Below, piece by piece: positions 1-64,000 of a DNA stretch of 64,000 bases (its first letter is position 1; each line of letters begins with the position of its first letter). Location of the stretch: the NCBI GenBank assembly GCA_001885315.1, contig MLPZ01000001.1:124001-188000 (forward strand). Reading direction: 5' to 3'. Under the pieces are notes generated by a model. The model had not been told where the DNA came from and did not search any database. It worked only from the letters and a program-made list of their open reading frames with translations. Made by a program: the position numbers and the translations under genes. Source of the stretch: Treponema sp. CETP13 (GTDB lineage Bacteria > Spirochaetota > Spirochaetia > Treponematales > Treponemataceae).

Positions 1-1
1 G

Positions 2-3000
2 ATAGAACAATCTTGGACTAAAAGTGTTTCAAAAGTAATGGATCTTACACGACATATACTCTCGTGCAATCCAAAGTTAGATTTTCAGCTAACGTGTACT
101 CCTCCTGATAAACAAGAATTGCATGCGTATTTTTCAGTGTATCAAAATACAAGTAAGCAAAGTGTATCTAAAGCCGATTTAAATGATCAATCTAAAGCTA
201 TTGAGCAAATGAAAAAAGATTTGTTTGTTTGGATTAATGATGTGTATAAAATAAAAAAAACTAAGTTACCAACTGAGAAAGCAGAAGAAAAATTAGAAGG
301 GGAAGGGTATCGCCAACAGTTGCTAGATTTACGAGATTTATATCCTACGCTCTCAGCTATGATTTCATATATCTTAAATTTTGAATATTTAGTTGAATTA
401 GTTCCTGTTATAAAAGAGTTTCATACACTTTGCGATATCGAAAAACGGGCTACTGGGGTTCTTACTTTTAGTGATATTTCATCTCTTGCATTACAAACTT
501 TGCTTGAACATCCAGAAATTAGATACACCGAAAAACAATCAATTCAAAAAATAATGATCGATGAGTTTCAAGATAATAATAAAGAACAGCGCGATATGTT
601 ATTTTTACTTGCCGAAAATGAGCAAAGAATGGATAAAAGCATTCCTCAAGCGGCAGAGCTTTGTCCACAAAAACTTTTTTTTGTTGGAGACGAAAAACAA
701 TCAATTTATAGATTTCGTGGAGCGGATGTATCTGTTTTTAGACAGTTAAAAGACGATTTAGGTGGAAAGGAAATCTATCTTGGAACAAATTATCGCTCTC
801 ATCCCTCTCTTATTGCTGGGTTTAATACCATTTTTGGTGGGTATAAGTATCCTCAAACAGACGATGAACTCGATTTTTTAGACTCAACCACAAGTGACAG
901 CGATAGCCTTTCTTCAGATAAGACAGATAAAGTGTCAAATGCTTGTTCTGTTTTTTTGCAGTCACATCAGTTAAAAGAGGACGTCCAGTTTCCTCTTTTT
1001 GAAGCAACGTATGCTCGAGTAAAGGCTAACTTTTATACAAGGGAAAATCCTACTGTCAAACAAAAATATAAAGCACAATCGCGTATTCATGTTTGTTTGT
1101 GTGATGATTCTAAAAAAAGCGAATACGATGATTTGTCAGATATGGATAAACCAATCTCTAAAGATGAGACACTAGCTATTTTTACTGCTCAAAAAATTAG
1201 AGATATGTTGAATGAAAAAAAAGAGTATAAGGCAAGTGATTTTGCCATTTTGTTTCGAAGCCTTTCAAAACAATTTTTGTACGAAAAACATCTAAGGCGA
1301 CTCAATGTGCCATATGTTACCGAAACAATAAAAGATTTTTTTGGCGATGCGCCGGTAAATGATATTTACAATTTATTACGTATTGTTGTGTATCCGCAAG
1401 ATGCAAAAGCCTTCGGGGCAGTACTCCGATCTCCGTTTGTAAAACTATCTGTTGCAGGCTTGGCAACATGTTTGGTTGCTACAAAAGAAGATACTACAAA
1501 AGAAATATTATACACTTCTCAAAATGGATCAAACCTTTTAGGTGAAGAGCGCGAAAAATATTATGAAGGCTTAGAGCGCTATCAAACATTATGTGCACAA
1601 GCACACGAATTGTCCTGTGCCGATTTACTTTCAAAATTATGGTATAACGAGGGCTATCGTTTTGAGTGTAGTTGGAATCTTGATGTGTCGTTGTTTGCCG
1701 AACTGTATGACTATCTTTTTGAACTTGCTCGTCTTGTAGACCAAGAAGGCGGGGGGCTGAGCGAATTTATTGATAAATTAGATGATTTAAAAGACCCTAA
1801 AAAGAAACTTGAAGGCATGGATATTCCCCTTGAGCGACAGGGTGCTGTTAAATTAATGACTATACATAAAAGTAAAGGACTCGAGTTCCCTGTTGTTTTT
1901 TTAGGTGGAATTTCAAATACTGCACGAGCAGTCAACGATTCTATAGCCTATTTTAACAAAGAAACAGGCTTATCACTTAATTTTCCAAAATCAAAAGATA
2001 TTCCAGAGTGTGAAAGTAATTGGTTTTATACTTCAATGAAACAGCTTGAAACGCAAAAAGATCAAGCTGAATTGCGACGTCTTTTATATGTTGCGGCAAC
2101 TCGTGCCGAAAAAGAGCTGTATATTATAGGTGATTATTCTATACCTGTAAAAGAAATAGACACTGTTGCAAAATCCTGCAAAACACTAGGTGAGGTTCTT
2201 TGTTATTTAATGGGGAATGTAGTCAATGATCCTAAAAAAGCAAAAGATAATAATTATTTAACTAAGATAGAATATGGATATCCTAATGGCAAAATGTTCT
2301 CTCTTTTGTTACCTGTTTTTGCTCAATTTGAAGGTGAAAAAAATCCACCCTTTATTTTTGAAGAAATACCTCGGATTAGTCGCAATCAATTACAAGAGAC
2401 GTCTTGTAAAAATACAGTAATTTCTATTCAAGAAGCCAAAGAAAAAATAGGATCTTTTTACAAGAATGCGCAAGTAATAGAAACATCACTTGTTCCAAAC
2501 CTTTATCGCAATCCATCTCATTTACAAGAAGAATTAAAAATAGAACAGAACTTACGGAGTAGTCAATTTAATTTTCAAAATGAGAATGGAGCCCAAGAAA
2601 AAGTATCTTTATATCCAGAGATAGAGGCTCTTATAAATACTGTAGAAGGATTTGAATATACCGATTTTGGAACAATTGCACATGCATATGTTGAATCCGC
2701 TTTTACAGGGAATCCTGTACTCATAAGTCCTAAGATTGTAACATTGCTTACTTCAAAACAGTTGAACACTATTGAAAAGGCTGCAAAAAAAATGACGCAA
2801 ACCTTTGTAGATTCCGAGCTTGGAAAATCTGCTAAACAAGCCAAATGGGTAGAAAGTGAATATGCTTTTAAGATGATAATTAAAAATAAAGAAAGTGATA
2901 AACAAGAGGGGTCTAATCAAAAACAAAAGGTTATCTTAAACGGTACTATTGACTTATTGTTTGAAGAAGCACAAATTATTGCAGCTAGTGGCAATAAATC

Positions 3001-3223
3001 TAAAAAATTAGTAATTGTAGATTTTAAAACTGATCAAATAGAAAATCCTGAACAGCATTATTTGCAACTTGCCCTGTATAGGAGAGCAGGGGCTAAAATG
3101 CGTAATATTGCCCCAGAAAATACAGAATGCTGGTTGTACTATTTACGTACGGGGCATACAGTAAATATTTCTAAAGAGTGTGCAAAAGTGAATATAGAAA
3201 AGCTGCTATTTAAAACAGTCTAA
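2..3223 (+). CDS. addA: AddA/RecB-type helicase-nuclease, 5' end outside window
   Basis: UvrD-superfamily helicase fused to a C-terminal nuclease, acting in double-strand break end resection. The frame is open to the first base of the window, so the ATG at 38 is probably internal and the N-terminal Walker A part is missing. Counting from that ATG, visible motifs are Walker B DEFQD (about residue 175), motif III GDEKQSIYRFRGAD (about 217-230), motif IV NYRSHP, motif V TIHKSKGLEFP (about 608) and motif VI LYVAATRAEKE (about 683). The last 200 residues carry a RecB-family nuclease: GTIAH, then VDFKTDQ (about 994) and a QxxxY element (YLQLALY). The combination of helicase plus nuclease fits AddA better than RecB of the RecBCD complex, but the partner gene lies upstream out of view, so AddA versus RecB is an inference. 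The stop at 3223 is one base from the stop of the convergent gene. Confidence 0.85.
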   Translation: MEQSWTKSVSKVMDLTRHILSCNPKLDFQLTCTPPDKQELHAYFSVYQNTSKQSVSKADLNDQSKAIEQMKKDLFVWINDVYKIKKTKLPTEKAEEKLEGEGYRQQLLDLRDLYPTLSAMISYILNFEYLVELVPVIKEFHTLCDIEKRATGVLTFSDISSLALQTLLEHPEIRYTEKQSIQKIMIDEFQDNNKEQRDMLFLLAENEQRMDKSIPQAAELCPQKLFFVGDEKQSIYRFRGADVSVFRQLKDDLGGKEIYLGTNYRSHPSLIAGFNTIFGGYKYPQTDDELDFLDSTTSDSDSLSSDKTDKVSNACSVFLQSHQLKEDVQFPLFEATYARVKANFYTRENPTVKQKYKAQSRIHVCLCDDSKKSEYDDLSDMDKPISKDETLAIFTAQKIRDMLNEKKEYKASDFAILFRSLSKQFLYEKHLRRLNVPYVTETIKDFFGDAPVNDIYNLLRIVVYPQDAKAFGAVLRSPFVKLSVAGLATCLVATKEDTTKEILYTSQNGSNLLGEEREKYYEGLERYQTLCAQAHELSCADLLSKLWYNEGYRFECSWNLDVSLFAELYDYLFELARLVDQEGGGLSEFIDKLDDLKDPKKKLEGMDIPLERQGAVKLMTIHKSKGLEFPVVFLGGISNTARAVNDSIAYFNKETGLSLNFPKSKDIPECESNWFYTSMKQLETQKDQAELRRLLYVAATRAEKELYIIGDYSIPVKEIDTVAKSCKTLGEVLCYLMGNVVNDPKKAKDNNYLTKIEYGYPNGKMFSLLLPVFAQFEGEKNPPFIFEEIPRISRNQLQETSCKNTVISIQEAKEKIGSFYKNAQVIETSLVPNLYRNPSHLQEELKIEQNLRSSQFNFQNENGAQEKVSLYPEIEALINTVEGFEYTDFGTIAHAYVESAFTGNPVLISPKIVTLLTSKQLNTIEKAAKKMTQTFVDSELGKSAKQAKWVESEYAFKMIIKNKESDKQEGSNQKQKVILNGTIDLLFEEAQIIAASGNKSKKLVIVDFKTDQIENPEQHYLQLALYRRAGAKMRNIAPENTECWLYYLRTGHTVNISKECAKVNIEKLLFKTV

Positions 3224-3224
3224 A

Positions 3225-3782
3225 CTACCGTCGTTTTCCAGTGATTTCTTTTACGGTAATTTCGATAATTGGCATAGTATCTATTATTTCTGTGTTATAC
3301 TGAGGTTTTCCGGTATAGCCACTTTTTTTCATAAGGGCATCCATAGCTTCTCTTCTAATTTTATCTTGTTCTGCTATTGCCAATAGTCCATATGGTCGTT
3401 CTGACTCGTTAGGTCTTTTAGGTTGTTTTGGACCATATAATATTTTTGCTTCTCCTGTGCCAAAAATACTTTCGTAATGAGTTGTCCATTGACAGGCATC
3501 TTCAGGATGGTCTTCATCGCTAATTTTTTCGTGTAAGACTGCGGTAAAACAAACGGTATTATTTTTTTCTAGAATGTCCATTTTACGGCCATCTTTTGCG
3601 CCATGAAAATATATTTTTAAAACTTCGTCGTTGTTGTGTATTGTGCAAAAATTTAGGGGAACTGTATACGGGGTAGGAGTTCCTTCTGTGGTATCAATCA
3701 TTCCAAGAACAAGTGATTGGCATTTGTCTAAGATAGCAATTACTTCTTCTGTATCTTTTATTTCAAGTTCATCTCTTCTCAT
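3225..3782 (-). CDS. pyridoxamine 5'-phosphate oxidase-like flavin-binding protein (NimA-like)
   Basis: Split-barrel flavin-binding family. The protein shows the family pattern: a lead-in helix, VLGMIDTTEGTPTPYTVPLNF strands, FHGAKDGRKMDIL (residues contacting flavin phosphate in relatives), and HYESIFGTGEAKIL near the middle. This pattern is typical of the NimA/PNPOx-like proteins annotated as nitroimidazole resistance or heme/flavin-binding proteins; the actual substrate cannot be read from sequence. The start chosen is ATG at 3782 because AGAGG lies 8 bases upstream; a longer frame begins with GTG at 3791, but that GTG overlaps the same AGAGG and is unlikely. About 185 residues, cytoplasmic, no signal peptide. 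Its 3' end abuts addA tail-to-tail with one base between. Confidence 0.75.
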   Translation of the reverse strand: MRRDELEIKDTEEVIAILDKCQSLVLGMIDTTEGTPTPYTVPLNFCTIHNNDEVLKIYFHGAKDGRKMDILEKNNTVCFTAVLHEKISDEDHPEDACQWTTHYESIFGTGEAKILYGPKQPKRPNESERPYGLLAIAEQDKIRREAMDALMKKSGYTGKPQYNTEIIDTMPIIEITVKEITGKRR

Positions 3783-3807
3783 AGTATTCACCTCTTTTTA
3801 TAAATAT

Positions 3808-4503
3808 TTATTTGTTCATATCCCACGTAGAAATTCCTGTTCCTGTTACCGGAATCTTTTCACCTAAATATTTAGGATCCCTTCTTATCATCGTATCTAA
3901 AAAAGCTTTTACGCGCGCAAAATATTCTCTAAATGCCCACGAAAATTGCCATTTTTTAGAAAATTTACTTTGATCTAGACTGTATGCGTAAGCATTTATT
4001 CCTAGATTTCTGGCAATATAGACGGCTCGTATAGTATGAAAATTTTGAGAAATTATTATAAGATTTTCAGCACAAAATATTTTTTGCGCTCTTATAATGC
4101 TATCATACGTATCAAAACCTGCATGGTCAAGAAATATTCGGTTTTTATCAAATTCAGGATAATTATTTAGAATATAAATTCTCATGGCATTTACTTCGTC
4201 ATACCACTTTTTGCCATGATCACCAGAAAGCAAAAGAGTTTCGGCATAATTGTTTGAAAACGCTTCTATCCCTGCTTCAACTCTATCTTTTAACACAGTT
4301 GATAGTGTTGTTCCTGATACTTGGGCTCCAAGAACTAGACAAGTCCAACCTTGATTTCCTTTTGGTTTAGGCAAATCGTTAAAAGAGGTTATAATATATT
4401 TTTCGGAAGATACAGACATATAAATGTTAATTAGTATGGTTGCTGTTCCAATCATAAAACATATAATAAAAAATGCCTGTACTATTTTTTTTAACCTATT
4501 CAT
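3808..4503 (-). CDS. SanA/ElyC/YdcF-family (DUF218) membrane-anchored protein
   Basis: Single N-terminal transmembrane segment (about residues 9-29), followed by a DUF218 domain facing the periplasm. Family marks are CLVLGAQVSGTTLSTVLKDRV, LLLSGDHG, the aspartate-rich IFLDHAGFDTYDSIIRAQ, and IISQNFHTIRAVYIARNLG. SanA/YdcF relatives affect envelope permeability and vancomycin sensitivity; biochemical activity is not established. Length 231 is normal for SanA. No Shine-Dalgarno is visible before the ATG; TATAAT sits 9 bases upstream (minus strand) with a poor CTTTAA at 17 bases, so a near-leaderless transcript is possible. It lies between the flavin protein and Hsp33 genes in the same orientation. 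Confidence 0.75.
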   Translation of the reverse strand: MNRLKKIVQAFFIICFMIGTATILINIYMSVSSEKYIITSFNDLPKPKGNQGWTCLVLGAQVSGTTLSTVLKDRVEAGIEAFSNNYAETLLLSGDHGKKWYDEVNAMRIYILNNYPEFDKNRIFLDHAGFDTYDSIIRAQKIFCAENLIIISQNFHTIRAVYIARNLGINAYAYSLDQSKFSKKWQFSWAFREYFARVKAFLDTMIRRDPKYLGEKIPVTGTGISTWDMNK

Positions 4504-4535
4504 TATAATCTAATTATATCGTAAATAGCATTATT

Positions 4536-5474
4536 TTAAAGCTCTGATACAGAGATAGAATATCTGCTACCACAATTATGACAAATTATTTCAAGAGGAT
4601 CTGGTCCATTCTTTTTTATGTCTTCCAACTCTTTTTGATTTAAGTTTTTGACTGAGTTTATAAATTTTTCTTTTGTACAAGGGCAATTCCATTCAATTTT
4701 ACGTGTTAGTGCTTTTAAAGGTTTAAATTCACGAAATAAACCAAATATTATATCTTCTAAATCACCTTTTTGACTAAACCAATCTCCAAAAGAAGGAGCT
4801 GCATATAATGCTGCTTCGACACGTTTAGTTAAATCATCTGCTTCTTCATCTGAAAAGTGTTTTTTTCCACCAATATTTGGCATTTTTTGTAAAAAAAGTC
4901 CTCCAGCACCAATAACACGTCCTTGTTTATCAAATTGAATACTTGTATTAAAAGCTGTGGGAGTTTGCTCAGATTGCATAAAATACCAGGTTAAATCTTT
5001 TGCAATATTTTTATATTTAATTTCTGTAGTTCCAACTTGTGCGGCTTTTGCTCCTTCTGGATATCGACTTATAGTTACTGTTCCAGGTCCAAAAAAAGGA
5101 GCCAAATCCCAGTTTTCAAGAGGTGTATCGATTGGAATAGGGTTTTGTAGTAAATGAGCTCGAACCCATCCCATAGAATCTGCATCTACAGAGAAACCTG
5201 CTGCTGGCCCATTGCAATCATATCTAAAATTAAGATGTTCTCGACCTTTCATTGTAGGTATAAGGAGAGCTCCACATAATGAAGCTTGCCCTAAAATCAT
5301 GGTTTCTAGTATCCCAAGATTATATTGGGCTCGCATTTGATTTACAAAACGAGTTCCATGGAAAAATGCTCCACGGTATAATCCATCAGCCATGATAAAA
5401 ATTTCCATTTCATCTTTATATAACGTCTCTAAATGAGCAAGGAGTTCTTTATCAGTTATCTGTGCTTTTATCAT
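4536..5474 (-). CDS. hslO: Hsp33 redox-regulated chaperone
   Basis: ATP-independent holdase activated by oxidation. The C-terminal zinc/redox switch is intact: CPC (about residue 264) and CHNC (about residue 298), the CXC...CXXC pattern that defines Hsp33. Upstream, GLYRGAFFHGTRFVNQMRAQ and the LGILETMILGQASLCGALL core match the family N-domain. The chosen start (ATG at 5474) gives 312 residues, near the usual 290; the alternative TTG at 5510 would add 12 hydrophobic residues not seen in the family. There is no Shine-Dalgarno before this ATG; a promoter-like TTGTAC-18-TATATT ends 6 bases before it, suggesting leaderless initiation (see finding). Confidence 0.92.
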   Translation of the reverse strand: MIKAQITDKELLAHLETLYKDEMEIFIMADGLYRGAFFHGTRFVNQMRAQYNLGILETMILGQASLCGALLIPTMKGREHLNFRYDCNGPAAGFSVDADSMGWVRAHLLQNPIPIDTPLENWDLAPFFGPGTVTISRYPEGAKAAQVGTTEIKYKNIAKDLTWYFMQSEQTPTAFNTSIQFDKQGRVIGAGGLFLQKMPNIGGKKHFSDEEADDLTKRVEAALYAAPSFGDWFSQKGDLEDIIFGLFREFKPLKALTRKIEWNCPCTKEKFINSVKNLNQKELEDIKKNGPDPLEIICHNCGSRYSISVSEL

Positions 5475-5480
5475 AGTATG

Positions 5481-5510
5481 AATATAGCAAAATGAACAAA
5501 AAAAGTACAA
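5481..5510 (-). promoter_or_regulatory. putative promoter of hslO (leaderless geometry)
   Basis: On the minus strand, TTGTAC (5510-5505) and TATATT (5486-5481) are separated by 18 bases. The -10 box ends 6 bases before the ATG at 5474, so transcription would begin at or within two bases of the start codon. Inferred from consensus match only. Confidence 0.5.
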
Positions 5511-5538
5511 TCATTTTGTAAATACAAAACAAAAAAAG

Positions 5539-6954
5539 TTAAATAGTCTCAACTTTTATCATATTTGTTGTTCCCGCCTGTCCCAGTGGTAATCCGGCAG
5601 TTATAACAACAATATCATTTTTTGAAAGATATCCATGTTCTTTTGTTTCTTTAATTGCATATTCAAAAAGTTTTAAAACGTCTTTTTTATCTAAGAACAT
5701 TATAGGCATAACTCCAAAACTTAAATTTAGCTGCCTACAAACTTGTAGAGATGTAGAACAACCTGCGATGATACAGGATGGGCTATATCTAGAAATCATT
5801 CTAGCTGTATGACCTGATTCAGTTACCGTAACAATAGCTTTTGCTTGCAAATTGAGTGCCGTAGTTACTGTAGCATGAGAGATAGCTTCTGTGATGTCTG
5901 GGTTTTTATTTATCTTTTTACTAAAAAAACGTTGCTTATAATCGATTGCTTCTTCTGTCTTTGTAGCTATTTTTACCATTGTTTTTAATGATTCTATAGG
6001 ATATGTTCCCGCTGCAGTTTCTCCTGATAACATAATAGCACTTGTACCATCATAGATTGCGTTTGCTACATCTGCAGTTTCTGCTCTTGTAGGTCTTGGG
6101 TTTTTCATCATTGAATCAAGCATTTGTGTTGCTGTAATGACTTGTTTGCCAATACTGCGGGTCATTTTAATTATTTTCTTTTGTAAAATTGGAACCTCTT
6201 CAATTGGAATTTCTACTCCTAAATCTCCTCGGGCAACCATAATACCATCTGATTCTTGAATTATTTCTTCTAGATTATCGACCCCTTGACGATTCTCAAT
6301 TTTTGAGATTATTTTAATATTCTCTCCACCATTTTCGGCAAGCAAAGCTCGTATTTGTTTTACGTCATGGGCAGACCTAACAAAGGAAGCAGCTATAAAA
6401 TCAAATCCTTGTTTTATTCCAAAAATAACATCACTTTTATCTCTTTCGCTTAGATATTCCATTGTTAAGATGGTGTCTGGAACATTTACTCCTTTCGTAT
6501 CAGATATAATACCCCCATTTAGAACGGTACATTTTAAATCTGTTTTAGTTATATCTGTTACAAGTAAATCTATAAGTCCATCGTCAATAAAAATATGCTT
6601 ACCAACATCTAAGTCTTTTATAATGTTTTGATAACTTATTGATACAATATTGTTTGTTCCAATGACATCCCGGGTTGTTAATGTAAAGACCTGGTTTTGA
6701 AGTAATTCAATTTTTCCCTTTTCAAATTTGCCAATTCTTATTTCAGGGCCTTTTGTATCTAAAAGAGTTGCTATATTCTGATACTTACCCTTTCGAAGTC
6801 TATTAAGAGCTTCGAATCTTTTTTTGTGATCTTCTTGAGTACCATGCGAAAAATTAAATCGTGCAACATTCATTCCAATTTTAACAAGTTCTTCTAAGAC
6901 ATTTTCTTTATCTGTTGCTGGTCCAAGTGTACATACAATTTTGGTTTTTCTCAT
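5539..6954 (-). CDS. pyk: pyruvate kinase
   Basis: Last step of glycolysis: phosphoenolpyruvate plus ADP to pyruvate plus ATP. Full length (471 residues). Signatures: N-terminal KTKIVCTLGPAT and MNVARFNFSHG, the active-site lysine region IKIISKIENRQGVDNL, MVARGDLGVEIPIEEVP, and TATQMLDSMMKNPRPTRAETADVANAIYDG. The C-terminal domain (TVTESGHTARMISRYSP) is also complete. It starts at ATG 6954 with AAGGGG about 8 bases upstream. With class II aldolase nearby, the window holds two glycolytic enzymes. An 8-bp-class dyad (CCCTTT...AAAGGG, 7009-7027) lies upstream near a possible promoter. Confidence 0.97.
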   Translation of the reverse strand: MRKTKIVCTLGPATDKENVLEELVKIGMNVARFNFSHGTQEDHKKRFEALNRLRKGKYQNIATLLDTKGPEIRIGKFEKGKIELLQNQVFTLTTRDVIGTNNIVSISYQNIIKDLDVGKHIFIDDGLIDLLVTDITKTDLKCTVLNGGIISDTKGVNVPDTILTMEYLSERDKSDVIFGIKQGFDFIAASFVRSAHDVKQIRALLAENGGENIKIISKIENRQGVDNLEEIIQESDGIMVARGDLGVEIPIEEVPILQKKIIKMTRSIGKQVITATQMLDSMMKNPRPTRAETADVANAIYDGTSAIMLSGETAAGTYPIESLKTMVKIATKTEEAIDYKQRFFSKKINKNPDITEAISHATVTTALNLQAKAIVTVTESGHTARMISRYSPSCIIAGCSTSLQVCRQLNLSFGVMPIMFLDKKDVLKLFEYAIKETKEHGYLSKNDIVVITAGLPLGQAGTTNMIKVETI

Positions 6955-7008
6955 ATTTGATACCCCTTATATAATAAATAATCTCTAGCTTATAATATAA
7001 CATTTATT

Positions 7009-7027
7009 CCCTTTTGTATGTAAAGGG
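7009..7027. repeat. inverted repeat between pyk and ttcA
   Basis: CCCTTT (7009-7014) and AAAGGG (7022-7027) form a dyad separated by 7 bases. It lies upstream of divergent pyk and ttcA and its TTTACA portion could be the -35 of a pyk promoter (TTTACA-18-TTATAT on the minus strand). It may be an operator; no function can be assigned. Confidence 0.35.
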
Positions 7028-7065
7028 TTAGCTAATCAAATTAATAATCCAATACTTTATTTATA

Positions 7066-7094
7066 TTGACAAAAGTTTTTTGTACTGTCAGATT
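7066..7094 (+). promoter_or_regulatory. putative promoter of ttcA-like gene
   Basis: Perfect -35 TTGACA (7066-7071), 17-base spacer, weak -10 CAGATT (7089-7094) that keeps the important A2 and T6 positions. The -10 ends 6 bases before ATG 7101, the same geometry as other SD-less genes in this window. Confidence 0.45.
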
Positions 7095-7100
7095 GTATTT

Positions 7101-7814
7101 ATGGCACAACCAAAGATTTTTTCACTCATGGATAAAGCTATTCATGAATATAACCTCATAGAAAAAGGTGACAAAATATTAATTGGGGCTTCTGGTGGTA
7201 AGGATTCAACCGCTTTAGTTGAATATTTTGCTAGTAGGAAACATCAAAAGAGGCCAAATGACGATTTTGAATTTATGGCAATACATATTGCTCCAGGTTT
7301 TGCAGATCACCTAAATCCGAAACTTGTAGAACAATTTGAACACTGGGGTGTTGATTTTAAAACAATAAATATAGATGTGCTTGGTCGATTAAAACCGGGT
7401 AAAAAAATGAATTGTTGGTGGTGTTCTACACAGCGTCGTACAGAGCTTAATAATTATGCAATGGAACATGGTTATAATAAAATAGCTCTTGGGCATCATC
7501 TTGATGATATTCTCGAAACGTTATTAATGAATGCACTTAAAAAAGGACAACTAAGCACTATGCCACCTCGTTTAAAGTATAAAAAATATCCAGTGACAGT
7601 TATTCGGCCTCTTTGTTTTGCTACCGATCAATCCATAGTGGATCATGCCGAGAAAGTGGGGTATAAAAAAGATACTACTACATGTACATATGATGATAAC
7701 TCTACGAGAAAAAAAGCGCGTTCAAGACTTTATGCTCTTACTGAAGGTAATGAACATGAAAAATTGAAGTTTTTCGAAGCTCTTCGCAATATAAATACTG
7801 AATATTTACCATAA
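7101..7814 (+). CDS. ttcA: TtcA-family tRNA 2-thiocytidine synthetase-like ATPase
   Basis: PP-loop ATPase that activates a tRNA cytidine for thiolation, normally C32. Near the N-terminus is the ATP-pyrophosphatase motif SGGKDS; a C-X2-C pair (NCWWCSTQRR) follows in the middle, and LGHHLDDILETLLMNALKKG is the typical TtcA helix. TtcA enzymes use these cysteines and a third one to hold an iron-sulfur cluster; TTTCTYDDNSTRKKAR supplies a candidate third cysteine. About 237 residues, shorter than E. coli TtcA (about 310), as in many anaerobes. The ATG at 7101 is chosen over TTG at 7080 because the TTG lies inside the putative promoter. No Shine-Dalgarno is visible. Confidence 0.85.
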   Translation: MAQPKIFSLMDKAIHEYNLIEKGDKILIGASGGKDSTALVEYFASRKHQKRPNDDFEFMAIHIAPGFADHLNPKLVEQFEHWGVDFKTINIDVLGRLKPGKKMNCWWCSTQRRTELNNYAMEHGYNKIALGHHLDDILETLLMNALKKGQLSTMPPRLKYKKYPVTVIRPLCFATDQSIVDHAEKVGYKKDTTTCTYDDNSTRKKARSRLYALTEGNEHEKLKFFEALRNINTEYLP

Positions 7815-7890
7815 GTTGTGCTTTTTGTTTAATGCGAAAGTATAATATCAATGTAAAAAGAAAGTTTAAGTATTTAAACATTTAAAGAGA

Positions 7891-7929
7891 AAAAAAGCAC
7901 ACTTCCTTTTATGGGTAGTGTGCTTTTTT
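7891..7929. terminator. bidirectional terminator between ttcA and fba
   Basis: A perfect 13-bp hairpin, AAAAAAGCACACT (7891-7903) with its complement at 7917-7929 and a 13-base loop. The A-tract on the left and T-tract on the right make it an intrinsic terminator for both converging genes. Confidence 0.9.
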
Positions 7930-7951
7930 ATTTACATAGGTAAATATTATC

Positions 7952-8956
7952 TTATTCGGCTTTTCCAGCTGAACCAAGAACTTCCTTGTTTTTACGCATA
8001 TACATTTTTTTTAGTTCTTCACGTGCTGGTCCAAGATATTTACGAGGATCAAATTCTTCTGGTTGTTCAGCAAATACTTTTCGAACAGCAGCTGTCATTG
8101 CAAGACGACCATCTGAGTCAATGTTGATTTTGCAAACAGCAGATTTAGCTGCTTTGCGAAGTTGTTCTTCAGGAATACCAACTGAATCTTTGAGTTTTCC
8201 ACCAAATTTTTCAATTTGTTTAACATATTCTTGAGGAACTGAAGAAGATCCGTGTAATACAATAGGAAATCCAGGAAGTTTGTTTTCGATTTCTTTAAGA
8301 ATATCAAAAGCTAATGGAGGTGGAATTAAAAGTCCATCTGCATTGCGTGTACATTGTTCTGGAGTAAATTTACAGCGACCATGACTTGTACCAATAGAAA
8401 TAGCAAGAGAATCAACACCAGTTCTTTTAACAAATTCTTGTACTTCTTCTGGTTGAGTGTAATGGCTTTCTTCAGCAGCAACATCATCTTCAACACCAGC
8501 TAAAACACCAAGTTCACCTTCTACAGTAACATAATCTTTTTGAGAATGTGCGTAATCACAAACTTTTTTTGTAAGTGCACAGTTTTCATCAAATGAAAGA
8601 GCTGATCCATCAATCATTACAGATGAAAATCCCATTTCAATACAACTCTGGCAAAGTTCAAATGATGAACCGTGATCAAGATGTAAACAAATCTGAGGGT
8701 TTTCCCAACCAAGTTCTTTTGCATATTCTACTGCACCTTGTGCCATGTAGCGAAGCATAGTTTGATTAGCATATTTGCGAGCCCCTGATGAAACCTGAAT
8801 AATAACAGGTGATCTAGTTTCTGCACATGCAGCTGTAATTGCTTGTAATTGTTCCATGTTGTTGAAGTTGTAAGCAGGAATAGCGTATCCGCCATCAACA
8901 GCCTTTTTAAACATCTCAACTGTGTTTACAAGGCCCAATTCTTTATAACTGGTCAT
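7952..8956 (-). CDS. fba: class II fructose-bisphosphate aldolase
   Basis: Zinc-dependent cleavage of fructose 1,6-bisphosphate into dihydroxyacetone phosphate and glyceraldehyde 3-phosphate. Family motifs: IPAYNFNNMEQLQAI at the N-terminus, LHLDHGSSFELCQ with the metal-binding histidine and catalytic aspartate, GFSSVMIDGSALSFDENC, GELGVLAGVED, and VLHGSSSVPQEYV. Length 334 is typical. It begins at ATG 8956 with GGAG 8 bases upstream, and a possible promoter (TTGATT-15-CATAAT) lies at 9018-8992. It ends at the bidirectional terminator at 7891-7929. Confidence 0.96.
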   Translation of the reverse strand: MTSYKELGLVNTVEMFKKAVDGGYAIPAYNFNNMEQLQAITAACAETRSPVIIQVSSGARKYANQTMLRYMAQGAVEYAKELGWENPQICLHLDHGSSFELCQSCIEMGFSSVMIDGSALSFDENCALTKKVCDYAHSQKDYVTVEGELGVLAGVEDDVAAEESHYTQPEEVQEFVKRTGVDSLAISIGTSHGRCKFTPEQCTRNADGLLIPPPLAFDILKEIENKLPGFPIVLHGSSSVPQEYVKQIEKFGGKLKDSVGIPEEQLRKAAKSAVCKINIDSDGRLAMTAAVRKVFAEQPEEFDPRKYLGPAREELKKMYMRKNKEVLGSAGKAE

Positions 8957-9068
8957 TTATGACTCCTTAAAATAAGTAATTATTTATCCATATTATGCAA
9001 ATTAGATTAAATAATCAAGCGATTTGAAAATGATAATAGAAAAAAAATACATAATTTAAATAATAAGT

Positions 9069-9097
9069 TTGACAAATATGTGGTGAACAAATATAAT
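9069..9097 (+). promoter_or_regulatory. consensus sigma-70 promoter of the flaA pair
   Basis: TTGACA (9069-9074), exactly 17 bases, TATAAT (9092-9097): a perfect match in both boxes and in spacing. The nearby start codon (9154) has AAAGGAG at 9141-9147. Predicts high constitutive expression from sigma-70, not sigma-28. Confidence 0.85.
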
Positions 9098-9153
9098 TAT
9101 TACGATATACTAATTGTAAAAAGTTTTTATACATATATTAAAAGGAGTTCTGG

Positions 9154-9912
9154 ATGAAACGTTGCAGTTTAAATTTTGCTTGTTTTGCCCTTGTTTTTTG
9201 TCTTGTAGTCCCTGCATTTGCAGATTCTAGCAGTCAATCAAAAAGTGTAGAAACAGTCATAATTGATAATTTTGATGATCCTAATGCAGTAGAATGGAGT
9301 TGGGGGTTAATAGCTAGTAGATTTATAGAAGACGACTTTCCAAAATATGGGTATGTAAAAGGATTACCTAATTCATTACGACAAGTTGCTACAAAAGATG
9401 TATCAAATGCGCAAGTTTTTGGTATCCAAACTAGTTTTACTCGTAAAGGCGACAATTGGGTAGAGATTTTTCCTCAAAAAGAAAATGCAGACGGCGAGTT
9501 AGTTTCTTATGAAATTCCTTTAATAGGTTCTGTCACACAAACAGATTTTTGGGTTTGGGGTTCTAATTACGAATATTATCTAGATTTACTCTTTCGAGAT
9601 ACTGATGGTCGAGTTATTACTTTGACTGGAACTTGTCTAAATTTTCATGGATGGCAAAATGTTATAGTTGAGATCCCAGGTTGGGTTAAACAAAAATCTT
9701 CTTTAAGAAGTGGTCCGGATCACCTAAGCTTTGTAGGATTCCATGTTCGTACAGATCCTTCTGCTCCAGTTGATGATTTTATGTTGTATTTAGATAATTT
9801 TCGCTACACAACTAATACGTATCCGGATGTATATGATGGATATAGCCTTCGTCAGACAGATTTTGATTCTTTAAATAGTGTAAATGGAACTGAAGGAGAT
9901 AATGGACAATGA
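9154..9912 (+). CDS. flaA: flagellar filament outer layer (sheath) protein, FlaA family, first copy
   Basis: Secreted sheath protein that coats the FlaB core of the spirochaete periplasmic flagellum. N-terminal signal peptide with hydrophobic core LNFACFALVFCLVVPAFA and likely cleavage after AFA (about residue 23). The mature part starts with the FlaA-type IDNFDDPNAVEWSWG and carries the DFWVWGSNYEYYLDLLFRDTDGRVITL and GWQNVIVEIPGWV strands shared with the next gene. At 252 residues it is shorter than the main FlaA1 protein of treponemes (about 350), so it resembles the FlaA2-type paralogues. It overlaps the next gene by 4 bases (ATGA), indicating translational coupling. Confidence 0.88.
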   Translation: MKRCSLNFACFALVFCLVVPAFADSSSQSKSVETVIIDNFDDPNAVEWSWGLIASRFIEDDFPKYGYVKGLPNSLRQVATKDVSNAQVFGIQTSFTRKGDNWVEIFPQKENADGELVSYEIPLIGSVTQTDFWVWGSNYEYYLDLLFRDTDGRVITLTGTCLNFHGWQNVIVEIPGWVKQKSSLRSGPDHLSFVGFHVRTDPSAPVDDFMLYLDNFRYTTNTYPDVYDGYSLRQTDFDSLNSVNGTEGDNGQ

Positions 9913-10634
9913 AAAAAATAGCTACTATATTTATGATGGTAATGATTTCAGGTGTTTTTGTTTTTGCACAAGAAACTGTTAGTCTAGGAGATCCAGATCC
10001 AACTCTCATTGGGGCAGAAACAGCTAAGATGGCGCTCCGAGAGGTTTCGGTAGATCTTTTTGAACGTGAAGGGCAGTGGAATGCAAAAATGTCTCCAGAT
10101 GATGGCATAATTAAGGCTCAACTTTTTGAAGGTAGTGCTGAAGGTAAAGAACCTTTGGCTGATGTTGAAAATCAGGAACTTTCCGATGATATGGTTCTTG
10201 GTGTAAAAGCACAGTTTTTTCATAGAGGAACTAATTCCTTTTTTATTACTTCTGCTCGTCCTATTCCAATAGAAGGCGTTACAAAAGTTCTTTCTGTTTG
10301 GGTTTGTGGACGTAATCAGGCTCATGAATTATCAGTTTTAATACGTGATTATAATGGTAATAATTTTGAGCTTAGTATGGGATCTTTAGAATTTTCTGGT
10401 TGGAAAAAATTGCAAGTAGCTGTTCCACCGACTCTTGATGGGGATAGAGGAATTGTTCAATCAAGTGTTTATTTTGGGGATCGTCCAGGTTTATCGATTA
10501 TTGGCTTTCGTGTAGATTGTGATCCTGAATATGCAATTGGATCTTATTATATGTATTTAGATGATATGAGAGCTATTACTGATTTGTATACTGTTGAAAA
10601 CAGAGATACAGATGATATGAGTGATAATTGGTAA
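9909..10634 (+). CDS. flaA: flagellar filament outer layer (sheath) protein, FlaA family, second copy
   Basis: Paralogue of the preceding gene. Signal peptide KKIATIFMMVMISGVFVFAQ with cleavage near residue 20. Shared core features are TKVLSVWVCGRNQAHELSVLIRDYNGNNFEL and GWKKLQVAVPP, plus the terminal YYMYLDDMRAITDLY that corresponds to FMLYLDNFRYTTNTY in the first copy. Ends acidic (RDTDDMSDNW). Both proteins would be exported to the periplasm and assembled on the filament; which one is the major sheath protein cannot be read here. Transcription ends at the hairpin at 10657-10686. Confidence 0.88.
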   Translation: MKKIATIFMMVMISGVFVFAQETVSLGDPDPTLIGAETAKMALREVSVDLFEREGQWNAKMSPDDGIIKAQLFEGSAEGKEPLADVENQELSDDMVLGVKAQFFHRGTNSFFITSARPIPIEGVTKVLSVWVCGRNQAHELSVLIRDYNGNNFELSMGSLEFSGWKKLQVAVPPTLDGDRGIVQSSVYFGDRPGLSIIGFRVDCDPEYAIGSYYMYLDDMRAITDLYTVENRDTDDMSDNW

Positions 10635-10644
10635 ATTATATTAT

Positions 10645-11457
10645 TTAAGTCTGAAGAACGCTTTCCAAAAGGGGAGCGTTTTTTTTATATACAAAAGCAT
10701 TTCCCCTTTTCTCTACCATATTTAGTATTTGTGCATTTTTTAAAGTCCATACCATTTTTCCTACTACTCTATGTATCTCTTGTATCTGTCGTTGTTTTTG
10801 TATTGAATTTTCTTTGCAAATACTAGTAGTCAAATCTTTGACTGTAAATTTATAGGGCAACTCTTTTGGAAATAAAGTAAAAAAATCTTCTGGGGTGCAA
10901 AAGATTCTTCTAGATACAATTTCGTTTAATATTGTGTCTTCCTTATACCAGTTTTTTTTCCACTGGCGACTTTTATTTGCTAGTTGGATTGGTTTATCGG
11001 TTTTTATTCGTTTTTGTGTTGTAATTACTTCTAGAACCTCGAGCTCAAAATTATTTATTTTAATGTTTTTTTTTGTCTTGAGTTTATTTAATAATGGATA
11101 AATGCCTGTTAATTCATCAAAAATATAATAAATATTTCTCTCTTTTGGACTCTTTCTACGACTTAATCTTGTTCCATCTGCAGAATATGTTTCTATATAT
11201 GTTTTTATTTGCAGTGGGTAAACAATACGAACATTGTGATGTTGTAGTAAATTTTTAATCTTTATACATAATTTACCCAAGTTTTGTGTTTGTATTTCAT
11301 AAATATCACAAAAAGTATCACGATTTGGAGATGTATACGTAGTAACAGCATCACAAATATAGTTGTCAAGTGGTATTTCTGTTTTACAATTGTGTTCTTT
11401 AGCTATTAGTAATTTTAAAGTTTTATGTAAATGTGATTCGTTATAAGTATTTATCAT
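10645..11457 (-). CDS. conserved hypothetical protein with nuclease-like N-terminal half
   Basis: Not confidently recognised. The N-terminal 110 residues read as a PD-(D/E)XK-like pattern: acidic E26, ICDAVTTY (Asp near residue 34), then CDIYEIQTQNLGKLCIKIKNLL (E-X-Q near residue 55) and NVRIVYPLQIKTYI. The arrangement E...D...EXQ...K resembles families recently described as DUF with an EIQT motif. The rest is basic, with a possible winged-helix region at residues 180-255 (FTVKDLT...RVVGKMVWTLKNAQILNMVEKRGNAFVY). No signal peptide. A DNA- or RNA-processing role is possible but unproven. Upstream it is divergent from mraZ; its 3' end carries the flaA terminator. The ATG at 11457 has a weak Shine-Dalgarno (GAAAGATG). 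Confidence 0.55.
   Translation of the reverse strand: MINTYNESHLHKTLKLLIAKEHNCKTEIPLDNYICDAVTTYTSPNRDTFCDIYEIQTQNLGKLCIKIKNLLQHHNVRIVYPLQIKTYIETYSADGTRLSRRKSPKERNIYYIFDELTGIYPLLNKLKTKKNIKINNFELEVLEVITTQKRIKTDKPIQLANKSRQWKKNWYKEDTILNEIVSRRIFCTPEDFFTLFPKELPYKFTVKDLTTSICKENSIQKQRQIQEIHRVVGKMVWTLKNAQILNMVEKRGNAFVYKKNAPLLESVLQT
10657..10686 (+). terminator. flaA operon terminator, embedded in the convergent gene
   Basis: Stem AACGCTTTCC (10657-10666) pairs with GGGGAGCGTT (10671-10680) around an AAAA loop, followed by a T-tract to 10686. It lies wholly inside the last codons of the convergent minus-strand gene. Confidence 0.88.
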
Positions 11458-11531
11458 CTTTCATACTATACAGACGTATAATAAGAATGTAAATAAGCAC
11501 AAATATTTTATCTTTTATTCTAAAAAAAACG

Positions 11532-11559
11532 TTGACAATCGTATTTTTTGCATTAAAAT
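11532..11559 (+). promoter_or_regulatory. promoter of the mra/dcw cluster
   Basis: TTGACA (11532-11537), 16 bases, TAAAAT (11554-11559). The predicted transcript start falls at the beginning of the GTGG repeat array that follows. Confidence 0.8.
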
Positions 11560-11567
11560 GGTAAATG

Positions 11568-11601
11568 GTGGGAGAATGTGGAGGAAAGTGGTAAAAAGTG
11601 G
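11568..11601 (+). promoter_or_regulatory. MraZ operator: four GTGG repeats at 10-bp period
   Basis: GTGG occurs at 11568, 11578, 11588 and 11598, exactly 10 bases apart. MraZ proteins are known to bind TGG-containing direct repeats with a 10-bp period in front of their own operon. The last repeat contains the GTG start codon of mraZ itself, so binding would cover promoter-proximal DNA and the start region. Autorepression is the expected mode. Confidence 0.8.
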
Positions 11602-12041
11602 AATTACTGACGGGGGAGTATCGGAATACGCTAGATGAAAAAGGACGACTTTTATTTCCAGCAAAATTACGATCAGTTTTAAATGAAAATACTCTTATGA
11701 TTACGCAGGGGTTAGATGGCTGTTTATGGCTTTATCCTCCGGCGGAATGGAAGAATTTTTCTGAAAAACTTATGCAACATGCTTCTCCTTTTGATGCAAA
11801 ATCACGTTCAGTATTACGTCATTTGATTGCTCCTGCTCAGCAGGCAGACTTTGATAAATCTGGACGAATTTCTATTCCACAAAGTTTAAGGACTTCTGCA
11901 TCACTTTCTAAAGATTGTGTTATTTTAGGCATTAACAAATATATAGAGATATGGGATGTTGCAAAATATAGCGAGTATTTAGAAAAAACAGAAATTACAT
12001 TTAAAGAATCAACAGAAAGTTTAAGCGAAATATTTTTATAA
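11598..12041 (+). CDS. mraZ: MraZ transcriptional regulator of the dcw cluster
   Basis: AbrB-fold DNA-binding protein with two SpoVT/MraZ repeats: GEYRNTLDEKGRLLFPAKLR at the N-terminus and QADFDKSGRISIPQSLR near residue 90. Length 147 is standard. The start is GTG at 11598, preceded by a GGAGG-like GGAGGAAAG at 11580-11588. It begins the division cluster as in most bacteria and should repress it through the repeats it overlaps. Confidence 0.95.
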   Translation: MELLTGEYRNTLDEKGRLLFPAKLRSVLNENTLMITQGLDGCLWLYPPAEWKNFSEKLMQHASPFDAKSRSVLRHLIAPAQQADFDKSGRISIPQSLRTSASLSKDCVILGINKYIEIWDVAKYSEYLEKTEITFKESTESLSEIFL

Positions 12042-12052
12042 AGTAGGAATTA

Positions 12053-13009
12053 ATGGAATTTGTACATACTCCAGTATTACTTAAAGAAACTCTAGATTTG
12101 CTATCACCAGTAGGAGAATCATATGAAGATAATTGTTTTATGATTGACGCTACTACAGGCGAAGGTGGCCATTCTGAAGCTTTTTTAAATCATTATTCTG
12201 GATTACATATTCTTGGACTTGATGCAGATCAAAAAATACAAATGCGCGCAAAAGAGCGACTCGCTCCTTTTGCAGATAGAATGAATTTCCATTTAGGATG
12301 GTTTAATGATTTTTTTGCAAATTATTCAGAAAAAGATCGACAACCAGATTTGATATTGTTTGACTTGGGGATTTCTGTTTTTCATTACGAGTGTAGTGGG
12401 CGAGGATTTTCTTTTAGACACGATGAACCATTAGACATGAGATTAGATGTAAGTGCTGGTCCTAGTGCTGCCGATATTATAAATACACTTCGAGAAGAGG
12501 AACTTGCAAATATCATATTTAATTATGGTGATGAAAGATATAGTCGACGTATAGCTCATGCAATTGTTGAAAGGAGAACTCATTCTAAGCTTGTTACGAC
12601 AAAAGAACTTGCCGATATTATTTATAATGCAGTTCCTGGACCATATCGGCATGGAAGAATTCATCCGGCAACTAAGTCTTTTCAGGCAATAAGAATTGCG
12701 GTAAATGGTGAACTAGATAGGTTAGAGCTTGTATTAAAAGATGCTTTTAGGGTTTTAAAACCTGGTGGAAAGCTTGGTGTTATTACATTTCATTCTCTTG
12801 AGGATAGAATTGTTAAAAATTATTTTCGTGATTTGGGCAAAAAGTGTATTTGTCCTCCTGAACAGGCGATTTGTACTTGTGGAGGAAAACCTAGAGCAAA
12901 GGTGCTTACAAGAAAACCGATAGGTCCTACAGAAGATGAAATACATTTTAATCCTCCGTCAAGAAGTGCTAAATTACGTGGGGTTTTAAAACTTGGAGAT
13001 AAAATATGA
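12053..13009 (+). CDS. rsmH: 16S rRNA (cytosine(1402)-N4)-methyltransferase
   Basis: SAM-dependent methylation of C1402 in the ribosomal P-site. N-terminal FVHTPVLLKETLDLL, SAM-binding DATTGEGGHSEAFL, DLILFDLGIS, RGFSFRHDEPLDMRLD, and near the end GGKLGVITFHSLEDRIVKNYF are the diagnostic RsmH motifs. Length 318 is normal. AGGA precedes the ATG. The stop overlaps the next ATG by 4 bases (ATGA at 13006), so ftsL is coupled. Standard second gene of the dcw cluster. Confidence 0.97.
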   Translation: MEFVHTPVLLKETLDLLSPVGESYEDNCFMIDATTGEGGHSEAFLNHYSGLHILGLDADQKIQMRAKERLAPFADRMNFHLGWFNDFFANYSEKDRQPDLILFDLGISVFHYECSGRGFSFRHDEPLDMRLDVSAGPSAADIINTLREEELANIIFNYGDERYSRRIAHAIVERRTHSKLVTTKELADIIYNAVPGPYRHGRIHPATKSFQAIRIAVNGELDRLELVLKDAFRVLKPGGKLGVITFHSLEDRIVKNYFRDLGKKCICPPEQAICTCGGKPRAKVLTRKPIGPTEDEIHFNPPSRSAKLRGVLKLGDKI

Positions 13010-13299
13010 AACCTGTAAAAAATATACTTAAAAATATTGAAATCTTGTTGCTGGCATTAAGTATTCCTGCTCTTTTAGCTTTAGATAGTGTGGAATCTCA
13101 ACGGTATAACAAATTAAATAGTAAAGTGAACAGTTTAGAAAAAACAGAAGGAGAATTGATCGAATCGAATAAACGTCTTATTAATGATATAGGCTTGCTT
13201 TCTAGTTCTTCAAGAATAGAAAAATTAGCTCAAGAAGATTTAAATATGCATAAAGCTTCTAGTAATGAAATTGTTCGTATCGAAATCAAGGATAAATAA
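13006..13299 (+). CDS. ftsL: FtsL-like division protein
   Basis: Small bitopic protein of 97 residues: a short cytoplasmic N-terminus, one transmembrane segment (IEILLLALSIPALLAL, about 11-26), then a coiled coil (about 35-65, NKLNSKVNSLEKTEGELIESNKRL). The end, SSRIEKLAQEDLNMHKAS, matches the FtsL/DivIC pattern (R-IE-LA...LGM). Sequence conservation in FtsL is low, so the call rests mainly on topology and position between rsmH and murF. It would bridge FtsQ with the FtsW-FtsI synthase. Confidence 0.75.
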   Translation: MKPVKNILKNIEILLLALSIPALLALDSVESQRYNKLNSKVNSLEKTEGELIESNKRLINDIGLLSSSSRIEKLAQEDLNMHKASSNEIVRIEIKDK

Positions 13300-13303
13300 T
13301 AAT

Positions 13304-14743
13304 ATGAGCTTGTTGTCAAAGAAAGTTCTTTTAGAAGCTGTTAAAGGTGAGGAACTTTTTACAAATCTACAATTAAACAAACATTTCTCTTTTTCAATGG
13401 TTACAACTGATAGCCGAAAAGTGCAATCAGGCTGTATGTTTGTTCCTTTAATTGGAGAATTTCAAGATGGTCATACATATGTGGAGTCAGCATGTAATAG
13501 TGGTTCATCAGTTGTTCTTGTTTGTAAATCATCTTTGACAGAATATTCAGATCTTTATAAAAAACTAATATCTGCAGGGGTTTATATCATAGGAGTCGAT
13601 GATACTTTGCATGCATTGCAGTCTGCTGCAGCTGCGTATGTGAGACAATTTCCTAATCTAATAAAAATTGGGATTACAGGTTCTAGTGGAAAAACAACAA
13701 CAAAAGAATTAGTTTCTTCGGTTTTAAGTCAACAATATAGCGTGATTGCGACAGAGGGTAATCTAAATTCAGAAACAGGTTTACCCCTTTCTGTTTTCAA
13801 TATAAAAAAACAACATGAAATTGGTGTATTCGAAATGGGTATGAATAGAGTGGGGGAAATATCAGAATTAGCAGATGTTCTTTTTCCTAATGCTGGTATT
13901 ATCACAAACATTGGAACTTCCCACATTGGTATTCTCGGCACAAAAGATGCAATTGCACAGGAAAAAAAGAAAATTTTTAAGAATTTTTCTCAAGATTGTG
14001 CTGCTTTTATTCCTTGTAATGATAGTTATGCAAATTATCTGGCAAAAGATGTTCCAGGAAAGATTGTATTTTATGGGATTAATTCTACACAAAAAATTTC
14101 TCATATAACAAAACAAGGTCTTAAAGGGACTTCGTTTTGTTTAGATGATATAAAAGTTCATTTTCCGTTACCAGGGTTGTATAATTTTCATGATGCATGT
14201 GCTGCTATTTCTGTTGGTCAATATTTTGGACTTACTGCTCAGCAGATTGTGAGAGGTCTAGAACAGATAAAACCTCTTTTTGGTAGAAGTCAAATTATTG
14301 ATGGCTATGTAACTGTTATTCAAGATTGCTATAATGCAAATCAAGAGTCAATGCTTAATTCTATAGAATTATGTGATGAGTCAAGCTGTACAAATAAAAA
14401 AATCTATATACTTGGAGATATGCTTGAGTTAGGAGAAAATTCCTTTCAATTACATACTCAAGTGTGTAAGAGGGTTCTAAAAAGTACTGCCAATGTTGTT
14501 ATTTTAGTTGGAAAAGAAATGTGTAAAGCTTATAAGACTGTGAGCGAAAAGTCAGATGTTCCAGTATATTGTATTCCAGATTTCTCAGATAATGCGATAA
14601 AGAATGTAAAAGACTATTTGTCAGATATATTAGATGAAAATGATTTCTTCTTGTTAAAAGGGTCCCGAGGTATGCGTATTGAACGGTTTACCAATATAAT
14701 TGCTTCTATTTGCCAAGAACAAGGAGGAGTTTTGAATGTCTAA
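13304..14743 (+). CDS. murF: UDP-N-acetylmuramoyl-tripeptide--D-alanyl-D-alanine ligase
   Basis: Adds D-Ala-D-Ala to the UDP-MurNAc tripeptide. Mur-ligase architecture: N-terminal TTDSRKVQSGCMFVPLIGEFQDGHTYVESA, ATP loop GITGSSGKTTTKE, GNLNSETGLPL, FEMGMNRVGEISELADVLFPNAGIITNIGTSHIG, then the C-terminal QDCYNANQESMLNSIE and KGSRGMRIE. The start at 13304 is preferred to ATG 13265, which lies inside ftsL; AAGG lies upstream. It overlaps ftsW by 8 bases. murC, murD, murE, murG and mraY are not in this cluster. Confidence 0.95.
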   Translation: MSLLSKKVLLEAVKGEELFTNLQLNKHFSFSMVTTDSRKVQSGCMFVPLIGEFQDGHTYVESACNSGSSVVLVCKSSLTEYSDLYKKLISAGVYIIGVDDTLHALQSAAAAYVRQFPNLIKIGITGSSGKTTTKELVSSVLSQQYSVIATEGNLNSETGLPLSVFNIKKQHEIGVFEMGMNRVGEISELADVLFPNAGIITNIGTSHIGILGTKDAIAQEKKKIFKNFSQDCAAFIPCNDSYANYLAKDVPGKIVFYGINSTQKISHITKQGLKGTSFCLDDIKVHFPLPGLYNFHDACAAISVGQYFGLTAQQIVRGLEQIKPLFGRSQIIDGYVTVIQDCYNANQESMLNSIELCDESSCTNKKIYILGDMLELGENSFQLHTQVCKRVLKSTANVVILVGKEMCKAYKTVSEKSDVPVYCIPDFSDNAIKNVKDYLSDILDENDFFLLKGSRGMRIERFTNIIASICQEQGGVLNV

Positions 14744-15875
14744 TTTTACTCTATATTCGAGAAAGCCCATAAATAGTAACAAAATTGATATGCCTTTTTT
14801 GATTGTCTGTATTATTCTTTTAAGTCTTGGCATAGTTACCCTCTTTACGTCAACAAACGGGCAGGATTCGTTCTTTAGAGATCCTATGTATTTTGTAATA
14901 CATCAATTAGAGGCAATTGCAATCGGTTTTGTTTTTATGCTTTTTCTTATTTGTGTCAATATGGATACAATTCGCAAAATTTTACCTATTTTATTTTTTG
15001 TCACTTTGGGTATGTGTATTTTAACAGCTATTCCTGGTATTGGTTATGAAAGTAACGGCGCTCGTCGTTGGATTAAATTTGGGTTCTTTTCATTTCAACC
15101 ATCTGAAGGGGCAAAATTTGTATTAGTCATATATTTGGCAAATTTATATGCAAAAAAAATAGACAATGGAGAAGAAGCAAGCAATTCTTGGTATCATGCA
15201 TTAATAGGAATTATTGTATTTGTTCTTACTGTCATTGCTCAGCGAGATTTTTCTACGGCGATGTTTTTATTATTTCTTGGTATAACGATTTCTTTTTTAG
15301 TTGGTGTAAAATTAAGGTATTTTCTCATGCTCTTAGTGATGGGTATTCCTATTATTTTTTTATTAATTTTTACTGAAGAATATCGTGTTCAGCGAATAAT
15401 TGGATTTTTTCATCCTACTTTTGATGTACAAGGAGTTAATTACCAATTAACTGCTGCAAAATCAGCTATAAGTTCAGGTGGTTTTATAGGTAAAGGAATA
15501 AGTGGTTTAAGTAAAATACATTTAATACCAGAAGTTCAAGCTGATTTTTTGTTTGCTGGTTGGGCAGAAGCTATGGGTTTTATAGGTGTTCTTTTTTATT
15601 TTGGATTACTTGTTTTTTTTATGTGGCGAGTTGTAATTATTGCTTTACATGTGAAAGATTCTTTTTGTGCGTATGCTGCCTTTGGTAGTGGTTTATGCAT
15701 TGTGATGCAATCATTGGTTAATACGGCGGTTGTGTGTGGAGCCTTTCCTTCTACCGGTATTCCTCTTCCTTTTTTTTCTGCGGGGGGATCAGCTATGATA
15801 ATTACGCTTTGTTTTAATGGCTTAATAATTAATATATCGAGAAAAAGTTTAGCAAGGGATGGGGATTATGAGTGA
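14736..15875 (+). CDS. ftsW: FtsW peptidoglycan glycosyltransferase (SEDS family)
   Basis: Polytopic membrane protein (about ten transmembrane segments) that polymerises lipid II at the septum. SEDS marks: GARRWIKFGFFSFQPSEGAKFVLVIYLANL, AQRDFSTAMFLL, a large periplasmic loop with GVNYQLTAAKSAISSGGFIGKGISG, IPEVQADFLFAGWAEAMGFIG, and the final GAFPSTGIPLPFFSAGGSAMI. Location between murF and ftsQ favours FtsW over RodA. The partner transpeptidase FtsI is not here; a candidate lies at 62059-63936. Overlaps ftsQ by 8 bases. Confidence 0.93.
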   Translation: MSNFTLYSRKPINSNKIDMPFLIVCIILLSLGIVTLFTSTNGQDSFFRDPMYFVIHQLEAIAIGFVFMLFLICVNMDTIRKILPILFFVTLGMCILTAIPGIGYESNGARRWIKFGFFSFQPSEGAKFVLVIYLANLYAKKIDNGEEASNSWYHALIGIIVFVLTVIAQRDFSTAMFLLFLGITISFLVGVKLRYFLMLLVMGIPIIFLLIFTEEYRVQRIIGFFHPTFDVQGVNYQLTAAKSAISSGGFIGKGISGLSKIHLIPEVQADFLFAGWAEAMGFIGVLFYFGLLVFFMWRVVIIALHVKDSFCAYAAFGSGLCIVMQSLVNTAVVCGAFPSTGIPLPFFSAGGSAMIITLCFNGLIINISRKSLARDGDYE

Positions 15876-16731
15876 TTTTTTGTATACGGACTATACAGAC
15901 TTCTATTCGCAACAGTTAGTAGATGGTGAATCTACAGAAAAAAAAGTAACTAATAAGCGAATGAAAATAGTAAGAGTTCTTATAACACTTCTTGTGTTAG
16001 TAATTTTTGTAGAAGTGGGAATTTATGTATTTGTAATTCCGTGTTCTAAACCTGCAAATGTAATTTTTACCGGTGTAAATTCTTCTGTAGCTAAGATGTT
16101 TCAGGATGAGATTCAGCAAAAATGTGGTAGTTCTTGGTTAAAATTTAATGTTGGTGTTGCTTCTTCTATATTAGTTTCGAACCCAGCTGTTTTAAGTGCT
16201 ACCGTAGAAAAAAGTTTTCCTGATAAGGTTTATATTTCAATAGAAGAGCGCATCCCTGTTGCTGTAACATTGACAGAAAAAAATGGGCGAACTATCCCTG
16301 TTCAAATTGATAAAAAAGGTGTATTATTTGAAACTAATACTGTGAATATTGATAAAACTGTCCCTTTAATTACAGGTTTGCCTAGTGAAATTTCTGAAAA
16401 AGGAAAACGATTAAGTGGTTTATATCTTTCCTTACTTGAAGAAATAGAAAAAATTCAGAATAATAATCCTGAATATTTTTTGGCATTGTCAGAAATTCAT
16501 ATTCGTCCAAAAGAATATGGTGATTTTGAGTTAGAATTGTATCCAATTAATTCAAAAGTTCGTGTACGTATGGATCGTAATTTAACTTCAGAATCATTAC
16601 AGTATATGATGGTATTGTTGGATGTTTTAAATACGATAAATCCTGATATCAATGAAATAGATCTTCGTTATGGAGCTGTTTCATATACAACGAAAAGTAG
16701 AAGTGTCACTGGAGGAAGCAGGGTTGAGTAA
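15868..16731 (+). CDS. ftsQ: FtsQ/DivIB-like division protein
   Basis: Bitopic protein: cytoplasmic tail, transmembrane segment IVRVLITLLVLVIFVEVGIYVFVI (about residues 33-55), then a POTRA-like domain (FTGVNSSVAKMFQDEIQQKC...), and VLSATVEKSFPDKVYISIEERIPVAVTL, the typical FtsQ strand pair. Ends with INEIDLRYGAVSYTTK. Start ATG 15868 has AAGGG about 10 bases upstream; the earlier ATG at 15859 is too close to it. The gene ends inside the ftsA start region. Confidence 0.88.
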   Translation: MSDFLYTDYTDFYSQQLVDGESTEKKVTNKRMKIVRVLITLLVLVIFVEVGIYVFVIPCSKPANVIFTGVNSSVAKMFQDEIQQKCGSSWLKFNVGVASSILVSNPAVLSATVEKSFPDKVYISIEERIPVAVTLTEKNGRTIPVQIDKKGVLFETNTVNIDKTVPLITGLPSEISEKGKRLSGLYLSLLEEIEKIQNNNPEYFLALSEIHIRPKEYGDFELELYPINSKVRVRMDRNLTSESLQYMMVLLDVLNTINPDINEIDLRYGAVSYTTKSRSVTGGSRVE

Positions 16732-17968
16732 TATAATTGTAGGCCTCGATATTGGAACAGCTAATATAAGAGTTGTGATTGGCGAAATTTCAGAGGACAA
16801 AAAATTACTTATTACCGGCATAGGTACGTCCGTTTCTACAGGTTTAAGAAATGGGCTTATTGTAAATATTGAAGCAACTGTTCAATCTATAAAAAAGGCT
16901 GTTGAAGCTGCTGAGTTAATGGCAGGGCAAGAAGTAGAAAATTGTTATACTGCTATTGGTGGTGATCAAATAGAAAGCCTTATTTCTAAAGGAATTGTGG
17001 CGATAACTTCAAAAGGGCGTGGAAGCCGTGAGATTACAGAAAGTGATATTGATCGTGTAATAGAAGCAGCAAAAGCGGTAAATATTCCGTTAGATAGGCA
17101 AATTTTACATGTAGTTCCTCGATCTTATATTGTAGATGGGCAAAAAGGGTTTAAGAATCCAATAAATATGTTAGGTGTGCGTTTGGAAGCAGAAGCCTGT
17201 ATTTTTACAAGTTCAGGGACCTCGATGCAAAATTTTTTACGTTGCGCTACACGAGCTGGATATCAAATAAATGGTGTTATGCTTAAAACTCTTGCCATTG
17301 CCCAAGCTGTCCTGACAGAAGATGAAAAAGAATTAGGTTCTCTAATTATAGATTTGGGCGCTGGAACAACAGATGCGTTGGTTTTTAGTGATGGTTCCCC
17401 GTTGTGTGCGGTATCTGTTCCTGCTGGTGGAATTCATGTTACCAATGATATTTCTTTAGTAAAAGGGGTTTCATTTGAGACAGCTGAAAAAATAAAAAAA
17501 ACAAATGGTTGTTGTTGGGAATCCCTTGTTGATAAGGAAGATGTAATTATTATTCCAGGCATTGCAGGTAACGCTCCTCGTGAAATAAGTCGTAAAGAAA
17601 TTGCGATTATTATTCAATCGAGAGTAGAAGAAATATTAGAGATGCTTATAAAAAAGATGCCGCAACAAGCGAAAAAACAGGAATTAAATGGAAGTGTTAT
17701 TCTTTCTGGTGGGGGAGCTCTCATGACCGGAATTACAGAACTGGCTATTCATATATTTAAAACAGAAAATGTTAGAATAGCTCGGCCAGGTAATTATGGT
17801 GGATTGGTAGAAAAATATCGAAGTCCAGAGTTTGCGACTGCAATAGGTTTGTTAGTAGAAAATAAACAAAATTTAGAAAATAGTGTAGTTGACAATTCGC
17901 ATAAAAAGCGAAAGAGTGAAAAATCTTCATTAAGTGTGGTAAAAAACTTTTTTAATGAGTTTTTTTAG
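16724..17968 (+). CDS. ftsA: FtsA actin-like division protein
   Basis: ATP-binding actin homologue that tethers FtsZ to the membrane. N-terminal phosphate-1 motif VGLDIGTANIRVVIGE, the SHS2/1C region GGDQIESLISKGIVAI, phosphate-2 IIDLGAGTTDALVF, and LSGGGALMTGITELA. The C-terminus KKRKSEKSSLSVVKNFFNEFF is a good amphipathic membrane-targeting helix. The start is taken as TTG 16724: GGAGG at 16711-16715 sits 8 bases upstream, and the protein then begins LSNIIVGLDIG like other FtsA proteins. An in-frame ATG at 16670 lies well inside ftsQ and would add 18 unrelated residues. Confidence 0.95.
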   Translation: MSNIIVGLDIGTANIRVVIGEISEDKKLLITGIGTSVSTGLRNGLIVNIEATVQSIKKAVEAAELMAGQEVENCYTAIGGDQIESLISKGIVAITSKGRGSREITESDIDRVIEAAKAVNIPLDRQILHVVPRSYIVDGQKGFKNPINMLGVRLEAEACIFTSSGTSMQNFLRCATRAGYQINGVMLKTLAIAQAVLTEDEKELGSLIIDLGAGTTDALVFSDGSPLCAVSVPAGGIHVTNDISLVKGVSFETAEKIKKTNGCCWESLVDKEDVIIIPGIAGNAPREISRKEIAIIIQSRVEEILEMLIKKMPQQAKKQELNGSVILSGGGALMTGITELAIHIFKTENVRIARPGNYGGLVEKYRSPEFATAIGLLVENKQNLENSVVDNSHKKRKSEKSSLSVVKNFFNEFF

Positions 17969-17979
17969 GAAATTATTAG

Positions 17980-18009
17980 CTCCCAGGGTGGGGTAATCTG
18001 GGGGAGGAG
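17980..18009 (+). promoter_or_regulatory. hairpin overlapping the ftsZ ribosome-binding site
   Basis: CTCCCAG (17980-17986) can pair with CTGGG...GAG (17998-18006) immediately before and within GGAGGAG (18003-18009), the ftsZ Shine-Dalgarno. This could damp ftsZ translation; no terminator T-run follows. Confidence 0.4.
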
Positions 18010-18016
18010 TTATAAA

Positions 18017-19306
18017 ATGATGGATTTATCAATAATGGATAATCATGAAGCTAGTCCGACAGTTATTAAAGTAATCGGTGCTGGCGGTGGTGGATCTAAC
18101 GCAGTGAATCGAATGATTGATGCTGGTATTAAAGGTGTAGAGTTTATTGTAGCTAATACAGATTTACAAGCTTTAAATCATTCTAATGCTTCCGAAAAGA
18201 TTGGAATTGGACAAAAATTAACAGGTGGTCTTGGAGCTGGAGGAAAACCAGAGATTGGTGAAGCTGCTGCAGAAGAAGACAAAGAAAATATTGCGAACAT
18301 CCTAAAAGATGCAGATATGGTATTTGTTACAGCTGGTATGGGTGGTGGTACTGGAACAGGAGCTGCTCCAGTTATTGCTCGTATTGCTCGAGAACAAGGA
18401 GCTCTTACCGTAGGAGTCGTTACTAAGCCTTTTCACTTCGAAGGTAAAAAGAAGATGATTTTTGCCGAAGAAGGTATAGAAAAGCTGCATGCAGAAGTAG
18501 ATACTCTTATTGTTATTCCAAACCAGAACTTGCTATCTATTGTCGATAAAAATACACCAATAAAACAAGCCTATTTAGTTGCTGATGATGTACTTAGACA
18601 AGGTGTTCAAGGAATTTCAGATTTAATTACACAACCTGGCGAAGTAAATATTGATTTTGCTGATGTTCGAACAACAATGGAAGGTAAAGGTGATGCAATA
18701 CTAGGAATTGGTGTTGGTAGTGGTGAAAATAGAGCTATTGATGCTGCAACTACCTCTATAAGTAATCCTCTTCTTGAAGATTCTCATATTGAAGGCGCTA
18801 AAAATATTCTTATTCATATTACTTGTGGTGAAACTCTTACGCTTGCAGAAACGAGTGAAATTGTTGAATTAGTTGGAGAGACCGCTGATCCTGATGTTCA
18901 TATTATTTACGGGCAAACAATAGATGAAAGTATGGGTGAAGATGTCTCTGTCACTGTTATAGCAACAGGCTTTATGGATGCAGTTAATAAACGCAAACAA
19001 GAACAACAGTCTGCAGATACCAGTGCCTCAACTGAAAAAAATGAGATTCCATCGATAAATAAAAATCTTGTTTCTTTTAGTCAATGGGATTCTATTAATA
19101 AATCTGATACTGACAGACATAATACTGTTGCTAAAAGTTCTGTAGATAAAACATATGTTCACGAATCTAAATTAGAATCTTTAACAGAAAATCGAGATAA
19201 ACTTAATACCGAAAAAAAAGTTAAAATGCAAAATCCAGGTATTGATAATGATTTAGATATTCCTGCTGTTTATCGCAAAAATAGAATTTGTTTAGGTGAT
19301 GATTAA
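18017..19306 (+). CDS. ftsZ: cell division GTPase FtsZ
   Basis: Tubulin-like GTPase that forms the Z ring. [18 protein letters not shown] near the N-terminus, the tubulin signature [10 protein letters not shown] (about residue 109), [13 protein letters not shown], and [22 protein letters not shown]. The core ends near residue 315, followed by a variable linker of about 90 residues and a conserved tail [12 protein letters not shown] (FtsA-binding peptide) plus a few acidic residues. Length 429. The start is ATG 18017 with GGAGGAG 7 bases upstream. It ends the dcw cluster. Confidence 0.98.
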
Positions 19307-19321
19307 AAAAAAAGCAAACCT

Positions 19322-20218
19322 ATGAATGATATGTATGCTGTATTAGATACTTATTATGCTGATATTCTGACTGTCGAGCGAGATTCTTTGCTCACAGCAG
19401 AGACATATAGGCTTGCTGTAATTGAATTTTTTAATTGGTGCAAAAAAGAACAAATAGACTACAAAAATATTAATGTTAAAGATTTATTGCATTATCTCGT
19501 CTGGCGAAAAACATCTGTTAATGAATTAACAATAGCAAAAGACATTTCAGCCTTGCGTTCCTTTGGTTCCTATTTGTGTAGACTTGGGATATGGACAGAA
19601 AATTATGCATTGTTATTACAAAGACCTCGTGCAAAAAGATCATTGCCTAGGGTTCTTAGTGTCGCTCAGATTGATGAATTGCTTGCTGCTATAGATACTT
19701 CAAAACCAGTTGGTGTGCGGGATAGAGCTTTGTTTGAGCTTATTTATTCTTCGGGGTTACGAATAAGTGAAGCTTCTAATCTTCTTTTACAAAAAGTACA
19801 TTTAAAAGATCATCTTCTTTGGGTTCATGGAAAAGGTGATAAAGAACGGCTTGTTCCTTTTGGATTGCAGGCAGAAAAATATTTGCATTTATGGTTAAAT
19901 GGTTCACGTCAAAAATTAGTAAAAAATAAAAATGTTCCGTGGTTGTTTGTAAATTATAAGGGAGAACAACTTTCCAGAAAAGGTATCTGGAAAAAATTTA
20001 GGATACTTGAAGACAAAACAGGCATTGATGCAAAAGTTCATACTCTTCGTCATTCTTTTGCTACACATCTTTTGGCAGGAGGTGCTGATTTACGAACAGT
20101 CCAAGAACTTCTTGGGCATTCAGACCTTTCTACTACACAAATATATACCCATATAGACAACGAACAATTAAGAGACTATTATAAAGAGTACTTTCCTAGT
20201 CATAGTGAGGACAAATAG
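19322..20218 (+). CDS. xerD: tyrosine recombinase, XerD type
   Basis: Site-specific recombinase for chromosome dimer resolution. All catalytic residues are visible: Arg in SSGLRISEA, Lys in HGKGDKERLVP, HTLRHSFATHLL (H-X-X-R), GHSDLSTTQIYTH with the final His and nucleophilic Tyr. N-terminal SAM-like domain spans about residues 1-105. GHSDLSTTQIYTHI is closest to XerD. 298 residues. Sixteen bases after ftsZ with no clear terminator, so it may share the dcw transcript. A second recombinase of the same family lies at 24313. Confidence 0.9.
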   Translation: MNDMYAVLDTYYADILTVERDSLLTAETYRLAVIEFFNWCKKEQIDYKNINVKDLLHYLVWRKTSVNELTIAKDISALRSFGSYLCRLGIWTENYALLLQRPRAKRSLPRVLSVAQIDELLAAIDTSKPVGVRDRALFELIYSSGLRISEASNLLLQKVHLKDHLLWVHGKGDKERLVPFGLQAEKYLHLWLNGSRQKLVKNKNVPWLFVNYKGEQLSRKGIWKKFRILEDKTGIDAKVHTLRHSFATHLLAGGADLRTVQELLGHSDLSTTQIYTHIDNEQLRDYYKEYFPSHSEDK

Positions 20219-20242
20219 AAGTTTATTAAAAGGGGTTTGTTT

Positions 20243-21013
20243 ATGAATAATTCTAATAAAGTAACTTGTAAAAAATCATTTTTGTATACCGGATTTTTTA
20301 TTTTTCTTATAATTACAACAGGATTTGCTGTTTCAACAACTTTTATTAGTTGCAATAAAAATGGGGCTAGTAATTATTTAGAGTTAGAAAAAAATGTAAA
20401 AAATCCTACAACAATTGAAGAATATGAAAATGCTATAGCGGCTCATGATGATAGAATACAAGAAATAATTGATATCGAGAGCAAAACTGGGGTTTGGTAT
20501 AAAATATTAGGTTCAAAATATTTAGATAAAAAAATGTACGGAAAGGCTCTAGAAAGTTTTAAGATGGCAATTCAGTATTATCCAGACAATGCCAATTTAT
20601 ATTATTATGTTGGTGTTTGTGCTGGGTATATGGCAAAAGCTTCATTAGATTTTGATGCAAATGGATCTAATTCTATACAAAAAAACTATTTGGCTCTTGC
20701 TGAAAGTTCGTATTTGCAAGCTATTCAATTTAATCCTTCGTATACAAGGGCTTTGTATGCAATTGGAGTTTTGTATGTTTTTGAGCTTAATAAACCTCAA
20801 CTGGCAATTTCTTATTTAAATAGATTGTTAACGGTAGAGTCAAAAAATCTAGATGGAATGATGGTTCTTGCGCGTGCATATTATGTTACTGGAGATAACG
20901 ATAAAGCTGTCGCCATGTATGATTCAGTAATAAAAGAAACTTCAGATGCTAATAGAAAGACCGAGGCAGAAAACAATAAAAGAATTGTGCTTGATCAAGC
21001 TTATAACAATTAG
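20243..21013 (+). CDS. TPR-containing lipoprotein
   Basis: Lipoprotein signal: a basic N-terminus, hydrophobic stretch SFLYTGFFIFLIITTGFA, then TTFISC with the lipidated Cys near residue 36 (spirochaete lipoboxes are looser than the enterobacterial one). The mature part has tetratricopeptide repeats: KMYGKALESFKMAIQYYPDNANLYYYVG, SYLQAIQFNPSYTRALYAIGVLY, PQLAISYLNRLLTVESKN and DNDKAVAMYDSVIKE. Likely a periplasmic scaffold; partner unknown. The start is ATG 20243 after AAAAGGGG, not TTG 20237. A homologous position in Treponema pallidum (between ftsZ/xerD and dprA) also holds a TPR protein, from memory. Confidence 0.75.
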   Translation: MNNSNKVTCKKSFLYTGFFIFLIITTGFAVSTTFISCNKNGASNYLELEKNVKNPTTIEEYENAIAAHDDRIQEIIDIESKTGVWYKILGSKYLDKKMYGKALESFKMAIQYYPDNANLYYYVGVCAGYMAKASLDFDANGSNSIQKNYLALAESSYLQAIQFNPSYTRALYAIGVLYVFELNKPQLAISYLNRLLTVESKNLDGMMVLARAYYVTGDNDKAVAMYDSVIKETSDANRKTEAENNKRIVLDQAYNN

Positions 21014-21022
21014 GAAAAACAT

Positions 21023-22021
21023 GTGGATAATAAGTATTTATTGCGTCTTGCTCTCTGCAGAATGCCATTTCTAACGCTCAGAGAAAAAAAACTTCTTGAA
21101 AATAAACTTGACACAATCGATGACCTTGCGTTACTTTCTAAAAAAGAGCTTTCGGAAATGGTTGGTAGAGTGGTTCGATCTACACTCTTTAAACCTGATA
21201 CTATACAAAAGCGAATCGAAAGAGATTGTAAAATAATGCATTCTTTTCATATTGGGGTTGTTTTTTTAGACGAAAAAAAATATCCTTCTTTATTAAAAGA
21301 AGTGTATAAGCCTCCATATGCCCTTTTTTATCGTGGTAATGCAGAGGTTTTAAGTATGCCTTCTGTTGGAGTTGTTGGAACAAGACGAGCAACCGGACAA
21401 GGACGCAAACATGCAATGAAGTTTTCGAAAGAACTGGCTGAACAGAATTATTGTGTTGTTTCAGGACTTGCATTTGGAATTGATGCTGCAGCTCATACTG
21501 GAGCCTTAAGTGCCAAAATTGCGACTACAGATGGAAAAGGTTTTAGTAATGGTAAAACAGTTGCTATACTAGGTAGTGGACCTGATGTAATACGACCTGC
21601 ATTGAATGGGAAAATTGCATCTCAGATTCTAGAGAAGGGTGGATGTATAGCAAGTGAGTATCCTCCAGAGGAAAAACCTCAAAAATGGCACTATCCGCAA
21701 CGTAACAGAATTATTTCTGGATTATCACAGGCAATAACTGTTATTGAAGCACCTCCCGCGTCGGGAGCTCTTATTACTGCAGATTTTGCAATTGAACAAA
21801 ATCGAGATTTGTTTTTTCATTCAAGAGCTCTTGAATATGAACAAATTATGCAGATTCCGGTAAACCCGGCAAATAGTAAAAAAGCTCTTAGTATGAGAGT
21901 TTCTAAATATGTGAATGAAGGTGCCCCGGTTGTAAATTCTGCCGGAGATGTACTAACGTTGCTAAAAAAAAGCAATGAATCTAAAATTGTTCAGCAAAGT
22001 CTGGATTTTGGAGATAAATGA
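21023..22021 (+). CDS. dprA: DNA-processing protein DprA (Smf)
   Basis: Loads RecA on single-stranded DNA during uptake and transformation. Rossmann-like core: LPKKYPSLLKEV-type lead-in (EKKYPSLLKEVYKPPYALFYRGN), VGVVGTRRATGQGRK, VVSGLAFGIDAAAHTGAL, AILGSGPDVIRPALN, SEYPPEEKPQKWHYPQRNRIISGLS, and VIEAPPASGALITADFAIEQNRDLF. 332 residues. Start is GTG 21023, 7 bases after AGGA. Other competence genes are not visible, so a repair role is equally possible. Overlaps topA start by 4 bases. Confidence 0.93.
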   Translation: MDNKYLLRLALCRMPFLTLREKKLLENKLDTIDDLALLSKKELSEMVGRVVRSTLFKPDTIQKRIERDCKIMHSFHIGVVFLDEKKYPSLLKEVYKPPYALFYRGNAEVLSMPSVGVVGTRRATGQGRKHAMKFSKELAEQNYCVVSGLAFGIDAAAHTGALSAKIATTDGKGFSNGKTVAILGSGPDVIRPALNGKIASQILEKGGCIASEYPPEEKPQKWHYPQRNRIISGLSQAITVIEAPPASGALITADFAIEQNRDLFFHSRALEYEQIMQIPVNPANSKKALSMRVSKYVNEGAPVVNSAGDVLTLLKKSNESKIVQQSLDFGDK

Positions 22022-24267
22022 TGGCAAACTCTGAGAATGCAACTGTAGGAAAAATATCTGAGAAAGAAACAACGGCTCAAATCGCCACGGCGAAAAAAAA
22101 GTCGAAAAAGACTAAAACCAAAAAAAAAGGCACAAAAAGTAAAAAAATGCAACGAAAAACTTTGGTTATAGTTGAATCTCCTGCTAAGGCAAAAACAATC
22201 GAAAAATATCTTGGTCGTGGATATACTGTAAAGGCTAGCATGGGGCATCTCATCGATTTACCAAAATCTCGTATAGCAATTGATGTAGATAACAATTTTC
22301 AACCTGATTATATAACTGTACGAGGGCGTGCAAGTATATTAAAAGATTTACAAAAAGAAGCAAAAAAATCGACAGAAGTTTTGCTTGCCTCTGATAACGA
22401 CCGAGAAGGGGAGGCAATTGCCTGGCATTTAAATAATGCTATTTCACCAAAAACAAATGCAGAAATAAAACGTATAGTTTTTAATGAAATCACGCCTGTT
22501 GCAATAAAAAATGCAGTAAAAGAGCCTTCTGAAATAAATGATTTTCTGGTTAATGCTCAAAAAGCACGACGAGTTCTCGATCGTCTTGTAGGATATAATT
22601 TATCACCTCTTTTGTGGAAAAAAGTAAAGAACGGTTTGAGTGCTGGCCGTGTTCAGTCTGTTGCTCTTCGATTAATTTGTGAGCGCGAAGCAGAAGTCGA
22701 AAACTTTATACCGGTAGAATACTGGAGTTTGGAGGCTGATTTTAAGCGTGGTAGACAAAGCTTTACAGCGCAACTGGTTCAGTATCAAGGTAAAAAAATA
22801 GATTTAAAGAATCAATCTGACGTTCAAAAGATTATTGATAAAATTGGATCTTCGGATTGTATTGTATCAGATATAAAAAGTACAGATAGGACAATAAAAC
22901 CGAAAGCTCCTTTTACTACATCTAAATTACAGCAAGCTTCGGCTAATAAGTTAGGATTTACATCGCGTAAAACAATGCAAATAGCACAACAGTTGTATGA
23001 AGGTGTTGCTATTGGTAAAAGTCGTGTTGGTTTAATAACCTATATGCGTACAGATAGTACACGTATATCTGATACTGCGCTTACAGATGTTAGAGGGTGG
23101 ATAAAAGAACATTTCCCGGATGATTTACCTGAAAATCCTATACATTATTCTGTTGGTAAAAAAGCTCAAGATGCACACGAGGCTATCAGACCTACTTACA
23201 CAAAATATACCCCAGAATATGTTTCAGAATATTTAACCCGTGACCAGTTACGTTTGTATTCAATTATTTGGGAAGCATTTGTATCTAGTCAGATGAAAAA
23301 TGCTAAAAATCAGACAACAAGTGTTGAAATAACAGCAGACGATGCATTGTTTCGTTTGTCTAGCAGAAGAATCGTCGAAAAAGGATTCTACAACGTAATA
23401 AAACTTTTAAAAAATAAAGAAGATCAATCAAAAGCTCTTCCTTCTTTAACGGTTGGAGAAAAATTAATTCCAGCTCAATTTACTCCTGAGCAACATTTTA
23501 CACAAGGTCCTGCTCGGTATACAGATGCTTCAGTTGTTAAAACTCTTGAGGAAAAAGGTATTGGTAGGCCTTCAACCTATGCTCCTATTATTTCTGTTTT
23601 GCTGGATAGATATTATGTTACTCGTAACAATAAACAGCTTGTTCCTACTGTTCTAGGGCGAATAATAAATGATATTCTTGTAGATTCATTTCCAGAAATT
23701 ATAAATGAGCATTTTACTGTTGAAGTTGAAAATAAACTTGATTTAGTTGAAGCTGGTAAAATTGAATGGCCACAAATTCTTTCAGATTTTTATTTTCCGT
23801 TTAAAGCTCGAGTTGATGAACTTATGGAAAGTCTTGAAAGTGTAAAGGGCACGATGGATGAAGCAACAGACGAAGTTTGTGAAAAATGTGGTGCGCCAAT
23901 GGTAAAAAAACTTGGAAGATTTGGTTATTTTCTTGCTTGTTCAAATTTCCCTCAATGTCATAATACAAAATCTATTCCACTTGCAAAATGTCCTAAATGT
24001 GGTAATGGTGATATTGTTGCACGAAAAACAAAGGGAAAAGGAAAAGAGTTTTATGGTTGTACAAATTATCCTGAATGTGACTTTTTAACCCATTTTAAGC
24101 CAATAAATGCAACTTGTCCTAAATGTGGTTGGTTTATGGTCGAGAAATACGATAAGAAAAACGGTAATTATAAAGCTTGTATAAATCCAGATTGTGATTA
24201 TTTACATTCTGCTGAAGAAGAAATTTTACCTGATGCTTCTGAGTTACAGCCTTTAAAAAAGGATTAA
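22018..24267 (+). CDS. topA: DNA topoisomerase I
   Basis: Type IA topoisomerase that relaxes negative supercoils. The TOPRIM domain starts near residue 47: LVIVESPAKAKTIEKYLG, then SDNDREGEAIAWHL; QSVALRLICEREAEVENF; active-site tyrosine in LITYMRTDSTRISD. Three C-terminal four-cysteine zinc ribbons begin at about residues 620, 660 and 702. Unusually, about 45 residues rich in lysine (20-43, KKKSKKTKTKKKGTKSKK) precede TOPRIM. The ATG at 22018 is supported by GGAG and by overlap with dprA; an internal ATG at 22147 would remove the extension but has no Shine-Dalgarno. Confidence 0.96.
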   Translation: MMANSENATVGKISEKETTAQIATAKKKSKKTKTKKKGTKSKKMQRKTLVIVESPAKAKTIEKYLGRGYTVKASMGHLIDLPKSRIAIDVDNNFQPDYITVRGRASILKDLQKEAKKSTEVLLASDNDREGEAIAWHLNNAISPKTNAEIKRIVFNEITPVAIKNAVKEPSEINDFLVNAQKARRVLDRLVGYNLSPLLWKKVKNGLSAGRVQSVALRLICEREAEVENFIPVEYWSLEADFKRGRQSFTAQLVQYQGKKIDLKNQSDVQKIIDKIGSSDCIVSDIKSTDRTIKPKAPFTTSKLQQASANKLGFTSRKTMQIAQQLYEGVAIGKSRVGLITYMRTDSTRISDTALTDVRGWIKEHFPDDLPENPIHYSVGKKAQDAHEAIRPTYTKYTPEYVSEYLTRDQLRLYSIIWEAFVSSQMKNAKNQTTSVEITADDALFRLSSRRIVEKGFYNVIKLLKNKEDQSKALPSLTVGEKLIPAQFTPEQHFTQGPARYTDASVVKTLEEKGIGRPSTYAPIISVLLDRYYVTRNNKQLVPTVLGRIINDILVDSFPEIINEHFTVEVENKLDLVEAGKIEWPQILSDFYFPFKARVDELMESLESVKGTMDEATDEVCEKCGAPMVKKLGRFGYFLACSNFPQCHNTKSIPLAKCPKCGNGDIVARKTKGKGKEFYGCTNYPECDFLTHFKPINATCPKCGWFMVEKYDKKNGNYKACINPDCDYLHSAEEEILPDASELQPLKKD

Positions 24268-24312
24268 TAATCCATACAAAACAGGATATAGTTTTTTATA
24301 GGGAATTAAATT

Positions 24313-25248
24313 TTGGAAGAGAATAGTTTAAAGAACGTAATAGAAGAATTTTTGGCTTATATTTATGGGGTTCGAAATCTTTCTGTAAATACTGTTTCTG
24401 CATATAGGAATGATCTTTCAAAATTACAAAAATTACTTATAGAAAAAAAAGAATATACTGATTCTTCACAAATAGTAATCTCTGAGGTGTCTATCGAAGA
24501 TTTGCGATATTGTATAGGCAGATTGTCAAAGCAACGTAAATCTGCTGCATCAATAAATCGTTTTATAGCGAGTGTACGAAATTTTTTTGCCTATTGCCAT
24601 CGTTTTAGTTATATTAAAAGCAACGTAGCTCTTGAACTTAAAACGGTAAAAAAAACTATAAAAGTTCCACGTTTTATGTCGACTAACGAAATTAATTCGT
24701 TATGTGTTCAACCACAAGAAAGACATCTTTTATGGGAAACTAGAGATAGATCTTTATTCGAGATGTTGTATTCATCTGGGTGTCGTGTTTCAGAAATAGC
24801 TTCGTTAACTTTAGCTGATTTTTCACCTCAGCGTGATTCGGCAATGATAAAAGGAAAGGGTGGAAAAGATCGTCGGGTGTATTTTTCAGAGGAAGCTGTT
24901 GCTGCATTAAACAAATATTTGCCAGAGCGTAAGGCAACCCTTTTACGGTTAAAAAAAACAACAACAGCTGTTTTTATAAGCCAAAAGGGGACTCATATCA
25001 CTAGTGGTGGAATACAGTATATTGTACGACGCTATTCGTCGATAGAAGGTTCTAATAATCCGGTAACACCGCATGCTTTTCGACATACTTTTGCAACACA
25101 GTTGTTAAACAATGGAGCAAATATTCGTGTGGTGCAGGAATTATTAGGGCATTCAAGTATTAGTACAACACAACGTTATACCCATGTAACTAGCAAAAGT
25201 ATGATAGAAGCTTATAATAAAGCACATCCACATAATAAAGGTAAGTAA
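24313..25248 (+). CDS. xerC: tyrosine recombinase, XerC/CodV type
   Basis: Second Xer recombinase. Catalytic residues: Arg in SSGCRVSEIASL, Lys in KGKGGKDRRVYF, HAFRHTFATQLLNNGANIRVVQELLGHSSISTTQRYTH. The C-terminal MIEAYNKAHPH resembles XerC proteins. Predicted partner of the XerD at 19322. Start is TTG 24313; no in-frame ATG follows until well inside the SAM-like domain, and GGGAATTAAATT is a weak Shine-Dalgarno. It precedes hslV-hslU as codV precedes clpQ-clpY in Bacillus subtilis. Confidence 0.9.
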   Translation: MEENSLKNVIEEFLAYIYGVRNLSVNTVSAYRNDLSKLQKLLIEKKEYTDSSQIVISEVSIEDLRYCIGRLSKQRKSAASINRFIASVRNFFAYCHRFSYIKSNVALELKTVKKTIKVPRFMSTNEINSLCVQPQERHLLWETRDRSLFEMLYSSGCRVSEIASLTLADFSPQRDSAMIKGKGGKDRRVYFSEEAVAALNKYLPERKATLLRLKKTTTAVFISQKGTHITSGGIQYIVRRYSSIEGSNNPVTPHAFRHTFATQLLNNGANIRVVQELLGHSSISTTQRYTHVTSKSMIEAYNKAHPHNKGK

Positions 25249-25315
25249 CTTGTATGTATAACAAGATAATTAAGATTTTTAAAATAAGTATAATATTATA
25301 TTAGGAGTTCTAGAA

Positions 25316-25864
25316 ATGATGTCTAATGATGAAAATAGAATTAGAAGTACAACTGTAATAGCAGTAAAACGCAATGGGCATGTAGCTATGGCTGGTGATG
25401 GGCAAGTTACTCAAGGTAATACAATAATGAAAGGAAATGCACGAAAAGTCCGTACAATGTATGGTGGAAAAGTGCTAACTGGATTTGCTGGATCTACTGC
25501 TGATGCGTTTAATCTTTTTGATAAATTTGAACTTAAATTGCAAGAGTTTTCTGGTGATATTACTCGGGCCGCTGTAGAACTTGCAAAATTGTGGCGAACT
25601 GATAAAGCTCTTCGTAATCTTGAAGCCTTATTGCTTGTAGCAAGTATTGATAAAATTTTGCTTATTTCTGGGAACGGAGATGTTATTGAGCCAGAAAATG
25701 ATGTTCTTGCCATTGGTTCTGGTGGAAATTATGCGTATGCGGCAGCTCTTGCATATTTAGAGACCTCTGAGTTTTCTGCAAAAGAAATAGCAGAGAAAAG
25801 TCTTAATATTGCAGGTCATATCTGTATTTATACAAATGGAAACGTAACCTCGGAGGAACTTTAA
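25316..25864 (+). CDS. hslV: HslV protease subunit
   Basis: Proteasome-like threonine peptidase of the HslUV complex. [28 protein letters not shown] and [20 protein letters not shown] are diagnostic. The mature enzyme should begin at Thr12, so an 11-residue propeptide must be removed; most HslV proteins have only Met or a few residues there. The catalytic-site GSGGNYA and [13 protein letters not shown] are intact. An upstream TATAAT (25289-25294) suggests a local promoter but has no good -35. The gene is followed by hslU after 3 bases. Confidence 0.95.
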
Positions 25865-25867
25865 GTT

Positions 25868-27400
25868 ATGGACAATACAAATTCATCTCAGACAGCTAAA
25901 GATGCAGTTGTTACTGCTAAAAATAAAAAAATTCAACTTGAAGAATTAACACCTAAAGAAATTGTAAAGCAACTTGATACATACATAATTGGACAAGAAA
26001 AAGCAAAAAAGAAAGTTGCTATAGCATTGCGTAATCGTACTCGGCGACAAAAACTTCCAGAAGATATACGTGAAGAAATAGCACCCAAAAATATTATGAT
26101 GATTGGTCCTACAGGGGTCGGAAAAACTGAAATTGCACGACGTCTTGCAAAACTTTGTGGAGCACCCTTTTTAAAAGTTGAAGCAACAAAATATACTGAA
26201 GTTGGTTATGTTGGTCGTGATGTAGAGTCTATGATACGCGATTTAATGGCTGTAAGTTTTAATCTTGTAAAAGATGAAATGCACGACCAATTACGTGATT
26301 CAGTGAAAGATAAGGTCACAGAAGATTTACTTGACCTCTTGCTCCCTGGGAGTAATGCTAAAAAAAATAAAAAAGAGGGAACCCTTCCGTTAACAATTTT
26401 TGGAACTCCTGCAAATCAAACTCATGAAAAAAATACTGATGTAAATGAAAACAAGATTGCACCAAATAACAGAACAGAAGAAGATGGTTCTGCAACTGGT
26501 AGTGAAGAACAGCAAAAGCTTTCTACAAGAGATAAATTTGCACAAATGCTTAAAGATGGTAAGCTCGAAGATCGTGAAGTAGAAATTGTTGTGTCAAAAT
26601 CAAATAGAATACCTAGTATGGAAATTATTGCTGGTGGTAGCATGGAAGATATGGAAAGCGCCATGCAAAATATTACTAGTATGATTAATGGTGGAAACAA
26701 GAGTAAAAAGAAAACCGTAACTATCGCAGAGGCAAGGACAATTTTAACCGAAGAACATTTAGATCGAATGATTGACCCTGATAAGGTTTCTGATATTGCT
26801 AAAGAACGTGCAGAACAAATGGGAATCATTTTTATAGATGAAATTGATAAAATTGCAGTTGCTTCTGGAAATGGTAGTGATGTAAGTAGAGAGGGAGTTC
26901 AGCGTGATATTCTACCAATAGTAGAAGGCTCACAAGTAAATACCAAATATGGTGTCGTAGATACAACACATATTCTATTTATAGCTGCTGGGGCTTTTAA
27001 TATGAGTAAACCATCAGACTTAGTTCCAGAGCTTCAAGGGCGTTTCCCTCTTCGTGTAGAACTTGATAGTTTAAATGCAGATGATTTTAAACGTATTTTA
27101 ACAGAGCCTAAAAATTCACTTACACGACAGTATGAAGCATTGTTATCAACTGAAGGGGTTACTATTAATTTTAATCCCGATGCAATTGTTTCTTTAAGTA
27201 AACTTGCTGCTGATGTTAATCAATCTGTCGAAAATATAGGAGCTCGTCGTTTACACACTGTTATGGAAACGTTGTTAGAAGATCTTTCTTTTGATGCAGA
27301 TGAACATAAGGGTGAAACAATTGAGATTACTCCAGAATATGTAAATGAAAGACTAAAAGATATTTCGCTCAATCAAGATCTAAGTAAATATATCTTGTAA
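25868..27400 (+). CDS. hslU: HslU ATPase subunit
   Basis: AAA+ unfoldase that feeds HslV. N-terminal [31 protein letters not shown], Walker [28 protein letters not shown], the I-domain insertion (about residues 115-290, low-complexity and acidic between 165 and 220), Walker [13 protein letters not shown], sensor [11 protein letters not shown], and the C-terminal tail [12 protein letters not shown] that docks into HslV. At 510 residues it is longer than E. coli HslU (443), the difference being in the I-domain. Confidence 0.96.
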
Positions 27401-27419
27401 ATAAAACTATAAAATATAC

Positions 27420-27446
27420 TAAACACAAGTAAATAAATTCCGATAT
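27420..27446 (+). promoter_or_regulatory. possible sigma-28 promoter upstream of flgB
   Basis: TAAACACA (27420-27427), 11 bases, TCCGATAT (27439-27446). The core TAAA...CCGAT and the spacing match the sigma-28 consensus, but the -35 half beyond TAAA does not. Weak. Confidence 0.3.
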
Positions 27447-27493
27447 TGTAATTGTAGAGTTCCTTTGTTGGAGCAAATATGTACGGGGGTGTT

Positions 27494-27907
27494 ATGAATA
27501 GTTTTAGTAGATCGGTTGATATTATACATCGTTCGCTTGATGCAAATACTTTACGTTATCAAGTTAGTGCAAACAACATGGCCAATGCCGAAGTGCCTAA
27601 TTTTAAACGTACAACAGTAAATTTTGAAAGTGAATTGAAATCAGCTCTTGAAAGTGAAAAAAATGCAAATAAAACTATGAAACTTGCAACAAGTGATTCT
27701 CGACATTTTCAAATTGAACAACCTACTAACTATCAATCAGTGGAACCTCGTAGAGTTGTTGATTATACCTCTACTTCTAAAGCTAATGGTAATAATGTAG
27801 ATGCGGAGCAAGAAGCAATGACTGTACTACAAACGCAATTACAATATCAATTACTTACTCAAATGGAAAGGTTTGAGTTTTCACAAATGAAAATCGTGTT
27901 GAAATAA
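27494..27907 (+). CDS. flgB: flagellar basal-body rod protein FlgB
   Basis: Proximal rod subunit. N-terminal SRSVDIIHRSLDANTLRYQVSANNMANAEVPNFKRTTVNFE is the rod-protein pattern with the conserved NxANxxTP-like stretch; NNVDAEQEAMTVLQTQLQYQLLTQ is the C-terminal FlgB motif. 137 residues from ATG 27494, which is preceded by GGGGGTG; the frame also opens at ATG 27479, but this has no good Shine-Dalgarno. First gene of the flagellar block. Confidence 0.95.
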   Translation: MNSFSRSVDIIHRSLDANTLRYQVSANNMANAEVPNFKRTTVNFESELKSALESEKNANKTMKLATSDSRHFQIEQPTNYQSVEPRRVVDYTSTSKANGNNVDAEQEAMTVLQTQLQYQLLTQMERFEFSQMKIVLK

Positions 27908-27919
27908 TAGGAGATAATT

Positions 27920-28381
27920 TTGGGATTATTTACAAGTATTAATATAGCCGGAACAGGGATGAGTGCGGAGCGCCTTAGAACTGATGTAATTTCGAATAAT
28001 ATAGCAAATGCAAGCACAACGAGAACTTCAGAAGGTGGACCGTTTAAAGCAAGCCATGTTGTCTTTGCACCTGTCTCAGATAGTCATCCAACTTTTAATA
28101 GCCCATTCACTCCTGAAAGTTTAGACAATGGAGCTGGAGCTGGGGTAAAAGTAGTTGAGATTGCAGAAGATGATGATGCAACAAAACTTGTGTATGATCC
28201 AACTCATCCTGATGCAATTAAAAGTGGTCCAAATACAGGATATGTTGAATATCCTAATGTTAATATTGTAAATGAGATGGTTGATTTAATATCGGCTAGC
28301 CGTGCATATGAAGCTAATAGTTCTGTTATTCAAGGAAGCAAAGAAATGTTTAGCGATGCACTTGCAATTGCAAACGTGTAA
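27920..28381 (+). CDS. flgC: flagellar basal-body rod protein FlgC
   Basis: Proximal rod subunit, partner of FlgB. INIAGTGMSAERLRTDVISNNIANASTTRT at the N-terminus and GYVEYPNVNIVNEMVDLISASRAYEANSSVIQGSKEMF at the C-terminus are full FlgC signatures. 153 residues. Start is TTG 27920 with AGGAGA 6 bases upstream; no ATG fits the family N-terminus. Confidence 0.96.
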   Translation: MGLFTSINIAGTGMSAERLRTDVISNNIANASTTRTSEGGPFKASHVVFAPVSDSHPTFNSPFTPESLDNGAGAGVKVVEIAEDDDATKLVYDPTHPDAIKSGPNTGYVEYPNVNIVNEMVDLISASRAYEANSSVIQGSKEMFSDALAIANV

Positions 28382-28414
28382 GAATAAAATAGAGAGGGTC
28401 TTGGGGGTACAGGT

Positions 28415-28726
28415 ATGAATTCAATTAACATGATAGCAAACAATCCATTACATTATGGAAATCTATCAAAAACAAATAATTCAAGCAAAATACCGATGGC
28501 AACAAAGGGATCTTTTGATGATTATTTACTCGATGCAGTTAATTATGTAAATAATAAACAAATTGCAAGTTCAGCTATGACCGAAAAAGTTGCGACAGAT
28601 CCAGATTCTGTTGATGTACATGATGTTACAATAGCTATGGCAGAGGCTAATTTATCACTAAGTATGGCACAAACAGTTATAGATAAGCTTACATCTGCTT
28701 GGGAAACTATCAGTTCAGGTCGATAA
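28415..28726 (+). CDS. fliE: flagellar hook-basal body protein FliE
   Basis: Links the MS ring to the rod. 103 residues; FDDYLLDAVNYVNNKQIASSAMTEKVATDPDSVDVHDVTIAMAEANLSLSMAQTVIDKL is the family core. It lies between flgC and fliF as in most bacteria. AGAGAGGG upstream serves as ribosome-binding site. Confidence 0.92.
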   Translation: MNSINMIANNPLHYGNLSKTNNSSKIPMATKGSFDDYLLDAVNYVNNKQIASSAMTEKVATDPDSVDVHDVTIAMAEANLSLSMAQTVIDKLTSAWETISSGR

Positions 28727-28761
28727 TTTTAAAAATCCCACTCAAAATTATATGTAAACTC

Positions 28762-28790
28762 TTTTCAGCTAAAATTTTTTATGCTATAAT
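28762..28790 (+). promoter_or_regulatory. internal promoter upstream of fliF
   Basis: Extended -10 TGCTATAAT (28782-28790) with TTTTCA (28762-28767) at 17 bases. A second TATAAT is at 28793. A hairpin GTCGG...CCGAC (28815-28831) follows before the GGGAGG ribosome-binding site. Suggests that fliF to fliJ can be transcribed separately from flgB-flgC-fliE. Confidence 0.6.
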
Positions 28791-28848
28791 GATATAATAT
28801 AAGTAAGTAAGTTCGTCGGATAAATCCCGACTTCCGGTGGGAGGAAGA

Positions 28849-30555
28849 ATGAACGAATGGTTTCAACGAATTTTTAAGCAAATTCGCGAATTATGGGCAA
28901 AATGGACAGGTGTTCAAAAATTAATTGGCATTGCAATCGTTGTAGCAATTATTGTTGCTCTTGTTTTTGCTTTTACTTTTTCGGCACATCCAACAACAGT
29001 TCCCCTTTTTAATATTGCAATAACAGATGAAGCAGCTCGAGATTCTATCGTTTATCGATTGTCAGAAGAGAATGTTGATGCACAAGTTAGTTCTACAGGT
29101 GTTATTTCTGTTGCTGATGAGTCAACTGCACGAAGAATGCGTGCAATATTAGTGCGAGAGGACTTAGTACCTTCTACGGTTGATCCTTGGGCCTTGTTTG
29201 ATACAGAAAGTTGGACAACCACTGATTTTGAACGAGATGTAAACTTACAGCGCTCTATTACACAAGTTGTTACTCAGCATATTGAAGCGCTTGATGATGT
29301 TGATAATGCAAATATTACGCTTACTATGCCAGAGGATAAACTTTTTTCAGAAGATCAAAATGAGCCGACGGCTTCTGTAATTATTACTGCTAAACCTGGT
29401 AGTGATATTACTCAAAGTAAAACTAAAATCGAAGGAATTCAAAAGCTGTTAATTATGGCTGTTGAAGGTCTTACTGCAGAAAACATCACTATAGCCGATT
29501 CAAAAGGAAATATTCTTAATGACTTTGAAGGTATGGCAGATATTGAGCGAGTTGATATAGTCGAAAAGGAACAAAAGCTTATACAAAAATTAGAGATGCA
29601 GTATAAAGCTAAAGTGCTTTCTTCTCTACAACAGATTTTTGGGCCTGATCGTGTTCGTGACTTAAACTTAAAAATTGATATGGATATGTCACAAGAAACA
29701 GCTACTGCAACAGAATATTCTCCGATTATCATAAAAGAAGATAATCCTGATACTCCATATGATGATTCAGAACAAGTTGAGTCTATAACATTATCTTCAC
29801 AAACGGTAGACAAAGAATGGAAAGGGACTGGATATAATCCAGAAGGGCCTGCCGGTGTAGAAGGACAAAATCCCCCTGTATATTCTGACATGTCTAATGT
29901 TTATGGAATAAATACAGAGAAAGCTGAGACAAAGAATCAGGTTGTCAATACAAAACAAATTCAGAGTGAACGAAGCCCGACGATTGACCGAGTTACAGTA
30001 TCTGTAAACATTGATGGTGAATGGCAACGAGTATATGATGACGAGGGTAATTTATCGATTGAAAAAAATGGTACAATTAAACGTACATATATTCCTATAG
30101 ACGATGAAGTTAAAAAACAGGCAGCAGAACTAATTAAAGGGGCAATTGGTTATGATAGTGCTCGTGGTGACCTGGTAAATGTAACTACAATTGGTTATTA
30201 CAGAGCGGCACAATTTGCTGAAGAAGATGCTGCATTCTTGCGCCAGCAACAGACACGTAAGACTGTGATATTTATATTAGCTGGTATCATCTTTATACTT
30301 ATTGCATTTATTGTATTCCGTTTTATTAGTAGAGAACTTGAAAGAAGACGCCGTTTACGTGAAGAAGAATTATTACGTAAACATCAAATGGAACGCGAAC
30401 AAACCTTATGGGAAGCAGAACAAGCTGGTATGGAAGTTACAATGTCTGTCGAAGAGCGTGAAAGGGCTGAATTACAGGAAAATGCAATTGCCCTTGCACA
30501 TGAGCATCCAGAAGATGTTGCCATGCTCATAAGATCCTGGATAATGGAGGAATAG
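28849..30555 (+). CDS. fliF: flagellar MS-ring protein FliF
   Basis: Membrane ring on which the basal body is built. Two transmembrane segments, near residues 25-45 (LIGIAIVVAIIVALVFAFTF) and 470-490 (TVIFILAGIIFILIAFIVF), enclose a periplasmic domain with RBM motifs (LFNIAITDEAARDSIVYRLSEENV; DVDNANITLTMPEDKLFSEDQ; KIEGIQKLLIMAVEGLTAENITIADSKGN). The C-terminal tail LAHEHPEDVAMLIRSWIMEE is the FliG-binding peptide. Start ATG 28849 follows GGGAGG; GTG 28837 is the alternative. 568 residues. Three bases separate it from fliG. Confidence 0.97.
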   Translation: MNEWFQRIFKQIRELWAKWTGVQKLIGIAIVVAIIVALVFAFTFSAHPTTVPLFNIAITDEAARDSIVYRLSEENVDAQVSSTGVISVADESTARRMRAILVREDLVPSTVDPWALFDTESWTTTDFERDVNLQRSITQVVTQHIEALDDVDNANITLTMPEDKLFSEDQNEPTASVIITAKPGSDITQSKTKIEGIQKLLIMAVEGLTAENITIADSKGNILNDFEGMADIERVDIVEKEQKLIQKLEMQYKAKVLSSLQQIFGPDRVRDLNLKIDMDMSQETATATEYSPIIIKEDNPDTPYDDSEQVESITLSSQTVDKEWKGTGYNPEGPAGVEGQNPPVYSDMSNVYGINTEKAETKNQVVNTKQIQSERSPTIDRVTVSVNIDGEWQRVYDDEGNLSIEKNGTIKRTYIPIDDEVKKQAAELIKGAIGYDSARGDLVNVTTIGYYRAAQFAEEDAAFLRQQQTRKTVIFILAGIIFILIAFIVFRFISRELERRRRLREEELLRKHQMEREQTLWEAEQAGMEVTMSVEERERAELQENAIALAHEHPEDVAMLIRSWIMEE

Positions 30556-30558
30556 GAC

Positions 30559-31599
30559 ATGCCAAAAGCAAGCGCTTCTAATAAAAAACCACATGATTAT
30601 AAAAGTTTAACAGGTCGTCAAAAAGCTGCTATTTTTATGGTATCAATGGGGTCAGACATTTCTGCCGAAGTTTTTAAACATTTACGAGAAGATGAAGTTG
30701 AAACCTTAACCTTTGAAATAGCTCGATTGGATACAGTAGATTCTGATTTTAAGGAATCTGTTCTTCGAGAGTTTCAAGATATGATGAAAGCACAAAATTA
30801 TATTACCTCGGGAGGTATAGATTTTGCGCGTGAATTGCTAGAAAAATCGCTTGGATCACAAAAAGCTATAGATATAATCAACCGGTTAACAAGTTCTTTA
30901 CAAGTGAGACCTTTCGATTTTATTCGTCGAACAGATCCTGCTCATTTGTTAAATTTTATTCAGCAAGAACATCCTCAAACAATTGCTCTTATTTTAGCAT
31001 ATTTGGAACCAAATAAGGCTTCTATTATTTTGCAGAATTTGCCTGATGATATTCAGAGTGAAGTAGCTCGACGTATTGCAACAATGGATCGGACTTCTCC
31101 GGACGTTCTTCGCGAAGTAGAACGGGTTCTTGAGAAAAAATTGTCTACATTATCGTCAGAGGACTATACTGCTGCAGGTGGTGTTGGAAGTATTGTTGAG
31201 ATTCTAAACCTTGTTGATCGTTCATCTGAGAAATCAATTATTGAATCACTCGAAGAAGATGATCCAGATTTAGCAGAAGAAATTAAAAAACGAATGTTTG
31301 TATTCGAAGATATTGTTATGCTTGACGATCGCGCAATTCAAAAAGTTATGCGTGAAGTTGATACACAAGAATTAGCAAAAGCTTTAAAATCAGTTGAACC
31401 TGAAGTTCAAGATAAGATATTTAGAAACATGTCAAAACGTGCTGCTAGTATGTTAAAAGAAGATATGGAATTTATGGGGCCTGTACGTTTAAAAGATGTA
31501 GAAGAATCACAGCAAAAAATTGTTTCTACTATTAGGCATTTAGAAGATAATGGTGATATTGTTATTGCTCGATCTGGTGAAGATGAACTTGTTGTGTAA
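30559..31599 (+). CDS. fliG: flagellar motor switch protein FliG
   Basis: Torque-generating rotor component. LTGRQKAAIFMVSMGSDISAEVFKHLREDEVETLTFEIARLDTV (FliF-binding domain), EHPQTIALILAYLEPNKASIILQNLPDDIQSEVARRIATMDRTSPDVLREVERVLE (middle domain with the EHPQ motif), and the charged C-terminal helix MFVFEDIVMLDDRAIQKVMREVDTQELAKALKS. Length 346 is normal. Spirochaetes often have two FliG paralogues; this is the one encoded in the fliF-fliJ block. Confidence 0.97.
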   Translation: MPKASASNKKPHDYKSLTGRQKAAIFMVSMGSDISAEVFKHLREDEVETLTFEIARLDTVDSDFKESVLREFQDMMKAQNYITSGGIDFARELLEKSLGSQKAIDIINRLTSSLQVRPFDFIRRTDPAHLLNFIQQEHPQTIALILAYLEPNKASIILQNLPDDIQSEVARRIATMDRTSPDVLREVERVLEKKLSTLSSEDYTAAGGVGSIVEILNLVDRSSEKSIIESLEEDDPDLAEEIKKRMFVFEDIVMLDDRAIQKVMREVDTQELAKALKSVEPEVQDKIFRNMSKRAASMLKEDMEFMGPVRLKDVEESQQKIVSTIRHLEDNGDIVIARSGEDELVV

Positions 31600-31624
31600 A
31601 GGGTTTTTTTAGGAGATAAAAGAT

Positions 31625-32557
31625 ATGCAAAAATCTGTGTTTCGGCCAAATGAGATAAAAGCTCAAGAAAAAAAGATGGTTCTACCTCTTACCCATAAAT
31701 TTGAAATGGAAAAAGAAATTGTTGAAGAGCCTGAAGAACCTGAGTATACAGGACCGACTGCAGATGATTTACGTCGAGAGGCTGAAGCGTATAAACTCCG
31801 TTGGGCAACAGAAAAACAAAAGATGATTGAGTCAGCAAAAGAAGAAGCTGCAAAAGTTGTTGAGGATGCTAAGAAAACTGCTTTCGATGAAATTAAACGG
31901 AATACAAATAAAGCTAAGGCAATTAAGCAGCAGGCTGAAGATGAAGCAAAAAAGATAATACAAGATGCAGAAAATAAATCTCTTGATATAATCCAAGAAG
32001 CAGAACGAAAACATGATAAAGAGGTGGAAGAGGCTTATAAAGAAGGCTTTTCTAAAGGGAAAGAGGATGGCTTTCAAGATGGAGCGGCAGAAGCCAAGCG
32101 TTTGGTAGAACGTATGCATACTATTCTTGATAAAACAATGCAAAAGAGAGTTGATATTCTTGATTCCACGGAACAACAAATTATAGAATTAGTTCTTCTT
32201 ATGACAAAGAAAGTTGTTAAGGTTCTTTCTGAAAGCCAACGTTCTGTTCTTATGTCAAATGTTGTACAAGCTTTGCGTAAAGTAAAAGGTCGTGGTGATG
32301 TTTCTATTCATGTAAATCTTGCAGATGTAAAACTTACAACCGAGCACACAAAAGATTTTATTCAAGCGGTCGAAAATGTACAAAGAATTACAGTTATAGA
32401 GGATTCGACTGTAGAAAAAGGTGGTTGTCTTGTAGAAACAGATTTTGGCTCGATTGATGCACGTATTACTAGTCAACTATCAGAACTAGAAAAGAGTATT
32501 TTAAATATTTCTCCTATAAAAGCTGAAAATCATCAAAATCCTGTAACTTTGGATTAA
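31625..32557 (+). CDS. fliH: flagellar export regulator FliH
   Basis: Negative regulator and stator of the FliI export ATPase. Residues about 48-165 form a long alpha-helical coil rich in Ala, Glu and Lys, with the glycine-repeat-like stretch YKEGFSKGKEDGFQDGAAEA (about 141-160). The C-terminal half (ILDSTEQQIIELVLLMTKKVVKVL...GGCLVETDFGSIDARITSQL) matches the FliH/HrpE ATPase-binding domain. 310 residues. Position before fliI supports the call. Confidence 0.92.
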   Translation: MQKSVFRPNEIKAQEKKMVLPLTHKFEMEKEIVEEPEEPEYTGPTADDLRREAEAYKLRWATEKQKMIESAKEEAAKVVEDAKKTAFDEIKRNTNKAKAIKQQAEDEAKKIIQDAENKSLDIIQEAERKHDKEVEEAYKEGFSKGKEDGFQDGAAEAKRLVERMHTILDKTMQKRVDILDSTEQQIIELVLLMTKKVVKVLSESQRSVLMSNVVQALRKVKGRGDVSIHVNLADVKLTTEHTKDFIQAVENVQRITVIEDSTVEKGGCLVETDFGSIDARITSQLSELEKSILNISPIKAENHQNPVTLD

Positions 32558-32569
32558 AGCAGTAACAAT

Positions 32570-34018
32570 ATGGAAACACTTTTTGATAAATATATTCAAA
32601 CCGTAAAACAAACAAAAACTATTTTGTATTGTGGAACTGTCAGCGCAGTAAGAGGATTACTTGTTGAAAGTCAAGGTCCTCAGGCCGTTATTGGTGAGAT
32701 TTGTTCAATAAAAGTTCCTTCTCTTAAAAATGAAATAATAGCTGAAGTTGTTGGTTTAAATAATAAAACTGTTCAACTTATGGTATATGGAGAAACTAAA
32801 GGTATAGAGATTGGGAGCGAGGTTGTTGCTTCCGGACATGTATTGCAAGTTGGTGTTGGCCCTCAATTATTAGGAAGAGTTTTAAATGCAACTGGTCAAG
32901 CATATGATCGTAAGGGCGATATAAATTCACAGGTGTTTTATCCAGTCATTGCTTCTCCTCCGCAACCCTTAGATCGTAAACAAATTACAGAACGGATTGT
33001 AACTGGGGTTCGTTCTATAGATTCTCTTCTTGCAATTGGAAAAGGCCAGCGTCTTGGAATTTTTGCTGGCTCTGGAGTTGGAAAATCTACTTTGTTAAGT
33101 ATGATTGCTCGTAATACAAATGCAGATGTCAATGTTATTGCCCTTATTGGGGAGCGTGGTCGTGAGGTTCGAGATTTTATCGAGCGTGATTTGGGCACAG
33201 AAGGATTAAAACGTTCTGTTATTGTCGTTGCTACTTCTGATCAGTCACCTCTTTCTCGTCTTCGAGGTGCATATACAGCGACAGCTGTTGCTGAATATTT
33301 TAGAGATCAAGGCAAAGATGTCATGTTAATGTTTGATTCGGTTACCCGCTTTGCACGTGCGCAGCGAGAAATTGGGCTAGCTACAGGTGAGCCTCCTGCT
33401 CAGCGGGGGTACACTCCAAGTGTATTTGAGACTATGCCGAAATTACTCGAGCGTAGTGGTACTTCAAATAAAGGTACTATTACAGCTTTTTATACAGTTC
33501 TTGTTGATGGTGATGATATGGAAGAGCCTATTTCTGATGCAGTACGAGGCATTCTTGATGGGCATGTAGTATTAAATAGAAAGTTAGCCCAGGCATATCA
33601 TTTCCCAGCAATCGATGTTTTACAAAGTATTAGTCGACTTGCAAATCGCATTAGTGGGGAGCAGACAAAAAAAGCTGTTGCAGCCGTACGTAATCTTATG
33701 GCTGTGTATTCTGAAAACGAAGACTTAATTACGATTGGAGCTTATGCTCAAGGATCAAATGAAAAAATAGATGCAGCAATTGCAGCCCATGAAAAAATAG
33801 AAGAGTTCTTAAGGCAAAATGAAAATGAACCTTCATGTATTGAAGATACACTTACTCAATTAGGCCTTCTTGTCGGAATTGAAATACCAGAAGAAGAACT
33901 AGTAGCTGCTGGCTCTGTCCCAAAAGAAGAAATATCAGAACAAAAAGAACAGTCGGAGCAAATTATTTCCGTTGGTACAGATGATACTATTCCAGCTGTT
34001 TCTGAAACTACGAGTTAA
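32570..34018 (+). CDS. fliI: flagellar export ATPase FliI
   Basis: F1-beta-like ATPase of the flagellar type III export gate. Walker A AGSGVGKSTLL, VIALIGERGREVRDFIERDLG, Walker B MLMFDSVTRFARAQREIGLATGEPPAQRGYTPSVFE, and HFPAIDVLQSISRLAN. 482 residues, with a C-terminal tail of about 35 residues rich in Glu (KEEISEQKEQSEQ) beyond the usual end. Lies between fliH and fliJ. Confidence 0.96.
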   Translation: METLFDKYIQTVKQTKTILYCGTVSAVRGLLVESQGPQAVIGEICSIKVPSLKNEIIAEVVGLNNKTVQLMVYGETKGIEIGSEVVASGHVLQVGVGPQLLGRVLNATGQAYDRKGDINSQVFYPVIASPPQPLDRKQITERIVTGVRSIDSLLAIGKGQRLGIFAGSGVGKSTLLSMIARNTNADVNVIALIGERGREVRDFIERDLGTEGLKRSVIVVATSDQSPLSRLRGAYTATAVAEYFRDQGKDVMLMFDSVTRFARAQREIGLATGEPPAQRGYTPSVFETMPKLLERSGTSNKGTITAFYTVLVDGDDMEEPISDAVRGILDGHVVLNRKLAQAYHFPAIDVLQSISRLANRISGEQTKKAVAAVRNLMAVYSENEDLITIGAYAQGSNEKIDAAIAAHEKIEEFLRQNENEPSCIEDTLTQLGLLVGIEIPEEELVAAGSVPKEEISEQKEQSEQIISVGTDDTIPAVSETTS

Positions 34019-34023
34019 AGCAT

Positions 34024-34443
34024 ATGAAGACTTTTAATTTTTCATTAGAAAAAGTATTAGAAGTTAGAGCCTTTAATCAACGACAATCAGAAATTAAACT
34101 TGGTGAAGCAACCGCTGAATCAACTAGATTAAAAATGCGCTTACAAGATCTTGCTCAAAAAAGACTTTCTACTTCGCTTAAGCAATCAAGCTCGAACAAA
34201 ATAGAAAATATGATTGCAATTGAGCATTATATTCTTTGGCTTGACAAAGAAAAGGAAAAAACTTTAAAAGATTTAGCTAGTGCAGAACTACTTGTTGAAA
34301 AAAGAAGAAAAGAACTTAATGAAGCAATGAAACAACGAAAAGTGCTAGAAAAACTAAAAGAAAAACAGTTTTTTGCTTATCGAAAAGAGATGTATAAAAA
34401 AGAAGAACAAGAAATAGATGACATTGCTAAAAATAAAAAATAG
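34024..34443 (+). CDS. fliJ: flagellar export chaperone FliJ
   Basis: Antiparallel coiled-coil protein of 139 residues with the N-terminal signature FNFSLEKVLEVRAFNQRQSEIKLGEA and a charged C-terminus KKEEQEIDDIAKNKK. It stimulates FliI and recycles chaperones. The call rests on composition and location; FliJ sequences diverge strongly. Its stop codon directly abuts the stop of the convergent kinase gene. Confidence 0.88.
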   Translation: MKTFNFSLEKVLEVRAFNQRQSEIKLGEATAESTRLKMRLQDLAQKRLSTSLKQSSSNKIENMIAIEHYILWLDKEKEKTLKDLASAELLVEKRRKELNEAMKQRKVLEKLKEKQFFAYRKEMYKKEEQEIDDIAKNKK

Positions 34444-36096
34444 CTAATATTTAAATGCACTTCCACCAATGAACTCACGAATAAGAGAGTGACTTGGAAC
34501 AGAAACTTCTGATATTTCGGGAAAATTATCTAAAAATCGCAGTAATCGACAAGCTTCAGAATATTCTCTTTCTAATGGTGTTACACATCGCAATAAAGGT
34601 TCTGCATATACTTTTAACACTGATAATTCATAATCAAGAGCCGTATTAAGCATTACATCAGCATTGTTTTGAAAAGGGAAAATATGTAGTCTTTCTCCTT
34701 TATGAACATTTGGCCACATCCTAATCGTTTCTGAAGCAGTTTTTCCTCTAAAATTGTAGTCACGAACAATTCGACGAATAAGACGGTTATCACTTGTTGG
34801 GATACGATTATGGTCATCTAGATTAAGCTGTGTGAGTGCAGATAAGTATATTTTAAATTTATTTTCTGCTTTTACCAGAGGAGTAAGCTTTTCATTTAAT
34901 CCATGTATTCCTTCAAGAACGAGAATATCATTAGGATTTAAACATAGTTTTTCTCCATTATAATAACGGGCGCCTTTAGAAAAATCGTAAGAAGGTATTT
35001 CAACTGTTTTGCCCTCAAAAAGGTGTATAATGTCTTTATTTAATTGTTTTATATCAAGAGCTTCTAAACATTCATAATCGTATTCATTGTTTTCATTCTT
35101 TGGTGTCTTTTCTCGACCAAGATAGTAATTATCGAGAGAAATAAGTCGAGGAGTATGTCCTAGCGCACGTAATTGCATTGCAAGTTTTTTAGAAGTTGTT
35201 GTTTTGCCAGAGCTAGAAGGTCCAGCTATAAGTACAAGTTTTGTGTTTTTTTTATTTGCAATCATTGTAGCAACATCAGCGATGTTTTTGTTTTGTAGTG
35301 TTTCTGTAATTGAAATAAAATCTTTCATTTTTCCAGAAAATAACATTTCATTGAGTGATGCAGCGGAGGTAACTCCAACTAAGCGCCCCCAATCTTTGTA
35401 TCGTTTATATACATTAAAAAGTTGTGGAATATCATGAAAAGGTTTAATTTCAGTAGGGGTTGTTGTTTCTGGGAAACGAAGTAGAAAACCTTCTTTGTAT
35501 TTCATTAGTTCAAAATATTGTAAATATCCTGTCGAAGGAACAAGTGGTGCAAAATAAAGATCAGAAAAATCATTTAATATATTTACTCTAACTCGAGGGG
35601 GGCAAATATATTTCATTTGCTTAAGTGTTTCTTTCATCTTAAGTTTTTCGAAAAGAGAAAGAGCTTCTGTATATGATAAATAGCTTTGTATAATTTTATT
35701 ATCTGCAGCTACAATTTCATTCATTTTATTTGAAATTTTATCTAATATTTCTTGAGAAACAGATTTTTCACCATCAAAAGTGTAATAATATCCATGTCCT
35801 AAACTGTGACCAACAATAAGGTTTTTGGATTCAAAAAGTGTATGAGCTGCCGCAGCAAGAATAAAACAAAGCGACCTTCTATACATGGCGCTTCCGTCTG
35901 GTGTATTGATAAAAACAGGTTCAATCTGAACACTGTTTTCGATGGTGGCTGAAAAAGCACAAATCTGATTGTTCATTCTTACACCAACAATTTTAGAAAT
36001 ATCTGTGTCAAAATTATCGATAATATCATAAATTTTACAGTGATTATTTTTTTTAATTATTTTTCCGTTTGAAAGTTCTATGGTTATAGTGCTCAT
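34444..36096 (-). CDS. nucleoside (uridine/phosphoribulokinase-family) kinase with TGS and tRNA-SAD domains
   Basis: Fusion protein of about 550 residues. Residues 1-60: TGS-like fold (ITIELSNGKIIKK...KIVGVRMNNQICA). Residues about 65-200: ThrRS/AlaRS second additional domain with GHSLGHGYYY (H-X4-H pattern). From about residue 285: P-loop kinase VLIAGPSSSGKTTTSKKLA, SLDNYYLGREKTP, DYECLEALD, VLEGIHGLNEKL, and RRIVRDYNFRGKTASETI of the uridine kinase family. Architecture is known in Bacteroidetes, Firmicutes and spirochaetes; the substrate is not established. The start ATG 36096 has no Shine-Dalgarno but a promoter ending 6 bases away; GTG 36111 is the alternative. Confidence 0.85.
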   Translation of the reverse strand: MSTITIELSNGKIIKKNNHCKIYDIIDNFDTDISKIVGVRMNNQICAFSATIENSVQIEPVFINTPDGSAMYRRSLCFILAAAAHTLFESKNLIVGHSLGHGYYYTFDGEKSVSQEILDKISNKMNEIVAADNKIIQSYLSYTEALSLFEKLKMKETLKQMKYICPPRVRVNILNDFSDLYFAPLVPSTGYLQYFELMKYKEGFLLRFPETTTPTEIKPFHDIPQLFNVYKRYKDWGRLVGVTSAASLNEMLFSGKMKDFISITETLQNKNIADVATMIANKKNTKLVLIAGPSSSGKTTTSKKLAMQLRALGHTPRLISLDNYYLGREKTPKNENNEYDYECLEALDIKQLNKDIIHLFEGKTVEIPSYDFSKGARYYNGEKLCLNPNDILVLEGIHGLNEKLTPLVKAENKFKIYLSALTQLNLDDHNRIPTSDNRLIRRIVRDYNFRGKTASETIRMWPNVHKGERLHIFPFQNNADVMLNTALDYELSVLKVYAEPLLRCVTPLEREYSEACRLLRFLDNFPEISEVSVPSHSLIREFIGGSAFKY

Positions 36097-36102
36097 ATTG
36101 TA

Positions 36103-36130
36103 AGTATACACTATAAAATCAAAAAAGCAA
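36103..36130 (-). promoter_or_regulatory. putative promoter of the TGS-kinase gene (leaderless geometry)
   Basis: On the minus strand TTGCTT (36130-36125), 16 bases, TATACT (36108-36103), then 6 bases to ATG 36096. No Shine-Dalgarno intervenes. Confidence 0.55.
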
Positions 36131-36178
36131 GAATTTAATATCTTCTGTAATTAAAATCCTACTGAGTAAAGTAAAATG

Positions 36179-36196
36179 TGTACGAGAAAATGTACA
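36179..36196. promoter_or_regulatory. dyad upstream of uvrA promoter
   Basis: TGTAC (36179-36183) and GTACA (36192-36196) separated by 8 bases, just upstream of the -35 at 36202. An operator is possible; the arms are not a recognised LexA box. Confidence 0.35.
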
Positions 36197-36201
36197 TGAG
36201 A

Positions 36202-36230
36202 TTGAAAAAAAATGTAAAGCAGAGTAGTAT
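36202..36230 (+). promoter_or_regulatory. promoter of uvrA
   Basis: TTGAAA (36202-36207), 17 bases, TAGTAT (36225-36230). A transcript starting near 36237 would have a very short leader carrying TGGAG (36237-36241) before ATG 36250. Confidence 0.6.
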
Positions 36231-36249
36231 ACAAACTGGAGTTTTTTTC

Positions 36250-39114
36250 ATGATAGCTAGCAATAAATTGATAATAAAAGGGGCGCGTGAGCACAACCTT
36301 AAAAATATAGATATAGAGATTCCTCGAAATAAACTTGTGGTAATTTCAGGTCTTTCTGGTTCTGGGAAAAGTTCTTTGGCTTTTGATACAATATTTGCAG
36401 AAGGACAAAGACGGTATATGGAAAGCCTTTCTTCTTATGCTCGGCAGTTTTTAGGACGTATGGAAAAACCAGATTTGGATTATATAGAAGGGCTTTCTCC
36501 AGCAATTTCAATTGAGCAAAAAACAACTCATCGAAATCCTCGTTCGACGGTTGGAACAGTTACCGAAATTTATGATTATTATCGACTTTTATATGCACGT
36601 ATTGGTAAGGCGCATTGTCCTAATTGTGGACGAGAAATTACAGAACAGTCTATTGACCAAATTCTAGATTCAGTTATGGAATGGGAGACTGGGAGTAAAA
36701 TTCAAATCCTTGCTCCTGTTATAAAAGGGCAAAAAGGTGAGCACAAAAAAATAATTGATGATGCTAAAAAGTCTGGATATGTTCGAGCTCGAATTGATGG
36801 AGTTATGGCAGAGCTTGAAGATACTATAAAACTTTCAAAGCAAAAAAAACACACTATAGAAATAGTCGTTGATCGCATTAAATTATCTAGTACAGTTCGT
36901 CCCCGTTTGGCAAATTCTGTAGAAGCGGCTTTAAATATTGCTCAGGGTATTGTTATTATAACTCGTCGTTTGCCAAGTTCCTCTGAGGAAAATGATAAAT
37001 CGAGTACAAAGGAAACAGAACATTTCTTTTCACAACATAATGCTTGTCCGTATTGCGGAATTAGTATGCCAGAGTTACAACCACGTTTATTTTCTTTTAA
37101 TAATCCTTTTGGAGCTTGCCCAGATTGTACAGGTCTTGGCGAAAAACAAGAGTTTGATGTCAATCTTATTTGTCCGGACAAAAATCTAAGTTATAATGAA
37201 GGTGCGTTTGTACCCTATGGGCCAAAATCAACATGGAATAGGGCTCGTTTTGAAGCATTGGCAAGCCATTTTGGATTTTCGCTGGATACACCTGTAAAAG
37301 AGTTAACACCTGAACAATTTGACATAATAATGTATGGGCATCCTGACCCAATTGAATATATATATCATAGTCAAAAAAATGATGGCAAATTTAAATATAA
37401 ACAACCATGGCCAGGGATTTTTTCTGATCTTAAACGAAGATATTCAGAGACTTTTTCGGATGGGCAGCGTAGTAATCTTGAAAAACTAATGAGTCATAAT
37501 AAATGTACAACCTGTAATGGACAACGTTTGCGACCAGAAGCTTTGGCAGTTACAGTTGGTGGTAAAAATATTTGGAATCTTACAGAATTATCGGTTTCAG
37601 AGTCAATTCGTTTTTTTGAAAATTTACAGCTTTCTGATACAGAAAATCAAATTGCACGTGAGATCTTAAAAGAAATAAGTAATCGTCTCGGTTTTTTAAA
37701 AAACGTAGGCCTTGAGTATTTAACTTTAGAGCGTAAAGCCGGTACCTTATCTGGTGGTGAAGCTCAGCGTATACGGCTAGCTACTCAAATTGGATCAGCA
37801 CTGGTTGGTGTCATGTATATTCTTGATGAACCAAGTATAGGCCTTCATCAAAGGGATAATCAACGCCTTATTGATACTCTTACTTATTTACGTGATTTAG
37901 GAAATACTGTTATTGTTGTTGAACATGATGAACAAACTTTACGTGAGGCAGATTGGCTTATTGATCTAGGACCTGGAGCTGGGATTCATGGAGGTGAAAT
38001 TATTGCTCAAGGGACTCCTGACCAAGTTGCAAAGGTTTCGAGAAGTTTAACAGGGCAATATCTTGCAGGGACGCTATCAATGGATATTCCTTCTAAACGA
38101 CGAAAAGGAGCCGAAGCGTCAATAATCTTAAAAGGTGTAACAGAACATAATTTAAAAAATATTACTGTAAAATTTATGCTTGGTGCTTTTACCTGTATAA
38201 CAGGTGTTTCTGGTTCCGGGAAATCGACACTTTTAAGTGATGTTTTTTATCCGGCAGTATCAAATAAAATTATGCATTCAAAATTAAAAGAAGGTGCATA
38301 TACAAGTATTTCGGGTCTTGAAAATATAGATAAAGTAATAGATATAGATCAAAGTCCAATTGGTCGCACCCCTCGTTCAAATCCAGCAACCTATGTTGGT
38401 GTCTTTAGTTATATTCGAGAATTGTTTTCTAATTTACCAGAAGCAAAAGCCCGTGGTTTTAAACCTGGTCGTTTTAGTTTTAATGTAAGGGGAGGAAGAT
38501 GCGAAAATTGCCAAGGGGCTGGTGAAATTACAATAGAAATGAATTTTTTACCAGATGTATATGTTACATGTGAAGTGTGTAATGGTAAACGTTTTAACAA
38601 AGAAACTCTCGATATTTTATATAAAGGTAAAAGTATTGCCGATGTATTAGATATGACTATAGAAACGGCTGCAGATTTTTTTGCTTCTGTCCCTACAATA
38701 TCAAGAAAGCTAGAAACTTTAAAAAGTGTTGGATTAGGATATATAAAATTAGGGCAAAGTGCTTTAACCTTAAGTGGAGGTGAGGCTCAGCGTGTTAAGT
38801 TAGCAAATGAATTGTCAAAACGTTCAACTGGTAAAACTTTGTATATTCTCGATGAGCCAACAACGGGGCTACATTTTGCAGATGTAAAACAACTTATGGG
38901 AGTTATTCAAAGACTTTTAGATCAGGGAAATACTGTTATAATGATAGAACATAATTTAGATGTTATACTTCAAGCAGATTATATTATAGATCTTGGTCCA
39001 GAAGGTGGAGATGGTGGAGGACGAGTAATTGCTCAAGGATCACCTGAACAAGTAGCACAAAATAAAATTAGTTATACTGGGAAATATATAAAAGAGTGCT
39101 TAAAACGAAAATAA
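36250..39114 (+). CDS. uvrA: excinuclease ABC subunit A
   Basis: DNA-damage recognition ATPase of nucleotide excision repair. N-terminal [61 protein letters not shown], zinc modules CPNC and CPYC...CPDC, ABC signature [17 protein letters not shown], second half [23 protein letters not shown]...[26 protein letters not shown], and [13 protein letters not shown]. 954 residues from ATG 36250, which follows TGGAG; an in-frame start at 36178 would precede the promoter. lptD follows after 13 bases, probably in one operon. Confidence 0.97.
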
Positions 39115-39127
39115 ACAGGAATATTTA

Positions 39128-42100
39128 TTGAAAAATCGTTATATATTACTAATAACCATAGTTAGTATCTTTTCTCCTTTATTTGCACAGAGCAACGACA
39201 GCACAAAAGAAGAGTTGTCAAAAGTAATTATCGAGCAAGCAGAAAAAACAACGAGTACTAAAGATACAGAAACAGGAAATTCTATAATTAATTTTATTGG
39301 GGATGTTATTCTTACCATTGAAAAGGGTGATTCAAAAACAAAAATTGAAGCAGATAGAATTAATTATGACCGAGCTAATGATTTACTTTATGCTAGTGGT
39401 GGTGTGAAAATTACACGAGAAAACTCGGGTGAAGAAACAGAAATAATTGAAGTTAAGTCAGTATTATTTAACACAAAAACCCAAGAAGGTGCTTTTTTTG
39501 ACGGAATAATAACCCAAAATGATCAAGATTCTCTTAATTTAGATACAGATTCAAGTCTTTTTATCAGTTCTCCTTTATTTGGTCGCGAAGAAGGAGGTTC
39601 TGTAACTTTTAATGATGCCTATTTGACCTTTTGTGATGAAAATCCACCTCACTGGAAAATAAAAGCAAGCCGTATATGGTTGCTTTCTAATAATGAATTT
39701 TCATTTGCGAATGCTCTTTTATATGTCGGAGAAGTTCCAGTCATGTATTTTCCTTTTTTTTATTATCCAAAAGATGAGATGATTTTTAATCCTTCTTTTG
39801 GTTATAAAAAAAGAGAAGGCTATTTTTTTCAAACTACTACATATTTACTGGGTAGAAAAGATGTAGAAGACGTCGATGAAGATGATAAATTAAGTTTTAT
39901 GAAAAGTACTACACTAAAAAAACAAGAACGTCAGGGATTGTTTTTGCATAATTTAAGTGAAGATGCAACAATGCCAAGTGAATATATAAAAATTTTAGCT
40001 GATTCATATAGTAATTTAGGATCTATGATTGGTGTTGAGGGGAAATTGAAGCCAGAAAACCTTTTTAAAACAACCTCTTTTAGTGTAAAACTAGGTTTTA
40101 CAAATACATTATTTCCGAGTGCTATAGATAATTATTATATTAACACTGCAAATTCGGGGACAGTTTACTATGATAAAGCTTGGCTTTTTGGTGTTGAATG
40201 GCCATTTCGATTTGCATTAGATTTAGATACAGGAATTACTTTTGATAATGGTTCTCTAAGTTTAGCCTTGCCAATTTATTCCGATTCCTATTTTGACGAT
40301 GATTTTGGGGATAGAAATGAATATATGGATTGGATTAATTTTTTGCTTGAACAATCAAGTTCAGATGATGATGATGACTATAGTGATGTAGTATCTGGGT
40401 TTACCTGGAAATTATCAGGTAGTTATTCTCCAACAGTTACTAACTTAAATCCATGGATTACAAAATTATCTATCTCATCATATTATTCGTCTTTCTCTTT
40501 TTTAGCAAAAACAAATGATGATTATACAGACGAGGAATACGACGATTCTTTAGACGATTATAGCCCTAGTAGAAAGTTTTTTTATCTTTCTTCTATTGTT
40601 CCCCTTGATATAACTTTTTCCTTGGCAGGAACAGTTTTTGAATTACCAATTGATACAGAGGAAACGACAGATTCATCAAAAAATTTAACAGATGAAGAAA
40701 AGCAAGAATTAAAAGAGCAACAAAAAATACTATCAAATATTAAAGCTCCAAAAGAGATAAGTGGTGTAGAAGCGGGGGACGAAAAGGAAGAAACAGTAAC
40801 AGAAAAGGAAGAAGAAACAGATAAAACAGAACTAGATACCGAAAAAGAAAGTGAGTTATTTGAAAAACTTATATTACCAGAAATTTCAAGTACAACACCA
40901 AAATCTGAAAGTGTTTCTGAATCATCATTTTCTTCAACGTGGGCATTAAAACCAGATTTTAGTTCGAAAATTGCAAACTCGTCGGATGATATAAGTCAAG
41001 AAGATAGCTTATTTCAAGAGGCTCAGTATTCTTTAATTACATTAAGTAGTCCTGTAACTTTGACTAATAGTCTAAATTTAAAAGGAAGTTGGTTAAAATT
41101 TTCAAACGTGATCACATTGACCCCTGAATATCAAACGCATCCTTATTTATATGATGGATATACAGACGACGAAATTGATGATATTATTGTCAATGATTAT
41201 GATGCTGACGAGGTGTCAGCAAAAGCTAAAAGTTCTATTACTTTTAAGCCTTTTATTTATACAGAAATATTTAAAGACACATCTGTCTCTTGGGCAAATA
41301 CAACGAAATTAATAGAAAGCAGTTTTATTGGAACTGTTGACGACCCAGAATGGGAATGGGATACAGTAGAGTGGGATGATGATTATATTACGACTCATAG
41401 TTTGAGTTCTTCCTTAGCTATTGATTTGGGCTATATTGATCAAACAGTTTCTTTATCAGCTAATTTACCACCAAAAACTCAATGGTATACTGGTAGTTAT
41501 AAAATAGAAATCCCAGATGGGTATGTAAAAGTGGGGTCTGGTTATTTTCAAGAAGATGAAGATAGTAATGAGTGGGAATGGGATTCATTAGATCAGTCAT
41601 TTTCATATACGTTGTTAGATTTTGTCAAAATTTCTGAATCTTATGAGTATGATATCGAAGAAGCTCACAATGAAGATTTATCAGTGTCTTTAGATGTAAA
41701 TAATCTAAGTATTGATTACAAAATGGCATATACTTATTCTAAGAAGTTTGAAGATGACTACGGTTGGGTATCAAGTGGTGAAGAAGCTTTTATTCCATAT
41801 TCAGGGAGTTTGGCATATTCTTCTAATTTTAAAAAAATAAAAAATAAGAGTGGTTCTCTTTTATTAACGCCTAAGTTAAATACTTCCATAACATGGGATA
41901 TGATTCGGCCAACTAATAGTAGTTTTACTTTTAAGCCAACAATATCTTTTAAAATAAATGATTTTGTAGATTTATCTTTTTCTTCATCAAGTTCCAACCA
42001 AGTTTTGCTTAGATATGTGCAAGATTATGTTAAAGATTATTCATGGTATACTCTTCCGGATATTCCAGGTGAAGAGAATATATTTAAAGACCTATTCTAT

Positions 42101-42367
42101 TCATTCGCTTTTTGGGATGATTCGTTGCGCGAAGCTTCTGGATTTAAAATTGATAGCCTAACAATAACGCTTGAGCATGATTTGCATGATTGGACATTGA
42201 ATAGTTCTTTTAGTATTGAACCTCAACTTATTACAGATGTCGATGATGATGAATCGTATTATTATGATTTTAGTCCATATTTTACTTTATCTGTTAAATG
42301 GAACCCTATGTCTAGTTTGGACACTGTTATAGAAGATGAGTATGGTGAGTTTAGTTTAAATCCGTAA
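39128..42367 (+). CDS. lptD: LptD/OstA-like outer-membrane protein
   Basis: N-terminal signal peptide (YILLITIVSIFSPLFAQ), then an OstA/LptA-like periplasmic beta-jellyroll (about residues 40-135: KIEADRINYDRANDLLYASGGVKIT), and FANALLYVGEVPVMYFPFFYYPKDEM, the conserved LptD linker, followed by a long beta-barrel region with alternating aromatic and polar strands to the C-terminus. A highly acidic, Lys/Glu/Thr-rich insertion occupies about residues 510-580 and many barrel loops are Asp-rich. 1079 residues. Treponema pallidum has a homologue in the same position after uvrA, from memory. Start is TTG 39128 with AGGA 7 bases upstream. LPS transport is not demonstrated; treponemes lack classic LPS, so the cargo may be another glycolipid. 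Confidence 0.8.
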   Translation: MKNRYILLITIVSIFSPLFAQSNDSTKEELSKVIIEQAEKTTSTKDTETGNSIINFIGDVILTIEKGDSKTKIEADRINYDRANDLLYASGGVKITRENSGEETEIIEVKSVLFNTKTQEGAFFDGIITQNDQDSLNLDTDSSLFISSPLFGREEGGSVTFNDAYLTFCDENPPHWKIKASRIWLLSNNEFSFANALLYVGEVPVMYFPFFYYPKDEMIFNPSFGYKKREGYFFQTTTYLLGRKDVEDVDEDDKLSFMKSTTLKKQERQGLFLHNLSEDATMPSEYIKILADSYSNLGSMIGVEGKLKPENLFKTTSFSVKLGFTNTLFPSAIDNYYINTANSGTVYYDKAWLFGVEWPFRFALDLDTGITFDNGSLSLALPIYSDSYFDDDFGDRNEYMDWINFLLEQSSSDDDDDYSDVVSGFTWKLSGSYSPTVTNLNPWITKLSISSYYSSFSFLAKTNDDYTDEEYDDSLDDYSPSRKFFYLSSIVPLDITFSLAGTVFELPIDTEETTDSSKNLTDEEKQELKEQQKILSNIKAPKEISGVEAGDEKEETVTEKEEETDKTELDTEKESELFEKLILPEISSTTPKSESVSESSFSSTWALKPDFSSKIANSSDDISQEDSLFQEAQYSLITLSSPVTLTNSLNLKGSWLKFSNVITLTPEYQTHPYLYDGYTDDEIDDIIVNDYDADEVSAKAKSSITFKPFIYTEIFKDTSVSWANTTKLIESSFIGTVDDPEWEWDTVEWDDDYITTHSLSSSLAIDLGYIDQTVSLSANLPPKTQWYTGSYKIEIPDGYVKVGSGYFQEDEDSNEWEWDSLDQSFSYTLLDFVKISESYEYDIEEAHNEDLSVSLDVNNLSIDYKMAYTYSKKFEDDYGWVSSGEEAFIPYSGSLAYSSNFKKIKNKSGSLLLTPKLNTSITWDMIRPTNSSFTFKPTISFKINDFVDLSFSSSSSNQVLLRYVQDYVKDYSWYTLPDIPGEENIFKDLFYSFAFWDDSLREASGFKIDSLTITLEHDLHDWTLNSSFSIEPQLITDVDDDESYYYDFSPYFTLSVKWNPMSSLDTVIEDEYGEFSLNP

Positions 42368-42389
42368 AAGCACAATTAAATTATTTTAA

Positions 42390-42418
42390 TTGACAAATAT
42401 AAAATTTACTAGTATATT
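42390..42418 (+). promoter_or_regulatory. strong sigma-70 promoter of the RRM protein gene
   Basis: TTGACA (42390-42395), 17 bases, TATATT (42413-42418). A start near 42425 gives a leader of about 160 bases. Confidence 0.8.
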
Positions 42419-42424
42419 AATATA

Positions 42425-42588
42425 GTTAACGTTTTCTGAAATTTATATTTATGCCTGAAATGGCGATCTGCAAGTTTATCCTTTCCAGTTTATCTTTTCC
42501 GGTTAAAGTAATAGTAAGAGCGTAATAAGAATGTGTATGTTTTATACACAAGAAAAAGCGCCGATAATCGGCAAAAGGAATTATTTTA
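42425..42588 (+). promoter_or_regulatory. long structured 5' leader of the RRM protein gene
   Basis: The leader contains two tandem 14-base pyrimidine-rich repeats, AGTTTATCCTTTCC (42473-42486) and AGTTTATCTTTTCC (42487-42500); a 7-bp hairpin TGTGTAT...ATACACA (42532-42550); and GCCGA-TAA-TCGGC (42560-42572) touching the ribosome-binding site AAAAGGAA (42573-42580). A 24-codon ORF (42451-42525) without a Shine-Dalgarno is also present. Looks like a cold-shock or autoregulatory leader; function inferred. Confidence 0.55.
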
Positions 42589-42891
42589 ATGGCTAAGAAA
42601 ATTTATGTTGGTAATTTAAGTTACGGAACAACCGAAGCAGCTTTGACGACTGCGTTTGCACAGTTTGGAGAAGTTGCATCTGCCAGCATCATCACTGACC
42701 GCTATAGTGGTCAATCAAAAGGGTTTGGGTTTGTAGAAATGGTAGAAGAGGAAGCTGCTGATGCTGCTATTGGAGCTCTTAATAACTCTGATTTAGACGG
42801 ACGACGCCTTCGTGTTAACGAAGCAATCGATAAACCACGTCGCCCACGTCATGAATTTAATAATGACCGTGGTGGAAACGATCGTTGGTAA
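42589..42891 (+). CDS. RRM-domain RNA-binding protein
   Basis: Single RNA recognition motif of 100 residues. RNP2 is KIYVGNL at the N-terminus, RNP1 is KGFGFVEM (about residues 44-51), and LDGRRLRVNEA closes the fold. The tail is basic and Gly/Asn-rich (RRPRHEFNNDRGGNDRW). Homologues in cyanobacteria and spirochaetes are glycine-rich, often cold-inducible, RNA-binding proteins. The strong promoter, long leader and its own terminator mark it as a monocistronic, probably abundant product. Confidence 0.92.
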   Translation: MAKKIYVGNLSYGTTEAALTTAFAQFGEVASASIITDRYSGQSKGFGFVEMVEEEAADAAIGALNNSDLDGRRLRVNEAIDKPRRPRHEFNNDRGGNDRW

Positions 42892-42929
42892 TTAATTAAT
42901 AGCTGTAATTTTATACATCTATTATAATG

Positions 42930-42964
42930 TGCTTTGAATCTATTAGATTCAAAGCATTTTTTTT
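42930..42964 (+). terminator. terminator of the RRM gene
   Basis: Perfect stem GCTTTGAATC (42931-42940) with GATTCAAAGC (42946-42955), loop TATTA, followed by eight T from 42957. Flanking T and A extend the stem by one pair. Confidence 0.92.
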
Positions 42965-42995
42965 AAATTTTTTGTTTGCAAGATTATGCAAACAG

Positions 42996-43024
42996 TTGCA
43001 ATACGTGCTATTTTGTGATATGTT
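42996..43024 (+). promoter_or_regulatory. putative promoter of the pur operon (leaderless geometry)
   Basis: TTGCAA (42996-43001), 17 bases, TATGTT (43019-43024); an overlapping extended -10 TGTGATATG is also present. The box ends 6 bases before ATG 43031 and no Shine-Dalgarno is visible. Confidence 0.5.
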
Positions 43025-43030
43025 TCATAA

Positions 43031-43543
43031 ATGAAAGTTGCAATAATTTTAGGTTCAAAATCTGATATGCCGACTATGAAAAAAGCCGCGGATGTATTAC
43101 GCCAATTTGGCGTAGACTCGGTGGCTTTTGTTATTTCTGCACATCGGAGTCATGATTTACTAACACAAACAATAAAAGATTGTGAAAAAAACGGGTGTGA
43201 GGTCATTATAGCCGGAGCAGGTTTAGCCGCCCATTTACCTGGTGTAATTGCTGCTATGACAGTGTTACCTGTTATAGGGGTTCCTTTAGAATGTCGATCA
43301 ATAGATGAAAAGGGCAGAAGTTCTTCTGGTTTAGCGGGACTAGATGCTCTTTTTTCAATTGTACAGATGCCTAAACAGATACCTGTAGCAACAGTTGGCA
43401 TAAATAATGCTGCAAATGCCGCTTATTTAGCTGTAGAAATATTAGCAATAAAATATCTTGATTTACAAAAAAAATTAAGAGAATTTAGAATAAAACTAGC
43501 TGATGAAGCAAAAAACAATGGTGGAATGGGAGTAGAATTATGA
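43031..43543 (+). CDS. purE: 5-aminoimidazole ribonucleotide carboxylase/mutase
   Basis: Makes CAIR in purine synthesis. [62 protein letters not shown] and [29 protein letters not shown] are the PurE active-site strands. 170 residues. No purK follows. The Treponema denticola enzyme is known as an AIR carboxylase that uses CO2 directly (class II), so this one may be too. First gene of purE-C-F-M-N; overlaps purC by 4 bases. Confidence 0.95.
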
Positions 43544-44265
43544 GTGATATACAGAATGTAGAGAAATTAGAACAGTTATATGAAGGGAAAGCAAAAAAAG
43601 TATTTAAAACATCGGATCCTAATTTAGTAATTTTGGATTATAAGGATTCAGCCACAGCTTTTAATGGTGTTAAAAAAGGTGAAATTGATGAAAAAGGGAT
43701 TATGAATAATAAGATAGCAAACACCATCTTTGAATTGCTTATTTCTAACAACATACCTACTCATTTTGTAAAACAACTTTCCGATAGAGAAACTCTTTGT
43801 AAAAAAGTTGACATAATTCCGCTCGAAGTTATTGTTCGTAATGTTGCAGCAGGATCTTTTAGTAAAAGACTTGGCATAGAAGAAGGCTCAGAGTTAAAAA
43901 CAACTATTTTTGAGATTTCCTATAAAAACGATGATTTGGGAGATCCTTTAATTAATGATTATCATGCTGTAGCTATTGGTGCTGCTACTTGGGAAGAATT
44001 AAAAACGATTTATGATCTTACAAATAAAATTAATGAACTTTTAAAAGCATATTTCTTAGAACGTGGTGTACGTTTAATAGATTTTAAAATTGAGTTTGGA
44101 AAAGACAGTAATGGTACTATTTTATTGGCAGATGAAATTTCACCAGATACATGTCGTCTTTGGGATGCAAAAACGAACGAAAAACTTGATAAGGATCGTT
44201 TTCGCAGAGATTTAGGCAATGTTAAAGAAGCATACGTTGAAATCTTACACAGATTGAGCAAATAA
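43540..44265 (+). CDS. purC: SAICAR synthetase
   Basis: Condenses CAIR with aspartate using [34 protein letters not shown] at the N-terminus, [23 protein letters not shown] and [14 protein letters not shown] are the diagnostic motifs. 241 residues is normal for the bacterial enzyme. Preceded by GGGAG inside purE. Confidence 0.97.
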
Positions 44266-44266
44266 T

Positions 44267-45685
44267 ATGAATAGTATAGATGATGATAAATTACATGAAG
44301 AATGTGGCGTCATTGGAGTCTATCTTAATGATGAAAATGATGATCATGCTTCTCGTTATGCTTATTATGGTTTGTATTCGTTACAACATCGTGGCCAAGA
44401 AAGTGCAGGTATAACAGTCTCTAATGGGAATGAGTTTTCAACGGTAAAAGCTATGGGCTTGGTTGATGATGTATTTACCCCAGAAAATCTATCTAATGCA
44501 AAAGGACATATTGCTGTTGGTCATGATTTGTACTCCACTAGTGGACGGGCAACAATTGAGAATGCACAACCATTTGTTACACGTTCAAAATTAGGAAATA
44601 TTGCTGTTACACATAATGGTAATCTTGTTAATTATGAGCAACTAAAAGAATTTTTAGAAGAAACTGGCTCAACGTTTGTATCTGGTAGTGATAGTGAAGT
44701 AATAATGAAATTAATTGCTAAAAACTACAAAAAAGGTCTTGAAAGAGCTCTTACAGATACAATACAAATGATTAAAGGTTCTTTTGCTCTTTGTGTTATG
44801 ACTAACGATTCTCTTATAGGAGCACGAGATCCTTCGGGAATTAGACCTCTTTGTCTTGGGCAGTTAGAAGATGGTTGGGTTTTAGCAAGTGAAAGTTGTG
44901 CATTGGATTCAATTGGAGCAACTCTTGTTCGTGATATTCAACCAGGAGAGATTGTAATCATTAACAAAGATGGAGTTCTTTCCTTTGAGTTTGGCGAACA
45001 TACATCAAAACGAACTTGTGTTTTTGAATATGTATATTTTGCTAGACCAGACTCTATAATTGACAATATTCCAGTACAAGAAGCTCGTCTTAGAATGGGC
45101 GCTGTCCTTGCTCGTGAAGCTCCGGCCGAAGCTGATGTAGTAATTGGTGTTCCAGATTCTGGACTAGGAGCAGCAATGGGGTATGCTAAAGCTTCTGGAA
45201 TTCCTTATAAAATGGGTATTGTAAAAAATAAATATATAGGTCGTACTTTTATCGCTCCAACACAGGACGAGCGAGAAAAAATGGTTTTTGTAAAATTAAA
45301 TGCAATGAAAAGCGATGTTTCTGGCAAGAGAGTTGTTATAATTGATGATTCAATTGTACGTGGAACAACGAGTCGGCGTTTAATAGAATTACTACGCCGA
45401 GCTGGAGCTACAGAAGTTCATTTAAGAATTTCTTCTCCACCTGTAAAATATCCTTGTTTTTTTGGCATTGATACACCAAACAGAGCTGATTTGATTTCAA
45501 GTGCACATAATGTAGAAGAAATTTGTCAGAAAATTGGTGCAGATTCTCTAGCTTTTATAAGTTTAGATGGAATGCTTGATGCAATGAAAAGTTTATGTCC
45601 AAATAATTACGGATATTGTAAAGGTTGTTTTACAGGAGAGTATCCTGTATCTTGTCCAGGTGAACTTATTGGTAAACGTTTATAA
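44267..45685 (+). CDS. purF: amidophosphoribosyltransferase
   Basis: Glutamine-PRPP amidotransferase, first committed step of purine synthesis. Short propeptide with the nucleophile Cys13 in EECGVIGVY, so N-terminal processing is predicted. Glutaminase motifs SLQHRGQESAG and THNGNLVNY; PRPP-binding loop VVIIDDSIVRGTTSRR. Four cysteines placed as the Bacillus [4Fe-4S] ligands are visible: KRTCVF, KYPCFF, and YCKGCF. 472 residues. Oxygen-labile cluster use fits an anaerobe. Confidence 0.97.
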   Translation: MNSIDDDKLHEECGVIGVYLNDENDDHASRYAYYGLYSLQHRGQESAGITVSNGNEFSTVKAMGLVDDVFTPENLSNAKGHIAVGHDLYSTSGRATIENAQPFVTRSKLGNIAVTHNGNLVNYEQLKEFLEETGSTFVSGSDSEVIMKLIAKNYKKGLERALTDTIQMIKGSFALCVMTNDSLIGARDPSGIRPLCLGQLEDGWVLASESCALDSIGATLVRDIQPGEIVIINKDGVLSFEFGEHTSKRTCVFEYVYFARPDSIIDNIPVQEARLRMGAVLAREAPAEADVVIGVPDSGLGAAMGYAKASGIPYKMGIVKNKYIGRTFIAPTQDEREKMVFVKLNAMKSDVSGKRVVIIDDSIVRGTTSRRLIELLRRAGATEVHLRISSPPVKYPCFFGIDTPNRADLISSAHNVEEICQKIGADSLAFISLDGMLDAMKSLCPNNYGYCKGCFTGEYPVSCPGELIGKRL

Positions 45686-45726
45686 AAATTGCATAGGTGT
45701 GTCTGTGCCTATAGGAGAATTAAAAA

Positions 45727-46812
45727 ATGGATTATAAAGATTCTGGTGTAAATATTGAAGAAGGATATGCTGCTGTAGGGAAGTATAAAGCTCATGCAGG
45801 CCGCACAAAAATTCCTGGAATTCTAAATGGGTTAGGAAGTTTTGCTGGAATGTTTGAGGTACCAGCAGGTATGAAAAATCCTGTTATGGTTTCTGGTACA
45901 GATGGAGTTGGAACTAAATTAGATATTGCTTTTGCAATGAAAAAATACGACACAGTAGGAATTGATTGTGTTGCAATGAGTGTTAATGATATCCTTTGTA
46001 CAGGGGCTAAACCTTTGTATTTTTTAGATTATATTGCTTGTGGTTCACTTGATTCTAATATATCTGCAGATCTCGTTAAGGGTGTTGCAGATGGTTGTGT
46101 TGAATCAAATTGTGCACTTTTAGGTGGTGAAACAGCCGAAATGCCAGGTTTTTATGATGTTGGAAAATATGATATTGCTGGTTTTGGTGTTGGTATTACC
46201 GAAAAAGAAGATATTGTAAGTGGTGCAAATTTATCAGATGGAGATGTACTTATAGGCCTTTCATCTTCTGGAGTTCACTCAAATGGGTTTTCACTTGTTA
46301 GAAAACTTGTAAAGGATTATGAAACACCTTTTAATGGATCTACCATTGGTGAAACATTACTTGAGCCAACACGTATTTATGTTCGTCCTGTTTTGAGCAT
46401 ACTAGAAAAATATCGAAAGGCAGTGCATGGTATGGTACATATTACTGGTGGTGGATTTTACGAAAATATACCACGGATGTTTCCACTTGCAAATGACAAA
46501 CGACTTTCTGAAGGCAAAAAACTTCTTACTGCTCGCATTGCAAAAGACTCGTGGTTAATTCCACCAGTTTTTGATGAGTTAGTGCGTCGTGGTGCAGATA
46601 AAGAGCGTATGTTTAATACTTATAATATGGGTATAGGATTTGTTCTTGCTGTTGATTCTTCTAAAGCTAGTGATATTATTGCAGCTTTTACTGAATTCTC
46701 TGCTAGTAAAGATGCTGGGCGATGTGCAGATATGAAAGCATATAAAATTGGACGTGTTGCTCAGGCAGATGGGCCAATAAAAAGTCAATCAGACGCAGTT
46801 TTGTTCGAGTAA
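45727..46812 (+). CDS. purM: phosphoribosylformylglycinamidine cyclo-ligase
   Basis: Makes AIR from FGAM with ATP. MDYKDSGVNIEEGYAAVGKYK, VSGTDGVGTKLDIAF, VAMSVNDILCTGAKPLYFLDYIA, LLGGETAEMPGFY and GLSSSGVHSNGFSLVRKLV define PurM; the C-terminal domain has HITGGGFYENIPRM. 361 residues. AGGAGAA lies upstream of the ATG. Confidence 0.96.
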   Translation: MDYKDSGVNIEEGYAAVGKYKAHAGRTKIPGILNGLGSFAGMFEVPAGMKNPVMVSGTDGVGTKLDIAFAMKKYDTVGIDCVAMSVNDILCTGAKPLYFLDYIACGSLDSNISADLVKGVADGCVESNCALLGGETAEMPGFYDVGKYDIAGFGVGITEKEDIVSGANLSDGDVLIGLSSSGVHSNGFSLVRKLVKDYETPFNGSTIGETLLEPTRIYVRPVLSILEKYRKAVHGMVHITGGGFYENIPRMFPLANDKRLSEGKKLLTARIAKDSWLIPPVFDELVRRGADKERMFNTYNMGIGFVLAVDSSKASDIIAAFTEFSASKDAGRCADMKAYKIGRVAQADGPIKSQSDAVLFE

Positions 46813-46815
46813 AAT

Positions 46816-47445
46816 ATGAATATAGCCGTATTAGTTTCTGGTGGTGGAACAAACTTACAAGCTCTTATCGATAATGAAAAAAAGCAAGGAACAAATTGTG
46901 CTTATCATATTGTTTGTGTCTTAAGCGATAGAAAATCAGCATTTGCTTTAGAAAGAGCAAAAAAAGCCAATATTCCAACAGAAATTGTTAGTTCATATTC
47001 AATTCTTGGTAAAGCAAGTGCAAAAATTCTTACTACCAATCAAAAACGGATTGTTATTTCTCAGCGTTGTCTAGAACATTGTAAAACCTATAAAGCAGAT
47101 GCAATTGTGCTCGCTGGGTTTTTAACAGTCCTATCAGGATCTATAATACAAGAATATTCTAATCGCATAATAAATCTACACCCAGCTCTCCTACCAAAAT
47201 TTGGAGGAGAAGGGATGTGGGGAGAAAATGTTCATAAAGCGGTGATTGCTGCTGGAGAAAAAGAAAGTGGATGTACTATCCATTTAGTCGATGATGGTTG
47301 TGACACTGGTCGCATCTTGTTACAAAAAAAAGTACCTGTTCTTTCAAATGATACACCTAAAACACTGTATGAACGAATTGCACCAGTAGAACATGAAGCA
47401 ATGGTAGAAGGTGTTGTTTTACTTGCTAAAGAATTTGATAGTTAA
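46816..47445 (+). CDS. purN: glycinamide ribonucleotide formyltransferase
   Basis: Transfers formyl from 10-formyl-tetrahydrofolate. AVLVSGGGTNLQALI at the N-terminus; catalytic NLHPALLPKFGGEGMWG (Asn and His), then CTIHLVDDGCDTGRILLQKKV with the catalytic Asp. 209 residues. Last gene of the block; purD, purH, purL and purB are not in the window. Its stop overlaps the convergent OmpA-like gene's stop. Confidence 0.95.
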   Translation: MNIAVLVSGGGTNLQALIDNEKKQGTNCAYHIVCVLSDRKSAFALERAKKANIPTEIVSSYSILGKASAKILTTNQKRIVISQRCLEHCKTYKADAIVLAGFLTVLSGSIIQEYSNRIINLHPALLPKFGGEGMWGENVHKAVIAAGEKESGCTIHLVDDGCDTGRILLQKKVPVLSNDTPKTLYERIAPVEHEAMVEGVVLLAKEFDS

Positions 47446-48776
47446 TTACTTCTTTGTATATAGACAGCTTTTGGGACGATTGTAATCTCTACACGCCGGT
47501 TTAGAGCTCGTCCTTCTTCTGTGTTATTATCACCAATAGGAATTGTACCACCATATCCACGGCTACTCATTATTTCTTCTGGAACCCCACGTTTTACCAT
47601 TTCTGCAATAATAGTTTTAGCTCGTAGTAAGGATAGATTATACTCTCCCTGTGTTTTTCCAACACTTGCTGTATGTCCTTCTACAATGATAGTGTTTTCA
47701 TTGTCTTTTGTAAGATCTATAAGAGTTTTAGCAATAGCATCTAATCTTTTTTCTTCGTCGTCTAATAGTATAGCAGTGTCTGCTACAAATTTTAATTCTC
47801 TAATTGAAATTAACATTCCTTTTGGAGAATCACTTAATGTTACCTTGTCAATTTTTAGGTTGTCAAATTGTTTTTGTAATTCTTGATAAGCAAAATAGTA
47901 TGGTTCATCTTTTAGAGGTGCAGAAGCTTTATATTGTAAAGAAGCTTTATCCATCAAGAATACAACTCTTCCTTGTTCTAAAAGTTCTAAATTTTCTTTG
48001 AGAGAGAGTATTTTTAATGCATCGTCACGGGAAATAACCGGATCTGTTCTATAAGCACCAAAAAGCTCTCTTGCAATTATCCTAAGCGGATTTTTTCCAA
48101 TTCTATTTTCATACTCTTTTTCATTAAGAGAGTCTGTATATTGTACAATTCCAATTGTTTTTGCTATAGAGGGATCTGTCATGTTTTTTTCATAAATAAG
48201 ATTCATGTTTTCATCATAAATTTTAGGGAAAAAACAAGGGACAGCGGTATCTTCTAAAAACTCTCCATGAACAGGGAAACTTCCTCTCATATCAATAATG
48301 ATTCCTGTAAATTTACGTGTTGTAACTTGTTCAATAGGAATACGTAGTTGGTATGGGGTATTATGTTTTACCATTAGAGCGGCAATTTCGTGTAAATTGA
48401 TTGTATTATTAACAGAAATACTATCAGTTTTGCCGGAATAGATTCCGGTATGGTTATTGGATTGTTGGATGATTTCAGTAACATTTTCTAATTTTAAAGA
48501 ATTTGATAAAATATTATCCCATAATAGGCTAGAGTCATCAACAACAGTATTTAAAAGTGGTGATTTTATAAGTAGCGGAAGTTGTTGTTGTATTTTTTTG
48601 ACAGCTGCATTTCTACCTGATGGTAAAGAAATATTTGCCATTTTTAAATCAAGTATTATTTGAGAATTAAAACTAGTATTGTTCCAATTTACATTACTGG
48701 TAGCTGTTAATGTTTGTGCATGAACAGTGAGAAATACATTAAAAATAACAATAAAAGCTGTTAGTCGTTTTACCAT
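47442..48776 (-). CDS. OmpA-family peptidoglycan-associated protein
   Basis: Signal peptide (RLTAFIVIFNVFLTVHA). The N-terminal 300 residues are not recognised, with LHEIAALMVKHNTPYQLRI and a GIIIDMRGSF element. The last 110 residues form an OmpA/MotB peptidoglycan-binding domain: DDEEKRLDAIAKTLIDL, IIVEGHTASVGKTQGEYNLSLLRAKTI, MSSRGYGGTIPIGDNNTEEGRALNRRVEI. Likely periplasmic and wall-tethered. It starts two bases after the transglycosylase stop (ATG after TAAT), so it is translationally coupled in a three-gene envelope operon. Confidence 0.82.
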   Translation of the reverse strand: MVKRLTAFIVIFNVFLTVHAQTLTATSNVNWNNTSFNSQIILDLKMANISLPSGRNAAVKKIQQQLPLLIKSPLLNTVVDDSSLLWDNILSNSLKLENVTEIIQQSNNHTGIYSGKTDSISVNNTINLHEIAALMVKHNTPYQLRIPIEQVTTRKFTGIIIDMRGSFPVHGEFLEDTAVPCFFPKIYDENMNLIYEKNMTDPSIAKTIGIVQYTDSLNEKEYENRIGKNPLRIIARELFGAYRTDPVISRDDALKILSLKENLELLEQGRVVFLMDKASLQYKASAPLKDEPYYFAYQELQKQFDNLKIDKVTLSDSPKGMLISIRELKFVADTAILLDDEEKRLDAIAKTLIDLTKDNENTIIVEGHTASVGKTQGEYNLSLLRAKTIIAEMVKRGVPEEIMSSRGYGGTIPIGDNNTEEGRALNRRVEITIVPKAVYIQRSN

Positions 48777-48777
48777 A

Positions 48778-49836
48778 TTACTCTAGTATCGGCACAATTA
48801 GTACCGTTCCAATACTCAAAATTGAATTTTCATTGCGTTTATTAACTTTGCATATTGCGCCAACTGTTGTGTTATACGATTTTGCAATTCCCCATAGTGT
48901 ATCACCTTTTGATACTGTGTATGTAACCCCTAAATCTGCTGTTTCTTGATTGGAAATTGCAAATTCTATTAATGCCTCACATCCAAGAGGAATTCTAAAT
49001 GTATAGTTCTTCTCTGGTGGAGTAAGACTGTAATTTAATGCAGGGTTTAGGTATTGATAGATAGCGTAATCAATTCCCGTGTCTTCTGCAAGTTGTTGAA
49101 CGTTTATTTGATGGCTTAGTGTTATTTCTGTATACTTTATCGGTTCTGCTTCTTCTGGTTGTGTAAAAGTTAATCCATATTCTTTTGAATTTGTGATTAA
49201 ATCGGCAATTGCAAAAAAGCGGGGAACATATGTTGCCGTTTGCTTACTTATATAGTTGTGTTCTGCTAAATACCAAAAGTCTCGATTTCCAGCTTTTGTT
49301 ATAGCTCTTTGCATTCCACCTAGTCCCATATTGTATGCACCCAAAGCTAAAGCCCAATCACCAAAATAGTCGTAATTTATTTTTAACTTTTTCATTGCAG
49401 CATCAGTTGCAAGCCAAGGATCTTTTCTTTCATCTTTCCAATCGTCTATGGCAAGCCAATTTCCAACAGAATTTGACATAAATTGCCACATGCCAACTGC
49501 AGAGGAGCGAGATATAGCTTTTGTATTGTAAGCAGATTCAATAACAGCTAAAAACTCAATACATTGAGGTAACCCATATTCTTTTGCTTTTTCTTGAATA
49601 TATAACCGGTAAGGAGCTCCTTTGCTCATAGTTGATTCTAACCAAGTTTTACCAAATCCTGAAAGATAGTACGATTTTTGCTTTTCGATTAACGGATTGT
49701 CAGTATATTCCATATCAATAGGAATGTGGGATGAGTTCGTGGTGTCTTTTTGTGTGCCATATACTGTTGTAGTAAACAATAAAACAATTATTACACAACA
49801 ACAAAATCTACTACCTAAAGTGAATTGACTTTGCAT
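48778..49836 (-). CDS. mltD: LysM-containing lytic transglycosylase (MltD-like)
   Basis: Signal peptide with hydrophobic RFCCCVIIVLLFTTTVYG. SLT domain: PQCIEFLAVIESAYNTKAISRSSAVGMWQFM with the catalytic Glu in VIESAYN, then ALGAYNMGLGGMQRAI. A LysM repeat ends the protein: YTVSKGDTLWGIAKSYNTTVGAICKVNKRN. A second degenerate LysM-like stretch may lie near residue 240. Cleaves glycan strands of peptidoglycan in the periplasm. AGGA lies before the ATG. Middle gene of the minus-strand envelope operon. Confidence 0.9.
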   Translation of the reverse strand: MQSQFTLGSRFCCCVIIVLLFTTTVYGTQKDTTNSSHIPIDMEYTDNPLIEKQKSYYLSGFGKTWLESTMSKGAPYRLYIQEKAKEYGLPQCIEFLAVIESAYNTKAISRSSAVGMWQFMSNSVGNWLAIDDWKDERKDPWLATDAAMKKLKINYDYFGDWALALGAYNMGLGGMQRAITKAGNRDFWYLAEHNYISKQTATYVPRFFAIADLITNSKEYGLTFTQPEEAEPIKYTEITLSHQINVQQLAEDTGIDYAIYQYLNPALNYSLTPPEKNYTFRIPLGCEALIEFAISNQETADLGVTYTVSKGDTLWGIAKSYNTTVGAICKVNKRNENSILSIGTVLIVPILE

Positions 49837-49847
49837 ATATTTAAATC

Positions 49848-50903
49848 CTAAAGTTTATCACCAAAGTAAATTCCAGCCCATTCCCAGTGACCATGTATTT
49901 CTGGATCTATTGGAAAATTTACTTTTCGAAAATATAAATACCAAACATTTAAGTATCTGCTCCATCCCCATGTTCGCAAATAAGCTTCGTTCGGGGTAGA
50001 GGATTCATCTAATTCTGCATTAAAATGAATGCGATTTCCCCAGCCATAATCGCGCATCGAGAATGTTTCTTGTGCATTTTTATCTTCGGCATCTTGTCTC
50101 CAAGACATAGCAAAAAAGTTAACTTTTGTTTTATATGTATCTAGCTTAGTGTATTGATAATGTGATATGGCACTTTTTACAGCGTTTTCGAGCTCATCGA
50201 GAGTTTCAAATGTCCAATCTTTTGGTGAATTATTAAAATTGATAAGATTTCTGGCGGTTTCATACGCATCTGGAATTCCTGCAATTTGAATCGTACTGGC
50301 ATCATCTTGAGCTAGAAATAGAGAATATGACTTTATAACTTGATTCCAATTGCCAAGTGCCTCATATTCTTGTGCTAAACGCACATAAAGTTCTGTTTTA
50401 CTTACTTTCTCGGGAAATCGAGTTATAAGTTGGTTAAAATATTCAATACGATTTTCTGATGAAGTAGCTATTTTAACCAGATTTTGTAAACAAATAAAGT
50501 GAATAGATTCTCCTTCTACCATAAGGTCATCATAGTTTCGAATAATCCTCTCATAATATAGTTTAGCAACAGCATCTGAATTATTTTGTTGATACGTATA
50601 TGCTGTCATAAGTAGCCAATAAGCATTATACATGTCATCGGGATGATCCTTTACATAACTAGTTAAGAAAAGAATTAAATCTGTTTGCCTATCTGCTTTT
50701 AAATAATTTAGTGCTATTTGGTTTGTAAGTGCAAAACGGCTTTCTTTTTCAAGCGTTGTGTCATTAAGTAATACTAGTAGTTCTTTTTGGGAAGAAGGCA
50801 ATGGCTTTGTATCTGTTTTGTTTAATGTTTTGTTAGAACAAGAAAAAAGAAAAAAAATAAATATATGTAAGATTAAAAAAATGTTAATTTGCTTATGAAT
50901 CAT
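49848..50903 (-). CDS. putative lipoprotein of unknown function, possibly TPR-like
   Basis: Lipoprotein signal: KQINIFLILHIFIFFLFSC with lipobox FLFSC (Cys about residue 21 from ATG 50903). The rest is largely helical, with repeated short helices around YMNAYWLLMTAYTYQQN, FPEKVSKTELYVRLAQEYEALGNWNQVIKSY, suggestive of TPR/Sel1-like folding, followed by a C-terminal part with many aromatics (RTWGWSRYLNVWYLYFRK). I do not recognise a named family. The start is ATG 50903: a promoter (TTGCCA-17-TAAAAT) ends 7 bases before it and there is no Shine-Dalgarno; ATG 50912 lies inside the -10 box. First gene of the envelope operon. Confidence 0.65.
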   Translation of the reverse strand: MIHKQINIFLILHIFIFFLFSCSNKTLNKTDTKPLPSSQKELLVLLNDTTLEKESRFALTNQIALNYLKADRQTDLILFLTSYVKDHPDDMYNAYWLLMTAYTYQQNNSDAVAKLYYERIIRNYDDLMVEGESIHFICLQNLVKIATSSENRIEYFNQLITRFPEKVSKTELYVRLAQEYEALGNWNQVIKSYSLFLAQDDASTIQIAGIPDAYETARNLINFNNSPKDWTFETLDELENAVKSAISHYQYTKLDTYKTKVNFFAMSWRQDAEDKNAQETFSMRDYGWGNRIHFNAELDESSTPNEAYLRTWGWSRYLNVWYLYFRKVNFPIDPEIHGHWEWAGIYFGDKL

Positions 50904-50910
50904 AAAATAC

Positions 50911-50961
50911 ATTTTATCATTTGCAAAAGTTATTGGCAAGACTCCTTTCTTGTAGTATTCT
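50911..50961. promoter_or_regulatory. divergent promoters sharing one -35 element
   Basis: Plus strand: TTGGCA (50933-50938), 17 bases, TATTCT (50956-50961), ATG 50969. Minus strand: TTGCCA (50939-50934), 17 bases, extended -10 TGATAAAAT with TAAAAT at 50916-50911, ATG 50903. The seven-base TTGGCAA serves as -35 for both directions; each ATG is 7 bases past its -10. Confidence 0.6.
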
Positions 50962-50968
50962 TAAACTG

Positions 50969-52804
50969 ATGAAGTCCACAAATATTCAAAAGAATTTATT
51001 TACCTCTTTGTTTACTACAATAGTTTTTGCTTTATGTGTGGTTAACTTATTTATCTCTTGTGCTTCGTCGAAAGAGATTGTAGAAGATAAACAGGCAAAA
51101 GGAACTCTTACGATAGATGATGATTCAGATAATTCACTAGATTTTCAAAACAATGAAAGTACTTTAAAAGGGATTAATCATGCATCTAGTAGGGCAGATT
51201 CTTTTTTTTATTTTTCTGATAATCAGATAATGGAAAATGCTGTTATTGGGACTCCTGAACATTTAAAAAAAACAATATCCCTTTTATATAAAAGTGATCA
51301 GAATTATTCAGAACAAGAGAAAGTTTTAATTTCAATTTGCATAAAAATAATGCAAGAAGTTTGGCCAGAATCGCAAATATCGTGGAAAATCCCAGACGAA
51401 TTACCAGAGAACTTGTATCTTGATACTCTGAATTCTTCTTTTTCTGGTATATATGAACCTGTAAAAACTACGGAAGATTTTTTCTCATTACTTTTGCCTT
51501 CGTTAACTCTTTTTACATTAACTCCTGTTGATCAATATGCAGAAAATTCAGAAGCAGCTTTAAAAGAAGCTTTAAGGTTACAACCAGATTCAATTTTAGC
51601 AACTTATATGCTTGGAATTTTGTATTTGAAAACTGATAGAAGTGATAAAGCTATTCCCTTGTTACAAAAGGCTGCGAGTGCTGTCCCTTCTTCGGATAAT
51701 ATATCAAAGGCTTTAATCACTGCTTTTGGGAAGAATATAAAATCAACAACTTCCTATGATGAGGCAAAAGCAATTCTTGCTACTAATCCAGAAAATAAAG
51801 AATACTTAATTTTATTAGCACAAATAGCTTATGATTTGGAAGATTATCAAAATGCTGAAGTATATATTGCAAAAGTTTTACAACAAGAGCCAAGCAATAA
51901 AGAATATTTAATGTTACGAGCAAAAATACTTTTTAAAGAAGAAAAGTATTTGCAAGTTTCTACAATACTTGATGTGTTTTCAAGAAGTAATTATATTACG
52001 CGTGATTATTTGCTGTTGCGTGCCCAGTTGCAAATAGAGTGGAATAAAAATAGTACTGCTGCTATTGCGACTCTAGAAAAAGCTTTAGAACAATATAAAA
52101 ATGATATTGAAGTTTTAACTTTAGCTGCTAAATTAGCTTCGACAACTTCACAGAAAATTAATGGTCAAACAGCAATGGAAATTGCTCAAAATTTACTAAA
52201 AGATGATTCTTCTAATATAAACGCCTTGGTTGTAATAGTAGATGAAAACATAAAAAACAAAGACTGGCAAAGTGCATACTTGAACAGTAATAAAACTTTA
52301 AAATTATCTCCTTCTGATGTAAATGTGTATTTGAATCACGTAGAAATTTGTATTGAACTAAATAAAATAAGCGAAGCTAGAGATATAATTGACATGGTAA
52401 ATGAAAAATATTTTTCTAACAATAACAATACTGTTTCGAAAAAGAATTTGGAATCTTTTCAAAAATGGAATCTACGTGTATTACGTGCTGAATCAAAAAA
52501 TTCTCAAGTACAAAAATTGATAGATATATATATGAAAGATGCATCTTCTGATTTAAAAAGCATACTCTATTATGAGAAAAGTTTTATAGAAAATTCTGCA
52601 GCAATGCAACTTTCTGATTTACGATTAAGCCTTACTTCGAATCCTCGCAATACTGATTCTCTTTATGCTTTATATGAATACTATTTTGAAAAATCTGATT
52701 ATCAAAAAGCTCGCTATTATTTACGACAAGTAATAGCTTTGAAACCTTCTGATCTAGATTTGTTAGACAAAAATACACAACTAGACACGTTGCTTTCCCA
52801 ATAG
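50969..52804 (+). CDS. large TPR lipoprotein
   Basis: Lipoprotein signal with hydrophobic FTSLFTTIVFALCVVNLFISC, lipobox LFISC (Cys about residue 31). The mature part is an array of tetratricopeptide repeats: EAALKEALRLQPDSILATYMLGILYLKTDRSDKAIPLLQKA, YQNAEVYIAKVLQQEPSNKEYLMLRAKILFKEEKYLQ, SDYQKARYYLRQVIALKPSDLDLL. A scaffold in the periplasm or outer leaflet is likely. ATG 50969 is favoured over ATG 50921, which would place the start upstream of the promoter. Divergent from the minus-strand envelope operon. Confidence 0.75.
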   Translation: MKSTNIQKNLFTSLFTTIVFALCVVNLFISCASSKEIVEDKQAKGTLTIDDDSDNSLDFQNNESTLKGINHASSRADSFFYFSDNQIMENAVIGTPEHLKKTISLLYKSDQNYSEQEKVLISICIKIMQEVWPESQISWKIPDELPENLYLDTLNSSFSGIYEPVKTTEDFFSLLLPSLTLFTLTPVDQYAENSEAALKEALRLQPDSILATYMLGILYLKTDRSDKAIPLLQKAASAVPSSDNISKALITAFGKNIKSTTSYDEAKAILATNPENKEYLILLAQIAYDLEDYQNAEVYIAKVLQQEPSNKEYLMLRAKILFKEEKYLQVSTILDVFSRSNYITRDYLLLRAQLQIEWNKNSTAAIATLEKALEQYKNDIEVLTLAAKLASTTSQKINGQTAMEIAQNLLKDDSSNINALVVIVDENIKNKDWQSAYLNSNKTLKLSPSDVNVYLNHVEICIELNKISEARDIIDMVNEKYFSNNNNTVSKKNLESFQKWNLRVLRAESKNSQVQKLIDIYMKDASSDLKSILYYEKSFIENSAAMQLSDLRLSLTSNPRNTDSLYALYEYYFEKSDYQKARYYLRQVIALKPSDLDLLDKNTQLDTLLSQ

Positions 52805-52842
52805 CTAGTTTTGCTTATAAGTATTTATTCAGTAATTTCAGG

Positions 52843-52869
52843 TTGACTAAAATTAAACACTGTGATAAT
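52843..52869 (+). promoter_or_regulatory. putative promoter of the leuA leader
   Basis: TTGACT (52843-52848) and extended -10 TGTGATAAT (52861-52869), 15-base spacer. Start would fall within a few bases of the leader-peptide ATG at 52879. Confidence 0.5.
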
Positions 52870-52878
52870 CTCAAATCA

Positions 52879-52947
52879 ATGAAATATTTAACACAGCTAC
52901 TACTACTATCAAATTTATACTCAATTTGCCGTATATGTGCTGTGTGA
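52879..52947 (+). CDS. leuL: leucine leader peptide for leuA attenuation
   Basis: A 22-codon ORF with four consecutive CTA leucine codons (52897-52908) after MKYLTQ, plus two TTA leucine codons. CTA is a poor codon in this AT-rich genome compared with TTA. The stop TGA at 52945 lies 20 bases before the terminator stem. ACACAGC (52891-52897) can pair with GCTGTGT (52939-52945), placing the Leu codons in the loop of a pause hairpin, as in classic leader attenuators. No Shine-Dalgarno is visible. Confidence 0.75.
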   Translation: MKYLTQLLLLSNLYSICRICAV

Positions 52948-52966
52948 CTTAATGAATTTAAAATTC

Positions 52967-53003
52967 AAAGCCTGTTGCCATTACGGTGACAGGCTTTTTT
53001 TTT
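52967..53003 (+). terminator. leuA attenuator terminator
   Basis: AAAGCCTGT (52967-52975) pairs with ACAGGCTTT (52989-52997), extended inward by two wobble and two GC pairs around the loop ATTAC, followed by a run of T to 53003. It lies 50 bases before the leuA start, so it must be overcome for expression. Confidence 0.92.
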
Positions 53004-53053
53004 ATAATTTATATTTATTATAATTAACTAAAAAATTTTTTAAGGAGTTATTA

Positions 53054-54754
53054 ATGGCAAAGTATGTACCGTTTGGAAAAATTAACATTCAGAATCGAGA
53101 ATGGCCGGATAAAGTGATCGAGAAAGCACCTTTGTGGGTCTCTGTTGATTTACGTGATGGGAATCAATCTCTCCCAAAGCCAATGGGAGTTGAACAAAAA
53201 CTCGAATTTTTTGATTTATTAGTTGCAACTGGCTTTAAAGAAATTGAAGTTGGATTTCCTTCTGCATCAGAAACGGAGTATACCTTTTTACGACGACTTA
53301 TAGAAGAAAAACGTATACCAGATGATGTTACAATTCAAGTACTTTGCCAAGCACGTGAAAAACTAGTAAAAAAAACTTTTGAATGTTTACAAGGATGCAA
53401 AAAAGCTATCTTTCATATATACAATTCAACCAGTCCTGCTCAACGTAAATATACTTTTAATATGACAAAAGAAGAAATTATAAAAGTTGCTGTAGATGGT
53501 GTTGAATGTGTAAAAAAAGCTATGTCTTCATTAAAAGGAACCGACTTACGGCTTGAGTATTCTCCAGAAAGTTTTTCTAGTACAGAAATTGAATATGCTG
53601 TTGAAATATGCAATGCTGTCGAGGCCGCGTGGAATCCAACTCCTGAAAATAAAATAATTTTTAATCTTCCAACGACAATTGAATGTGCAACTCCAAATAT
53701 TCATGCAGACCAAATTGAATATTTTTGTAAACATATTAATAATCGAGATAGTGTTATTGTTTCTTTGCATAATCACAATGATCGGGGAACTGGTGTTGCA
53801 TGTGCAGAGCTTGCTCTACTGGCTGGTGCAGAACGTGTAGAAGGTACTTTGTTTGGTAATGGAGAAAGAACCGGAAACTTAGATATTATTACTACAGCCA
53901 TGAATATGTATGTTCAAGGGGTTGACCCTAAACTTGATTTTTCTAATCTTCCTTCTCTTACAGATGCTTATAAGCGATTAACAGATATGCCTGTTAATCC
54001 TCGACATCCTTATGTTGGAGAACTTGTTTTTACCGCTTTTAGTGGCAGTCATCAAGATGCTATAAGAAAAGGCATGAAAGCACGAAAAGAAATGATGAAA
54101 CAAGCACAAAAAAATGGTAGTAAAGATCCTAATAATGATGTTACCTGGGATGTACCATATTTACCTTTAGATCCTCATGATGTAGGGCGCGAATACGAAG
54201 AAATTATTAGGGTAAATAGTCAAAGTGGTAAAGGTGGTGCCGCTTGGATTCTTGAAGAAAATTATGGCATTTTCTGTCCTAAAGCTATGCACCCAGTTCT
54301 TGGAGAAGTTGTTACAGCAGAAGCTGATCACTTACAACGTGAATTAACAGCAGCCGAAATTTATTCTATTTTTAATAAACAGTGGATGTTAAAGAAAGAA
54401 CCTCTTTCTTTGCTTGATCTTGCAGAAACTCATGTTGAAGGGCCTGCTGACAATGAAAGTGTACTTTGTAGAACTTCTGTAAGCTTTAAAGGTAAAACAT
54501 ATAATTTAGGAGCAAAGGGTAATGGTCCTTTAGCCGCCTTTGTAGCAGCGTTACGTACTAGTGATATGCAATTACCTTCTTTTAGCATTACATCTTTTCA
54601 TGAGCACAGCATTGGTACAGGTTCTGATACCGATGCTATGGGATATGTAGAACTTACTTTCGAAACTGGTAAAAAGGTATGGGGAGCAGGAAGAAGTTCT
54701 AATGTAGGTCGTGCAGGTATTAATGCTGTTATAAGCGCAATAAATCAATTGTAG
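53054..54754 (+). CDS. leuA: 2-isopropylmalate synthase
   Basis: First committed step of leucine synthesis: acetyl-CoA plus 2-oxoisovalerate. WVSVDLRDGNQSLPKPM with the catalytic Arg-Asp, GFKEIEVGFPSASETEY, metal-binding HNHNDRGTG, and GNGERTGNLDI. The C-terminal regulatory domain ends with SSNVGRAGINAVISAINQL. Length 566 fits the longer (type 2) LeuA group rather than the short E. coli-type. Start ATG 53054 follows AAGGAG. Controlled by the leader above; other leu genes are not in the window. Confidence 0.96.
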   Translation: MAKYVPFGKINIQNREWPDKVIEKAPLWVSVDLRDGNQSLPKPMGVEQKLEFFDLLVATGFKEIEVGFPSASETEYTFLRRLIEEKRIPDDVTIQVLCQAREKLVKKTFECLQGCKKAIFHIYNSTSPAQRKYTFNMTKEEIIKVAVDGVECVKKAMSSLKGTDLRLEYSPESFSSTEIEYAVEICNAVEAAWNPTPENKIIFNLPTTIECATPNIHADQIEYFCKHINNRDSVIVSLHNHNDRGTGVACAELALLAGAERVEGTLFGNGERTGNLDIITTAMNMYVQGVDPKLDFSNLPSLTDAYKRLTDMPVNPRHPYVGELVFTAFSGSHQDAIRKGMKARKEMMKQAQKNGSKDPNNDVTWDVPYLPLDPHDVGREYEEIIRVNSQSGKGGAAWILEENYGIFCPKAMHPVLGEVVTAEADHLQRELTAAEIYSIFNKQWMLKKEPLSLLDLAETHVEGPADNESVLCRTSVSFKGKTYNLGAKGNGPLAAFVAALRTSDMQLPSFSITSFHEHSIGTGSDTDAMGYVELTFETGKKVWGAGRSSNVGRAGINAVISAINQL

Positions 54755-54755
54755 T

Positions 54756-54793
54756 AAAAAAAACCACCTGACTCAAAGGAGAAAGTCAGGTGG
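54756..54793 (-). terminator. minus-strand terminator-like hairpin downstream of leuA
   Basis: CCACCTGACT (54764-54773) pairs perfectly with AGTCAGGTGG (54784-54793). The A-run at 54756-54763 becomes a T-run on the minus strand, so the hairpin terminates leftward transcription. No T-run follows on the plus strand, and no minus-strand gene is visible to its right before glt genes on the plus strand. Confidence 0.65.
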
Positions 54794-54892
54794 CAAGGAG
54801 AGGAGGAATTGAATATTAGGTTCTTCTTACTTAATAATTACATAATAATAACCACTGTATAATCTAAAGGTTACATATTATTTAAATTATTT

Positions 54893-54923
54893 TTGAAATA
54901 TTTTCTCACCCGTTGTCTATAAT
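54893..54923 (+). promoter_or_regulatory. possible gltX promoter
   Basis: TATAAT at 54918-54923 with TTGAAA at 54893-54898, spacer 19 (long). A small hairpin CTCAC...GTGAG (54968-54985) precedes the AGGAG ribosome-binding site. Confidence 0.4.
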
Positions 54924-55002
54924 ACAAATTCTTGATATCATAAGAAACTCGAATTTTAAGTAGATAGCTCACATAAGCAGGTGAGTTTGTTAGGAGATAT
55001 AC

Positions 55003-56622
55003 ATGAGTGAAGTAAGAGTTCGCTATGCGCCATCACCAACAGGGATGCAGCATATTGGTGGTGTTAGAACCGCATTATTTAATTATTTATTTGCACGAGC
55101 AAATGGTGGTAAATTTATTTTACGTCTTGAAGATACAGACCGTACTCGTTACGGAGAAGAATACGTTCAAAATTTATACGATACACTAGATTGGTTACAT
55201 ATAGAATGGGATGAGGGCGGTCCAAAGGGTGGTGAATTTGGCCCTTATGTTCAAAGTGAACGTTTTGACTTATATAAAGAATATGCCCAAAAATTAATTG
55301 AAAAAGGTGAAGCTTATTACTGTTTTTGTGATTCAGAAAGATTAAATCGTATTCGACTAATTCAGCAAAAAAACAAGATGCCTCCTGGATATGATAGAAA
55401 CTGTCGACATTTAACACCAGAAGAGGTTCAAGAAAATTTAGACAAAGGTATTCCTCATGTCATACGTTTAAAAGTTCCACTAGAAGGTGTTACAAAATTT
55501 AGGGATGCTTTACTAGGTGATATTGAATGGAAGAATGAAGATATTTCTCCAGACCCTATTTTACTTAAATCTGATGGGTTTCCTACATATCATTTAGCAA
55601 ACATTATTGATGATCATTTTATGAAGATTACTCATGTTATGCGTGCACAAGAATGGATTCCAAGTACTCCATTGCATGTCCAGTTGTATCGTGCTTTTGG
55701 ATGGGAACCACCTGTGTTTTGTCATCTTCCTATGGTAAATGGTAATGATGGACACAAACTTAGCAAAAGACATGGGGCAACTTCTGTAAACGAGTTTAGA
55801 GCGCGAGGATATATTCCAGAAGCTTTAATTAACTATGTTGGTATGCTTGGCTGTTCTTACGAAGATGGGCGTGATATGTATACCCTTAGTGATATGGAAA
55901 AGTTATTTAAAATTGAGCATATGAATAAAGCAGGTGCTGTATTTGATTATAAAAAACTTGAGTGGTTTAATGGTCAATATATGCGTAATTTTACAGATGC
56001 ACAACTTGTTGACAATGTTTTGCCATTCATTACAGGAACAGGTAGTGCAGCAATTCCTATAAACGCTAGTGATACGTTTCCTGCTCCAAAAGTAGGACCA
56101 GAATGGTCAGGCATTGCATATGTCGATAACGATCCTAAAACGGGGAAACTTGTACTTGCAGATCAAAGCATGAGAAAAATTGTATGTGGTGATGAGAATG
56201 CTGACACAAATGTACAAGATAAGGCAATTCGAGAAAAATTACTGGAAGTAGCGCCCCTTATAAAAGAGCGACTGCATTTTTTAACAGATGCAGCAGAAAT
56301 GGTAAGTTTTTTATTTAAAACAGTAAAAATACCTTCTGTAGAACAAATAATTCCTAAACGTCTTGATAAAGAAAAAACAAAAGAAGTTTTAGAGCAAGCA
56401 ATAAAATACATAGAAGCAATGCCTGCATTGGATCATGAAGGTCAAGAACAACTTGCTCGTGATACTTCTAAGGAGATGGGAATTAAAATGGGTGATTTTA
56501 TGATGCCTATTAGATGGGCAGTTACCGGTTCTCGAGTTTCTCCTCCACTTATGGGTTCGATTATGATTTTAGGAACAGATATTGCTATAAATAGAGTAAA
56601 CGCTGCTCTAGCAGAATTTTAG
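55003..56622 (+). CDS. gltX: glutamate--tRNA ligase
   Basis: Class I synthetase. HIGH-like motif RYAPSPTGMQHIGGVRTALFNYLFAR, LRLEDTDRTR, and KMSKS-like HKLSKRHGATSV. 539 residues, longer than the usual 470-490, mainly through an insertion of about 45 residues around position 350 (ITGTGSAAIPINASDTFPAPKVGPEWSG). Whether it also charges tRNA-Gln cannot be told. Start has TAGGAG 7 bases upstream. Confidence 0.96.
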   Translation: MSEVRVRYAPSPTGMQHIGGVRTALFNYLFARANGGKFILRLEDTDRTRYGEEYVQNLYDTLDWLHIEWDEGGPKGGEFGPYVQSERFDLYKEYAQKLIEKGEAYYCFCDSERLNRIRLIQQKNKMPPGYDRNCRHLTPEEVQENLDKGIPHVIRLKVPLEGVTKFRDALLGDIEWKNEDISPDPILLKSDGFPTYHLANIIDDHFMKITHVMRAQEWIPSTPLHVQLYRAFGWEPPVFCHLPMVNGNDGHKLSKRHGATSVNEFRARGYIPEALINYVGMLGCSYEDGRDMYTLSDMEKLFKIEHMNKAGAVFDYKKLEWFNGQYMRNFTDAQLVDNVLPFITGTGSAAIPINASDTFPAPKVGPEWSGIAYVDNDPKTGKLVLADQSMRKIVCGDENADTNVQDKAIREKLLEVAPLIKERLHFLTDAAEMVSFLFKTVKIPSVEQIIPKRLDKEKTKEVLEQAIKYIEAMPALDHEGQEQLARDTSKEMGIKMGDFMMPIRWAVTGSRVSPPLMGSIMILGTDIAINRVNAALAEF

Positions 56623-56641
56623 TTATTATGCTATAGTGCTT

Positions 56642-56667
56642 AAGCTGTGCTGTAATGTACAGCTTTT
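56642..56667 (+). terminator. weak terminator between gltX and glyQS
   Basis: AAGCTGT (56642-56648) pairs with ACAGCTT (56659-56665), followed by TTT. Weak; partial read-through is likely. Confidence 0.4.
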
Positions 56668-56713
56668 ATAAATTTAAGTGCCTCCATTCCATGAAGGCCA
56701 AAAGGAATTTTAC

Positions 56714-58060
56714 ATGGATAAACATGAAATTACAATGGATAAAATTGTCAGTCTTTCAAAACGCAGAGGTTTTGTTTTTCAATCATCAGAAATATATGGT
56801 GGCCAAGCAGGTGCCTGGGATTATGGTCCTTTAGGTATTGAGCTTAAAAAAAATATTCAAAATGCATGGTGGAAAGAAATGACACGTATGCATAATAATA
56901 TAGTTGGTTTAGATGCAGCTATTTTTATGCACCCTAAGGTATGGGAAGCTTCAGGTCATATTGCTAACTTTTCAGATCCATTAGTTGACTGTAAAGATTG
57001 TAAAATGCGTTTCCGCTCTGATACAATGGATCAAGAAGCTCTAAAAGAGCGAAAATGTCCTAATTGTGGTGGAGAACTAACAGAGCCTCGGGCTTTTAAT
57101 CTTATGTTTAAAACACATATTGGTCCAGCAGAAGATTCCTCAAGTGAATTGTATTTACGTCCAGAAACTGCACAGGGAATTTATGTAAACTATAAAAATG
57201 TTATTCAGTCAAACCGTATGAAAATTCCATTTGGTATTGCACAAGTAGGCAAGGCCTTTCGTAATGAGATTGTTACTAAAAACTTTATTTTCCGTACCTG
57301 TGAATTTGAACAAATGGAAATGCAGTTTTTTGTAAAACCTGGTGAAGATGAAAAATACTTCGAGTATTGGAGAGAACAACGCTGGAATTTTTATAAAAAA
57401 TATGGTGTTCGTATGGATAAGATGCGTTGGTATCACCACGAAAAATTAGCACACTATGCAAAAGATGCGTATGATATAGAATATGAGTTCCCAATGGGAT
57501 ATTCAGAGTTAGAAGGTGTACATAATCGAACCGATTTTGACCTAACACAGCATACTAAGTTTTCTGGTAAAGATATGCGGTATATTGATCAAGATAATGG
57601 TAATGAAAAATATATTCCATATATTATAGAAACTTCTGCAGGTCTTACGCGAAATGTTTTAATGTTTCTTTGTGATGCATATGAAGAGCAAAATTTGACT
57701 CAAGAAGGTGGAAAAGAAGACTATCGTACTGTTTTGCATTTCCATCCAAGTATAGCTCCTGTTACAGTCGCTGTTCTCCCGTTAATGAAAAAAGATGGTT
57801 TAGCAGAAATGGCACTAGATATTCAGAATGAACTTAAAGAAGATTTTGTAACTTCGTATGATCAAGGAGGGGCTATTGGTAAACGATATCGCCGTCAAGA
57901 TGAGGTTGGAACTCCTTTTTGTGTAACTGTAGATTATGATTCTAAAGAAGATAAGACAGTAACTTTACGTTTTAGAGATAGTATGGAACAAATCCGATTA
58001 CCTATTTCTGAATTATCTACAAGAATTCATGCTGAAATAAAAAAATATCAGCGTGTTTAA
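56714..58060 (+). CDS. glyQS: glycine--tRNA ligase, single-chain type
   Basis: Class II synthetase of the homodimeric type. [30 protein letters not shown], motif 2 [22 protein letters not shown], motif 3 region [15 protein letters not shown], and the anticodon domain with [24 protein letters not shown]. Zinc-type cysteines CKDC and CPNC lie in the insertion near residue 92-120. The ATG at 56714 follows AAAGGA and gives 448 residues; an earlier GTG adds a stretch outside the family. Confidence 0.96.
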
Positions 58061-58074
58061 AGAAAACAAATAGC

Positions 58075-58827
58075 ATGGAATACCTAACTTTAGGAAAAAC
58101 AGGACTTATGATAAGTCGCACTGCATTAGAATTAATTGAACTTCAACAAAAAGAAGAAATAGATTCATATTCTGTATTATTACAGAGTGCGTATGAAAAT
58201 GGGATTAATTGTTTTGCAGTGAATGCTACTCATGAGTTTACGCTTTCTGCTTTAGGAGAAACGTTTAGTAAATTACGTCCAGATGTTCGATATTGTATTA
58301 TTTCGAATGCAAAAAGTTCTTTAGAATTGCATCATGATATCGAACATGCTTTGGAAGTCTTAGAATGTGATTTTATTGATATTTTGTCAATTGAAGTTTC
58401 TGATGAAGTTTCTAATCTTTCTAACCTTGATGACCTATATGCTGCAGCAAAAAAAATGAAAGAAGAAGGAAAAGTACAACACATAGATTTAAGAACAGCT
58501 TCTTTTTGTTGTGCTCGTGAAGCTGTGATTTCTGGAGTATATGAATCTGTATCTTACACTTTTTCTGTTAGTGCTACGAAGCAAGATGAAGAACTTATTA
58601 TGCTTTGTGATACTATGGAAGTAGGTTTTATAGCAACACATCCTGCTGGAATAGATAATTTAATAAACATTCCATTATCTTTTGGATATTTTAATCAATT
58701 TGAAAATTTAATAGCCCTTTGGACTCTAACCACAAAAGAATTGCTAGATAAAGTTTTGTATTTTGCTGCTCATCTACCAATTAACGATGCAAAATTTAAC
58801 GATGAGTTGCTAGCTTTTAAGACTTAA
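58075..58827 (+). CDS. degenerate aldo/keto reductase-like protein
   Basis: 250 residues that align by eye with the N-terminal part of aldo/keto reductases (YLTLGKTGLMISRTAL; ENGINCFAVNATHEFTLSALGETF; EHALEVLECDFIDILSIE). The catalytic tetrad is damaged: Asp is Ala48, Tyr is His53, His is Glu107; only Lys80 is retained. The C-terminal barrel strands and the NADPH-binding segment are short or absent (family about 300-330 residues). A non-catalytic pseudoenzyme is likely. Follows glyQS after 14 bases and overlaps the convergent HD-GYP gene by 11 bases. Confidence 0.6.
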   Translation: MEYLTLGKTGLMISRTALELIELQQKEEIDSYSVLLQSAYENGINCFAVNATHEFTLSALGETFSKLRPDVRYCIISNAKSSLELHHDIEHALEVLECDFIDILSIEVSDEVSNLSNLDDLYAAAKKMKEEGKVQHIDLRTASFCCAREAVISGVYESVSYTFSVSATKQDEELIMLCDTMEVGFIATHPAGIDNLINIPLSFGYFNQFENLIALWTLTTKELLDKVLYFAAHLPINDAKFNDELLAFKT

Positions 58828-60028
58828 TAATATCTTTTTTTTCTTGGGCATTTAATACACGGCTTATTTTTATTCCTTTATCACTAGTTGAGATTATTTT
58901 AGGATCACCGTTTGGTTCAGTCTCATTGTAAATTCTAACAATTGGATTACGTGGATCCAATGGGTTTACATCAATTATAAGACCTATTTTCCCGTTTGAT
59001 AAAAAAACATAACTTCCTATTGGATATAAAGATAAACTGTATAAAAGTGCTTTTATTACAGTTTCGTCATATTGATTTCCCGAGTTTTTTAGCATATCAA
59101 CCATTGCAATATACGAACTTTGTGCTGATTTGTAATGTCTAGGAGCCGTAATAGCTTCAAATGAACAAGCAACAGAAATAATTTTTGCGAACATAGAAAT
59201 TTTACTACCAGGAAGGTGTCGAGGATATCCTTCTCCATTTTCTCTTTCGTGATGTTCTAAAGCTGCAAGACTTATACTTAATGGAAAATCTTGTGATTTT
59301 AATATTTCATATGATAAAACAGGATGAGTATTCATTATCTTTTTTTCTGGATTTGTAAGAGGACGATTTGATAAATATAATTGTGGAGGAAGTCTAATTT
59401 GTCCAATCTCATGTAAAATGCATGCAACTCCAAGGTTTACAAGTTTATTTAAAGGAAGACGCAATTGTAATCCTATTGCTATGGCTAAAACTGTAGATCT
59501 CATAGAATGTGTTACAAGAAAGTCTCTGTTTCTAGCTTCCATTGTTGGTTGGACTCGCAACATATATCGCTTATTTTCTTTTATAAACACACACATTTCT
59601 TTTACTGTAGCCGCTATTTCTTCTTCGTTAAGTTCTTTATGCGTTGCATAATGTGTATAAATTGAACTGATATAATTCATATATTCGTTGTAAACTTTTT
59701 GTACTATTTCAAGTCTGTTAACGTCAGAATCTTTTGTATCAGATATTGAATTATCTATAGTGTCTTGAATACGTTTTTTTATTGATGATATAGTTTTTGA
59801 TTTATCATCCATATCTACATTTTCAAAAGTAGAAACGACGGTCTTTTTAGGTGTATTTACATAACAACCGTCACATATTAGTTGTTTAAAATTCCAATCT
59901 AGTAATGCTTTTTTTAAGTTACTGGTTAAAGGAGTTTGTTTTGGTGTAACTAAGAATTGAGGATCGATTAAAATGTCTGAGGTAAAATAACTATCATCTT
60001 TAATTTCTGAAATAATATATGTATTCAT
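58817..60028 (-). CDS. HD-GYP-domain protein with altered catalytic residues
   Basis: 403 residues. An unrecognised N-terminal domain (about 1-160) is followed by an HD-GYP domain: HSMRSTVLAIAIG, H206-E207 in LHEIGQIRLPP, HPVLSYEIL, H259-H260-E261, and GYP at 267-269. In active cyclic-di-GMP phosphodiesterases the HD and HDIGK residues are His-Asp and Lys; here Asp is Glu207 and Lys is Gln210, and the later Asp is Cys288. The GYP is intact, so c-di-GMP binding without hydrolysis is possible. No signal peptide. The start (ATG 60028) has GGAG. It is preceded by a sigma-28-like promoter and a structured leader. Confidence 0.8.
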   Translation of the reverse strand: MNTYIISEIKDDSYFTSDILIDPQFLVTPKQTPLTSNLKKALLDWNFKQLICDGCYVNTPKKTVVSTFENVDMDDKSKTISSIKKRIQDTIDNSISDTKDSDVNRLEIVQKVYNEYMNYISSIYTHYATHKELNEEEIAATVKEMCVFIKENKRYMLRVQPTMEARNRDFLVTHSMRSTVLAIAIGLQLRLPLNKLVNLGVACILHEIGQIRLPPQLYLSNRPLTNPEKKIMNTHPVLSYEILKSQDFPLSISLAALEHHERENGEGYPRHLPGSKISMFAKIISVACSFEAITAPRHYKSAQSSYIAMVDMLKNSGNQYDETVIKALLYSLSLYPIGSYVFLSNGKIGLIIDVNPLDPRNPIVRIYNETEPNGDPKIISTSDKGIKISRVLNAQEKKDIIKS

Positions 60029-60158
60029 TTTTTCTCCGAAAAAAAAAAGCTGAAAAACTCACACAGTTTTCCAGCCCATTATAAGGTGCAATAACGGTGT
60101 CTGGATGTCTAATAATACACCGTTACGAATTAGCAGGGTTGCTGCACAGCATCCGTAC
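60029..60158 (-). ncRNA. structured leader, candidate riboswitch or small RNA before the HD-GYP gene
   Basis: Minus-strand leader of about 130 bases. It contains TAACGGTGT...ACACCGTTA (60125-60117 with 60100-60092, 9 bp, 16-base loop). Five loop bases CATCC (60107-60103) are complementary to GGATG (60154-60150) near the 5' end, giving a possible pseudoknot. TGCTGTGCAGCA is a self-complementary segment. The leader ends in a terminator just before the ribosome-binding site. I do not recognise a known riboswitch class. Confidence 0.45.
60039..60075 (-). terminator. intrinsic terminator in the HD-GYP leader
   Basis: GCTGGAAAACT and AGTTTTTCAGC (60075-60065 and 60059-60049) form an 11-bp stem with one mismatch and a 5-base loop, followed by ten T (60048-60039). 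Eleven bases lie between the T-run and ATG 60028, so transcription must read through it to express the gene. Confidence 0.85.
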
Positions 60159-60165
60159 ATATATA

Positions 60166-60192
60166 TTATCGGACAGAGGTTAGGAAACTTGA
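60166..60192 (-). promoter_or_regulatory. sigma-28 (FliA)-like promoter of the HD-GYP leader
   Basis: TCAAGTTT (60192-60185), exactly 11 bases, TCCGATAA (60173-60166). Consensus TAAAGTTT-N11-GCCGATAA: seven of eight match in each half. The -35 half overlaps the last codons of the upstream DUF115 gene. Confidence 0.7.
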
Positions 60193-62078
60193 GAAAAAAG
60201 TAAATCAAAATGGAGATTTATTGTTCGTTCAATTTCGCAGTACATTACTTCTGATTGTTGTAATATCCCTATATAAGAATTTAAGTAATTCGTGGAAGTT
60301 GTACAAATAGTATCTTTTCGAGCTTCTGCATATATTTTATCAAGTTTTTTACTTGTAGGAAAGACTAATGCAGCCAAAGGAGCGACAGTGCTTTCTTTTA
60401 TGTGTTTATCAATACTTGTGAGTTGTTCAAAGGTCTCTTTGATTGTTTTATTTGTAATATTTTTTCCGTCGCTGTTTTGAATTTTTTCTAAATTATCATT
60501 GCATATTTTTTTAGCATTTTTTGTAAAAATTTTTAGTTGTTGTAATGAAGACTTAATATCAGAAAGGGCAGTGTCAATTTTTTTTTGTCTATCTAAACAA
60601 CTCTGTCTTGTTTCTTCTTGAATTGATTTTAAAATAGATAGTATTTTAGTTTTTTTAGGAGTAAGCATGAGAGCTTGTTCTACAGATGATTTTTCTATTC
60701 CTGGAATATATAAACTTTCTGGTGTGAGTGTTTTTGTTTGTATTCTTGGAAATTGAACTAACTTACTTTCAAACCACCAAGCATACATACTCATTCTTTC
60801 ATCCGATAAAATTGTGTTTTTATTATAATCCTCTTTTATACAAGAATTAATGCTGTATAAACTCCGTGCGTTTTTGGTTTCTGTATTTTGAAGTCTGTTT
60901 GCTTGCCGTAGCGTTCTTTCTTCAAATGTACTTCCTTTAGAGTGTGTTTTTTTTTGGGGAAAGCCTAAGTCTAATCCTGCGGTAAAAATAGTTTGACAAC
61001 CTATATAGCGTGCAAAGTCCCACGCGGAGGAAGCAACTGAGCCTCCTGCTGCAAGTGTTCCATTCTTTCCTGTATAATTTTCTATATATTGTCCAAGTGG
61101 GAACATCGAACTACATAAGACAATTTCTTTGCATTGAAATCTAAATACGGATGGGTAAGCGGCAGATTCTGTTATAAGAATGCTTTCAGGAGCTTTTAGA
61201 CGGTCTAAATGGCGACTATTCCAGTATTGTGGATCTACTAGTACAATAAAATGTGGTTGGACTCCTGTTGAAAGACACGCTTGTAATGCAGTGTCAACAC
61301 AAATAATGATACATCGTTCGTATAAATCGCTAAGATAGGGTAAAACTCTTTCTAAAGAAGGGCCTGCAGCTAGTAAAAGAGCAGGTATATCAGGGGTTTG
61401 TTTTATGCAATCTTTATATTTTGTAATTCCGCCATGTTTTCCTAGTTCTTCCTTTATATTTGTGCATAAATTGCGTAACCAAAGGTTAGAAAATTTTTCA
61501 AGGGTTGCTTCATTTATGTCTTGTTTTTTTCTATTTCGGGTAACTAATTCTTGTATAGAAGAAAAATATTGTTTATTGTGTGCTATTTGACTATCGGGTG
61601 CTATGTGTGTGCATGTATTCAATCCCAATTGCTCTAATACCCCGATTATAATTTGAGTTGGTGCTTGCATAAAAAAAACACAGGAGTTTTGATGTAACAC
61701 GGGAGTCCAATCCATGACAGAAAAAGCTAGTAAAAGCCAAAAAGGATCATTTTCTATTAGAACAATATTTTTTTTGGGATATAATGTTGCACATATATTG
61801 GGTAAGTAGCCTAATGAAAACCCATAAAACACAAGAGTTTCAGCTTGTATAATAGTATCTACTTTTGCAAGTTTTTCAGATTCTTTTTCGGGATTGTAAG
61901 TCGAATGAAGATTTATCCCATTGTATTTTGCAGTAATACTTCCGTTGCGTGCAGTGAAAAGTTCCAACCCTGGAATTTTTTCTGGAGTAAAGTTATTAGC
62001 AAAGGGTAAAATATTTTTGTACAAACTGGGAAATCGTTTATTAAAAAGAGAAAGATTATTATTCAAGAAAGAGTTCAA
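60180..62078 (-). CDS. DUF115/Maf-like protein, possible flagellin glycan transferase
   Basis: 632 residues. The core is the DUF115 (MptE-like) domain, about residues 220-370: ALLLAAGPSLERVLPYLSDL, IICVDTALQACLSTGVQPHFIVLVDPQ, AGGSVASSAWDFARYIGCQTIFTAGLDLGF. It also occurs in Maf motility accessory factors that glycosylate flagellins. The N-terminal 210 residues contain FYGFSLGYLPNICATLYP-like repeats, the C-terminal 150 a coiled coil. The 20-base overlap with the PBP gene shows co-transcription. The Treponema denticola flagellins are glycosylated, which makes a transferase role plausible; enzymatic function is inferred. Confidence 0.65.
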   Translation of the reverse strand: MNSFLNNNLSLFNKRFPSLYKNILPFANNFTPEKIPGLELFTARNGSITAKYNGINLHSTYNPEKESEKLAKVDTIIQAETLVFYGFSLGYLPNICATLYPKKNIVLIENDPFWLLLAFSVMDWTPVLHQNSCVFFMQAPTQIIIGVLEQLGLNTCTHIAPDSQIAHNKQYFSSIQELVTRNRKKQDINEATLEKFSNLWLRNLCTNIKEELGKHGGITKYKDCIKQTPDIPALLLAAGPSLERVLPYLSDLYERCIIICVDTALQACLSTGVQPHFIVLVDPQYWNSRHLDRLKAPESILITESAAYPSVFRFQCKEIVLCSSMFPLGQYIENYTGKNGTLAAGGSVASSAWDFARYIGCQTIFTAGLDLGFPQKKTHSKGSTFEERTLRQANRLQNTETKNARSLYSINSCIKEDYNKNTILSDERMSMYAWWFESKLVQFPRIQTKTLTPESLYIPGIEKSSVEQALMLTPKKTKILSILKSIQEETRQSCLDRQKKIDTALSDIKSSLQQLKIFTKNAKKICNDNLEKIQNSDGKNITNKTIKETFEQLTSIDKHIKESTVAPLAALVFPTSKKLDKIYAEARKDTICTTSTNYLNSYIGILQQSEVMYCEIERTINLHFDLLFSQVS

Positions 62079-63936
62079 TTTTCATATTCTCCGTTACAGG
62101 TGTTCCTGGTTCAGGGCTTTGTGAGATTACATATCCTTCGCCATGAATAAGAACTTGTATATTTTTATTTAAAAAGAGATGTGTAAGTTCTCGTTTGGCT
62201 GCTCCAGTAAAATCTGGTACTGTACGATCAATTGAATAATCTTTAGATGGTGGAATTACAATTTTTCCTGTATGTGTAATACTTGAAGCTCTACCTCGGG
62301 CTAATCCTAGTTGATCGATAATAACGTCGGCGGCTTCTCCAATTATTGGCGCTACTATTCGTCCTGAGTATGTTTCTCCTTTTGCTTTTGAAATAACAAT
62401 ATAAAGAATGATTTGCGGATCATCAATTGGGAAAATAGACATACAATTTGAAACAAAATCTGTTGTACTATATGTTCCTGTCTCTGGGTCTAGTATTTGT
62501 GCTGTTCCTGTTTTTACACCTATATCAATGTCATCGCGATGTGCACGGAACCCAGTTCCTTTTTCTGCAACTGTTTGCATGTAACTTAAAATTTGTTTGG
62601 CTACATTTTCATCTATTATGCGTTTTTTGTATTCTGGTTTATGTTGATAAACTACATTTGCATTTGGATCTGTTATTTTAGAAACAAGAGTGAGTTTAAC
62701 TGGAATACCTTTGTTTGCAATTGCTGTTGTTGCTTGTACCATTTGTAGGGCACTCACACTAATTTCTTGTCCAATAGCCATAGTCGGTTTTGATCGAAAT
62801 GACCAAAGCGGATCATATTTATCTTTTACTGAGCCTGCTGTTTCTCCTGGCCTTTGAAGACCTGTTTTGCTTCCAAATCCAAATTTGTTTATGTATGATA
62901 AAAAATCATCTGTAGAAATCTTTTCTGCTATTTGTACAAGTACATCATTGCAAGAGTACATTAATGCTTCTCTGGCTGTAATTGTTCCGTGATGACCTAA
63001 ACATTTAATATACGCTTTTTCATTTCCGGTACCATAAATCCATTCTCCGCCATCGCAAACAAATTTTTGTTCAGGTGTAATTGCGCCTGTTTGCAAAGCC
63101 GTTGCTACTGTAAAAATCTTAAATACAGATCCCGGTTCGTATGCAGCCATTGCTGGTAAATCTTTTTGTTCTTCTTTTGTAGATTGTGGATATTCATTCA
63201 AATTTGCTGAGGGAAGGCTAATATATGAAAGAATTTCACCTGTTTTAGCATTTGCAGATATTAACATAAAACTTTCTGCCTGTGTTTCTTCCATAGCTTT
63301 CTGTGCTATCTCTTCCAATTGATATTGTAAATTTGCATCAATGGTTAAAAAAATATTGTTCCCAATATTTGAAGATCCTTTTTTTATCATTTCTTCACTA
63401 GGTTGCAAAATATTTTGCATTGTATATTCAATACCTGAGAGACCAGTTCCAGCATTGCCCATATATCCTATAACCTGAGAGGCTAATGCATTTTCTGGAT
63501 ATATTCGTCCAGGAATCTCGTCAAAATAGATTCCTGAGAGGGTGTGTTCTTTTATTGTTTTGCTTATTATATCTTTTTTGTCTCTGTTAATAGATTTTTC
63601 TAAGTATAAAAAGTCTATTGGTGCATTATTTATTTTAGAAATAATTTCTTCTTTTGTTAAATCTGTTACTGGAGCAAGGTATGTAGCAAATTCATTTAAA
63701 TTCCGAATTGCGGAAGGTTGGACTGCTATATGATAAAAATTACTTTCAATTGCAAGGGTTTTACCATTTTTATCATAGATACCTCCTCTTTGGGGAACTT
63801 CTACTTGTTGACTTTTGGCTGTTACAGGTATCGCAGCTAATTTGCCAAAAGTAAAAATGATATAAAATAAAAGAGCAACAAATACGATGCCTAAAATAAC
63901 CAATCTTCTAGGTTTAAAAAAATGATTTATTTGCAT
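62059..63936 (-). CDS. ftsI: FtsI/PBP2-type peptidoglycan transpeptidase with C-terminal PASTA domain
   Basis: N-terminal transmembrane segment (RRLVILGIVFVALLFYIIFTFG), a PBP dimerisation domain starting with VPQRGGIYDKNGKTLA, and the transpeptidase with SVFK (SxxK, Ser near residue 268), SCN (SxN) and KTG in VKTGTAQ. A PASTA domain closes the protein (VPDFTGAAKRELTHLFLNKNIQVLIHGEGYVISQSPEPGTPVTENMKIEL). FtsI rather than PBP2/MrdA is favoured by PASTA and by the absence of ftsI from the dcw cluster here. Start ATG 63936 overlaps the lepB stop by 10 bases. Confidence 0.88.
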   Translation of the reverse strand: MQINHFFKPRRLVILGIVFVALLFYIIFTFGKLAAIPVTAKSQQVEVPQRGGIYDKNGKTLAIESNFYHIAVQPSAIRNLNEFATYLAPVTDLTKEEIISKINNAPIDFLYLEKSINRDKKDIISKTIKEHTLSGIYFDEIPGRIYPENALASQVIGYMGNAGTGLSGIEYTMQNILQPSEEMIKKGSSNIGNNIFLTIDANLQYQLEEIAQKAMEETQAESFMLISANAKTGEILSYISLPSANLNEYPQSTKEEQKDLPAMAAYEPGSVFKIFTVATALQTGAITPEQKFVCDGGEWIYGTGNEKAYIKCLGHHGTITAREALMYSCNDVLVQIAEKISTDDFLSYINKFGFGSKTGLQRPGETAGSVKDKYDPLWSFRSKPTMAIGQEISVSALQMVQATTAIANKGIPVKLTLVSKITDPNANVVYQHKPEYKKRIIDENVAKQILSYMQTVAEKGTGFRAHRDDIDIGVKTGTAQILDPETGTYSTTDFVSNCMSIFPIDDPQIILYIVISKAKGETYSGRIVAPIIGEAADVIIDQLGLARGRASSITHTGKIVIPPSKDYSIDRTVPDFTGAAKRELTHLFLNKNIQVLIHGEGYVISQSPEPGTPVTENMKIELFLE

Positions 63937-64000
63937 AGGACTTTACCAAATATTAATTGGGTTGGAATAAATCCATAATTTCTTGAATCGACAGAGACTG
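63927..64000 (-). CDS. lepB: signal peptidase I, C-terminal end (partial)
   Basis: The last 23 codons before the window edge read ...VDSRNYGFIPTQLIFGKVLCK on the minus strand, matching the SPase I C-terminal box (NSxDSRYWGxVPxxxIxGKA). The stop overlaps the PBP start. The N-terminal catalytic Ser and Lys boxes lie outside the window. Short, but the box E pattern is distinctive. Confidence 0.65.
   Translation of the reverse strand, partial: VSVDSRNYGFIPTQLIFGKVLCK

Follow-up and report, generated by a model that had tools for sequence, protein, structure and literature searches.

Why does a strong intrinsic terminator stand between a short, leucine-rich open reading frame (ORF) and leuA in a spirochaete? 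We addressed this question in Treponema sp. CETP13, using a 64,000-nt stretch of one contig (hereafter the window; positions are those of the window, and features lie on its plus strand unless stated otherwise). A preliminary description had read the locus as a leucine leader-peptide attenuator, and that reading gained support from a conserved Leu leader, a covarying antiterminator and an in silico switch. Our analysis indicates that the locus is very probably a classical ribosome-mediated transcription attenuator, sensing charged leucyl-tRNA and controlling leuA.

The presumed regulated gene, leuA (53054–54754), encodes a 566-aa 2-isopropylmalate synthase type 2 that scores above the cut-offs of TIGR00970 (718.7 bits) and NF002991 and far under that of TIGR00973 (leuA_bact). 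The gene is present in a single copy in the genome and, as the TIGR00970 assignment indicates, its product makes leucine, the amino acid that would be sensed, as an attenuator requires. A plus-strand gene for a TPR protein lies upstream (stop near 52804, 162 nt ahead of the terminator), and gltX (55003) and then glyS lie downstream. Since an inverted repeat (54764–54794) directly follows leuA and gltX starts only at 55003, leuA may be monocistronic; as a terminator, the repeat itself was predicted solely on the minus strand.

The leader-peptide ORF (52879–52947), which has equivalents in relatives and is predicted to be leaderless, comprises 22 codons encoding MKYLTQLLLLSNLYSICRICAV and a stop (ATG AAA TAT TTA ACA CAG CTA CTA CTA CTA TCA AAT TTA TAC TCA ATT TGC CGT ATA TGT GCT GTG TGA). 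Its four consecutive CTA codons (52897–52908) are the putative leucine control codons: CTA accounts for 64% of the codons in the Leu runs of the leader family and for 9.9% of Leu codons across the long ORFs of the window. The intrinsic terminator (52967–52997), a 13-bp stem with a 5-nt loop followed by T6, lies between the leader ORF and leuA, where an attenuator needs it. The preliminary description had thus been right in the coordinates and counts of a 22-codon ORF with four CTA codons before a strong terminator; the gap from stop codon to stem is 19 nt. Among 5000 dinucleotide shuffles of 52805–53053, an ATG-initiated ORF with at least four consecutive Leu codons arose 70 times, a comparable terminator once and the two jointly never; within the reach of such shuffles, a chance origin of the window's ORF and terminator is excluded. 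The 171-nt leader also folds with unusual stability (z −3.7, with equally stable structures in 0/200 shuffles).

Conservation of this arrangement was assessed across the order, where 142 of 394 genomes proved to carry leuA and upstream sequence was obtained for 138. A direct scan for an ATG-initiated ORF with a Leu run and a terminator recovered leaders in 91 of these 138 upstream regions, and a covariance model (R1) built from 55 leaders added 11 more, such as those of the CTA CTA TAT type, for a total of 102/138. Leu-rich leaders were also seen by eye in two more genomes, of another family (L212, L213). At 36 of the 138 leuA genes, including the closest leuA (L003, 75% identity), neither the scan nor R1 found a leader. 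The preliminary description had named a lack of conserved Leu codons in relatives as grounds for abandoning its reading; with leaders in 102 of the 138 regions, these grounds fall away. Across 100 leaders, 91 of them pre-selected for a Leu run, 90 departures from CTACTACTA within the run fell at codon positions 3, 1 and 2 in 63, 19 and 8 cases, respectively. Because these changes are mostly of the synonymous type, translation, and not RNA sequence alone, is favoured as the conserved property; the short ORF, whose translation is predicted, carries a run that is conserved as Leu in relatives, as expected of an attenuator.

Within the genome, the window leader was the only strong R1 match (further matches had E values of 0.24 or more), and two other matches that we inspected, one at a solute-binding-protein-like gene and one at a glutamate-dehydrogenase-like gene, look like chance. 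No terminator was found upstream of the two ilvB and two leuC-like loci of the same genome, and across the phylum R1 gave weak matches only (E ~0.006) outside the family. One genome (G384) has a further Leu leader of nearly the same kind, also with a terminator (L259:422-541), ~1.8 kb upstream of its leuA leader; it precedes genes for an aminotransferase-like and a nucleotidyltransferase-like protein.

A clear antiterminator pairing had been missed by eye in the preliminary description, but it exists and covaries across species. One arm, region 2 (GCCGUAUAUGUGC; 52928–52940), sits at the end of the ORF, and its partner, region 3 (GCCAUUACGGU; 52977–52987), consists of the upper 5′ arm of the terminator, the loop and the first bases of the 3′ arm. 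In the window this duplex (−12.3 kcal/mol) joins 52928–52933 with 52982–52987, 52935–52937 with 52979–52981 and 52939–52940 with 52977–52978, leaving two bulges. The hairpin around the Leu codons that had been proposed earlier is likewise predicted: region 1 (ACACAGC; 52891–52897) forms the 5′ arm of a 1:2 hairpin whose 3′ arm (GCUGUGU; 52939–52945) overlaps region 2, with a probability of 0.98 in the ribosome-free leader.

Both structures of the proposed switch covary. The terminator stem does so in 9 of 11 pairs (55 species). For the antiterminator, a swap test duplexed each species' post-Leu segment with the terminator loop of that species and with those of all the others, with no register assumed (56 non-redundant species; 84-leader set). 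Own pairs reached −11.9 versus −9.2 kcal/mol for swapped ones (z −9.4; 0/2000 permutations), an advantage of 2.6 kcal/mol after row and column correction, and the controls gave z −0.6 (the stretch preceding the Leu run) and z −1.4 (60 nt upstream). In a sequence-only alignment (A1), the five-pair antiterminator core (GCCGA with UCGGC) contained 31 doubly changed cells versus 12.7 when shuffled (0/500), and sliding its register by 1–3 columns lowered the covariation. Another register, setting the arm against the whole terminator, was dropped; the nascent-RNA fold reproduces the loop-centred one.

Folding of the nascent RNA depended on the position of the ribosome. In ribosome-free window RNA the 1:2 hairpin prevailed and the terminator began to form by 52987–52990, whereas a ribosome stalled at the CTA codons gave an antiterminator probability of 0.95–0.97 at these same nascent ends. 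This probability was ~0.00 when no ribosome was present and when the ribosome stood at the stop codon; in the latter case the terminator was the only structure formed. By 52993 the terminator was thermodynamically preferred in every state, the stalled one included. Since full-length thermodynamics favours the terminator even under stalling, antitermination would have to be kinetic, with the antiterminator forming first and then persisting. Escherichia coli leuL, an attenuator of established function put through the same calculation, displayed the same switching pattern and the same full-length thermodynamic limit.

The preliminary description had suggested comparative folding in other treponemes with leuA, and in relatives the switch pattern recurs: at least six antiterminator pairs formed in 91/91 leaders with a stalled ribosome versus 6/91 with the ribosome at the stop codon. 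Real leaders formed a mean of 14.3 antiterminator pairs, shuffled leaders 6.9. Without a ribosome the antiterminator was still present in 65 of the 91 leaders, so superattenuation, although evident in the window, does not extend clearly to every relative. The antiterminator arm starts a median of 22 nt past the last Leu codon and 8 nt ahead of the stop codon; it is free in 85/86 leaders with the ribosome at the Leu codons and lies under the ribosome in 79/86 with the ribosome at the stop. Pairing, covariation, spacing and folds thus describe, in silico, the mutually exclusive antiterminator, available only on stalling, that attenuation calls for.

A putative promoter precedes the leader, with a −35 element TTGACT (52843–52848; TTGAC(A) at the same place in most relatives) and an extended −10 element TGTGATAAT (52861–52869, including GATAAT at 52864–52869) that is the top-scoring −10 candidate. 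Its spacer is a suboptimal 15 nt and its −10 box ends 9 nt before the ATG; the usual layout in relatives is TTGACA, ~17 nt, TATAAT, 6 or 7 nt, ATG. Promoters with at least 8 of 12 matches and a spacer of 16–18 nt occurred in 71/91 leaders versus 8.5 with shuffled upstream sequence, and the gap from −10 to ATG was 6–7 nt in 60 of these 71. Shine-Dalgarno-like motifs preceded the leader ATG in 10/91 cases and leuA in 82/91. Transcription usually starts 6–8 nt past the −10 box; given a −10 box 6–7 nt from the ATG, a leaderless leader ORF is predicted as a lineage-wide feature. In the window, where the −10 box ends 9 nt before the ATG, this promoter spacing places the start within ~0–4 nt of the ATG, and we infer an expected 5′ untranslated region of that length.

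These elements suggest the following course of events. Transcription would start on the leader ATG or only a few bases away from it, and the ribosome would load onto what is in effect a leaderless 5′ end, as the promoter spacing implies. When charged Leu-tRNA is plentiful, the ribosome would pass the four rare CTA codons, reach the TGA and cover 52928–52940, so that the terminator would form and leuA would not be transcribed. When Leu-tRNA is short, the ribosome would instead wait at the CTA codons, breaking the 1:2 hairpin and freeing 52928–52940, which could then capture the emerging upper 5′ arm and loop of the terminator; the terminator would come too late and polymerase would enter leuA. 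Without translation, the 1:2 hairpin would hide the antiterminator arm and the terminator would form. Sequence comparison shows the ORF, its Leu codons, the terminator, the covarying antiterminator pairing and the spacing; the start site, translation of the leader, ribosome stalling and the kinetic advantage of the antiterminator are inferred.

Beyond these elements, most leaders share the motif TTCTC, found within 36 nt past the Leu run in 70/91 leaders versus 3.9 expected and occurring in all three frames. It lies at +34 of the predicted transcript, ~7 nt beyond the Leu run and separated by 12 nt from the antiterminator arm that follows (as in L118, L133 and L161), and the window has ATACTC at a comparable place; a search by eye found no pairing partner for it. 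In four treponemes (L262, L268, L316 and L317), tyrS is directly preceded by a Tyr-codon leader ORF (MKHIVRWAQKINSSTLAYLYYS...) and its terminator. Two of them, L262 (G264:C104:8997-9114) and L268 (G332:C8:26839-26955), also carry TTCTC, and L268 has an antiterminator-like pairing of CTGCGGAA with TTCCGCA. These putative tyrS leaders are of the same architecture with another amino acid, and they are not general, with none found in 28 tyrS genes scanned. We offer only tentatively, and as a rather doubtful proposal, that the leaders of treponemes represent a separate class of leaderless attenuators, where TTCTC (~+34) would be a dedicated signal, such as a polymerase pause, synchronising RNA polymerase with the ribosome on a bare 5′ end, with the same design, using Tyr codons, before some tyrS genes.

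Three other explanations of the locus were considered. The terminator could merely end the TPR-protein gene, with the Leu-rich ORF a chance ORF in the gap: an intrinsic terminator behind a gene is ordinary, and this plus-strand gene does end 162 nt earlier. However, a promoter stands between that gene and the terminator, ~100 species share the ORF, Leu run and antiterminator before leuA, with covariation, and ORF plus terminator were matched in 0/5000 shuffles, leaving this explanation with very little credibility. It seems just as improbable that the terminator is governed by a metabolite riboswitch or a leucine-tRNA T-box, with the ORF there only incidentally: although a T-box-like motif (AGGGTGG) lies upstream of the same LeuA type in Bacillota relatives, no Rfam family matched the window at its gathering threshold, no T-box match appeared around the leader even at E up to 5, and substitutions in the Leu run track codon degeneracy.

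A translated Leu leader might also regulate leuA mainly by means other than termination, through stalling that protects the RNA or through a peptide or terminated short RNA that acts in trans. Leader peptides and terminated leaders that act in trans are known for trpL of Sinorhizobium meliloti (PMC7298713), and the full-length thermodynamic preference for the terminator would fit such a scheme. Yet the antiterminator covaries and sits where attenuation needs it, and conservation outside the Leu run is that of RNA elements (TTCTC in three frames) and not of a peptide; we consider this explanation unlikely, and attenuation by termination remains our preferred reading.

The author of the preliminary description knew of no such system in Treponema, and we also found no precedent for a spirochaete leucine attenuator in the open-licence literature searched. 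The Rfam model of the enterobacterial leader (RF00512, Leu_leader; gathering 50 bits) gave no match to the window at the gathering threshold or at E up to 5, while the E. coli control scored 145.8 bits. Because of these results, and because S. meliloti already offers an example of a leaderless leader ORF, we regard the mechanism as known and the lineage as new, with two lineage traits, the predicted leaderless start and the TTCTC motif. It would extend ribosome-mediated amino-acid attenuation to a spirochaete lineage, through a covarying RNA family absent from Rfam. If the leader ORF is indeed leaderless, ribosome and polymerase would have to be synchronised without a 5′ untranslated region, a problem for which TTCTC offers a concrete handle.

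Among known systems, the predicted leaderless start resembles that of S. meliloti trpL, whose attenuated RNA starts with the leader ORF ATG (PMC7298713), but trpL has Trp codons, belongs to another phylum and is unrelated in sequence. The actinobacterial LEU element likewise places a Leu-codon leader ORF before leuA; it is a pseudoknot that uses the leuA Shine-Dalgarno sequence, and its experimental behaviour is not that of classical attenuation (PMC1262725). The treponemal leader, by contrast, has a covarying terminator and antiterminator. Sphingopyxis has short Leu-codon ORFs (e.g., MRGNALLLLRLTRPWA) ~110–160 nt before leuA of the same type that resemble the treponemal leaders, but these lack a T-run terminator (by scan) and an R1 match, and are possibly another kind of leader control. 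A conserved ORF M..ALLLLRLTRPWA recurs in Sphingopyxis and near relatives (L059-L068, L072-L073, L077-L081, L083-L084, L086, L099 and L103).

The closest likeness is to enterobacterial leuL (RF00512), which also has four consecutive CTA codons in a short ORF, a 2:3 pairing that competes with the terminator and a position upstream of leuA. The rare codon use of the treponemal leaders parallels that of E. coli leuL, for which codon-sensitivity theory singled out CUA as the best-suited control codon (PMC1183508), and R1 scored 34 bits against E. coli leuL (E 0.0032 in 426 kb). The two differ in that the treponemal ORF is predicted to be leaderless whereas E. coli leuL lies, judging from its sequence, well downstream of its own promoter, and in that the treponemal system has a leuA of the TIGR00970 type and a leader family with TTCTC. 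The similar layout of the treponemal leader and E. coli leuL looks like convergence or ancient retention.
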